Assembly (NCBI GenBank): GCA_902500785.1
Contig: CABVRW010000028.1
Coordinates: forward strand, 2,359 to 46,848
Direction: 5' to 3'
Length of the DNA: 44,490 nucleotides
Origin: an uncultured Nitrospira sp.
Lineage (GTDB): Bacteria; Nitrospirota; Nitrospiria; Nitrospirales; Nitrospiraceae
The notes below the pieces were generated by a model that worked only from the letters and a program-made list of their open reading frames with translations, had not been told where the DNA came from and searched no databases. Made by a program: the position numbers and the translations under genes. Within the stretch, counting starts at the first letter, position 1. Every line of letters starts with the position of its first letter. Shown piece after piece: positions 1 to 44,490 of the stretch.

Positions 1-388
1 CGATACCACGCTGGTTGATGACCACTTGCGCATCTCGGACGACTTCCCGACTCGCCTGCACCAGCGCGGGCAAGAGTTCTTTAGCCAAGGGCGGGATGGT
101 GATGGAAACCGGGACCGTCGACAGCGCGGTAAGATCAATGTTGGTCTTGATCCGAAACTCCCGTACCAACTGTTGTTCGAACAACTCCGGCGTGAACCCC
201 TTCTCGCCGGTATGGGGATCATCGATCAGCGTCTGATTCCGTTCAATCACCGCGCGCCCGGACTCCAGGAGCTTGGCCAATAACCTCGCCGTTTCTTCCG
301 CTTCCGCCCGCTCAACCGCACCGACCATCGACGGTTGAGCGACCACCAGGATGACCGCCGCCAGGATACCCCTCATAGAACCTCTCAT
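1..388 (-). CDS. DUF3365-like exported protein, C-terminus off the window edge
   Basis: The frame opens at ATG 388 and runs off the left edge, so only about 129 residues of the N-terminal part are visible. A short hydrophobic N-terminus (MRGILAAVILVVAQPSMVGA) looks like a signal peptide, so export to the periplasm is likely. The following region (…ARLLAKLLESGRAVIERN…, then DDPHTGEKGFTPELFEQQ and FRIKTN) resembles, from memory, the DUF3365/Tll0287-like sensor domain, sometimes found heme-binding or next to signalling domains. No CXXCH is visible in the part present. AGGAG lies 8 bases before the ATG and overlaps the TAG of the upstream lipoprotein gene, so the two are probably co-transcribed. 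A second ATG at 376 is possible. Function is unknown; the domain match is moderate. Confidence 0.6.
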   Translation of the reverse strand, partial: MRGSMRGILAAVILVVAQPSMVGAVERAEAEETARLLAKLLESGRAVIERNQTLIDDPHTGEKGFTPELFEQQLVREFRIKTNIDLTALSTVPVSITIPPLAKELLPALVQASREVVRDAQVVINQRGI

Positions 389-398
389 GAGCATTCTC

Positions 399-1442
399 CT
401 ATCCGGAATGTGAAGACCCGGGTTTGAGGCGGCACGCGCCTTGTGCATAGTGGGTCGCCATCTGTTCCACATCAAATGATAACCCCTCCAGAGACGCCCG
501 GCGTGGAAAGGCATACTCCTCTTCAAGCCACCGTGTTCGCATGTCGCGGAGTCGGCCCGACTCATCCAATTTCAACAGGAGGTCGTTCAACAACCACCGC
601 AGGTGATAACTCTCTTCGGCCACCACGACCGCATAATCCGCTTTGGTCAGAAACAATGGAACTCCGTTGTCGCGGGTCAACGGAAACCAGTCTTTGCGGA
701 CCCGTTTGACCATGTACTCCAACACTGGTTGCGCGCCGAGAATGACGTCGATACGTGGCTCCGCATGGGAGTCGGCATATTCAAACGCGGCCGGAAGCGA
801 ATCGCAGAGGATCAGCGGGTTGGCGCTCAGATTCGCCTCGGCATAGTAATACGCGCTGGTCTCGTCCTGCACCGCGATCGTCAATCCGTCCAATGCATGG
901 CTGGTCGCCGCAAGACGGTCGCGAGCGGGATGAAGGGCTTGATCTCTCATATTCGCCCGCACCCGATCCATAACCATTGAACTGGTCGTGATCCCGCTGA
1001 TTCCTCCACCGTAAAAATAGGGCAGCGAATAGGCCACACCGGCCCGGGCCGGCGCAGGCGTGCTGGTCGCCACAGCTGACACGAACCAATCGAGATGCCC
1101 TTCATTCAACAGCCGGAAGAGATCCCTGAACCGCACCAGATGTAAGACCGGAGTCACCGGGCGACCGCACCGTTTGGACAATTCGTCGGTCATCGCCCGC
1201 ACGAGCTCGACGTCGAGCCCCGTCACACGGGCGCCCTCGTCGGTCCAAATCGCCGGGAACACGAACGGACGAAAGGGCTCCATCGTCAGGCCGACTTGCA
1301 CCCGCTCACGGTCGCAGATGATATCCACCGTGCTGCCGGTTACCGGCCAAACATGCTCGACCGCATCGATGAGCAGCCCGCAACCGGAAGACAGCAAGCA
1401 GAGGAGCGCCATCCATCCCAAGCGGACCCGTGACGCCTGCAT
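399..1442 (-). CDS. Periplasmic solute-binding-protein-like lipoprotein (SBP family 3 fold)
   Basis: A 347-residue protein that starts at ATG 1442 sharing a base with the TAA of the preceding gene (TAATG). The N-terminus ends in a lipobox, LSSGC, with Cys 21, so it should be a membrane-anchored lipoprotein. The body reads like a bacterial extracellular solute-binding protein of family 3: an early strand (VQVGLTMEPFRPF), the segment GLDVELVRAMTDEL, the DWFVSAVATSTPAPARAGVAYS region and a later ADYAVVVAEES segment. No permease or ATPase of an ABC transporter lies nearby, so it may sense or sequester a ligand rather than feed a transporter. An upstream in-frame ATG at 1472 would lengthen the N-terminus and spoil the signal peptide. 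The ligand cannot be read from sequence. Confidence 0.75.
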   Translation of the reverse strand: MQASRVRLGWMALLCLLSSGCGLLIDAVEHVWPVTGSTVDIICDRERVQVGLTMEPFRPFVFPAIWTDEGARVTGLDVELVRAMTDELSKRCGRPVTPVLHLVRFRDLFRLLNEGHLDWFVSAVATSTPAPARAGVAYSLPYFYGGGISGITTSSMVMDRVRANMRDQALHPARDRLAATSHALDGLTIAVQDETSAYYYAEANLSANPLILCDSLPAAFEYADSHAEPRIDVILGAQPVLEYMVKRVRKDWFPLTRDNGVPLFLTKADYAVVVAEESYHLRWLLNDLLLKLDESGRLRDMRTRWLEEEYAFPRRASLEGLSFDVEQMATHYAQGACRLKPGSSHSG

Positions 1443-2071
1443 TAAAATCTCACGCCCGTGAGGAATACCCATTGTTGCGCCTGTCCCGCATCACCGCGAA
1501 AATCCACACCGTACTGCGTATACTGCACACTGACATCGACCGACAGACTGCGCGCGACAGGAAACCGCACGCCGACCTGCCCTCCGATCAAATGACCCGG
1601 CAACCGATGCCCAGGACCAGGCATCACCCCGCCCGCGAGGAGACCGACGTACGGCACCGCTCGGTCTTCCAAGGGACCGAACAACAGGTGCCTGATGATT
1701 CGGTTCAACGGCTTGTGTTTTGGAAAATCCAGAATGTCGATGAAATTGTTCCAGCGGGGATTGAGAAAGACCGAATGTTGGTCGGCCCTGAACTCCTGCG
1801 TATGGATGCTGAAATATTGGTAGATGGTGCGCACCTCCACATTGCCGTATCGCACCGCCGTGATTCCTAGTTGGACGCCGATCTCCCGATCGTCGGGAGC
1901 GAAAGTCTGCTGTCGCAACATGACATCGACATTAAATGGCCGGATGGGGAAGTCAAATACCGACTCTTGAGCACGGGCCAACGCCGCGGGCAAGAACAAC
2001 AGTCCTCCCGCTATGACCAGGGTGGAGAGTAGGCCTCTCCATCGATGCCCCATGACGACACAAGTCTGCAT
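1442..2071 (-). CDS. Putative outer-membrane beta-barrel protein
   Basis: About 209 residues from ATG 2071. A signal peptide is visible (MGHRWRGLLSTLVIAGGLLF, then PAALARAQ). The mature part alternates polar and hydrophobic residues (EIGVQLGITAVRYGNVEVRT, SLSVDVSVQYTQYGVDFRG) and ends in an aromatic residue (…FLTGVRF*), as expected for a small outer-membrane barrel such as an acyloxyacyl hydrolase/PagL-like or OmpW-like fold. I cannot assign a family. No good ribosome-binding site decides the start: ATG 2053 and an upstream TTG at 2125 are alternatives. It sits between a HMA-like secreted protein and a lipoprotein, all minus strand and tightly spaced, suggesting one envelope-related transcript downstream of nirK. 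Confidence 0.6.
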   Translation of the reverse strand: MQTCVVMGHRWRGLLSTLVIAGGLLFLPAALARAQESVFDFPIRPFNVDVMLRQQTFAPDDREIGVQLGITAVRYGNVEVRTIYQYFSIHTQEFRADQHSVFLNPRWNNFIDILDFPKHKPLNRIIRHLLFGPLEDRAVPYVGLLAGGVMPGPGHRLPGHLIGGQVGVRFPVARSLSVDVSVQYTQYGVDFRGDAGQAQQWVFLTGVRF

Positions 2072-2129
2072 GCCAGAGCTTCGGTGAACGCGGCCAAGTC
2101 TGTCCGAAAGGTCGGAAAGTCGCAAGCGC

Positions 2130-2477
2130 TTAATGATGTGACGGAGCGGGGCTGGCAGAGATACAGGACTTCATGATGTCGACCTGACAACGCGCGCCGG
2201 GCTCGATCCCACGAGCCGCGGCTTCAAGGAGGGCTTCCGACGTCGCCATACCGCGCACCACGTCGACCAACGCATGGTCAGGCACGCTCTCCAGGTCGAC
2301 CTGCTTGACGCCGGAGATCCGGGCCAAGGCCGCGCCGATGGACCGGTGTTGAGAGAAACAGTCTGGTCCTGACAAGGAAAGCGCCACGCGCTCCTGTGAG
2401 GTTTCGGCAGCGACTGGGCTCCACAGGCCTCCGAGGATCAGGGGGATGCACCACAGACTCATCACTGGATATTGCAT
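2130..2477 (-). CDS. Small exported protein with a heavy-metal-associated-like fold
   Basis: 115 residues from ATG 2477, chosen because GGGAG lies 6 bases upstream and because a clean signal peptide follows (…IPLILGGLWSPVAA, cleavage before ETS). The mature part (VALSLSGPDCFSQHRSIGAALARISGVKQVDLES…) follows the strand-helix-strand pattern of heavy-metal-associated domains, including the usual 'xGVxxVxLE' segment. The metal motif CXXC is reduced to C-x2-Q-H, so canonical copper binding is doubtful. Two more Cys (ARCQVDIMKSC) lie near the C-terminus. The position just downstream of the copper enzyme gene nirK makes a copper-handling role tempting, but that is inference only. Confidence 0.5.
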   Translation of the reverse strand: MQYPVMSLWCIPLILGGLWSPVAAETSQERVALSLSGPDCFSQHRSIGAALARISGVKQVDLESVPDHALVDVVRGMATSEALLEAAARGIEPGARCQVDIMKSCISASPAPSHH

Positions 2478-2592
2478 AGGTGTCTCCCAATAGCCACAAA
2501 CCTGGCGCAAATTCATGTCTCACAATCACACATCCCTGAGCCCAGTCCGCCCTGTGGCCGACTGGGCTCGCTCAATGAGTAGACGACCTACA

Positions 2593-2662
2593 TTACTTAG
2601 CAGGCAACTCCCACGGCACCATCGGCATTTCCCAGAAACCAGGATTGTTGATTAATCCGCTC
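2593..2662 (-). pseudogene. Relic of a second nirK 3' end
   Basis: Read on the minus strand, this stretch ends in MPMVPWELPAK followed by TAA at 2595-2593. The intact NirK just upstream carries MPMVPWEL near its C-terminus. The shared DNA is identical over 20 bp (2609-2628 and 2768-2787). The relic frame (…NPGFWEMPMVPWELPAK) has a stop (TGA) 22 codons before its end and no plausible start. It therefore looks like the leftover tail of a duplicated or recombined nirK gene, located beyond the hairpin that follows the intact gene. Confidence 0.6.
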
Positions 2663-2679
2663 GGTCAAATTGACTCGTC

Positions 2680-2712
2680 AGAAAGGACCGGCCGGACCAG
2701 ACCGACCGGTCC
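2680..2712 (-). terminator. Terminator-like hairpin after nirK
   Basis: On the minus strand the arms GGACCGG (2712-2706) and CCGGTCC (2691-2685) pair over 7 bp, extend by 3 more pairs after a mismatch, and are followed by TTTCT (2684-2680). It begins 10 bases after the nirK stop. The T-run is short, so termination may be partial and leave some read-through into the downstream envelope genes. Confidence 0.5.
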
Positions 2713-2721
2713 GGGAGAAAT

Positions 2722-3723
2722 TTATGGTTCTTGAACCCCACTGATTCCCGTTTGCGGCGTCTTCAATTCCCACGGCACCATCGGCATCAAGGGCGCCGGT
2801 TTCGCATCCGGTCCTGCCAGCAGCACCGCGATCGCTCCTCGCAATGCGCCCGTCAAAGAATGGGTGACTAGCGGATAGGCGCCGGCAGATTCCACGACCA
2901 CGTCGAACGTGGCCGCGCTGCCCGGTCCAACCACGTAGGTCTGGACGCCCTTCAGATTATTGGCGGGGTTCCCGCTCTCGTAGACGTTGTCCCAGATCTC
3001 ACCGATCGGATGGAAGGAAGAAAACTCGTTCGGTCCGGCATTGACGAAATAAATGCGGACACGTTCGCCGGGCTTGGCATCAAGCTTCCCCCCGCCCGTC
3101 ACGAACGGGTGGTATTTAAAGATTCCGCCGTTGAACATCATGCCGTCGAACTTGCGATCGAACATGGCCTGCACGTCGTTCGGGTTCTTGAAGTATTCGG
3201 ACTGCACCAGCACATATTCACGATCCGCCTTCGGCCAGACCTTGGCATCCTTCGGATCCACGATGATCGCTCCGAACATGCCACGCGCGATGTGTTGGAT
3301 CATCGGCGGCGCCCCGCAATGATAGAAAAACACGCCGGGCTTCTTCGCCGTGAAGGTGAAGCTGATCGATTCACCGGCGTTGACGGCGCGATAGTTCTTC
3401 AAAAAATCGATTTCCGCCGCGTGGAAATCCATCGCATGCGGGTTCTTATTCGTGGCAGGATTCGTCAACGTAAAATTGACGGTATCACCTTCCGTCACCC
3501 GCACCACCGGACCCGGGAACTGCCCGTTGAACGTCCAGGCGGCATACTTTTCACCGCCGCCGTCGATGACGATGTCCGTCTCCACTGCGGTCATTTGAAC
3601 ATCGTGGGTCTTGGCCTGGACGGACAGGGCCATACTCGCCACCATCCCCAGCGTCAATCCCAGCAGCGACGCGGCCTTGCACCGACCCCGTCCGTGATTC
3701 TTGCTCCGTGCCTGCTCTTGCAT
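2722..3723 (-). CDS. nirK: Copper-containing nitrite reductase (NO-forming)
   Basis: A 333-residue two-cupredoxin-domain enzyme that reduces nitrite to nitric oxide in the periplasm. A signal peptide precedes AKTHD (residues 1-37). Both copper sites are complete: type 1 copper ligands His96, Cys136, His144 and Met149; type 2 ligands His101, His135 and His288. The catalytic Asp99 and His238 are also present, in HAMDFH and SSFHPIG. Length is close to that of simple NirK proteins and there is no fused cytochrome or extra cupredoxin domain. AGGAGG lies 5 bases before ATG 3723. The gene has its own 170-bp upstream gap with a perfect palindrome that suits the adjacent Crp/Fnr regulator, and a hairpin after its stop. 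NirK is common in Nitrospira, where its physiological role is debated. Confidence 0.93.
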   Translation of the reverse strand: MQEQARSKNHGRGRCKAASLLGLTLGMVASMALSVQAKTHDVQMTAVETDIVIDGGGEKYAAWTFNGQFPGPVVRVTEGDTVNFTLTNPATNKNPHAMDFHAAEIDFLKNYRAVNAGESISFTFTAKKPGVFFYHCGAPPMIQHIARGMFGAIIVDPKDAKVWPKADREYVLVQSEYFKNPNDVQAMFDRKFDGMMFNGGIFKYHPFVTGGGKLDAKPGERVRIYFVNAGPNEFSSFHPIGEIWDNVYESGNPANNLKGVQTYVVGPGSAATFDVVVESAGAYPLVTHSLTGALRGAIAVLLAGPDAKPAPLMPMVPWELKTPQTGISGVQEP

Positions 3724-3819
3724 TCCTGCCTCCTATGATTCGAGTGATTCACCTAGCGTCTGGAAGCTCAACCGCTCCCAGGTCAGCATTCCAGCGTGGG
3801 AAGCTGCGCGTCTGTCTGC

Positions 3820-3826
3820 ACCATAC
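3820..3826 (-). promoter_or_regulatory. Candidate -10 element of the nirK promoter
   Basis: TATGGT reads on the minus strand at 3825-3820. Its centre is about 32 bp from the centre of the palindrome at 3843-3866. That is the spacing expected if a Crp/Fnr dimer sits at about -41.5 (class II activation), placing the start of transcription near 3813. The hexamer itself is a poor match, so this rests on spacing. Confidence 0.35.
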
Positions 3827-3842
3827 GCATGCCGCTGGCAAT

Positions 3843-3866
3843 AAAACATGACAATTGTCATGTTTT
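3843..3866. promoter_or_regulatory. Perfect 24-bp palindrome, likely Crp/Fnr-family operator of nirK
   Basis: A fully symmetric 24-bp inverted repeat centred at 3854.5. Its core is ATGAC-AATT-GTCAT: 5-bp half sites around a 4-bp spacer, the geometry of Fnr/Dnr/Nnr boxes (TTGAT-N4-ATCAA) with changed outer and inner bases. It lies between the regulator gene and nirK, about 120 bp before the nirK ATG. Binding by the adjacent regulator is inferred, not shown. Confidence 0.7.
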
Positions 3867-3895
3867 GAGAGATACTGCCTTTGTCGTGGAAAAAA

Positions 3896-4651
3896 TTACG
3901 TGGATGCTAGGAGTCTGAGCTGGGGGAGATCACGAATGACGAGACGAGCGGCGGTTCCGGACACCAGACGAGCTTTTTTGAACCGCGCCATGATCCGGAT
4001 GGCGGTTTCGGTGGTCACCCCCACCATATTCGCCATATCTTGGCGTGTGAGACGCACGGAGACCCGAATTCCGTTCGGCTCCGGAACACCGCTTCGTTCG
4101 GCCAGACTGATCAAGAGAGATGCTAATCGCTGATCCGCTCGATCCAACGCCAGGACTTTGGCCTTTTCCTGCGCTTCATTCAGACGGTTACCAAGGTACC
4201 GGATCACTTCCATTGCGGCATCCGGATTCGCGCGCAACATCTTGAAGTAGGCGTCTTTTTTCATGCGCAACACGCTGACATCGCCCATCGGCTGGGCTGT
4301 GCCGGGATGGGACGCGCCGTCGAAGGCCGAGGCGTCGCAACAAAACAGGTCGCCCGGCATGAGCACTTTCAGCGTGCACTCCTTCCCGTCGAGGGAGGAT
4401 TTCACGCACTTGACCGACCCTTCCTTGACGATATGGAAGTATTCGGTGGGATCGCCCTCGCGGAAAATATACTGACCCTTGCCATAGCGGGTTTCCGTCA
4501 TTTCGCCCAGGACCTTCTGGCGATCCTGGGCGCTGAGGATCTGGAGGAGGGGAATCTGATTCAACCCAGCTGGAACGTCAGAACTGGATTGTTCAGCGGA
4601 GAGTGGATGAGGCGATTTCTTTGGCCGCTTCGACAATCGAGCGTACTCCAA
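3896..4651 (-). CDS. Crp/Fnr-family transcriptional regulator
   Basis: About 251 residues. An N-terminal cyclic-nucleotide-binding-type sensor domain (roughly 30-150, with YIFREGDPTEYFHIVKEGSVK) is joined by a dimerisation helix to a winged helix-turn-helix (LTRQDMANMVGVTTETAIRIMARFKKARLV). The recognition helix carries Glu-Thr-x-x-Arg in the Fnr/Crp position, with Ile where Fnr has Ser. The N-terminal Cys cluster of oxygen-sensing Fnr is missing, so no Fe-S sensor is expected; heme, NO or another ligand cannot be told. Translation starts inside the transketolase gene. The longest start is a TTG at 4651 (59-bp overlap); TTG 4636, with GGAG 9 bases upstream, is an alternative. It most likely controls nirK through the palindrome at 3843-3866. 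Confidence 0.87.
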   Translation of the reverse strand: MEYARLSKRPKKSPHPLSAEQSSSDVPAGLNQIPLLQILSAQDRQKVLGEMTETRYGKGQYIFREGDPTEYFHIVKEGSVKCVKSSLDGKECTLKVLMPGDLFCCDASAFDGASHPGTAQPMGDVSVLRMKKDAYFKMLRANPDAAMEVIRYLGNRLNEAQEKAKVLALDRADQRLASLLISLAERSGVPEPNGIRVSVRLTRQDMANMVGVTTETAIRIMARFKKARLVSGTAARLVIRDLPQLRLLAST

Positions 4652-6479
4652 TTCCGAAATGATCGACCAGCTCGTCCGGCTTCCCGCTGCGCGGAATTTC
4701 CCGAACAGCCAATTTACGAACTCGCACGCCTTCCGTGGCCAGCGCGCTCAGCACGGCATCGCCGATGCCACCATGCGCGTAATGATCCTCGACGGTCAGG
4801 AATCGTCCGCCGGTCGCCTTCGCGCATTCCAGCAAAGTCGCCCGATCCACCGGCACAATGCTGTACAGATCCACCACACGCGTCGTGATACCGGCGGCCT
4901 TGAGCTGGTCATGTGCCTTCAAGGCCTCGAATAGGGTCACACCCGCCGCCACAATCGTCAGTTGATCAGCGGCGCTCTGTCGAACCACCTTGGACCCGCC
5001 GATCCGGAACGTCTCATCCGCGCCATAAATCACCGGTGTCTTGGGACGACCGGCCCGGAGATACACCATACCCTTGTGGGCGGCAGCCACTTCAACCAGT
5101 TTGTACATCGAGAGGGCATCGGACGGGTATAGGACCGTCACGCCGGGCTGCGTCGACATCATGGCCAAGTCTTCGAGTCCCATTTGCGACGGACCGTCTT
5201 CACCGATGCTGACGCCGACGTGGGTCCCAACCAATTTGATATTCGACTGGCTGATGGCGGCCATACGAATGAAATCGTAGGCCCGCGTGAAAAACGCGGC
5301 AAATGTCGCCACAAAGGGAATCTTTCCGCAGGCGGCGATGCCGGCGGCAGCACCGAGCATATTCTGCTCCGCGATAAAGTTCTCAAGGAATCTGTCGGGG
5401 AACCGTTTGCCGAACTTGTCGCTATACGTCGAGTTCTTCACATCCGCATCGAGGGCGACCACCTGCGAGTTCGCCTCGCCGAGCGCCAGGAGGGCGGCTC
5501 CGAACGCTTCCCGCGCCGCCGCGGAGTCACCGACTTTGTATGGCGGAGGCGCCATCGCACCTATGGTGGGAGTCGAGGCCTTGACCGTCGTCGGTCGCTG
5601 AATCTGCAGCTGAACTGAGCCGGGCTTGAGTTGCCGCGTGAGTTCATCCAAGGCTTTCTGCGTCTCTTCGCCCTTCTTCAACGGCTTTCCATGCCAATCC
5701 GGAAGGTCCTCAATAAATGAGATGCCGTGTCCCTTAAAGGTCTTCGCCAACAGCACCGTCGGTCGGCCCTTGGTTCGAGCAGCCTCGGCGAACGCCGCCA
5801 CCAAGGCGCCGACATCATGACCATCCACCACGATGGCATGCCAGCCGAATCCGGCCCATCGGGCGCGGTACCCTTCCATATCATGTTGCAGCATCGTCGG
5901 ATCGCTTTGTCCCAACCGGTTCACATCCACGATCGCGCATAGGTTGTCCAACGCGGCATGCTGCGCGACCTCAGCTGCTTCCCAGACAGACCCTTCGACG
6001 GATTCGCCGTCGCCCATCAACACATAGGTGCGGTAGTCGGTCTTCTCAATCGATTTCGCATTGAAGGCGAGACCCACTCCGGCTGGTAACCCTTGCCCCA
6101 ACGAACCAGTGGCCATATCGACAAAGGATAGACGAGGGGTCGGATGGCCTTCAAGGTCGGACCCCAAGGTACGCAATTTGAGCAGCTCCGAAGTGGGAAA
6201 TAACCCTGCTTCCGCCCAGGCCGCATAGAGCAGGGGCGCCGCATGGCCTTTCGACAGGACAAATCGATCGCTATTGGGCAATTTCGGATTCTTTGGGTCG
6301 TACCGCATCACCGAGAAAAACAACACGGCGACGATGTCCGCAGCTGAACAACAGCTAGAGGGATGCCCGCTCCCGGCTTCAGTCGTGGCCTTCACACTGT
6401 CGATGCGAAGGTGCGTGGCCTTATTGGCCAAAGCGGTTAGAAGGTCAGGCGTGGCGGCGGAGGCAGAAGAGGAAGTCAT
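4593..6479 (-). CDS. tkt: Transketolase (full length)
   Basis: A 628-residue thiamine-diphosphate enzyme of the pentose phosphate and reductive carbon routes, moving two-carbon units between sugar phosphates in the cytoplasm. The first domain has the ThDP/Mg motif with GDG at 156-158 and Asn187 (GDGESVEGSVWEAAEV… then DVNRLG), and an early GHPSS substrate motif at 38-42. The pyrimidine-binding domain follows (…FIAEQNMLGAAAGIA…), then the C-terminal domain (VEDHYAHGGIG). The length matches the shorter animal/archaeal-like transketolases rather than the ~660-residue E. coli type. AAGGA lies 7 bases before ATG 6479. The regulator gene overlaps its 3' end, so they may share a transcript. Confidence 0.93.
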   Translation of the reverse strand: MTSSSASAATPDLLTALANKATHLRIDSVKATTEAGSGHPSSCCSAADIVAVLFFSVMRYDPKNPKLPNSDRFVLSKGHAAPLLYAAWAEAGLFPTSELLKLRTLGSDLEGHPTPRLSFVDMATGSLGQGLPAGVGLAFNAKSIEKTDYRTYVLMGDGESVEGSVWEAAEVAQHAALDNLCAIVDVNRLGQSDPTMLQHDMEGYRARWAGFGWHAIVVDGHDVGALVAAFAEAARTKGRPTVLLAKTFKGHGISFIEDLPDWHGKPLKKGEETQKALDELTRQLKPGSVQLQIQRPTTVKASTPTIGAMAPPPYKVGDSAAAREAFGAALLALGEANSQVVALDADVKNSTYSDKFGKRFPDRFLENFIAEQNMLGAAAGIAACGKIPFVATFAAFFTRAYDFIRMAAISQSNIKLVGTHVGVSIGEDGPSQMGLEDLAMMSTQPGVTVLYPSDALSMYKLVEVAAAHKGMVYLRAGRPKTPVIYGADETFRIGGSKVVRQSAADQLTIVAAGVTLFEALKAHDQLKAAGITTRVVDLYSIVPVDRATLLECAKATGGRFLTVEDHYAHGGIGDAVLSALATEGVRVRKLAVREIPRSGKPDELVDHFGIGVRSIVEAAKEIASSTLR

Positions 6480-6632
6480 GCGCGATCCTTTCAGGATGGG
6501 AGCTGATAATTTTCGGATGACCGAACGACAATAGAGACAGACCGGCTCTCAGTGGCACGAAGCTAACAAAAGGCATGCAGGGAGTCAATGAAGGCCTTCT
6601 GTTGATGAACCGCCTGAGCAGGCACAGGATTC

Positions 6633-6661
6633 TTGACACGGTAGGGGCAACTCGTTAAGAT
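6633..6661 (+). promoter_or_regulatory. Sigma-70 promoter of the pyr operon
   Basis: TTGACA at 6633-6638 and TAAGAT at 6656-6661 are separated by exactly 17 bp. This is a near-consensus housekeeping promoter placing the RNA start near 6668, just ahead of the PyrR-type leader structures. Confidence 0.8.
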
Positions 6662-6677
6662 CGGCTCGCCTTTAATG

Positions 6678-7364
<687 letters not shown>

Positions 7365-7378
7365 CCGGAGACCATTTC

Positions 7379-8299
7379 GTGGGGCTCAAACGGAAAGATC
7401 TGCTCAGCTTGGCCGACCTGTCGCCGGACGACATCGCGTTGATCCTGGAGACCGCGGACTCCTTCAAGGAAGTCTCCGGCCGGGAGATCAAGAAGGTGCC
7501 GGCCTTGCGAGGCAAGACGGTGGTCAACCTCTTCTTTGAGCCGAGCACGAGAACCAGAACGTCCTTTGAGCTGGCCGCGAAACGACTCAGCGCCGACGTC
7601 ATTAATTTTTCGCCTTCTTCCAGCAGCGTAGTGAAGGGGGAGACGCTCCTGGATACGGCGCGCAATATCGAGGCCATGCAAGCGGATATCATCGTGCTGC
7701 GGCACTCGTCCGCAGGCGCGGCGGAAACCCTGGCACGGGGCGTCAAGTCCTCGGTCATCAATGCCGGAGACGGATGGCATGAACATCCGACGCAAGCCCT
7801 GCTCGACCTGTATACGATCCGCAGCCGACAAATGGGATTCGCCGGACTCCGGGTGGCCATCGTCGGCGACGTGGCCCACAGCCGGGTGGCCCGCTCGAAC
7901 ATTTTTGCGCTGACGAAACTGGGCGCGGAAGTGCGGGTCGTCGGGCCTCCGACCATGATTCCCTTGCACATCGGTCAGCTCGGGGTACGGGTCTATCACA
8001 ACCTGGACGAGGCCCTTCGAGGCGCCCATGTGATCATGATGTTGCGGCTCCAGCTGGAGCGGCAGGGCCGTGCGTTGTTCCCGACGATCCGTGAATATGC
8101 GCGACACTATGGATTGACGAGCGAGCGCGTGCGGCTGGCCGAGCCCGGCGCCATCGTCATGCATCCGGGTCCCATCAATCGAGGGGTGGAGATCGCCCCG
8201 GACGTGGCGGACAGTCTCTCATCCGTCATTCTCGATCAAGTGGCGAACGGCGTGGCCGTGCGCATGGGCATTCTGTATCTCCTGTCCGGAGCAGGATGA
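7379..8299 (+). CDS. pyrB: Aspartate carbamoyltransferase catalytic subunit
   Basis: 306 residues, started at GTG 7379 with GGAG 9 bases upstream, 14 bases after pyrR. It condenses carbamoyl phosphate with aspartate, the committed step of pyrimidine synthesis. The carbamoyl-phosphate motif [11 protein letters not shown] occupies residues 54-64, a Lys-containing [10 protein letters not shown] loop follows, and HPTQALLDL lies further on. The C-terminal aspartate domain contains [11 protein letters not shown]. Length is typical of a PyrB catalytic chain. No pyrI regulatory subunit is present, as usual where pyrR and pyrB are adjacent. Confidence 0.95.
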
Positions 8300-8353
8300 G
8301 ACAGGACGGTGCGTCAGCCGTTGTACTTTTACCTTTTTGCGACGTGTGAGTGA

Positions 8354-9640
8354 ATGATGTCTTTATTGATTCAAGGCGGGCATGTCATTGATCCCGGGCG
8401 CTTCAACGGCGTCGCGGATGTGTTGATCCAGGACGGGAAAATCTCAGCGATCGGTCAGGCGCTTGCGGCATCCGCCGGCGCGACGGTGATTCAAGCCGCC
8501 GGCCGACTGGTGCTGCCCGGCTTCGTCGATCTCCATGTGCATTTCCGCGAGCCCGGATTCGAGTATAAAGAAACGATTCAGTCGGGAACAGCGGCAGCCG
8601 TCGCGGGAGGCTATACTACGGTCTGCGCAATGCCCAACACCAACCCTGTGAACGACAATCAGGCCATCACCGAATTCATGCTCGATCGCGCAAAGGCCGC
8701 GGGCAACGCCCATCTGTACCCGATCGGCGCGATCACCAAGAAATCCGAAGGTAAGGAACTGGCGGAGATCGGCGATCTCCGCCGCGCCGGTTGCGTCGCG
8801 ATTTCCGACGACGGAAAGCCGGTGATGAACAGTCTCGTCATGCGACGCGCCATGGAATACGCCCGCGCCTTCGATGTCCCGGTCGTCGATCACTGTGAGG
8901 ATCTACACCTCTCCGAAGGCGGGTGCATGAATGAAGGATTGGTCTCGACCGAGCTGGGTCTGCCGGGTATTCCTTCGGCCGCGGAAGATGTCATGGTGGC
9001 CCGCAATGTTTCGCTGGCCGAACTCACAGGAGCCCGGCTCCATCTGGCCCATATCAGCACCGCCGGCTCAGTGCGTATGGTGCGGGAAGCCAAGGCGCGC
9101 GGGCTCAAGGTTACGGCCGAGGCCTGTCCGCACCATTTTACGCTCACGGAAGAACTGGCGCGCGGGTACAACACCCATGCGAAAATGAATCCTCCGCTGA
9201 GGACCGGACAGGACGTCCAGGCCATCAAGGAGGGACTTCGTGACGGAACCATCGACGTGATTGCGACCGACCATGCCCCGCATGCGACGCAAGAAAAACA
9301 ACAAGAGTTCACCGAGGCCCCGTTCGGTATCGTCGGCCTGGAGACGGCGCTCTCGCTGACGTTGGCTCTGGTCGAGGAAGGCGTGCTCACCCTGGAGTCA
9401 GCGGTGGACAAACTCTCGACCGCGCCGGCCAAGGCCTTCAGTCTCAACGCCGGGACCCTGGCGGTCGGCGCGCCGGCCGACGTCGCCATTGTCGATCCAG
9501 ACAGACAGTGGGAAGTCGATCCCGCGCGATTTCGCTCCAAAAGCCGCAACACTCCGTTCGCCGGCTGGAAGGTGAAAGGACGGGTGACGACCACCATCGT
9601 CTCCGGTCGAGTGGTATTCGAGTTGGATCAACCGATCTAG
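8354..9640 (+). CDS. pyrC: Dihydroorotase, class I
   Basis: 428 residues of the amidohydrolase superfamily, catalysing reversible ring closure of carbamoyl aspartate to dihydroorotate. Metal-ligand motif HVHFREPG is present (His61 and His63), as are the ISDDGKPV loop, the HLAHIST segment and the Asp motif TDHAPHA. These are features of active class I enzymes rather than the inactive pseudo-dihydroorotases that pair with some PyrB chains. Two adjacent ATGs (8354 and 8357) could start it. It follows pyrB by 54 bases and is followed by a short repeat element and a membrane protein gene. Confidence 0.95.
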   Translation: MMSLLIQGGHVIDPGRFNGVADVLIQDGKISAIGQALAASAGATVIQAAGRLVLPGFVDLHVHFREPGFEYKETIQSGTAAAVAGGYTTVCAMPNTNPVNDNQAITEFMLDRAKAAGNAHLYPIGAITKKSEGKELAEIGDLRRAGCVAISDDGKPVMNSLVMRRAMEYARAFDVPVVDHCEDLHLSEGGCMNEGLVSTELGLPGIPSAAEDVMVARNVSLAELTGARLHLAHISTAGSVRMVREAKARGLKVTAEACPHHFTLTEELARGYNTHAKMNPPLRTGQDVQAIKEGLRDGTIDVIATDHAPHATQEKQQEFTEAPFGIVGLETALSLTLALVEEGVLTLESAVDKLSTAPAKAFSLNAGTLAVGAPADVAIVDPDRQWEVDPARFRSKSRNTPFAGWKVKGRVTTTIVSGRVVFELDQPI

Positions 9641-9695
9641 CAAGGGCGACTGAACGAGACCGATATGCACGTTGGAGCCGACAGACTGGGGGTTC

Positions 9696-9820
9696 GCAGG
9701 ATATTCAACAACGCCGACCGGCGAAGCGGCAGCACGCGACGAAGCGACGCGTCCTGCTTCCGTGCGTGGACCCATCGAACGCCGCGGGAACGAAGCAGAC
9801 GGTCTTGCTCAACATCCGGC
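9696..9820 (+). repeat. MITE-like repeat element, copy 1 of 2 (125 bp)
   Basis: Begins GCAGGATATTCAAC and ends GCTCAACATCCGGC, which are imperfect inverted repeats of one another. By eye it aligns over its whole length, with about three gap bases, to the reverse complement of the element at 28740-28861. It fills most of the gap between the pyrC stop and the next gene start. No coding capacity is evident. Confidence 0.7.
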
Positions 9821-9834
9821 CAGAGGCAACGGTA

Positions 9835-10338
9835 GTGCGCCAAGGATTGATCGCTTGCGTCACCTGTGAACTGCTCGCGCTTGCCGTCTGGATCGGCGGT
9901 CTGTTGGTGCTCGTCGCAGCCGTGATCCCCGCCGTGTTCAATACGTTCGGCGGGCAGGATACCGGCGGGTTCTTTCTGACGCGCGCGTTCGACGGGTACA
10001 ATCGTCTGGTACTCGGGTCGGCGGCCATCTTGACCGCGGGAGTCCTCTGGCGGGCTTGGCTGGTCCAGCGAGGCCGGGCGGATGGAGAGATCACGCGAAC
10101 CGAATGGCTGCTGCTCGGGGCCATGCTCCTCACCGCGGGAGTCATCACGTTTGTCCTGCATCCACAGGCGGCGGCCCTCCAGGCCCAGGCCTTTGCCTCA
10201 AAAGGGGAGGACGCGCGGAAAGCGGCCTTCGACGCTTTCTTTCAGATGCACAAACCGGTGCGGGCGTTATATATCGTGAACGTCGGACTGGGAATCGCGC
10301 TACTGACCGTACGCGTGCGATCATGGGTCCCTCGATAA
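9835..10338 (+). CDS. DUF4149-like integral membrane protein
   Basis: About 167 residues from GTG 9835, which has AGAGG 8 bases upstream and lies just past the repeat element. Four hydrophobic segments are visible: around [51 protein letters not shown] and [17 protein letters not shown] central polar loop ([21 protein letters not shown]) precedes the last one. This pattern is that of DUF4149/TMEM205-like proteins of the inner membrane, whose function is unknown. The frame stays open far upstream into pyrC, but that stretch is overlapped by pyrC and by the repeat, so I do not include it. It ends 11 bases before carA, so the two are likely co-transcribed. Confidence 0.7.
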
Positions 10339-10349
10339 GGAGTCATAGA

Positions 10350-11534
10350 GTGAAGAAAGCGATGCTTGCGCTCGCCGATGGGGCCTGGTTCGAGGGGCGA
10401 GCCTTGGGAGCAGAAGGGGAGACCGGAGGCGAAGTCGTGTTCAACACGGCCATGACCGGCTACCAGGAAGTGCTGACCGATCCCTCCTATCGTGGACAGA
10501 TCGTGACCATGACCTGTCCGCACATCGGCAACTACGGCGTGACGCCGGAAGACAGCGAATCGAACCGTATCTGGGCGGAGGGGTTCGTCGTCAAAGAATC
10601 CAGCCGACTAGCCAGCAATTGGCGAAGCAAGGCCACGCTTCAGGAGTATTTGCTGGCGGCGAACATTGTGGCGATCGAAGGCGTCGATACCAGGGCCCTT
10701 ACCAGGCACCTGCGAGAAAAGGGCGCGCAGTCGGGCGTGATTTCCCACATCGATCTCGACCCTGGTCGCCTGGCAGAAAAGGCCCGCAAGGCACCGAGCA
10801 TCATCGGGCGAGATCTGGCTGCGACCGTGACCTGCGAGCGTCCGTACACCTGGACGGCCGGAACGGGCGATTGGGCACCCAAACTGACCCTGCCTGACCC
10901 TGCCGTTACACAGGCGCCGAAAAAGTCCTGGCGCGTGGTCGCATACGATTTCGGCGTCAAGCAGAATATTCTTCGGCGACTGGTGGATGTCGGATGCGAG
11001 GTCACCGTGGTCCCGGCGTCGACGTCGGCGAAAGATGTGTTGGCGCTCAACCCTCAGGGATTGTTCCTCTCAAACGGTCCCGGCGACCCGGAGGGCGTGC
11101 CCTATGCCATGGAGGCGCTGCGTGGGCTGATCGGCCGGCTGCCGATTTTCGGCATCTGCTTAGGTCATCAATTGCTGGGTTTGACGCTGGGCCTCCCTAC
11201 CTACAAACTGAAGTTCGGTCACCATGGCGCCAACCATCCGGTCATCGACCTCCGGACAAGAAAAGTGGAAATCACATCGCAGAACCACAACTTTGCCGTG
11301 CGCTTCCCCATCGGACAGCCGGAGCAGCGGCAGGAGATGCCGATCGTAGAGACACCCTTCGGGCCTGTGCAGCTGACCCATACCAGCCTGAACGACGGTT
11401 CGGTCGAAGGCATGCGCTGCCTGGATCACCCGGTTTTTTCGGTCCAGTATCACCCGGAAGCCTCACCAGGCCCACACGATTCAGCCTATCTTTTTGCACA
11501 ATTTGTCGCATTGATGGAGACACACCATGCATAG
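10350..11534 (+). CDS. carA: Carbamoyl-phosphate synthase small (glutaminase) subunit
   Basis: 394 residues from GTG 10350, chosen because AAGGAG lies 7 bases upstream. CarA hydrolyses glutamine and passes ammonia to CarB for carbamoyl phosphate used by PyrB and in arginine synthesis. The N-terminal CPSase domain starts [17 protein letters not shown]. The C-terminal class I glutamine amidotransferase domain has the nucleophile Cys270 (GICLGHQ) and the His/Glu of the triad in [10 protein letters not shown]. The carB partner is not adjacent: two protease genes lie between. The gene overlaps the following S49 peptidase by 8 bases. Confidence 0.95.
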
Positions 11535-12495
11535 CCTCTGGCGCCTCTATACCGGTTTGGCCGTCCTCACCCTCGCGCTGATGCAGGCCGCCTGTGTCAC
11601 GATCAACCTGCCGCCGGGACCAGGCGCGCTCGAAGAACACAAGGTCAGCGGCACCGGCAAGGACAAGGTCTTGCTGCTGGATATCTCTGGCGTCATCAGC
11701 TCAGACAATAAAGACAGCTTTTATACGACACCCGGCATGCTCGCGACCGTGAAAGAAGAATTGGAGCGGGCCACGAAAGACGAACGCGTCAAGGCCGTCG
11801 TCCTGCGGATCAACAGTCCGGGAGGCACGGTCACGGCATCCGACATCATTTACCACGAACTCAAATCGTTCAAGAGCAGCCGGAAGATTCCCATTGTCGC
11901 CTCCATCATGGATGTGGGCGCCTCCGGCGGCTACTATATCGCGGCCGCAGCCGATACGGTGCTGGCCCATCCCTCATCCGTCACCGGAAGCATCGGCGTG
12001 ATCATGCTGACCGTCAACGCCAGGGGACTACTGGAAAAGGTCGGCGTGGAGACCAACGCCGTCACGTCCGGACCCCGCAAGGACATGGGATCACCCTTCC
12101 GAGCGATGCTGCCGGAAGAACGCGCAATCTTCCAGGGCGTCATCGACGGCTTTTACCAACGGTTTCTTCAAGTCGTCCAAGAAGGCCGCCCGAGCTTGAC
12201 CGGCGAGACCATCAAGAAGCTGGCCGACGGCCGGATCTATTCCGGCGAGCAGGCGAAAGCCTCCGGCTTGGTCGATGACATCGGCTATCTGGAGGACGCC
12301 GTTGAACAGGCGAAGAAGAAAGCCGGCCTCACAGACGCGCAGGTGGTGACCTATCGCCGACCGGGCGAATACCAGAACAATATTTACTCGCGATTGCTGG
12401 CGCCGGCCCCCAGCCTGGCCAATCTGGCGAACATCGATCTGCTCTCGGTCGTGCGAGGCGGGTCTCCGCAATTCATGTACCTATGGATGCCGTGA
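11527..12495 (+). CDS. sppA: Signal peptide peptidase SppA-type S49 serine protease, lipoprotein-like
   Basis: 322 residues. The family degrades cleaved signal peptides at the membrane with a Ser-Lys dyad. Here the nucleophile is Ser133 (GASGGYY) and the general base is probably Lys185 ([11 protein letters not shown]), the single-domain arrangement of Bacillus SppA. The N-terminus is hydrophobic and ends in a possible lipobox with Cys23 (ALMQAAC), so anchoring as a lipoprotein is likely. The ATG overlaps the carA 3' end by 8 bases, which ties its expression to the pyrimidine operon. Nothing suggests a link in function. Confidence 0.9.
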
Positions 12496-12542
12496 GGCTG
12501 TGAGTTGCATCCCGCGCCGCGTGCTGATTGAATGGAGTGGAC

Positions 12543-13526
12543 ATGATGCAGCCATCAGGCCAACATTCAATCGACACCCTGCTCGCCGCTCCGATGGAGC
12601 GACGCACCGCCCTGGCGTTGGCGGTCCGAGCCGCGTATCTCCTCTCGACCACAGTGGGGCTCGGCGCGGCAGCAGGGTTGATACAATCGCTGGCGGGGTG
12701 CCAGCGGGCGCCCGGCACAGCGCGAGACCAGTTCATTTACATTTCGGAAGAAAAAGAAATCGCGATGGGCCTCTCCGCCTTCCGGGAAGTGTTGCGGCAA
12801 GCCCCGCTGAGCGAAAACCCGGAACTCAACGAAATGGTGCACCGGGTCGGCAATCGCATCGCCAAGGCGGCGAACAAGCCGGAATATCAGTGGGAATTCG
12901 CCGTGATTCAGGACGATCGCACGATCAACGCCTTCGCGCTTCCCGGGGGTAAGGTGGCGGTGTTCACCGGGATCTTAAAAGTGACGAAGACTGAAGACGG
13001 ACTGGCGACGGTCATGGGCCATGAGGTCGCGCATGCCCTGCAACGCCACGGAGCAGAACGGATGAGTCGCGGCATTCTCGAACAGATCGGACAATTGGCG
13101 GCCTTGGGCGCGGGTGCCGCCGCTGGGCGTCCGGACGCCGCCATGGCGGCCATGACCGTGTACGGAGTCGGAGTCTCACTGCCCTTCGACCGTCGACAGG
13201 AATCCGAAGCGGATTTTATCGGTCTGCGCTTGATGGCCGAGGCGGGCTACGACCCACGCGAAGCGGTCGCTTTCTGGGAACGAATGAGCGGCTGTCCACG
13301 CGCCATGATCAATAAGCTCTGTTTTCGATCGCAGCAGGCCATTCCAGAATTTCTTTCGACCCATCCCTCCGATGTGACCCGGATCAATCAGATCGAGGCC
13401 TGGATCCCGGAGGCGATGAAATATTATCACCCCGCAGGAAAGGCCCCGGCGATGCCGCTCGGTCCGTTCCAACCCTACCGGCCGCCGGTGGGGCCCATGC
13501 CCGAGGCGCCTCTGCCGACCGGCTAA
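12543..13526 (+). CDS. M48-family zinc metallopeptidase, membrane-anchored
   Basis: 327 residues from ATG 12543, with GGAG 5 bases upstream; a TTG at 12528 is less likely. Zinc motif HEVAH spans residues 160-164, and the third ligand is Glu222 in ESEADFIG. This matches the BepA/LoiP/Oma1-like M48 periplasmic proteases that look after outer-membrane protein assembly. An Arg-Arg pair (ERRTALAL) followed by a long hydrophobic stretch ends in LAGC (Cys53), so export as a lipoprotein, possibly by the Tat route, is plausible. No TPR repeats follow, unlike BepA. It sits between sppA and carB. Confidence 0.88.
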   Translation: MMQPSGQHSIDTLLAAPMERRTALALAVRAAYLLSTTVGLGAAAGLIQSLAGCQRAPGTARDQFIYISEEKEIAMGLSAFREVLRQAPLSENPELNEMVHRVGNRIAKAANKPEYQWEFAVIQDDRTINAFALPGGKVAVFTGILKVTKTEDGLATVMGHEVAHALQRHGAERMSRGILEQIGQLAALGAGAAAGRPDAAMAAMTVYGVGVSLPFDRRQESEADFIGLRLMAEAGYDPREAVAFWERMSGCPRAMINKLCFRSQQAIPEFLSTHPSDVTRINQIEAWIPEAMKYYHPAGKAPAMPLGPFQPYRPPVGPMPEAPLPTG

Positions 13527-13547
13527 CTTCATGACTAGAGGTCAATC

Positions 13548-16500
13548 GTGCCACGACGGACAGACATCCGCTCCATTCTCTTGATCGGCTCCGGCCCCAT
13601 CGTCATCGGGCAAGCGTGCGAATTCGATTATTCAGGCACCCAGGCCTGCAAAGCCCTGAAGGAGGAGGGCTACCGCGTCATCCTGATCAACAGCAATCCT
13701 GCCACGATCATGACGGACCCGGATTTTGCCGACCGGACCTATATTGAACCGATCACGCTGGATGTAGTGGAGAAGGTGATTGAATGCGAGCGGCCGGATG
13801 CGCTCCTGCCGACCATGGGTGGACAGACGGCCTTGAACACGGCCATCGGATTGGCCAAACGGGGAGTCCTGGACAAATATGGCGTCAGGCTAATCGGCGC
13901 ATCGATCGAGGCCATTCATAAAGCCGAAGACCGCGACGCGTTTCGGAAGGCCATGTGGAAGATCGGCCTCCGCGTGCCGGACAGCGGGGTGGCGACCTCC
14001 TTGACCGAGGCCGAGCGCGAACTCGAACGAATCCGCTTCCCGGCGATTGTGCGCCCCTCCTTTACGATGGGCGGAACCGGCGGCAACATCGCCTACAACA
14101 TCGAAGAGTTTCGCACGCAGGTGGAATGGGGTCTCTCTATGAGCCCGGTCCGCCAGGTGCTCATCGAGCAATCCGTCATCGGATGGAAAGAGTTCGAGCT
14201 CGAAGTAATGCGCGACCTCAAAGATAATGTCGTCATCATCTGCCCGATCGAGAATCTCGACCCGATGGGCGTACATACCGGCGACAGCATTACCGTCGCC
14301 CCGGCCCTCACGCTGACCGACAAAGAGTATCAAATGATGCGGGACGCAGCCGTGCGCATCATTCGTGAAATCGGGGTTGATACCGGCGGGGCCAATATCC
14401 AGTTCGGCCTGAACCCTGTCAACGGCGAGATGGTCGTGATCGAGATGAATCCTCGCGTATCCAGAAGCTCGGCCCTGGCGTCAAAGGCGACGGGATTTCC
14501 AATCGCCAAGATCGCGGCCAAGTTGGCCGTCGGGTATACCCTCGACGAAATTACCAACGACATTACCGGAGTCACCAAGGCCTCGTTCGAGCCGACCATC
14601 GATTACGTCGTCGTCAAAATTCCCCGGTTTGCCTTTCAAAAATTCCCCGGGGCCGATCCCACATTGACGACGCAGATGAAATCGGTCGGCGAGGCCATGG
14701 CGATCGGACGAACCTTCAAGGAATCGCTGCAGAAAGCGATCCGCTCCATGGAGATCGATCAGTTCGGGTTCAGCTCGAAGATGGGCCTCGATCTCGCAGT
14801 ACCGCCCGGCCTCAACCGAGAAGATGCGATGGAACAGGTCCGCAAAGCCGTGCGCACGCCGCTGCCGGATCGGCTCTGGCGGCTGGCCGACGGCATGCGT
14901 CTCGGCATGGCCAATCAGGAATTGTTCGCCCTCACCAAGATCGATCCCTGGTTTCTGCAACAGATTCGTGAAATTATCGAGTTCGAATCGCGACTCGTCG
15001 GCGAACGAGCAACGCTCGGAGCCACAGGTCTGTCGCCGGAACTCCTGATCGAGGCCAAAGAACTCGGCTTCGCCGACGAACGCCTGGCGCAGCTCCTGGG
15101 TGTCGAACAACACACGGTTCGAGGATGGCGCGTGGCCTTGAGCCAAGGGCCTCGATCCCGCGGCGTCACGTATAAGCGTGTCGACACCTGCGCCGCCGAG
15201 TTTGAAGCCCACACGCCCTATCTCTACTCGACCTACGAGCGGGAATGCGAAGCCCGGCCGACCGACAGAAAGAAGGTCGTCATTCTCGGCGGGGGACCGA
15301 ATCGTATCGGGCAGGGCATCGAATTCGACTACTGCTGCGTGCACGCCGCCATGGCCTTGCGTGAGGAACAGATTGAAACCATCATGGTGAATTGTAATCC
15401 GGAGACGGTCAGCACGGACTACGACACCTCCGACCGTCTCTATTTCGAACCATTGACGGAAGAAGACGTGCTCAACATCGTCGAGCGGGAACAGCCGATG
15501 GGCGTGGTGCTGCAATTCGGAGGGCAGACGCCCTTGAAACTGGCGCTCGCCCTGTCTCGTGCCGGTGTCACGATTCTCGGCACCAGTCCGGATGCAATCG
15601 ATCGCGCCGAGGACCGCGCTCGCTTCCGCGAGTTGCTCGATAAGCTCGGCTTGCGTCAAGCGGAAAGCGGCATGGCCCGATCCGTGGAGGAGGCCTTGAC
15701 GATCGCCGCCGGCATTACGTATCCGGTGATGGTGCGGCCGTCGTATGTCCTTGGTGGACGATCCATGCAAATCGTCTACGATGAGGCGGGATTGCTCACA
15801 TACATGAACACAGCGGTCAAGGCGTCGGAGAAACATCCGGTTCTGATCGATAAATATTTGCGCGATGCCATCGAAATCGATGCCGACGCCATTTCCGACG
15901 GCGCCGCCGTCGTCGTCGCCGGCATCATGGAGCATATCGAGGAAGCGGGGGTCCACTCCGGCGACTCGGCCTGTTCCCTGCCGCCCTATACGTTGGATGC
16001 GACGACCATCGAAGAGATCCGGCGACAGATGACGGCGCTGGCATTGGAGCTCGGCGTCGTCGGCCTCATGAATGCGCAATTCGCGGTCAAGGATCAGACC
16101 ATCTATGTCTTGGAGGTCAATCCGCGCGGATCGCGGACCGTGCCGTTCGTCAGCAAAGCCATCGGCGTTCCCCTCGCCAAATTGGCGATGAAAGTGATGG
16201 TCGGCAAGTCGCTTCAGCAACTGAACTTCACCACCGCTCCGACGCCGACACACCTCTCGGTAAAAGAGGCGGTGTTCCCGTTCACGAAATTCGCGGGAGT
16301 GGATGTGCTCCTGGGTCCCGAAATGAAATCGACCGGAGAAGTCATGGGGATCGACAGCGATTTCGGATGGGCCTTCGTCAAGTCCCAGGCCGGCGCCGGC
16401 GCGATCCTGCCGACCTCCGGCACGGCGTTTATCAGCGTCAAAAGCGAAGACCGCTCCGGAGCCTGCGATGTCGCACGGCGACTGGTCGCGCTTGGATTTC

Positions 16501-16817
16501 GCATCACGGCCACCTCCGGCACCGCGCTGTATCTGAACGAGCAGGGGATGGCTGTGGACGTCGTGAACAAGGTACAGGAAGGACGTCCGCACATCGTCGA
16601 TCATATAAAGAACGGGGAGGTGGCATTGGTGGTCAATACCGTGCGGACCGCTTCGGCACAGACCGACTCCCTGTCCATTCGACGTGAGGCCCTGCATAAA
16701 GGAGTTCCCTATTACACCACCATGCGAGGGGCGCTCGCCGCGGTGATGGGGATCGAAGCATTGCTGAAAAAGGGACTTGCCATTCGGGCCTTGCAGGAGT
16801 ATCACCGGGTGAAGTGA
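13548..16817 (+). CDS. carB: Carbamoyl-phosphate synthase large subunit
   Basis: 1089 residues from GTG 13548 (AGAGG upstream). CarB makes carbamoyl phosphate from bicarbonate, two ATP and ammonia tunnelled from CarA. Two homologous ATP-grasp halves are evident. The first starts [20 protein letters not shown] and has the [13 protein letters not shown] loop. The second starts [20 protein letters not shown] and has [15 protein letters not shown]-terminal MGS-like allosteric domain carries [17 protein letters not shown] and the [16 protein letters not shown] segment, where UMP and ornithine act in E. coli. Length is slightly above the E. coli protein. A long open frame on the opposite strand here is a codon-bias shadow. 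Confidence 0.96.
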
Positions 16818-16914
16818 GGAAGGGCCACGCTCAGGAGCAATTGACGACCGGTTCCAGGCAGACCGTCGAACCGGCAATACGGAAACCAGGTTCAATGGTC
16901 ATCGGGGGGAACAT

Positions 16915-17391
16915 ATGCCGACACCGATTACGAGAAAAGGATATGAAGCGCTGAAAGCCGAACTGGACCGGCTGCACAAGGTCGAGCGGCCACGGGTGAT
17001 TGAGGCCATCGCGGAGGCTCGCGCGCATGGTGATCTCAGCGAAAACGCCGAATACGATGCGGCCAAAGAGCGCCAGGGTTTTATCGAAGCACGGCTGGCC
17101 GAGCTGAAAGGCAAACTCGCCGACGCCCGGATCATCGACATCGCGGGGCGAATCAGCGAGACGGTCGTCTTTGGCGCGACCGTGGTGCTGATCGAACAGG
17201 AAGCGCAAGCCAAGAAGCAATATACCCTGGTGGGGCAGGATGAGGCTGATTTGAAATTTTCCCGTATCTCCGTCCAATCGCCGGTCGGACGGGCTCTCAT
17301 CGGTAAGCGCGTCGGGGACGTAGTGGAAGTCACTACACCCGCGAAGGTCGTCGAGTACGAAGTCATGGAAATTCGTTTCGAAGAATTGTAG
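16915..17391 (+). CDS. greA: Transcription elongation factor GreA
   Basis: 158 residues, the normal GreA length. GreA enters the RNA polymerase secondary channel and stimulates cleavage of backtracked RNA. The N-terminal coiled coil ([14 protein letters not shown]…[28 protein letters not shown]) holds the conserved acidic tip [13 protein letters not shown]. The C-terminal FKBP-like domain ends [26 protein letters not shown] lies 4 bases before ATG 16915. It follows carB by about 100 bases on the same strand. Confidence 0.95.
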
Positions 17392-17470
17392 GCGCGGATG
17401 TCGAGTCTCACCACCTTACAGTGCACCACCCATTCCGACCAACCGTCCGGCATTCAGGGCTGACTGCGTT

Positions 17471-18271
17471 ATGCCGGTCGCGATCCCGCTCATTACGCTG
17501 CTGACGGATTTCGGCGAACGCGATTATTTCGTCGCCAGCATGAAGGGGGTGATCCTCAACATCAATCCCCAGGCCAAGATTGTGGACCTCTCCCATCACG
17601 TCACGCCGCACGATGTGGCGGATGCCGCGTATCTCCTCAAATCATGTTATCGATATTTCCCGGACGGAACCATTCATGTGGCCGTCGTTGACCCGGGGGT
17701 AGGCACCGCCAGGCCACCGCTGCTCGTCTCGTCTTCACAATATGTTTTCATTGGGCCGGACAACGGTCTGTTCACCCACATCTATCAGGAAGAAAGCGGC
17801 GTTGAAGTGCGGCACATCGAGAACCGTCAGTATCGATTGGACTCCGAGGGGGCCACGTTCGATGGACGCGATCTCTTCGCGCCGGCCGCCGCCTGGTTGA
17901 CCAAAGGCCAACCGATGGGTTCGTTCGGCCGGCTTGTGCCGAACTACGAACGCCTGCCGATTGCGGAACCGGGCTGGGACAAACATGTGATGGCGGGACA
18001 CATTCTCTATATCGACCGATTCGGCAATCTGATCTCCAATCTCACCGCTTATCACCTCAAGGAGGTCCGTGGGGTCGCCAAACGTTCCGAGCCATACATC
18101 CGCATCGGCGGCCACACGATCGACAAGATCGTGCGGACCTATGCGGAGGGCTCGCCCGATTCACCCGGTGCACTGATCAACAGTAACGGGTACTTGGAAA
18201 TATTTATACGAGAAGGCCGCGCGGCCGACCGATTGAGCACAGCACGTGGCGCGCGGATTGAACTCTGCTAG
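17471..18271 (+). CDS. SAM hydroxide adenosyltransferase (DUF62 family)
   Basis: 266 residues. The family hydrolyses S-adenosylmethionine to adenosine and methionine with a hydroxide nucleophile, and is related to the fluorinase/chlorinase enzymes. Recognisable segments are LLTDFGERDYFVASMKGV at the N-terminus, DLSHHVTPHDV, VVDPGVGT, FIGPDNGLFT, ATFDGRDLFAPAAA and the C-terminal-domain start YIDRFGNLISN. The 23-residue loop of fluorinases is not evident. It sits 79 bases after greA, same strand, possibly as the last gene of that transcript. Its in vivo role is unclear throughout the family. Confidence 0.88.
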   Translation: MPVAIPLITLLTDFGERDYFVASMKGVILNINPQAKIVDLSHHVTPHDVADAAYLLKSCYRYFPDGTIHVAVVDPGVGTARPPLLVSSSQYVFIGPDNGLFTHIYQEESGVEVRHIENRQYRLDSEGATFDGRDLFAPAAAWLTKGQPMGSFGRLVPNYERLPIAEPGWDKHVMAGHILYIDRFGNLISNLTAYHLKEVRGVAKRSEPYIRIGGHTIDKIVRTYAEGSPDSPGALINSNGYLEIFIREGRAADRLSTARGARIELC

Positions 18272-18628
18272 GTGCGCCCTCCTCAGAATCTCCCGAACAA
18301 TACTCGCCGCTTTCGGGACCCTCGCAATTGACAGGGTCAAGTTGTCGATGGTTTAATGACAAGAATGACGAGCCGGCTGGGACGAATGATTCGGTCATCC
18401 CAGAACCTGCTGATTTTGTTCGATGCCGGCGCGCAGCCGCTGTGATTCAAAATGTGCCATTTGGCCTGCCTGGCCGACTCCTGCTCTCTCAGGCTCACTT
18501 CTCGGGGAATTATTGGCAATGTGGACGGCCGAGACCCTCAAGAGGGAAGCAGGCGCTGTGAGCCTCTTGTCATACGCTTGGCTTCTGCGACAGAAAGACC
18601 GATAGGGAAGGAAGACCCACGGAGTGCC
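18272..18628 (+). other. Intergenic region without a gene; possible promoter
   Basis: 357 bases. A candidate promoter, TTGACA (18328-18333) and TTTAAT (18352-18357) with an 18-bp spacer, points toward the adaptor gene. A 7-bp inverted repeat (18291-18297 with 18312-18318) follows the upstream gene, but no T-run comes after it. Open frames reaching back from the adaptor lack a ribosome-binding site or a protein-like composition. Confidence 0.5.
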
Positions 18629-19777
18629 ATGAAACAACCCCTTTGTCATCTGTCACTCCTCCTCCTTAGCCTGACTTTGGCTGCCTGCACCAAGCCTGAT
18701 CCGCCCGCGCCATCGACCAAAGTCGTTCCCACGCCGGTCGCGTCCAGTCGCCAACCTGATATTCAGACGATGCGCATCGAGGCCCCGCCTTCTCTCCCGG
18801 CCCTGACGCTGTCGGCCAGGGTGACATATGCCGAGGACGCATATTCCAGGATTTCCTCCCCCCTCCAAGGACCGGCGCTGGATGTCCGAGTGAAATTGGG
18901 CCAAGTCGTGAAGAGTGGTGATGTCTTGATGGTCATCGATGCGGCCGATATTGCCACCGCCTACGCGGCCTATGTCGAAGAAATTTCAGAGTTGGGACTG
19001 GCCGAACGGAATTATGAATTGACGAAGGATTTGTTCGACGCCCAAGCCATGTCTCGGAAGGATCTGGAGCATGCGGAAAACGATCTGAACCGAGAACGGG
19101 CTGAATTCAAGCAAGCGAAAGGACGACTTCTCTCCCTGCGCGTGCCGGCGTCCGAACTCAGCAAGCCGCTTGCGCGGCAGCAGATCACCTCACGGTTCGA
19201 TCTGCGAAGCCCCTTGACGGGCACCGTCGTCGAGCGCAACGTGACGCCGGGACAAATTGTCGGGTCTGCCTCGGACACCCCTCTGTTTACGGTTGCCAAT
19301 CTCGACCGGCTGCAGGTGGTGGCGGACGTCTATGAGCATGATCTTTCGGGAATTCGGGTCGGTGCGGTCGCGACGACCACGGTTGAGGCCTATCCAGGCA
19401 TGGAATTTCCCGCTACGATCACCGTCATCGGCGATGTGGTTGATCCGGCCACGCACACCATTAAGATCCGCGCAGCAGTCTCGAACACGGACCGCCGCCT
19501 GAAACCAGACATGTTCGCACGACTGACCGTCGCAGGCCATACAATGCGCCCGAAGTTTGTGATTCCAAAGCAGGCGATCCTCGAACGCTCGGGCAAACAA
19601 TGGGTGGTGATCCAGCACGAGGAAGGCCGCCTAGAAGAGCGCGCCATCAATATCGACAGCGTGATCGATAATCAGGTCACGATTCGAGAGGGCCTGACAA
19701 CCGGTGAACGAATTGTGACCACACCGTCGGCCATCGACCGCCTCGCGGCAAGCGAGAGCTCGGACAATGGCGCGTAA
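18629..19777 (+). CDS. RND-type efflux periplasmic adaptor, lipoprotein
   Basis: 382 residues from ATG 18629, chosen because GGAG precedes it and a lipoprotein signal follows (…SLTLAAC, then TKPDPP). The order is that of HlyD/CusB-like membrane-fusion proteins: first barrel-sandwich strands (ISSPLQGPALDVRVKLGQVVKSGDVLMVI), an alpha-helical hairpin with coiled-coil character (about 95-165, ERNYELTKDLFDAQAMSRKD…), the second lipoyl half (DLRSPLTGTVVERNVTPGQIVG), a beta-barrel domain and a membrane-proximal domain. It would link an inner-membrane pump to an outer-membrane channel. Neither partner is next to it; the following gene is convergent. Substrate unknown. Confidence 0.88.
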   Translation: MKQPLCHLSLLLLSLTLAACTKPDPPAPSTKVVPTPVASSRQPDIQTMRIEAPPSLPALTLSARVTYAEDAYSRISSPLQGPALDVRVKLGQVVKSGDVLMVIDAADIATAYAAYVEEISELGLAERNYELTKDLFDAQAMSRKDLEHAENDLNRERAEFKQAKGRLLSLRVPASELSKPLARQQITSRFDLRSPLTGTVVERNVTPGQIVGSASDTPLFTVANLDRLQVVADVYEHDLSGIRVGAVATTTVEAYPGMEFPATITVIGDVVDPATHTIKIRAAVSNTDRRLKPDMFARLTVAGHTMRPKFVIPKQAILERSGKQWVVIQHEEGRLEERAINIDSVIDNQVTIREGLTTGERIVTTPSAIDRLAASESSDNGA

Positions 19778-19801
19778 CGGCGCAGGAAATCACGGAGGGG
19801 A

Positions 19802-21028
19802 TTACAGCGACGCGACGAGAATGCGCACCAACCCGGAGAGATCCTCGGTATCCAACCCTGCCACCGTTCGATTGCTCGTGTTCGTATACGCCGCTTCCAG
19901 AGAAATCGTGGTTGGATGGCCATAAATCGGATCCAAATGGAACGCGAACATCCCCTTGCCCAGAATGCTGTCTGTGTCGATCAATCCATCGCTTGAAGTC
20001 GTACTCGTATACCCTCCCATCGCACTGACCAGTAATCGCTGACTCTGTTTGTATAAGAGCGACACGGACGCCATGGGAGTCTGAATCCTCGCGCCCGACC
20101 AGCTCTGGGTTTCCGTCCGGTAGCTGAGGGTCGGGGCCAGGGTCAGGGTATTGAAGGGCCGATACGTCGCGACCAGGGTCTGGGCAAAGGCCGTCGATCG
20201 GGCGCCGCTCCGCATGTCGTCGTTCGTGAGAATATAGCTGGATGAGACCCGTGCGTTCCAGGTGAGTCCGGTATAGGCCAAGGCGGCTTCCATGCTGTTG
20301 CTCTGACTCCGCTGCGGCAGAGTACCCGTGGGATCCAAACTGCTCGCTAACGCGCTGCGCGTATAAGTGAGGCTGAGTTCGGGCCACGCCGGCTTCGCCA
20401 GCGCGACCCCGATGCGATTGAAGCTCTGTTGAATACGTGCCCGAGCGGGGTCCAGATCCACATTATTCCACGTTTGGCCGGCCGAGCTTCGAAGCTTGGC
20501 GATACCGCCCCCCCACTCACCCCACATTTCCCGCACCGTCTGATCCGGTGAATTGAAGAACGCCTTTCCGGCCGACCGATAATTGATGCCGTATCGAAAC
20601 TGGCCGTTGGTACCGGTCAGCGCCATACGGACCATGCGTTTGGTTCCGTCCTCCCGTTGATCGATGCGCGAGGAGATCCCTGCATCATTGGTCGCGTTGT
20701 TGGCGACTTCGCCTTCCGTCGCGAACTGCCCCTTGAACCAGGTCGATGCCGCCACCACGCCCTTCGTCTGTGGACGATCAGAATCCGGAACCAGGTCTTT
20801 CAAACGCGTCGAGGTCGACGGCGGCGCGAAGGAGGTCGACTGAAAGGAGGTGTGCAGAACCGGAGAGGCAATCGAAAACGGAATCGCCGAGGTGCCGGAC
20901 GCGCGGGCGGTGTCGGCGAACTGAATGCGTTGAAGGAGGAGATCCGATTGCGGCGACTCTTGCGCGTGGGCCATGAACGGACAGACCAGCAGCAGGAACC
21001 AGCCCCACAACAGCCGACGGTGTGTCAT
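19802..21028 (-). CDS. Putative outer-membrane beta-barrel protein (unassigned family)
   Basis: 408 residues from ATG 21028. A standard signal peptide is visible (…WFLLLVCPFMAHA, cleavage before QES). After a low-complexity Ser/Thr/Pro-rich stretch, the protein consists of many alternating amphipathic segments with aromatic girdles (QFRYGINYRSAGKAFF, LSLTYTRSALASS, TWNARVSSSYIL, LTLAPTLSYRTETQSW, RLLVSAMGGYTSTTSS, TISLEAAYTNTSNR). This suggests a barrel of perhaps 14-16 strands. The last segment ends in VRILVASL. I do not recognise a family. It is convergent with the adaptor gene and 24 bases from it, which does not by itself make it the adaptor's channel. No clear ribosome-binding site is seen. 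Confidence 0.6.
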   Translation of the reverse strand: MTHRRLLWGWFLLLVCPFMAHAQESPQSDLLLQRIQFADTARASGTSAIPFSIASPVLHTSFQSTSFAPPSTSTRLKDLVPDSDRPQTKGVVAASTWFKGQFATEGEVANNATNDAGISSRIDQREDGTKRMVRMALTGTNGQFRYGINYRSAGKAFFNSPDQTVREMWGEWGGGIAKLRSSAGQTWNNVDLDPARARIQQSFNRIGVALAKPAWPELSLTYTRSALASSLDPTGTLPQRSQSNSMEAALAYTGLTWNARVSSSYILTNDDMRSGARSTAFAQTLVATYRPFNTLTLAPTLSYRTETQSWSGARIQTPMASVSLLYKQSQRLLVSAMGGYTSTTSSDGLIDTDSILGKGMFAFHLDPIYGHPTTISLEAAYTNTSNRTVAGLDTEDLSGLVRILVASL

Positions 21029-21203
21029 GCAGAGAAGCCCGTGGAGAGGATGTCGTGGCGCAGCATGAAATCAAGTGTAGCACTCGATGTTCAGCCGCCC
21101 GGTCACTGGTGGATGTGCACAAAAACCGTCGATGGGCTGTTCATCGGTGAACAGGCGGAGTGGAGCCGAATCGGGGGAAAATCAGTCGCAATGACGGGAG
21201 GTT

Positions 21204-22586
21204 CTATAACGAGGATGTCTTGCCTGCGGTCGTGTCGACGATCGCCTGGTGCAAAATTGCCACCATCGTCCTGAGCTCTCGGGGCTTGGTGGAGAGGGGA
21301 GGGACCAGCGCGATGACGTTGCCCAGGGGTCTCAGCAGAAGTCCGGCCGCCCGGCAGGCCTGGGCCACACGATGGCCGATGCGCTGTTCGAGAGGATAGG
21401 GCTGTCGCGTCTGCCGATCCTGCACTAATTCGATCCCGACCATGAACCCACATTGGCGAATGTCGCCCACATGCTGCAGCGAGGCCATCGGACGCAACAG
21501 GCGCGCGAGCAGTGTCGCCTGTTGTCGAACGTGCACGAGGGTCTTCTCGCGACGGAAAGTGTCGAGGTTGGCCAAGGCCACCGCACAGCCCAACGGATTC
21601 CCTGTGTAACTATGTCCGTGAAAAAACGTTTTCCAGTCTTCATACCGGCCAAGAAATGCGCGATAGATCTCCTCCGTCGCCAAGGTCGCCGCCAGCGGCA
21701 TGTATCCGCCGGTCAACCCCTTGCTGATCGCCATGAGGTCCGGCGTCACGCCTTCATGCTGACAGGCGAACATCTTGCCCGTACGGCCGAAGCCGGTCGC
21801 CACCTCATCGACGATCAACAGCACGTGGTACGTCGTGCAGAGCTCCCGCACGTGTGTGAGGTATCCGGGCGGCGCGGTTATCATCCCCGCCGCGGCCTGA
21901 ACCAGCGGTTCGAGAATGACCCCGGCCAGATCGCGGTGGCGGGTCTTCAACAGCGTTTCCAACGGATCAAGGCAGGCCATGCGACAAGCGGGATAGGTCA
22001 GGCTCAGCGGGCAACGATAACAGTACGGTGGATCCACCTGAAACGTGGGAAACAGAAGGGCCTTGAAACGCGCGTGGAACAACTCGATGTTTCCCACGCT
22101 CACGGCCCCGACCGTATCGCCATGATAGGCCAGTTTCAAATGCAGAAAAGACTGCTTGGAACCCGCCGACGGCTGCCGCTGTTGCCAGTATTGCACCGCC
22201 ATCTTCAACGCCACCTCGACCGCCGTCGAGCCGTTGTCGGAATAAAAGACTCGTCGGAGTCCCTTGGGAGCGAGACGAATGAGTTCCCGCGCCAAACGAA
22301 TGGCCGGTGGATTGGAGAGACCAAGAAACGTCGAGTGCGCGATCTGCCGAAGTTGCGTCGTGAGCGCGCGATCCAATCGCGGATGCCGGTGTCCGTGGAT
22401 ATTGACCCAGATCGACGAGGTGCCGTCGAGATACTTCCGACCCTCCGTGTCGATGAGATAGGCCCCCTTGCCCTTCGCGATGATCAACGGCGTCTCCGCT
22501 TCCCACTCCTGCATCTGCGTGAAGGGATGCCACAGGTAGGCATGATCCCATGCAGCGAGTGGAGAGCGCTTGGATGATCGATTCAT
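21204..22586 (-). CDS. bioA: Adenosylmethionine-8-amino-7-oxononanoate aminotransferase
   Basis: 460 residues from ATG 22586; the open frame reaches further to 22787, but that part does not look like the family. BioA transfers the amino group of S-adenosylmethionine to 7-keto-8-aminopelargonate in biotin synthesis. The BioA-type start WDHAYLWHPFTQMQEW is present, along with YLIDTEGRKYLDGTSSIW, YSDNGSTAVEVALKMA, YHGDTVGAVSVG, the Asp motif LLIVDEVATGFGRTG and the PLP lysine in LMAISKGLTGGY. HSYTGNPLGCAVA follows. No other biotin gene lies in the window. The start is weakly supported because no good ribosome-binding site is seen. Confidence 0.93.
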   Translation of the reverse strand: MNRSSKRSPLAAWDHAYLWHPFTQMQEWEAETPLIIAKGKGAYLIDTEGRKYLDGTSSIWVNIHGHRHPRLDRALTTQLRQIAHSTFLGLSNPPAIRLARELIRLAPKGLRRVFYSDNGSTAVEVALKMAVQYWQQRQPSAGSKQSFLHLKLAYHGDTVGAVSVGNIELFHARFKALLFPTFQVDPPYCYRCPLSLTYPACRMACLDPLETLLKTRHRDLAGVILEPLVQAAAGMITAPPGYLTHVRELCTTYHVLLIVDEVATGFGRTGKMFACQHEGVTPDLMAISKGLTGGYMPLAATLATEEIYRAFLGRYEDWKTFFHGHSYTGNPLGCAVALANLDTFRREKTLVHVRQQATLLARLLRPMASLQHVGDIRQCGFMVGIELVQDRQTRQPYPLEQRIGHRVAQACRAAGLLLRPLGNVIALVPPLSTKPRELRTMVAILHQAIVDTTAGKTSSL

Positions 22587-22680
22587 GTGATGGACGTGTG
22601 AAGAAATGATTGTGCGACAGGAGCCCGCGTGCGACGTGAAACACTGCGTCGCGCGCGGATTATACCGGCGGGCGATTTCT

Positions 22681-22709
22681 TTGACAACCTTGGAGGGGGT
22701 CACTATAAT
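22681..22709 (+). promoter_or_regulatory. Perfect-consensus sigma-70 promoter upstream of lepA
   Basis: TTGACA (22681-22686), a 17-bp spacer and TATAAT (22704-22709) match the consensus at all 12 positions. Transcription would start near 22716, only about 12 bases before the lepA ATG, giving a very short leader. It probably drives the long lepA-to-plsY gene run. Confidence 0.88.
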
Positions 22710-22727
22710 GAACCGATTTTGGGGAAC

Positions 22728-24539
22728 ATGAGCCAGGATTTGCAAAGTCTCATCCGAAATTTCTCGATCATCGCCCATATCGATCACGGTAAATCGACCC
22801 TCGCCGACCGGCTCCTAGACGCGACTGGTGCAGTCACTGCCCGAGAAGCGAAAGAGCAGATCCTTGATGCGATGGACCTGGAGCGTGAGCGCGGTATCAC
22901 GATCAAAGCGCACGCCGTGGCCATCCGCTATAAGGCTCAGGACGGGAAGACCTATTTACTGCATTTGATCGATACGCCCGGTCACGTCGATTTCACGTAC
23001 GAAGTGTCGCGCAGCCTCGCCGCCTGTGAAGGTTCGCTGTTGCTTGTCGATGCGACACAGGGCGTGCAGGCGCAGACCATCGCCAACGTGAACCTCGCCA
23101 TGGGCAATCATCACACGATTATTCCGGTCATCAATAAGATCGATCTCGCCAGCGCCGACGTCGACGGCACGAAACAACAAATTTCCGACGTGCTCACCCT
23201 GGACGCGAGCGATGCCATGTTGGTGAGCGCCAAGGAGGGCCGCGGAGTGCCGGAAGTGCTCGAGGCGATTGTGAACCGGATTCCGCCGCCTTCCGGCGAT
23301 CCGACCCGTCCGCTTAAGGCGCTGATCTTCGATTCCTGGTTCGACAATTACCAAGGGGTGATCGTGTTGACCCGTATCGTCGACGGATCCGTGCGTCCCG
23401 GGATGAAAATCAAGGTCATGTCCAACGACCGGCTGTTCGAAGTGACCGAAGTCGGACAATTCACGCCGAAACGGACCAAAGGCACCCAGCTCATGACGGG
23501 GGAAGTCGGATACCTCTGCGCCAACATGAAGGAAGTGGCCGACGTCAAGATCGGTGACACCCTGACGGACGCGGGCCGACCGACCGATCAGCCGTTCCCC
23601 GGGTACAAAGAAGTCAAACCCCTGGTCTTTTGCGGGCTGTATTCCACGGATACCGCGCGCTACGAAGACCTGCGGGATGCCCTCTTGAAGTTGCGCCTGA
23701 ACGACTCGTCGTTCATCTATGAACCGGAAACCTCCTTGGCCCTCGGGTTCGGATTCCGTTGCGGGTTCCTCGGCCTGCTTCACATGGAGATCATTCAAGA
23801 ACGATTGGAACGCGAATACGGATTGACGCTCATCACCACGGCGCCGACCGTCATCTACCGCATCCTCACCACCAAGGGCGACGTACTCGAACTCAATAAC
23901 CCGGCGGACCTTCCCGAGCCCAGCTCGATCGCCTCGTTCGAAGAACCGTTCATTCTGGCCACGCTCATTGCTCCGGAACGGTATCTCGGCACCTTGCTGC
24001 AGTTGTGTCAGGAACGGCGCGGCATTCAACGGAGCATGCACTACCTGGATCCCACCCGTGTCGTGATCAGTTATGAGCTGCCGCTCAATGAAGTCATCCT
24101 CGATTTCTACGATAAGTTGAAATCGAAGACGCAGGGATACGCGTCGCTCGACTATGAATTGCTCGGCTATCGGGAATCCGAACTGGTGCGCCTCGACATT
24201 CTGCTCAACGGCGAGCCCGTCGATGCCTTATCCTTCATCACGCATAAGGAACGCGCCTATCAACGCGGGCGGCAGGTCGCCGAAAAAATGAAAGAGCTCA
24301 TTCCCAAACAGATGTTCGAAATCGCCATTCAAGCGGCGATCGGCAATAAAATCGTCGCCCGAGAGACCATCGGCGCCATCAAGAAGAATGTCACGGCCAA
24401 ATGTTACGGCGGCGACATTTCGCGGAAGCGCAAGCTCTGGGAGAAGCAGAAGGAAGGCAAGAAACGCATGAAAGCGGTAGGCAGAGTGGAAGTGCCTCAA
24501 GAAGCGTTTCTCGCAATCCTGAAGGTGGGCGAGGAATGA
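22728..24539 (+). CDS. lepA: Elongation factor 4 (ribosome back-translocase)
   Basis: 603 residues from ATG 22728; the frame is open upstream, but the promoter lies there. LepA/EF4 is a translational GTPase that acts on stalled or newly made ribosomes. The GTPase domain has [14 protein letters not shown] (G1), RGITIKAH (G2 region), DTPGHVDF (G3) and NKIDLASA (G4). EF-G-like domains follow, with [14 protein letters not shown], and the LepA-specific C-terminal domain is full length, ending [18 protein letters not shown]. Its TGA overlaps the start of lepB (ATGA). Confidence 0.97.
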
Positions 24540-25315
24540 GCATAGAGCCCAACCCACGCCCCGACGAGATCTCCGCGACGACCGCACCGGTGACGCCCCC
24601 CGCGCCTTCGGAACAGGCGACCAACGAACCCCACGTCGTCACGGCCGGCCAACCGACCCACAAGTCGATCCTGCGGGAATATGCGGAAGCGATCATCATC
24701 GCCATGTTGCTCGCCTTCGCCATTCGTGTCTTCGTCGTGCAAGCCTTCAAGATCCCTTCCGGTTCGATGATTCCCACGCTGCTGGTCGGCGACCATATTC
24801 TGGTCAGCAAGCTGTCGTATGGATTGCAATGGCCGACCGACTGCAAATTCCAACCGGGTTTTCCGCCGGTGACCTGCTACTCCTCGCGAACGCTCATTCC
24901 GTTTGGATCGATCCAGCGCGGCGATATCATCGTGTTTCGGTTTCCCGAGGATGAAGATAAGGATTTTATCAAGCGCGTGATCGGATTGCCCGGAGACACC
25001 ATTCACGTGCGGAATAAGGTCGTGCACATCAACGGGACGCCGTTTGACGACCATGCCTTCACACAGCACACGGATCCCCCCGTGCATGACGGGCGCATCA
25101 GCCCGCGCGACAATTTTGGTCCCGTGACGGTGCCGGAGGACGCGTACTTCGTGATGGGAGACAATCGGGATCACAGTCTCGATAGTCGTTTCTGGGGCTT
25201 CGTCCGCACGGAAAAAGTGCGCGGCAAAGCATTTCGCATTTACTGGTCGTGGAGCGGCCAAGGATCGTGGACCGAATGGGTACGATGGGAAAGGTTAGGA
25301 AAAGCCATCCAGTAG
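24536..25315 (+). CDS. lepB: Signal peptidase I
   Basis: 259 residues from ATG 24536, which overlaps the lepA stop by 4 bases. It cleaves signal peptides of exported proteins at the outer face of the inner membrane. A 45-residue Pro/Thr-rich N-terminus precedes one transmembrane helix ([20 protein letters not shown], about 52-71). The catalytic Ser77 is in PSGSMIPTL and the general base Lys146 in [11 protein letters not shown]. Box E reads [15 protein letters not shown] lepA-lepB pair is common in bacteria. Confidence 0.95.
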
Positions 25316-26349
25316 GGCGCGTCGGACACTCCGGCGCGTCGAACGGGCAGGCGGGCGAGGACGCGGCCATTGATCCGGCCGCCCTCTGCGCCTACATCAA
25401 GCGTTTCCCACAAGCCAACGTGTTGGTCATCGGAGACCTGATCCTCGATCATTACGTCTGGGGACGCGTGAGTCGGATTTCACCGGAAGCGCCTGTTCCG
25501 GTCGTCCACGTCGAGTCGGAGTCGCTCAAGCTGGGCGGCGCCGCGAACGTCTTCAACAATATCCTCGCGCTCGGCGGACAAGCAGACATCTGCGGCGTGA
25601 TCGGGGCCGACGAAAGCGGCCGGCTGCTTTTGAAGGAACTGGGTGGCCGACGGCAAGGGCGCGGCGGGGTCGTGATCGACCAGAGCCGGCCCACGACCAG
25701 AAAATCACGCGTCGTCGCGCACAACCAACAAATCGTTCGCTACGATGTGGAGCGTCGCACAGAAGTCACCGGGCTGCTGCAGCGTCGTATCCTCCGCTAT
25801 GTAGAGTCCAGACTCAAAGAACTCTCCTGCCTGATCGTGTCGGACTATGCCAAGGGAGTGGTCACGGCATCGCTGATGGCGGAGTTGACTCGACTGGCAG
25901 GGCAGCGCAAAATTCCCGTCGTGGTCGATCCCAAGGTCGAACATTTCAGCTATTACAAAGGTGTGACCGTCGTGACACCCAATCACCTCGAAGCGACCCA
26001 AGCCGCCGGGGTGCATGGCGATGACGATCAGGCGATCAACAAGGCGGGGACCACTCTCCGCCAACGTTTGGGATGCCAGACCGTGCTCGTGACGAGGGGC
26101 GAGCGAGGCATGAGCGTCTTCCAGGGCCACGGGGACCATTGGCATATTCCCACACGGGCCCGACAGGTCTATGACGTCACGGGCGCCGGCGACACCGTCG
26201 TCGGAACGCTGGCCCTGGCGCTCTCGACCGGCGCGAGCATGCGGGAAGCAGCGGTGCTCGCCAATCAAGCCGCCGGCGTGGTCGTCGGCATGATCGGCAC
26301 CGCCACGGTGACCGCCGCGCAACTCACGGACGCCCTGGGACAGAGCTGA
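25276..26349 (+). CDS. rfaE1: D-glycero-beta-D-manno-heptose-7-phosphate kinase (kinase domain only)
   Basis: About 357 residues from ATG 25276; ATG 25285 and GTG 25249 are alternatives, and all overlap the lepB end. This PfkB-family kinase phosphorylates heptose 7-phosphate on the way to ADP-heptose for the LPS inner core. Landmarks are VLVIGDLILDHYVWGRVSRISPEAPVPV and KLGGAANVFNNILALGG, both typical of HldE/RfaE domain 1, and the C-terminal DVTGAGDTVVGTLALAL catalytic motif. The C-terminal nucleotidyltransferase domain of bifunctional HldE is missing, so the adenylyltransferase must be encoded elsewhere. It is followed after one base by kdsB. Confidence 0.9.
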   Translation: MGTMGKVRKSHPVGRVGHSGASNGQAGEDAAIDPAALCAYIKRFPQANVLVIGDLILDHYVWGRVSRISPEAPVPVVHVESESLKLGGAANVFNNILALGGQADICGVIGADESGRLLLKELGGRRQGRGGVVIDQSRPTTRKSRVVAHNQQIVRYDVERRTEVTGLLQRRILRYVESRLKELSCLIVSDYAKGVVTASLMAELTRLAGQRKIPVVVDPKVEHFSYYKGVTVVTPNHLEATQAAGVHGDDDQAINKAGTTLRQRLGCQTVLVTRGERGMSVFQGHGDHWHIPTRARQVYDVTGAGDTVVGTLALALSTGASMREAAVLANQAAGVVVGMIGTATVTAAQLTDALGQS

Positions 26350-26350
26350 C

Positions 26351-27121
26351 GTGACACGTTCGGTCACGGTGGTCATTCCGGCCCGGCACGGTTCCTCACG
26401 GTTCCCGGGAAAGCCGCTGGTGGAGTTGCTGGGGAAACCGATGATCCAACACGTGTATGAACAGGCCAAGGCCTGTCGCGTGGTCAAGGACGTGCTGGTC
26501 GCCACGGATGACGAGCGCATTCACAGGGCCGTCGAGCGATTCGGAGGGCAAGTCGTCATGATGACGGAGGCCTATCGCACCGGCACCGATCGCGTCGCCG
26601 CCGTCGCCGCCACCCACCCAAGTGATTGTTACGTCGACCTGCAGGGAGACGAGATCATGCTCCATCCCGATCTCCTCACGGACTTGGTCGAGCCGTTTCT
26701 GGCGAGCAACGCGACGATGGGCACCTTAAAGCGACGGATCGATTCCGACCAGGACCTCCAGAACCCGGGAGTCGTCAAGGTGACCACCGATCGCGAGGGC
26801 TATGCCCTGTATTTTTCGCGCGCGCCGATCCCGCTGGTACGAGACGACCCGAAACGAGCTGCCGTACCGGGGTTACATTTCATCCACTTGGGACTGTACG
26901 TCTACACCCGAGAGACGTTGAGACGCATGACCGCCTTACCGACAGGGACCTTGGAAGAGGCCGAAAAACTCGAACAACTGCGCGCGCTGGAAAACGGGAT
27001 GCGCATCCGCGTGTGGGAGACCGCTCATCGGTCAGTGCGCATCGATAGCCCCGAGGACGTGCCAGGCGCGCTCGAACAACTTCGCTGCCGCGCAACCGGG
27101 CTCGGCATCACTCCACCATGA
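26351..27121 (+). CDS. kdsB: 3-deoxy-manno-octulosonate cytidylyltransferase (CMP-KDO synthetase)
   Basis: 256 residues from GTG 26351, one base after the heptose kinase stop. KdsB activates KDO with CTP for attachment to lipid A. The nucleotide-binding start [17 protein letters not shown] is intact, as are [29 protein letters not shown] and the [11 protein letters not shown] region. Length matches the family. Together with kdsA and kdsD close by, this shows the organism makes a KDO-containing outer membrane. The product uses CTP, and the CTP synthase gene is the next one. Confidence 0.94.
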
Positions 27122-27137
27122 CGAGAGAAGGTGCACG

Positions 27138-28739
27138 ATGAGCAAACTGATCTTTGTGACCGGCGGTGTCGTGTCGTCGCTCGGAAAGGGGCTGGCCTCC
27201 GCGTCTATCGGCAATCTGATGGAAAGCCGCGGACTGAAGATCACCTTCCTCAAGCTGGACCCCTACATCAACGTCGATCCGGGCACCATGAATCCGTACC
27301 AGCATGGAGAAGTCTACGTCACGGAAGATGGGGCGGAGACGGATCTCGACCTAGGCCACTACGAACGTTATACCTCACTCACTCTGACGCGCGAGAATAA
27401 CTACACCACGGGCCGCATATACCACGCTGTCATTACGAAAGAGCGGCGCGGAGACTACCTGGGGGGAACGGTGCAAGTGGTGCCGCATGTCACGGACGAG
27501 ATCAAACAATGCATTATGCGCATCTCGCAGGGCATGGACGTCACGATCGTCGAGATCGGCGGGACCGTCGGCGACATCGAAAGCTTGCCGTTTCTGGAGG
27601 CGATCCGGCAGATTCCCTACGACGTGGGACGCGACAATGTCCTCTACGTGCATCTCACGCTGGTGCCCTACATCGGGGCCGCCGGCGAGCTGAAGACGAA
27701 ACCGACGCAACATTCCGTCAACAAGCTACGTGAAATCGGCATTCAGCCGAACATTCTCTTGTGCCGCACCGACCGTTATCTTCCGCCGGAGCTCAAGGCC
27801 AAGATCGCCATGTTCTGCAATGTGGAAAAAGATGCGGTCATTACGGCCAAGGATGTCGAGACGATCTATGAAGTGCCGATCGTGTTTCGCAAGGAAGGGC
27901 TGGACGAGTTGATCGTGCGCCTGCTCAAGCTGGAAACCGGCCCGCCGAATCTTCGCGAATGGGATGCGATGGTACAGAAGATCAAACACCCCAAACACGA
28001 GGTGTCGATCGCGCTGGTCGGAAAGTATGCCGGCCTGAAGGAATGTTACAAGAGTTTGGCCGAGGCGCTGGTGCACGGCGGGATCGATCATGAAACCCGC
28101 GTGAACGTCACCTGGATCGAGTCCGAGGAGGTGGAGCGCCAGGGGACCGAACGGATCCTGCGCGATGCCGATGGCATTCTCATTCCCGGAGGCTTCGGGT
28201 CGCGGGGCATCGAAGGTAAGATCGTCACCATCCAATATGCCAGGGAACATCAGATTCCGTTCCTCGGCCTCTGTCTGGGCATGCAATGCGCGACCATCGA
28301 ATTCGCGAGAAACGTCGCCGGGCTCGCCGGCGCCAACAGCGCCGAGTTCGATGAACAGGCCCCGCATCCGGTGATTCACCTGATGTCCGACCAACAATCG
28401 ATCAACGACAAGGGCGGCACGATGCGGCTCGGCGCCTATGCTTGTAAGCTGGGCGAGGGGACGTTAGCGCAGAAAATGTACGGAGTCAGCGAGGTGCGCG
28501 AGCGCCACCGTCACCGGTATGAATTCAACAATGCCTATCGCGAGCAGTTGACGGCGAAAGGACTGACTCTGAGCGGGCTGTCTCCGGACGGCCGCCTGGT
28601 TGAAATCGTCGAATTGCAGAACCATCCCTGGTTCCTAGCCACGCAGTTTCATCCGGAATACAAGTCGCGGCCGCATCATCCACATCCGTTGTTTAGCGGG
28701 TTTGTGGGAGCCGCACTACGCCGCAAGTGCGGCCACTGA
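27138..28739 (+). CDS. pyrG: CTP synthase
   Basis: 533 residues from ATG 27138. PyrG aminates UTP to CTP using glutamine. The synthase domain starts [21 protein letters not shown], with [13 protein letters not shown] and the [14 protein letters not shown] segment. The class I amidotransferase domain has its nucleophile in [16 protein letters not shown] and the His/Glu pair in [15 protein letters not shown]-like element begins one base after its stop. A kdsB-pyrG-kdsA order is found in several Gram-negative groups, consistent with CTP demand for CMP-KDO. Confidence 0.97.
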
Positions 28740-28861
28740 GCAGGATGTTGAATATGCTCCCCAGCTTTGTTCTCGCATCGTTCGGAGGCTCCGCATACAG
28801 TAGTACCCATCGCCTCCTCACTCGCTGCGGCCGCGCAGGACGGCCATGTTGAACATCCTGC
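28740..28861 (-). repeat. MITE-like repeat element, copy 2 of 2 (122 bp)
   Basis: Bounded by 17-bp imperfect terminal inverted repeats, GCAGGATGTTGAATATG (28740-28756) and CATGTTGAACATCCTGC (28845-28861), which match at 15 of 17 positions. It starts directly after the pyrG TGA and ends 22 bases before the kdsA ATG. Its reverse complement aligns end to end with the element at 9696-9820. No transposase or long open frame of its own is present. I recall similar short repeats being frequent in Nitrospira genomes, but cannot check that here. Confidence 0.75.
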
Positions 28862-28883
28862 GATTCATTTGAAGTCGGAGCCT

Positions 28884-29717
28884 ATGGCATACGAAGTTGA
28901 TCTCGGACAGTTTAAGATCGGGGCGGGGAATCGGCCGTTTTTGATCGCGGGGCCCTGCGTGATTGAGAATGAGCAACTCGTCATGGATACGGCTGGACGC
29001 ATTGCCGAGATCGCCAAATCGCTCGGGATGCCTTACGTCTTCAAGTCATCCTTCGATAAGGCCAATCGCACATCCATTGCCTCGTTCCGCGGGCCGGGGT
29101 TGGAGAAGGGCCTCGCCGTCCTCGCCAAGGTCAAACAACAGATCGGGGTGCCGGTGTTGACCGATGTCCATTCTGAGGAGCAGGCCACGGAGGCCGGTCG
29201 CGTCGTGGATATCTTGCAAATTCCCGCGTTTCTCTGCCGCCAGACCGATCTCTTGATAGCCGCCGCGAAGACCGGCAAGGTCGTCAACATCAAGAAGGGG
29301 CAGTTTCTGTCGCCGCCGGAAATGGGTCATGCAGTGAAGAAAGTGGAGGAATGCGGCAACCGGCGCATCGTGCTGACGGAGCGGGGCTCCTCGTTCGGCT
29401 ACAACAATTTGGTCGTGGACATGCGATCCTTTCCCATCATGCGCCGGTTCGGTTATCCGGTCGTGTTCGATGCCACCCATAGCGTGCAACTCCCCGGCGG
29501 AGGCGGCACGAAATCCGGCGGGCAGCGGGAATTCGTCGAACCATTGGCCTGTGCGGCAGCGGGAGCCGGCTGCGACGGATTCTTTATGGAAGTGCATCCC
29601 GATCCGGACTCGGCCTTGTCCGATGGTCCGAACATGGTGCCACTTCACGCGCTCTCATCACTCCTCGAACGGGTACTACGTATATGCGACGCAGCCGCCA
29701 CACAACAGGCTCGGTGA
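28884..29717 (+). CDS. kdsA: 3-deoxy-8-phosphooctulonate synthase (KDO-8-phosphate synthase)
   Basis: 277 residues from ATG 28884, with GGAG 4 bases upstream; the frame is open to 28767, but that part is repeat DNA. KdsA condenses phosphoenolpyruvate with arabinose 5-phosphate. Landmarks include [73 protein letters not shown] and [13 protein letters not shown] Cys-Gly pair ([14 protein letters not shown]) stands where metal-dependent KDO8P synthases have Cys or others have Asn, so the metal class is not certain. It overlaps kdsD. Confidence 0.95.
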
Positions 29718-30721
29718 AGTCGACGGACAGCCGGCGCGCCACCCGACACCCCGCGCTCGACGCCAGCGTGCAGGAGGGGATTCGCGTCCTGGACATCGAA
29801 GCCCGCGCCGTGCTCGATCTGAAAGCTCGTCTCGATGGACGCTTCGCACAGGTCGTCACCTTCCTCTATGATTGCCAGGGCAAGGTCGTCATTTCCGGCA
29901 TGGGCAAGTCCGGGTTGATCGGCCAAAAAATTGCGGCGACATTGGCGAGCACCGGCACGCCCTCATTCTTTTTGCATCCGGCCGAGGGCGTCCATGGTGA
30001 TCTCGGGATGCTGGCTCGCCGGGATGTGTTGATTGCGATTTCCAACAGCGGGGAGACGCAGGAAGTCCTCCAATTGCTGCCATTTGTGAAACGTCTGAAC
30101 GTTCCCGTAGTGGCCATGACGGGAAAGATGACGTCCACGCTGGCGAAGAACAGCGACGTCACGCTGGATGTATCCGTCAACGAAGAAGCCTGCCCCTTAG
30201 GCTTGGCTCCGACGGCCAGCACCACCGCCACCCTGGCCATGGGCGATGCGTTGGCCGTCGCCCTCCTGCAGAAACGCGGCTTCAAGCACGATGATTTCGC
30301 GCAGTTTCACCCCGGCGGTACCTTAGGGCGTCGTCTGCTCGTCAAAGTGCGTGATCTCATGCAGCACGGCGACAACCTCCCGCGCGTGCGTGAGACGGTG
30401 TCCGGGGCGGATACCATCCTGGAGATGACCTCGAAAAAACTCGGCCTGACGACGGTCGTGAACGCGAAGGGCGCGCTTTATGGTATTGTCACCGACGGGG
30501 ACCTGCGCCGCTTCATTCAGGGAGGCGGGAACTTCAGCACGGTGACGGCCCGCGACCTGGCCAGCCGCCACCCGAAGACCATCGGGCCGGACGAACTGGC
30601 GACGACGGCGGTCGCGTTGATGGAGCGGCATTCCATCACGGCCCTGGTGGTGCTGGACGCCCCCAAACGCCTGGCCGGCGTGATTCATTTGCATGACCTG
30701 CTCAAACACGGCATTGTGTAG
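29684..30721 (+). CDS. kdsD: Arabinose-5-phosphate isomerase
   Basis: Up to 345 residues. KdsD converts ribulose 5-phosphate to arabinose 5-phosphate, the sugar used by KdsA. The N-terminal SIS domain carries [27 protein letters not shown] and [11 protein letters not shown], followed by the family's [21 protein letters not shown]. Two CBS domains occupy the C-terminal part (from about 215, [12 protein letters not shown]… and [12 protein letters not shown]…). The long start at ATG 29684 overlaps kdsA by 34 bases; a GTG at 29714 gives a 4-base GTGA overlap and is equally reasonable. The phosphatase kdsC that often follows kdsD is absent. Confidence 0.94.
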
Positions 30722-30754
30722 GGGCTCCATCGAGAAAGGCGAGTCGAAGCGACC

Positions 30755-31369
30755 ATGGGAGACAACTGGAAAGAAGCCGGGCTCGTGTTGATGCGATCGG
30801 CAGGGCAGGAAAGCAACATCAACCTGCCCAACGTGCTGACGCTCGTCCGAATTCTGTTGATCCCGGTGTTCGTCATGTTGCTGATCGACCCCACGCCCGA
30901 TCGTGCGTTAAGCGCCGCTATTGTGTTCGTCGTGGCGGCCGTCACCGACCTGCTCGATGGGTATGTCGCCAGAAAGACCGGCCAGATCACCAAACTCGGG
31001 CGCCTCTTGGACCCAATTGCCGACAAGCTGCTCGTGCTCTCCGCGTTGATCCTGCTGGTCCAAGTCGATCGGGTCAGTGCGCTGGTCGCCATTCTCATCA
31101 TCGCGCGGGAAGTGGCCGTGACCGGCATCCGCGCCATTGCGGCGACGGAGGGCTTCATCATGTCCGCCGAGGTGACCGGCAAATATAAAATGGCCCTGCA
31201 AGTCATCGCCATCGTGCTCCTGCTTCTCGAAGGCACCGTCGTCGAAGCCATCGGGAATCTGCATCTCGCGGGCACGGTCACTCTGCACATCTCTCTCATC
31301 CTGGGGTATGTCTCGGGCGCACAATATGTCTGGAGCTTTTGGCGTCAAGTCGGAGCGAAAGGGCTGTAA
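30755..31369 (+). CDS. pgsA: CDP-diacylglycerol-glycerol-3-phosphate 3-phosphatidyltransferase
   Basis: 204 residues; ATG 30791 would give a form 12 residues shorter. PgsA makes phosphatidylglycerol phosphate in the inner membrane. The CDP-alcohol phosphotransferase signature is complete: Asp65, Asp68-Gly69, Ala72-Arg73, Gly82, Asp86 and Asp90 (D-x2-DG-x2-AR-x8-G-x3-D-x3-D). Hydrophobic segments flank it (RILLIPVFVMLLI, AAIVFVVAAVTDLL, LLVLSALILLV, MALQVIAIVLLLL, ISLILGYVSG). It follows kdsD and precedes plsY, forming an envelope-lipid group. Confidence 0.93.
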   Translation: MGDNWKEAGLVLMRSAGQESNINLPNVLTLVRILLIPVFVMLLIDPTPDRALSAAIVFVVAAVTDLLDGYVARKTGQITKLGRLLDPIADKLLVLSALILLVQVDRVSALVAILIIAREVAVTGIRAIAATEGFIMSAEVTGKYKMALQVIAIVLLLLEGTVVEAIGNLHLAGTVTLHISLILGYVSGAQYVWSFWRQVGAKGL

Positions 31370-31417
31370 CCGAACGACTGGGTCGGCGCTCGCATCCGGC
31401 TTTTCGGTTCACGATTG

Positions 31418-32041
31418 ATGGACAGTCCCTGGGGCATCACTCTCCTCGTTTTTCTCAGCTATCTCATCGGGTCGATTCCCTTCGGCGTCGTCGTGTCGCG
31501 CCTTCTTGGCGTGACGGATCCACGATCGGCCGGCAGTAAGAATGTCGGCTTTACGAATGTCTTGCGGGTCAGCGGGAAAAAAGCCGGGGGACTGACATTG
31601 CTCGGCGACATTGGAAAGGGGTGGGTGGCCGGATGGATGGGCACTCTGCTGCTCCATCAGGAATGGGCAATACTGATCGTGGCACTAGCGTCGATTCTCG
31701 GCCACCTGCACTCAGTATTTCTCGGACTGAAGGGCGGGAAAGGCGTGGCCACCGCCTTAGGCGCAGTTCTGGGAGTGGCCCCTTGGATCGGACTCACCCT
31801 CATGAGCCTGTGGGTGGGCGCCGTGTACCTCTGGAAATACTCCTCCGGAGGCGCGCTGTTCGCATTCGCCATGTTTCCGATCGTGGCATTGCTGTTTCAT
31901 CGATCTTGGATTTTTGTATTGTTTGCAAGTCTGGTCGCCATCCTGATCTGGTCCAAGCATACAGATAATCTCGTCCGTCTCTGGATGGGTACCGAACGAC
32001 GCATCGGCAATCGTCCCGCTGACCAAGAGGCTCATCGATAA
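31418..32041 (+). CDS. plsY: Acyl-phosphate:glycerol-3-phosphate acyltransferase PlsY
   Basis: 207 residues from ATG 31418; a TTG lies one codon upstream. PlsY acylates glycerol 3-phosphate using acyl phosphate, the first step of phospholipid synthesis. The membrane topology fits, with conserved loops SYLIGSIPFGVVVSRL, DPRSAGSKNVGFTNVLRV (family motif near SGNxGATNxxR, with K-N-V-G-F-T-N here), LLGDIGKG and HLHSVFLGLKGGKGVATALG. Five or so hydrophobic segments are visible. It is the last gene of the run that begins at lepA. Confidence 0.93.
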   Translation: MDSPWGITLLVFLSYLIGSIPFGVVVSRLLGVTDPRSAGSKNVGFTNVLRVSGKKAGGLTLLGDIGKGWVAGWMGTLLLHQEWAILIVALASILGHLHSVFLGLKGGKGVATALGAVLGVAPWIGLTLMSLWVGAVYLWKYSSGGALFAFAMFPIVALLFHRSWIFVLFASLVAILIWSKHTDNLVRLWMGTERRIGNRPADQEAHR

Positions 32042-32485
32042 AGCGCACTCGTCATTCCGACCGATAGTCTGCCCGGTGTTGCGGATCACGTCATGCCGAT
32101 GAGCTCTCGCCACACAACCGGATTCTCGCAAGATCGGCACGATGTAGCAACGAATGTTGCGTTGAATCGGTAATTCACAGGCACAGAGGCTGCAATATCT
32201 GAATTTCCGAGTCACGCATGATCCATAGTGCGCCGTTCTGCCCCGCCTACCAGTTGCCTACTGTGGCTAAATGTCCCTCTCGTCTCACGAAGTCCATACG
32301 ACGTTGTCTGAATCATCGGAAACTATCAGGCCGGTAGTGGTCGAGCGCGTAAGGCATTGCTCTTGCTACAGGTGAACGGGACAACCTTGCTGATGTTTCT
32401 GTTGCTCGATGGCGTGGAGATCGAGTTGATCGAAGATGGCATGTGGTTCATCTCGTCGAACTCGTGGTCTTGATGGTCTTCCTGT
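32042..32485 (+). other. Intergenic region upstream of the hydrogenase operon
   Basis: 444 bases with no convincing gene. It holds a candidate sigma-54 promoter (32352-32367), described separately. About 200 bp further upstream is a small palindrome, GCAAC-GAAT-GTTGC (32147-32160), which could be an activator site. A 33-codon frame at 32372-32473 lacks support. No clear sigma-70 promoter or terminator after plsY was found. Confidence 0.5.
32352..32367 (+). promoter_or_regulatory. Candidate sigma-54 (-24/-12) promoter of the hydrogenase operon
   Basis: AGGCATTGCTCTTGCT matches the RpoN pattern TGGCA-…-TTGCW, with GG at 32353-32354 and GC at 32365-32366, exactly 10 bases apart. It lies about 120 bp before the first hydrogenase ATG, in the correct orientation. 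Transcription would begin near 32378. Confidence 0.5.
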
Positions 32486-33628
32486 ATGGCCACACAATCT
32501 AACAATCACATCGATGTTGTACCGAAAGTATTGCTTCAACAGTTGATCGATGTGCTTTCTGCAAAAGGGTATCGCACGGTCGGCCCGGTGGTGCGTGACG
32601 GAGCCGTCTTGTGGGACACAATCCGGCAGATAGCGGATCTGCCGATCGGTTGGCGCGATGAGCAGGCGCCTGGGCGCTACCGAATAGAACAAACCGACTC
32701 GACCCGGATCTTCGGTGTGGTTCATGGACCGCAGTCCGTGAAGCCGCTGGCGTTTGCGCCGCGCGAGCCGTTGCTGATGATCGAACGGAGTCAGGGGCGG
32801 ATTTCGATTCAGCCGACAATGCCGAAGAGCGAGAAGGTGGCCGTGCTCGGGGTCCGGGCCTGCGATCTGGCAGGGCTCGCAATCCAGGATCACATCTTTC
32901 TGAAAGACGCCTACCGGGATCCCTATTATCGTACACGTCGTGACGGCCTGTTTCTGATTGCGGTGAACTGTACCCGCGCGCTAGCCACCTGCTTCTGCGC
33001 CTCGATGGACACAGGTCCGCGAGCGGGCGCAAATTTCGACCTGGCGCTGACCGAATTAGACGAAGAGATGCTCGTGGAGGCAGGCAGTGAAGCAGGCCGA
33101 GAGGTAGTGCGCGCACTGACGTGTGCGCCGGCCTCGACTACGCAGACCAGCGAAGCCGAACGGCAGATCGAGGCCTGCGCCGATAGCCAAACACGGCAGT
33201 TGGATCGATCACGGCTCCCACAGGCCCTGTATGACGCGCATGAACATCCACGGTGGGACGATGTCGCGGCGCGCTGCCTCGCCTGCGGAAATTGTACGAT
33301 GGTGTGCCCGACCTGTTTCTGTCATTCGGTCGAGGTGGCGCCGGACCTTACGCAGACCGGCAGTGAACAAAGCAGATTGTGGGATTCCTGTTTCACCCAG
33401 GAACACGGCTATATTCACGGCAAGAACATTCGACCGACAATCAAGGACCGCTATCGCATGTGGCTCACTCACAAGCTTGCCTCGTGGATCGATCAGTTCG
33501 GAACCTCCGGCTGTGTGGGCTGCGGACGGTGCATCACCTGGTGCCCGGTGGGGATCGATCTGACCGAAGAGCTTCCGGCGTTACTGAAATCCTCGACTCA
33601 GATCAAGGAAGAATCTATCCAATCATGA
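32486..33628 (+). CDS. hydB: Group 3b-type [NiFe] hydrogenase beta subunit (Fe-S electron transfer)
   Basis: 380 residues resembling the beta subunit of Pyrococcus sulfhydrogenase (HydB/ShyB). It carries electrons between the small subunit and the flavin subunit in the cytoplasm. The C-terminal half holds two [4Fe-4S] ferredoxin-type motifs: Cys264, 267, 270, 274 ([11 protein letters not shown]) and Cys343, 346, 349, 353 ([11 protein letters not shown]). Additional conserved Cys occur at VRACDLAG and in the ATCFCASM segment. These are shared with the sulfhydrogenase/anaerobic sulfite reductase A-type family. The annotation 'sulfite reductase subunit A' is a common alternative, but the hydrogenase neighbours decide it. 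It overlaps the gamma gene by 4 bases. Confidence 0.92.
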
Positions 33629-34491
33629 CGCTCTTCTCACAGGCTACGGTGAACGCCACACCCAATCCCTATCTGATTCAGCCTGCCACCATTGTCGAGA
33701 AGATCAGGGAAGCGGAAGACATCGACACCTATCGGTTGCGTTTCGTCGATGAACAGATGCGGCGGCGATTTCGATTCGCGGCCGGTCAGTTCAATATGGT
33801 TTATCTCTTCGGCGTCGGGGAGGTCGCGATCTCGATCGTGTCTGATCCGGAAGAGCCGGAGACCCTAGACCACACCATCCGCATGGTAGGGCGGGTCACC
33901 AAGGCGATCGCGCAATTGCAGCCTGGCGATGAGCTGGGTATCCGTGGGCCGTTCGGACAAGGCTGGCCACTCGATGACGCGCAGGACAAAGATGTGTTGA
34001 TCGTGACCGGCGGGCTGGGCTGTGCGCCGGTCGTCGGCGCCATTGAATACATCTTTCGTCGACGCAACCAGTATGGAGGCGTGAAGATTCTGCATGGGGT
34101 GAAGACGCCGCACGATCTGCTCTTTCGGGAACGGTTCGATGTCTGGCGGCAACATCCGGATACTCAGGTGCTGTTGACCAGCGACCAGCCTGACAAGACG
34201 TGGCACTATCACGTCGGCGTGGTGACGGAACTCTTCGAGCAAGTGGTGATCGATCCGTCACGGACCATAGTCTTAATGTGCGGGCCGGAGATCATGATGC
34301 GCTTGGGCGTGCCGATCTTGATGCAGCGGGGGATTCCCCCGAACGCGATCTACGTTTCGCTGGAGCGGCATATGGAATGCGGGATCGGCCTATGCGGCCA
34401 TTGCCAATTGGGCCCCTACTTTCTATGCAAAGACGGCCCGGTCATGCGGTACGACCGGGTGGCGTCATGGCTGGGACGAACGGGTGTGTGA
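33625..34491 (+). CDS. hydG: Group 3b-type hydrogenase gamma subunit (FAD/NAD(P)-binding)
   Basis: 288 residues from ATG 33625, overlapping the beta stop (ATGA); the frame is open further upstream inside the beta gene. A ferredoxin-NADP reductase-like protein: FAD-binding barrel with RFAAGQFNMVYL, an NAD(P)-binding fold with VTGGLGCAPVVGA (about 127-139) and a GPEIMM motif, then a C-terminal [2Fe-2S] site with Cys252, 257, 260 and 268. It passes electrons to or from NAD(P), so the enzyme is expected to be a bidirectional soluble hydrogenase. This subunit type also occurs as anaerobic sulfite reductase subunit B. NADP versus NAD use cannot be told from sequence. Confidence 0.92.
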   Translation: MTLFSQATVNATPNPYLIQPATIVEKIREAEDIDTYRLRFVDEQMRRRFRFAAGQFNMVYLFGVGEVAISIVSDPEEPETLDHTIRMVGRVTKAIAQLQPGDELGIRGPFGQGWPLDDAQDKDVLIVTGGLGCAPVVGAIEYIFRRRNQYGGVKILHGVKTPHDLLFRERFDVWRQHPDTQVLLTSDQPDKTWHYHVGVVTELFEQVVIDPSRTIVLMCGPEIMMRLGVPILMQRGIPPNAIYVSLERHMECGIGLCGHCQLGPYFLCKDGPVMRYDRVASWLGRTGV

Positions 34492-34513
34492 CCGATGATG
34501 GGATGGCGCTGCT

Positions 34514-35362
34514 ATGAGTGAGACAAAAAGAGACAGCCAGCTCGTGACGCCGATACGGCCCACGCTTGCCGTCTTCAAGTTCGCCTCCTGCGACGGCTGC
34601 CAGCTCAGTATCTTGAACCTGGAAGATGATCTGCTTGCTCTGGGGCAGGCCTTGGACATTGCCTACTTTCCCGAAGCCTCCAGCGAGATGAGAGAGGGTC
34701 CCTACGACATCGCGTTGGTGGAGGGGTCCATTACGACACCGGAAGATGCGCATCGGATTCTGTCCGTGCGGAAGCAAGCCACCTGGTTGATGACGATCGG
34801 CGCCTGCGCCACGGCAGGCGGAATTCAAGCCCTGCGTAACTGGGGGGATGTCGAGGCCTTCAAGCGAACGGTCTATCCCAGTCCTCAGTACATCCAGAGC
34901 CTCAGTACCTCGACACCGATTTCTGAACATATACATGTCGATTTCGAATTGTGGGGCTGTCCGATCAACAAAGCACAATTGCTTCGGGTGATCACCGATC
35001 TCTTAGCCGGCGTGCAGCCGCGGCTGCCGACACACAGTGTCTGCATCGAATGTAAACGCCGGGGGAACGTCTGCGTGATGGTCGCCAAGGGGATCCCCTG
35101 TCTCGGGCCTGTGACCCGTACGGGCTGCGGCGCGATTTGTCCCAGCATGGGCAGGGACTGTTACGGCTGTTTCGGCCCGGCCGAAGGCCTGCACGAAGGT
35201 CCAGGACTCCCTCCGAATACGGCTTCACTGGCCAAGGAATTTCATCAGGGCCTTCGGCTCATTCCAGTGGAGGTATTGCGCCGGTTCCGCGGCATCAACG
35301 GTTCAGTCAGACCGTTCCGCGAGGAGAGCCAGGCATGGGAGCAGAACGACCGTGACCGGTGA
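34514..35362 (+). CDS. hydD: Group 3b-type hydrogenase delta (small) subunit
   Basis: 282 residues. This small subunit binds the Fe-S clusters that wire the active site to the beta subunit. Twelve candidate ligands are present, enough for three [4Fe-4S] clusters: proximal set Cys26, 29, 98 and 149 (CDGCQ, GACAT, WGCPI), then Cys177, 180, 187, 196, 205, 209, 216 and 219. No Tat signal peptide precedes it, so the enzyme stays in the cytoplasm, unlike periplasmic uptake hydrogenases. It starts 22 bases after the gamma gene. Confidence 0.93.
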   Translation: MSETKRDSQLVTPIRPTLAVFKFASCDGCQLSILNLEDDLLALGQALDIAYFPEASSEMREGPYDIALVEGSITTPEDAHRILSVRKQATWLMTIGACATAGGIQALRNWGDVEAFKRTVYPSPQYIQSLSTSTPISEHIHVDFELWGCPINKAQLLRVITDLLAGVQPRLPTHSVCIECKRRGNVCVMVAKGIPCLGPVTRTGCGAICPSMGRDCYGCFGPAEGLHEGPGLPPNTASLAKEFHQGLRLIPVEVLRRFRGINGSVRPFREESQAWEQNDRDR

Positions 35363-35392
35363 CGAGGGCCATGTCGAGCGAGCCTGTAAATC

Positions 35393-36700
35393 ATGAGTGA
35401 GTCAAAGGACCACAACACACGAACCATCTCGGTCGGCATGATTGCGCGCGTCGAAGGCGAGGGTGCGCTCCGCGTCTCTGTGAAAGAGGGCGTCGTGCAG
35501 GATGTCGAGCTGAGAATCTTCGAACCGCCGCGGTTCTTCGAAGCCTTCCTGGTGGGCCGGCATTACGACGAGGCGCCGGACATTGTGGCGCGGATCTGCG
35601 GCATCTGTCCGGTGGCCTACCAGATGAGTGCCGTCCATGCCTTGGAGCAGATCTTTTCAGTGCGCATGGAGGGGGCGCTGCGGGATTTGCGACGGATGCT
35701 TTACTGCGGCGAATGGATCGAGAGTCATACGCTCCACGTCTATATGCTCCATGCGCCTGATTTTCTGGGTTATGCCAGCGCGATTGCGATGGCCAAAGAC
35801 TATCCGGAGATCGTCACGAGGGGGTTGCGGCTGAAGAAGGCCGGCAATGCCTTGATGACACTTCTGGGTGGCCGTTCCGTACACCCAGTCTCCGTGAAGG
35901 TCGGCGGGTTTTCTCGCGTTCCGTTGCGCAGTGAACTGGAGGCGCTGAAAGAAGAACTCTTGTGGGCGCGTGAGGCGGCAGTGGAAACCGTCCGTTGGGT
36001 GGCAGGATTCGATTTCCCTGATTTTGCACAGGACTATACCTGCGTGGCGCTCCGTCCTTCCGATGAGTATCCCTTCAACGAGGGATCGATCGGCTCCAGT
36101 GGCGGGCTGAATATTTCCGCCGGGGAATTCGAGCAACATTTCAGGGAGGAGCAGGCGCCTTACTCTACGGCCCTTCAATGCAGACTCAACGGAGCCAGTT
36201 ATTTGGTAGGGCCAATGGCGCGCGTGAACCTCAATCATGGCCATCTGTCGCCGCTGGGGAAGCAGGTCTTGGCGGATACGGGACTGTCTCTCCCCCTGCG
36301 TAATCCTTTTCACGCGATTGTCGCCCGGTCTGTCGAAATCCTCTATGCAATCGAGGAGACGTTGCGGATCATCGACAGCTACGAGCCGCCACCTAGTCCA
36401 TCGGTCCCGGTGGCCGTGCGTGCCGGTATCGGCATGGGCTGTACTGAAGCGCCGAGAGGGATTCTCTACCATCGGTATCGGGTGGATGACGACGGCCTGA
36501 TTCGCGAAGCCAAAATCATTCCTCCCACCTCCCAGAATCAGCGGCGGATCGAAGAGGACCTTCGTGCCTATCTGCCTCGGGTGCTGGATCTTTCGAACGA
36601 ACAGGCGGCCTTGGGATGTGAAACCGTGATCCGTTGTTATGACCCATGCATCTCTTGCGCGACGCATTTCTTGAATCTGGACGTACAGCACCTCAGGTGA
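35393..36700 (+). CDS. hydA: Group 3b-type [NiFe] hydrogenase alpha (large, catalytic) subunit
   Basis: 435 residues holding the NiFe(CN)2CO site. Four Ni ligands are visible: Cys69 and Cys72 in RICGICPV (L1) and Cys419 and Cys422 in DPCISCATH (L2). The N-terminal RVEGEG motif supplies the proton-path Glu. Ten residues ([10 protein letters not shown]) follow His425, so a C-terminal peptide is present for removal by an endopeptidase, whose gene is next. L1 and L2 motifs and gene order (beta-gamma-delta-alpha) fit group 3b, bifunctional NADP-linked hydrogenases, which in Nitrospira may allow hydrogen use or evolution; that role is inferred. Confidence 0.95.
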
Positions 36701-36703
36701 TGC

Positions 36704-37195
36704 GTGACAAGTATCAAGGTACGACATCCAATTCGCATCATCGGAGTCGGCAATGTGTTCAGGGGCGACGACGGGGCGGGAGTCCTGGCCGCTCGGCGGC
36801 TGAAAACCCTGGTGGGGGACCGGGCCGAAGTGATTGAGGCGGAGTTGGCCGGTCTCGAAGTCCTGGACTTCATGGCAGCGGCTTCAGCCGTCATCCTTAT
36901 TGATGCAGCGAAGAGCGGTCGGCCTGCAGGAACCATTCATCGTCTTGATGCGTCCGCCGGACCGATCTCAGCCGACCTGTTCCCTCATTCCACCCATGTC
37001 CTCAATGCCGCGGATGCGATTGAACTGGGCCGTACCTTGGAAGTCCTTCCGCCTCGCGTGATCGTCTACGGTCTGGAGGTCGGTGACACCCGGGCCGGCA
37101 ACGATCTGTCTCCGACGGTGGCCTGGGCGGTGGACCAGGTGGTTGAGCGGGTTGTCCATGAGTTGGAGGGGCTCTCGTGCACGAGTGGCAGCTGA
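36704..37195 (+). CDS. Hydrogenase maturation endopeptidase (M52, HybD/HycI family)
   Basis: 163 residues from GTG 36704, three bases after the alpha stop, with AGG in that stop region serving as ribosome-binding site. It should trim the C-terminal peptide of the alpha subunit after nickel insertion. The family motif GVGNVFRGDDGAG near the N-terminus contains the first acidic nickel-sensing residue; the second acidic residue is in EAELAGLEVLDF, and GLEVGD lies later. Its placement right after the large subunit makes it specific for this enzyme. It overlaps hypA by 19 bases. Confidence 0.92.
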   Translation: MTSIKVRHPIRIIGVGNVFRGDDGAGVLAARRLKTLVGDRAEVIEAELAGLEVLDFMAAASAVILIDAAKSGRPAGTIHRLDASAGPISADLFPHSTHVLNAADAIELGRTLEVLPPRVIVYGLEVGDTRAGNDLSPTVAWAVDQVVERVVHELEGLSCTSGS

Positions 37196-37530
37196 TGACT
37201 CGAGTGGTGAGGATGGTGGAGGAGGCGCTCGCTCGAACGCCCTCTTCGACGCCTTCGGTCGTAAGGCTCAAAGTCAGTACGCAATCTCATTTCTTCGAGC
37301 ACGATGAGGCGACGCTGCAGTCGGTCTTTGCTGCTGCCGCCGAAGGAACGATTGCTGCGCGGGCCGCGCTGGAAATTCTTCCGGTGCCTGTGACAAGTCA
37401 CTGTGCGCACTGCGGGGCGTCCTGCGAGATGCAGGCCCTGTTGCAATGTTGCCCTGGTTGCGGGTCGGCAAACTTGGACGCGGAGCCGGTCCCTGAAGTG
37501 GTGTTGCACGAGGTGGTGGTGAAGGAATGA
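37177..37530 (+). CDS. hypA: Hydrogenase nickel incorporation protein HypA
   Basis: 117 residues from GTG 37177 (GGAGGGG upstream). HypA delivers nickel to the large subunit, normally with HypB. The N-terminal Met-His-Glu that binds nickel is kept (MHEWQLMTRVV). The zinc site is formed by two CXXC pairs, CAHCGAS and CPGCGSAN. A canonical hypB GTPase gene is not found anywhere in the window, so HypB would have to be encoded elsewhere or replaced. It overlaps hypF by 4 bases (ATGA). Confidence 0.92.
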   Translation: MHEWQLMTRVVRMVEEALARTPSSTPSVVRLKVSTQSHFFEHDEATLQSVFAAAAEGTIAARAALEILPVPVTSHCAHCGASCEMQALLQCCPGCGSANLDAEPVPEVVLHEVVVKE

Positions 37531-39857
37531 GACGGGACACCATAGTACGCCTGCGTATCACCGTGGAGGGAACGGTCCAGGGAGTCGGATTCAGGCCGTT
37601 CGTGTTTCGCCTGGCGCAAGACCTCGGGGTAGCCGGATGGGTGATGAATGGTGCCCGTGGCGCATTGCTGGAACTTGAGGGGTCCGTGGCTGTGGTGGAG
37701 AGCTTGCTGGAACGGATGCAGAGAGAAACGCCGGCCGCAGCGAAGATGGGCCGGCTGACCGTAGAGCCTGCCAGTCCGACTGGCGAGGTCGGCTTTCAAA
37801 TTCGAGCCAGCGAAGGTGTTGGCACGCGGCGTCTGGTCGTCTCTCCCGATCTTGCAACCTGTTCCGATTGTCTGGGGGAGTTGAGCGATCCGATGGATCG
37901 GCACTTCCGCTATCCCTTTCTCACCTGCACTCAATGTGGCCCGCGCTTCAGCCTCATCACGGACATCCCCTATGATCGCGCGAACAGCACGATGAATCGA
38001 TTCGACCTCTGCCGGGATTGCCGTGCGGAGTATGGGGATCATGGGAATCGTCGCTTCCATGCCGAAGCGATTGCCTGTCCGATGTGCGGTCCCCGATTAG
38101 CCTTGTGGGATGTACAGGGACACGTGGTGGCTCGTGAAGAGGCCGCGCTGCAGCAGGCCTGTAAGATTCTCCGGAAGGGCATGATCCTCGCGGTCAAGGG
38201 TGTCGGGGGATTTCAGTTGTGGGTGGATGCCTGCTCCGAGTCAGCGGTGCAACGGTTGCGTCTGCGCAAGATGAGACCGGACAAACCCTTCGCGGTGTTA
38301 TTTCCGTCCCTGTCCTCTGTGCTGGAGTCATGCAGTCTGGGGTTGGAGGAAGAGAGCCTGCTGCGTTCCTCCGAAGCACCGATCGTGTTATTGCGACAGG
38401 TTGAGGCGTCGAGGCTGGCTCTCTCCGTGTCGCCTGAGAATCCCCATATCGGCGCCATGCTGCCCTACAGTCCGCTCCACCATCTGCTGATGACCGGGTT
38501 GCAGAGTCCGGTTGTGGCCACGAGCGGCAATCGTGCCGAAGAACCGATCGCGATCGATGAAGGGGAGGCGCTGGTTCGCCTGGCCGGAATCGCGGATGCG
38601 TTCCTCGTGCACGATCGGGCGATCGCGCGACCGGTCGATGATTCAGTCCTTCGGGTGGTTGAGGGCGAGCGGGTGATTCTCCGGCGAGCGAGAGGATATG
38701 TGCCTCGACCAATCAGGATACCGGCGCCTCTTCCGAGCGGACGCGTGATGGTCCCGATCCTGGCGGTCGGAGGCCACCTGAAGAACACGATCGCACTGTC
38801 GTCCGGTAATGAGGTCCTGCTGAGCCAGCATCTGGGCGATCTGTCTACCCTGGAGGCCTTTGAGGCGTTTCGTCACACAGTCGATGATCTGCAACGGCTG
38901 CTCGACGTACAGCCAACACTCGTCGCCTGCGATCTCCATCCCGACTATCGATCAACCAGGTTTGCTCAGGAATTCGCCACGCGCCAGGCGGTCCCGCTCG
39001 TGCAAGTGCAACATCATCATGCGCATGTTGCCGCCTGTATGGCGGAGCATGGATTGGATGGCCAGGTGCTGGGGGTGGTGTGGGACGGGTCGGGGTACGG
39101 ACTTGACGGCCGGCTGTGGGGCGGAGAGTTCCTTGTCGCCGGGTATCCAGGCTTCACGCGTCTCGCCCATCTTCGGCCCTTTCGCCTGCCGGGCGGAGAG
39201 ATGGCGATGCGCAAACCCTGGCGCTGTGCCTTCTCACTCCTGTGGGAGACCCATGGTGAGGGCGTGGCAATTCAAGAACTGGGAGCCCGGCGTGGAAGAC
39301 AAGGAGAGCCGGATGCTCTCGCTGTCCTTTTGAATACCGGCGTAGTCTCTCCCGAGACCACCAGCATGGGACGCCTGTTCGATGCCGTAGCTTCGCTTGC
39401 AGGCCTGTGTGATGAGGCCAGCTTTGAAGGGCAGGCGGCCATGGCGCTGGAGTTTGCCGCCGCACGTTATGAAAAGACTGCACCCGGTGATGAGACGGGC
39501 TACCCGTGCCCTATCCGACAGGGAGACGATAGGTCAGTTGAGTGGGTCGCCGACTGGCGACCGCTGATTGAGTTGCTACTGGAGGAGAGACGCACGGGGA
39601 GCAGCCCGGAACGAATCGCGTTTCGATTCCATCTCGGTCTGGTTGACCTGATCGGTCAGATTGCAGAACGAGCCGCGTTGCCGCGAGTGGTGTTAACCGG
39701 TGGATGTTTCCAGAATGCTCTGTTACTCCGGCTTGCGCGGCACCGGTTGGCGCGAGCGGGGTTTACCGTCTACGGCCATCGACTGGTACCGCCCAATGAC
39801 GGGGGACTGTCCTTGGGCCAGACGGTCGTGGCGGCACACCGTTCCGGTCACGCATAA
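37527..39857 (+). CDS. hypF: Carbamoyltransferase HypF
   Basis: 776 residues, full length. HypF uses carbamoyl phosphate and ATP to carbamoylate the C-terminal Cys of HypE, the source of the cyanide ligands of the active site. Domains in order: acylphosphatase-like (VQGVGFRPFVFRLA, about 1-95), a zinc-binding segment with four CXXC pairs (CSDC, CTQC, CRDC, CPMC, about 110-190), a YrdC-like nucleotide domain (about 205-390, with KGVGGFQLWVDA and KMRPDKPFAVLF) and a Kae1-like domain from about 410 with the metal motif HHHAHVAACMAEH. Its substrate could come from CarAB, encoded in the same window. Confidence 0.96.
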   Translation: MRRDTIVRLRITVEGTVQGVGFRPFVFRLAQDLGVAGWVMNGARGALLELEGSVAVVESLLERMQRETPAAAKMGRLTVEPASPTGEVGFQIRASEGVGTRRLVVSPDLATCSDCLGELSDPMDRHFRYPFLTCTQCGPRFSLITDIPYDRANSTMNRFDLCRDCRAEYGDHGNRRFHAEAIACPMCGPRLALWDVQGHVVAREEAALQQACKILRKGMILAVKGVGGFQLWVDACSESAVQRLRLRKMRPDKPFAVLFPSLSSVLESCSLGLEEESLLRSSEAPIVLLRQVEASRLALSVSPENPHIGAMLPYSPLHHLLMTGLQSPVVATSGNRAEEPIAIDEGEALVRLAGIADAFLVHDRAIARPVDDSVLRVVEGERVILRRARGYVPRPIRIPAPLPSGRVMVPILAVGGHLKNTIALSSGNEVLLSQHLGDLSTLEAFEAFRHTVDDLQRLLDVQPTLVACDLHPDYRSTRFAQEFATRQAVPLVQVQHHHAHVAACMAEHGLDGQVLGVVWDGSGYGLDGRLWGGEFLVAGYPGFTRLAHLRPFRLPGGEMAMRKPWRCAFSLLWETHGEGVAIQELGARRGRQGEPDALAVLLNTGVVSPETTSMGRLFDAVASLAGLCDEASFEGQAAMALEFAAARYEKTAPGDETGYPCPIRQGDDRSVEWVADWRPLIELLLEERRTGSSPERIAFRFHLGLVDLIGQIAERAALPRVVLTGGCFQNALLLRLARHRLARAGFTVYGHRLVPPNDGGLSLGQTVVAAHRSGHA

Positions 39858-39910
39858 ACATTCCGGTTCGGACGGACTCTAGAGCAGTTGGCAGATGTGA
39901 GGGGCGACAG

Positions 39911-41641
39911 ATGTACCGCCGTGTGATGGCGTTTGATTTTGACGGCACGCTTGCTGTGCATGGGGTGGTTCCTCGCGAGCTTGAAGACGCCCTCGAACAA
40001 TGCCGTGCTTCGGGCCACGCCCTCTTTCTTGTCACGGGTCGCCGTTTCGAGACGGTCTCTCTAGGCCGCCTCAGCCAAGTGTTCACCGGCATCGTGTGGG
40101 AGAACGGGGCGGTCCTGTTTCACACTGCCACCGGTGAAGTCTATCTGCCCTTCGGGCAGCTGGAAGACCGCCTTGTGCAGGCGTTGAAGGACAAGGAGAT
40201 TCCCCTCGAACAGGGGTTGGCCATTGCGGCAACCTGGGTGCCACATGACCAGGAAGTATGGCAGGTGCTCGGCGCGCAGGGTGGCGGCGCAGTCGTCGAG
40301 TATAACAAAGGCGCGGTGATGATTTTGCCGGCTGGCGCGGCGAAAGGGGCTGGCTTAGAACGCCTGCTCACGATCTGCGGGTTTTCCGCGCACAATCTGG
40401 CGGCGTTCGGAGATGCTGAGAACGATATCTCGATGCTGCGGCTTTCCGAAGTCGCGGTGAGCGTCGGGGATGCCGTGTCGGCCGTTCGAGAGATGGCTGA
40501 TGTGGTCGCGTCTCAGCCTGGCCCGGCAGGCGTGCTGGAAATTCTGGACCGGTACCCCTTGGCTGGCAAGTACTTCGACATTCCCTTGCGTCGCGAGCGG
40601 CGCATTATGGTCGGACGGGATAAGGAGGACCGCGAAGTGTCGCTACCGGGGTCCCGTCTCGCCGGACGGAACCTGGGCGTATTCGGGGATTCGGGCACAG
40701 GCAAGTCCTGGGTGGTGGGACTTCTGGCCGAAGGACTGCACCACGAGGACTATCAAGTCCTGCTGGTGGACCCTGAAGGAGACTTCCGCGGTCTCCGAGC
40801 CTTACCACGATTTGTGGCTCTGGAGGGAGATCATGTCTCCATGCCGTCCCCATCGGCAGCGGTATCCTTGCTGGAAACCGGGGGCGTGTCGGTGGTGCTG
40901 GATCTCAACCGCTATCCGGTCGCTCTCCGGATCCCCTATGTCGCCGAACTCGTGCGGGCGCTGCGTCCATTGCGTGAGAGAAAGTACCGGCCCCATTGGA
41001 TTGTCTTCGATGAAGCTCAGCAGATATTTCCTCCGGGTGGTGGCGAGGCGACGAACGCGGTGGGTCCTCTGTTGGAACAGGGCGGATGGGGCTTTGTTTC
41101 CTATCGCCCTGATCGCCTTGATCCGATGGTTCTTCATGCCGTGCACCATTGCCTGGCAACGCGCCTGGTGGAGCCGGAAGCGGTCCGGGCGGTGAAAGAG
41201 CATTGTGGCGATTGCGGGATAGAAACGGTGAACTTTGCAGAGATCGCTCCCGGTGAGATCCTCTTGTGTGAGGGCCAAGTGGCCCGTTTGCGCCCGGCCT
41301 TCCGCCGGGTTCCCCATATCAGGCATTTCTACAAGTACCTGGAGGTGCCGCTGCCGCCTGGTAAGCGATTCTGGTTTCGGGATGCGCAGGCGGGCGTGGG
41401 CCAGGAAGCGGCCAGCCTCTATGAGTTCTTGCAGCTGATTCCCAAGGTCCCCCGGGCGAGTCTGGAGTACCACGACCATCGGGAAGATTTCTCGCGCTGG
41501 GCGGAGAGTGCGCTGGGTGACGCGGACCTGGCCGCGCGTCTGCGTAAGCTGGCGCATCGGCAGCTCAAAGGAAAACAGCTGCGGGAGGCCATCCGGGAGA
41601 CGGTCGCGGCGCGATACGAAGAGCTGAATGCGTTACGTTAA
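39911..41641 (+). CDS. HAD-IIB phosphatase fused to HerA-like P-loop ATPase, in the hyp operon
   Basis: 576 residues. An N-terminal Cof/sucrose-phosphatase-type HAD domain (1-215) has motif I DFDGT (9-13), TGR, Lys145 and motif IV GDAEND (167-172). A FtsK/HerA-like ATPase domain follows (about 225-465) with Walker A GDSGTGKS (259-266), DPEGD at 287-291 and Walker B IVFDEAQ (364-370). A C-terminal tail (about 485-545, FWFRDAQ… SLYEFLQLIP … DFSRWAESALGD) recalls, from memory, DUF5752. No signal peptide or membrane segment. Not a known Hyp factor. It starts 53 bases after hypF and ends 98 bases before hypC, same strand. Possible roles include a chaperone-like or metabolite-repair factor for hydrogenase assembly; it may equally be a passenger. 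Domain calls are fairly sure, function unknown. Confidence 0.82.
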   Translation: MYRRVMAFDFDGTLAVHGVVPRELEDALEQCRASGHALFLVTGRRFETVSLGRLSQVFTGIVWENGAVLFHTATGEVYLPFGQLEDRLVQALKDKEIPLEQGLAIAATWVPHDQEVWQVLGAQGGGAVVEYNKGAVMILPAGAAKGAGLERLLTICGFSAHNLAAFGDAENDISMLRLSEVAVSVGDAVSAVREMADVVASQPGPAGVLEILDRYPLAGKYFDIPLRRERRIMVGRDKEDREVSLPGSRLAGRNLGVFGDSGTGKSWVVGLLAEGLHHEDYQVLLVDPEGDFRGLRALPRFVALEGDHVSMPSPSAAVSLLETGGVSVVLDLNRYPVALRIPYVAELVRALRPLRERKYRPHWIVFDEAQQIFPPGGGEATNAVGPLLEQGGWGFVSYRPDRLDPMVLHAVHHCLATRLVEPEAVRAVKEHCGDCGIETVNFAEIAPGEILLCEGQVARLRPAFRRVPHIRHFYKYLEVPLPPGKRFWFRDAQAGVGQEAASLYEFLQLIPKVPRASLEYHDHREDFSRWAESALGDADLAARLRKLAHRQLKGKQLREAIRETVAARYEELNALR

Positions 41642-41739
41642 CGGATCACGGCAAGATCGTCGCACGAGACAGGCTCCCGTTTCCCATCTACGGGCACGTT
41701 GGGTCGGGACGGCGAGCTGTCCATTGGAAGGACATTGAG

Positions 41740-42000
41740 ATGTGCTTAGCGGTGCCAGGGCAGGTCCTTACGATCGCGGACGACCAACTGCGTACCGCGA
41801 CGATCTCGTTCGGCGGCACCATGAAAGAGGTGTCCTTGGCGCTCGTGCCGGAAGCCGCCGTCGGAGACTATGTGATCGTGCACGTGGGATTTGCCATCAG
41901 CAAACTGGATGAGGATGCGGCAAGGCGGTCGCTTGAGCTCTTCGCTGCTCTTGCCAATAAGGAGGCAGGTCGCGCGACTGACGATCAGCCGCGCAGCTGA
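41740..42000 (+). CDS. hypC: Hydrogenase maturation chaperone HypC
   Basis: 86 residues from ATG 41740 with GGAAGGA upstream. HypC forms a complex with HypD and with the immature large subunit, carrying the Fe(CN)2CO unit. The essential Cys2 is in the invariant start MCLAVPGQV. The beta-barrel core (TATISFGGTMKEVSLALV, VGDYVIVHVGFAISKLDE) is normal, with a C-terminal extension rich in Ala and acidic residues. It precedes hypD by 9 bases. Confidence 0.95.
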   Translation: MCLAVPGQVLTIADDQLRTATISFGGTMKEVSLALVPEAAVGDYVIVHVGFAISKLDEDAARRSLELFAALANKEAGRATDDQPRS

Positions 42001-42009
42001 CGGCTACTG

Positions 42010-43128
42010 ATGAAATATGTCGATGAATATCGAGACGGTGCGACGGCCGCCGCGTTGACCGAGAGGATCAAGCGGACGGTCAGCCGCCCCTGGACGGTGA
42101 TGGAGGTCTGCGGCGGGCAAACTCATGCGATTGTGCGGTTCGGGCTCGATGCCCTGTTGCCGTCTGCTCTGACTCTTGTGCATGGGCCCGGCTGTCCTGT
42201 CTGTGTCACGCCGATCGGTATTATTGACCAGGCACTTCAGCTCGCGTCGTTGCCGCAAGTCATCTTCTGCTCCTTCGGAGATATGTTGCGGGTACCAGGC
42301 TGCCAAGGAAATCTGTTCGACGTCAAGGCGGCCGGGGGAGATGTACGCATCATCTATTCGCCGCTGGATGCGCTGGAGTTGGCCCGTGCGAACCCGGACC
42401 GCCAGGTCGTGTGTTTCGCGGTGGGATTTGAAACAACCGCGCCGGCCTATGCGATGGCAGCAATCCAGGCGCGGCGTCAGGGGCTCAGCAACTTCAGTCT
42501 GCTGGCGGCTCATGTGCTCGTGCCGCCGGCCATGGAAGCGATCTTGTCCGCGCCCGGCTGTCTCGTGCAAGGTTTTCTGGCGGCCGGGCATGTCTGTACG
42601 GTCATGGGCTATGAAGAATACGAAGATCTGGCGCGACGCTATCGTGTCCCCATCGTCGTGACGGGATTTGAGCCGATCGATATCCTGGAAGGGATTGCGA
42701 TGGTGGTCAGCCAATTGGAAGCAGGGCGGGCAGGCGTCGAGAATCAATACAGCCGATCAGTACGTCGGGAAGGCAATGTGGCGGCACAGGCGGCAGTGCG
42801 GGAAGTGTTTGAACCCACATTGCGTGCGTGGCGCGGCATCGGCGAGATCCCCCTCAGCGGCCTGGCACTCACCGCCGCGTATGTTGATTTGGATGCCACG
42901 GTGCGATTTCGAGACCCCCTCTCTCGTTTTGCTCCGGCGGGTGGAGAAGATCCCGACTGTCAGAGCGGTCTGGTATTACAGGGTTTGCTCAAACCGCCGG
43001 ACTGTTCCGCCTTTGCCACGCGTTGCACGCCGGAGAACCCGCTCGGTGCGCCGATGGTATCGGGCGAAGGAGCCTGCGCGGCCTATTATCGGTACCGTCG
43101 AAGAAACGACGGGAGTGGGGCGCGATGA
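42010..43128 (+). CDS. hypD: Hydrogenase Fe-cofactor assembly protein HypD
   Basis: 372 residues. HypD is an Fe-S scaffold that, with HypC, receives cyanide from HypE and assembles Fe(CN)2CO. Conserved motifs are [11 protein letters not shown] (the catalytic Cys, with Gln where many have His), [10 protein letters not shown], the [10 protein letters not shown] segment and Cys residues for the [4Fe-4S] cluster toward the C-terminus ([22 protein letters not shown]). It overlaps hypE by 4 bases (ATGA). Confidence 0.95.
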
Positions 43129-44177
43129 ACAAACGCGACGAGCTTCAACTCCAATGCCCGTTGCCTGTCTCCGGTGACCGCGTGCTCCTGGCGCACGGTG
43201 GCGGTGGACGGCTCATGCAGGACTTGATTCGCGGAATCTTCCTTCGCTCGTTCGACAACGAGTGGCTTCGCCGGCTCCATGACGGCGCAACATTCCCGGT
43301 CGAGGAAGGGACTCTCGCATTCACCACCGATTCCTATGTCGTGTCGCCCTTGTTTTTCCCGGGCGGAGACATCGGCAGTCTGGCAGTGCATGGCACAGTC
43401 AATGACCTCGCCATGTGCGGGGCGATGCCACTCCATCTCAGCGCAGGATTCATTCTAGAGGAAGGACTCGCCCTGGACACGCTCCGGAAGGTGGTAGAGT
43501 CGATGGCGCAAGCGGCGGAAGGGGCGGGGGTGCAGGTCATCACCGGAGATACGAAGGTGGTGGATCGCGGCAAAGGCGACGGGATTTTTATCAACACCGC
43601 GGGCATCGGCGTCGTACCTCCTGGTGTTCGGATCGGCCCACAAGAGGTGCAGCCAGGAGATCGGATTCTATTGAGCGGCGATCTTGGTTCCCACGGCTTG
43701 GCCGTGATGAGCGTGCGCGAAGGGCTGCGCTTTACCGGCGAGATCGAAAGCGATTCGGCGCCGTTGCATCTGGTCGTGCATGATCTGCTGGAGTGTGGAG
43801 CCTCTGTCCATTGTCTGCGCGATTTGACGCGCGGCGGGCTCGCCAGCGCGCTCAATGAACTTGCTGTCAGCGCGCAGGTAGGCATGACGATTGAGGAGCG
43901 GCTCATTCCTGTGCGAGAACCCATGCGCGGTGCCTGTGAGTTGTTGGGCCTCGATCCCCTCTATGTCGCGAACGAAGGACGGTTCGTCGTCTTCCTGCCG
44001 GACGCGCATGTAGAGGTGGCGTTAGCCGCCATGCGCCGGCACCGAGTGGCGCAGCAGGCGGTTCAGATCGGCACGGTCACGGCAGAGCATGCTTCGCTGG
44101 TGGCGCTGCGGACGGTATTAGGCACGCATCGCATTCTTGACCTCTTGTCCGGCGAACAGTTGCCCCGCATTTGCTAG
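43125..44177 (+). CDS. hypE: Carbamoyl dehydratase HypE
   Basis: 350 residues from ATG 43125; the frame is open upstream within hypD. HypE dehydrates the thiocarboxamide on its own C-terminal Cys to thiocyanate. The C-terminus ends PRIC with that Cys, as in the family. The AIR-synthase-like fold is evident: [15 protein letters not shown] at the start, [35 protein letters not shown], and [16 protein letters not shown]. The last hyp gene and the end of the operon. Confidence 0.96.
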
Positions 44178-44490
44178 TCGTCACACCTGTATCGTCTTGG
44201 AGTGAGAGGAAGAACGGCCAAAGACCGAGAAAGGATGCTTTATGGAAGGGCTGGCAGTCGATTGGTTGCCGCAGAGTTGCTTTACCAGGCCTGTTGAGAT
44301 AAGAGATGTTTTCCGAAGACCTCTGGCCTTAGTCCATTGTCGTAGTCAGGTATATGCTGAGAGGAAGGGGGCTTATGACAACAGTTTTACTTCTGCGGAC
44401 GGTTGTGGAGTATGACGGAAATTTCGAACCTGGTTTATAAGTTGACATAATATATCTTATCGGACATTACTCCGATGCTGTCTTTTGAGC
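44178..44490 (+). other. Gene-free, AT-richer right edge
   Basis: 313 bases after hypE with no convincing open frame. A dif-like site (44440-44467) is listed separately. A CGGA…TCCG inverted repeat (44461-44474) touches the dif candidate. No obvious terminator after hypE was found. Confidence 0.55.
44440..44467 (-). other. dif: Candidate dif site (XerC/XerD chromosome dimer resolution)
   Basis: 28 bp with the dif layout. The XerD-type arm AGTTGACATAA (44440-44450) differs at one base from the Bacillus subtilis arm (AGTTTACATAA) and at two from the E. coli arm. The 6-bp centre TATATC differs at one base from the Bacillus centre. The XerC-type arm TTATCGGACAT (44457-44467) is the more variable half. 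It lies in the gene-poor end of the window. A dif-like attachment site used by a mobile element is the main alternative. Confidence 0.7.

Follow-up and report, generated by a model that had tools for sequence, protein, structure and literature searches.

The window, a stretch of 44,490 nucleotides from an uncultured Nitrospira sp., contains between the hydrogenase maturation genes hypF and hypC an intact, full-length reading frame, which encodes a protein of 576 residues with a HAD phosphatase part and a HerA-type ATPase part. It is rather probable that this HAD-HerA protein is an uncharacterised, stress-linked small-molecule phosphatase controlled by its ATPase part, that its gene was inserted once into the hyp operon and has travelled with the cluster, and that it is not a maturation factor. 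Most likely the gene is a passenger and not a factor for hydrogenase assembly. For the most part, the finding is thus explained by a member of a widespread family, annotated but uncharacterised, that moved into a hyp operon. The features are the following:

37527..39857, + strand: hypF, upstream neighbour
39761..39816, + strand: hypF 3' stretch that is matched by the decayed copy behind the inserted gene
39911..41641, + strand: HAD-HerA fusion gene, ATG start, 576 aa
39914..40576, + strand: HAD-IIB (Cof-type) phosphatase domain, residues 2-222, with DFDGT at 9-13 and GDAEND at 167-172; Z 25.1 to 1wr8
40595..41332, + strand: HerA/DUF87-type P-loop ATPase core, residues 229-474, with Walker A at 259-266 and Walker B at 364-370; Z 27.7 to HerA (4d2i)
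41333..41638, + strand: C-terminal tail, residues 475-576; DUF5752-like over 495-572 (27.8 bits, cut-off 23)
41679..41727, + strand: decayed second hypF 3' end between the inserted gene and hypC (putative insertion scar, weak in the window)
41740..42000, + strand: hypC, downstream neighbour, located directly behind hypF where related clusters lack the insert

A sequence-only reading of this region had recognised the gene and the three parts of its product, the positions of the Walker motifs included, and all of this was confirmed. Pfam matches above the gathering scores were obtained to Hydrolase_3 (E 5.6e-24), to DUF87/HerA (E 1.1e-9; PF01935 with 39.1 bits vs. 23.2), and to DUF5752 (PF19027, E 1.9e-6), although the last match drops under the cut-off in one orthologue (21.8 bits). 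The NCBIfam model TIGR01484 (62.9 bits, cut-off 41.8) assigns the N-terminal part to the HAD-IIB group. It scores below the cut-off of every NCBIfam equivalog model with a named substrate (phosphoglycolate, sucrose-P, MPG, YidA and so on), therefore the substrate is not readable from the sequence. The equivalog for the HerA DNA repair helicase (NF040819) was not matched either (14.8 bits, cut-off 970). The Walker A (G259-DSGTGKS-266) and Walker B (364-IVFDEAQ-370) motifs are both intact, and an 'SYRP' motif follows Walker B in the ATPase core. An alignment of 22 relatives, one of them without the HAD part owing to the end of its contig, revealed that D9/D11, T42, K145, and the GDAEND motif are conserved in the family. 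Structure prediction, which had been proposed as a check, yielded an AlphaFold model (pLDDT 83.8, pTM 0.77) that supports the HAD and the HerA fold, while the tail was barely covered by the Foldseek/VIA comparison. Residues 2-222 match the archaeal HAD-IIB phosphatases PH1421 (1wr8) and TA0175 (1kyt; Z 22.6), and the part from residue 229 onward matches the HerA core, so that the structure match and the PF01935 score together place this P-loop core with its Walker motifs in the HerA group.

PH1421 and TA0175 are stand-alone enzymes without an ATPase part, unlike HAD-HerA, and in contrast to them the window protein lies below the phosphoglycolate phosphatase cut-off. The match to HerA proteins starts at residues 225-229, and the preceding part is the HAD phosphatase in the window protein. 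The same full-length architecture is found in proteins of about 545-615 aa that are annotated as 'HAD-IIB family hydrolase', for example in Synechococcus PCC 7502 (WP_015146385.1), Aminobacter (WP_286299165.1), and S. meliloti (UIJ93826.1). The branch of the window protein was found only in Nitrospiraceae. It is about 30% identical to these proteins, which are closer to a Nitrospira paralogue (40-50% identity).

The claims that no standard Hyp factor resembles the HAD-HerA protein and that hypB is missing from the locus were right. No hypB above the curated cut-off (TIGR00073) was found at the locus or anywhere in the host genome, and the best host match to the hypB model (80 bits) is UreG (330.8 bits as UreG). 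According to a published survey, the sets of maturation genes for group 3b enzymes are odd or incomplete in Nitrospirales (PMC12342949). All this would be in agreement with the earlier proposal that the protein substitutes for the HypB GTPase, or that it is an added factor for the maturation or repair of [NiFe]-hydrogenase, as would the conserved location of the gene and its inheritance with the cluster under purifying selection (see below). However, hypB over the cut-off is absent in 21 of 25 HypD-positive genomes tested, mostly without a HAD-HerA gene in the cluster, and one of the four genomes with hypB, G003, carries the HAD-HerA gene as well; all four have an about 50% identical HypD. The absence of hypB thus does not track the HAD-HerA gene, and the substitute was rejected. 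Because it occurs with or without the gene, the lack of hypB is rather a trait of these group 3b clusters. The TIGR00073 search of the host genome gave no match at the HAD-HerA gene, and this model is not among the best 25 families listed for the 576-aa protein. Although the HypB/UreG GTPases and the HAD-HerA ATPase are all P-loop NTPases, they belong to different P-loop classes; the structure match assigns the ATPase part to the HerA type, the fold of which differs from that of the HypB/UreG GTPases. Five HypD-containing genomes (G160, G164, G120, G150, G166), four of them with a completeness of at least 92%, have neither hypB nor a UreG-like match to the hypB model. In Nitrospiraceae it may be common that group 3b hydrogenases mature with neither of the two proteins.

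The distribution of the gene also argues against an additional maturation or repair factor. In the genome collection 21 Nitrospiraceae orthologues with 62-97% identity were found, and only the 97%-identical one is located at a hyd-hyp cluster. The matches in 175 Nitrospiraceae genomes fall into three identity bands, which were counted from the search table with small fragments set aside. The first comprises five copies that are at least 85% identical, and all five, from three genera, are located between hypF and hypC. The second comprises about 37 orthologues (61-74%) that are located elsewhere, with no hyp gene in the flanks of up to 1.5 kb at any of the 25 loci examined, and the third comprises paralogues with 30-34% identity in about 29 genomes. 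HypD is present in 64 of the 175 genomes; 30 HypD loci were read, and 25 of them are without the HAD-HerA gene next to the cluster. With five of 30 loci, and with most orthologues elsewhere, the gene is not a conserved component of the Hyp maturation operon. Homologues mostly away from hydrogenase genes, for example beside sugar-phosphate synthases, had been named in advance as the observation that would speak against a hydrogenase link, and exactly this was found, including a relative beside a trehalose-6-phosphate synthase. A role in hydrogenase maturation or repair, including that of a HypB substitute, is thus very unlikely.

The stand-alone orthologue is absent from all five carrier genomes, so that the hyp-linked gene may be the working copy of the cell. 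A mutual exclusion of the two forms was considered and rejected, because with about 37 orthologues in 175 genomes an absence from five of five is expected by chance (about 0.3). In four genomes of one genus, g15 (G052, G114, G107, G079), the stand-alone orthologue, in G107 a remnant, is on the strand opposite to the hyd genes and about 6-10 kb away from them. The distance is about 100 kb in G075, and in other genomes the genes are on different contigs. The four g15 genomes indicate that the tie to the hydrogenase region is not entirely a matter of chance; the nearness may have given the opportunity for insertion, and because of it a functional tie retains a small probability. In G052 the genes for RtcB and archease separate the stand-alone HAD-HerA gene from the hyd cluster (L124). 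The second HAD-HerA paralogue of the host (contig C36, L030:7134-8866) is split into two reading frames near residue 313 and is either a pseudogene or an assembly error, and paralogues are broken also in G021 and G045.

The place of the gene between hypF and hypC is explained by an insertion scar. In the nearest hyp clusters (G142, G164, G120, G150, G151, and others) hypF and hypC are adjacent and there is no insert; hypF is directly followed by hypC in nine HypD loci, namely, the five named and those of G098, G101, G099, and G097. In the carriers, the spacer between the inserted gene and hypC contains a decayed hypF 3' end, which is clear in four of five cases. Compared with the hypF end at the empty site of G120, the spacers of G003 and G119 had scores of 152 and 144 (shuffled maxima 40.5 and 31), and that of G160 had scores of 49 and, with its own hypF as the reference, of 50 (shuffled maxima 33 and 31). 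The spacer of G023 scored 45.5 against the hypF end of G142 (shuffled maximum 34). The remnant in the window is weak, with a score of 28.5 that was equalled by 6 of 300 shuffles. The simplest reading of these sequences would be one insertion at the hypF end with a duplication of the hypF tail, and recombination between the two tails could excise the gene again. No convincing match was found when the flanks of the inserted genes were compared with those of stand-alone orthologues in search of a donor. The hypothesis of a passenger gene, which had been mentioned as an alternative to the maturation factor, is therefore the better one, since the scar accounts for the position and most orthologues are found elsewhere.

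Scars of this kind might not be restricted to one site: in five genomes (G058, G068, G069, G086, G094) the full hypD is preceded, at a distance of about 0.9-1 kb, by a second, partial hypD 5' end of about 40-70 residues. This looks like a further scar of an insertion with duplication, here between hypC and hypD. The gap between hypC and hypD has 4-8.5 kb at L125, L126, and L129 (G052, G114, G107), and in G052 it holds a reading frame resembling a transposase, thus the hyp operon is interrupted there.

In the gene tree one branch separates the hyp-linked from the stand-alone set (support 85/100), and the hyp-linked copies are not resolved as one clade. The tree of the Hyp proteins has the same topology for the five carriers as the gene tree (IQ-TREE), and clusters without the gene are nested among the carriers, some of these branches being weakly supported. 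The concordance of the trees and the nested gene-less clusters indicate that the gene was probably inherited together with the hyp cluster and was lost or replaced in some lines. A scan for promoters and terminators revealed sites that were no more numerous than in shuffled sequence, and therefore operon membership is deduced from the gene order, according to which transcription of the gene together with those of the group 3b hydrogenase is probable. It could be argued that a gene that was inserted once, is absent from nested relatives, and has broken paralogues in several genomes, including the host itself, is a non-functional passenger on the way to loss. This is highly improbable, because the reading frame is full-length, the catalytic and Walker motifs are intact, and dN/dS is 0.10-0.13 (overall about 0.11) over dS values of up to 0.86. 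This purifying selection would keep the gene functional.

With regard to the function, the neighbours of the relatives were read by eye at a modest number of loci and without a statistical background. Of 20 loci with a stand-alone orthologue, 13 have a CBS-domain gene on the same strand, 55-130 bp upstream, and in five of the 20 an AMP-binding/acyltransferase gene follows 13-69 bp downstream; other neighbours are genes for Hsp20, a phosphoribosyltransferase, and a universal stress protein. The Nitrospira paralogue, at the one locus read, is near genes for an alpha-amylase family enzyme, Ku, and catalase. Outside Nitrospirota, the distribution refers to a plasmid collection and one actinobacterial contig. 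Full-length relatives are present on plasmid records of Sinorhizobium, Agrobacterium, Aminobacter, Paraburkholderia, Caballeronia, Synechococcus, and Nonomuraea, and they share 29-32% identity with the window protein and 40-50% with the Nitrospira paralogue. Such distant full-length relatives in rhizobia, Burkholderiales, cyanobacteria, and actinobacteria are annotated only as 'HAD-IIB family hydrolase' or 'HAD hydrolase family protein'. One is near genes for trehalose-6-phosphate synthase and a debranching enzyme, a second near Usp, CBS, phosphoketolase, and acetate/propionate kinase genes, a third near glycosyltransferase and CBS genes, a fourth near hemerythrin and Dps genes, and a fifth near a cytochrome bd oxidase gene, with hemerythrin and catalase genes further off. 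The actinobacterial relative adjoins genes for a carbohydrate phosphorylase and a nucleotidyl transferase, and the annotated stretch around the S. meliloti relative contains no stress or carbohydrate neighbour of these kinds. A hydrogenase gene is absent from all annotated stretches around the plasmid-record relatives. The repeated CBS, universal stress, and trehalose neighbours suggest a role in stress metabolism. Literature searches for DUF5752, for HAD-HerA fusions, and for a link to universal stress retrieved no relevant description.

A different function could be deduced from the ATPase core, which is structurally closest to the DNA translocase HerA and to the HerA proteins of the SIR2-HerA and DUF4297-HerA defence complexes. 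Together with the paralogue near Ku and catalase and with weak PADLOC matches to mad8 and HerA, this would be compatible with a DNA-acting motor in repair or anti-phage defence, the HAD part being a DNA-end or nucleotide phosphatase. However, a HAD part of the Cof/IIB type is typical for small-molecule phosphatases, and the genes are mostly single-copy and occur in recurring chromosomal settings (CBS, acyl-CoA synthetase, MlaC), whereas defence genes would be expected in variable islands. The PADLOC matches are largely confined to the P-loop; the best one, to mad8 (8.2e-9, in a table that gives no cut-off), is weak and partial (231-310). The neighbours read included no NurA, SIR2, or DUF4297 partner. 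A DNA-acting motor is thus unlikely, and it is, like the maturation factor and the decaying passenger, less well supported than the stress-linked phosphatase.

The stress-linked phosphatase would consist of an N-terminal, Mg2+-dependent HAD-IIB enzyme with a fold of the sugar-phosphate or phosphoglycolate phosphatase type, joined to a HerA-type P-loop ATPase and a DUF5752-like tail. By analogy with HerA, the ATPase part may assemble into a ring, and it would control the small-molecule phosphatase depending on whether it is in the ATP or the ADP state. The enzyme might act under energy, osmotic, or oxygen stress, beside CBS-domain proteins, which sense adenine nucleotides, and universal stress proteins. 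Its gene would have entered an ancestral Nitrospiraceae hyd-hyp cluster by a single insertion at the 3' end of hypF, leaving a duplicated hypF tail behind it, and the two would since have been passed on together, by inheritance or transfer. It is possible that a link to the hydrogenase was acquired after the insertion. A bolder version is rather doubtful, namely, that HAD-HerA proteins are a widespread, hitherto undescribed class of metabolite phosphatases gated by a ring ATPase, which form a CBS-linked energy-stress switch that was wired into the group 3b operon in some Nitrospiraceae.

These results eliminate an attractive, but false candidate for the replacement of HypB, and the scar exemplifies a route by which a maturation operon can acquire an unrelated gene. 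They also point to a widespread HAD-HerA family, from cyanobacteria to rhizobia, for which no description was found. In addition, they sharpen a separate question, namely, how nickel is supplied to the group 3b hydrogenases of Nitrospiraceae that have no HypB.
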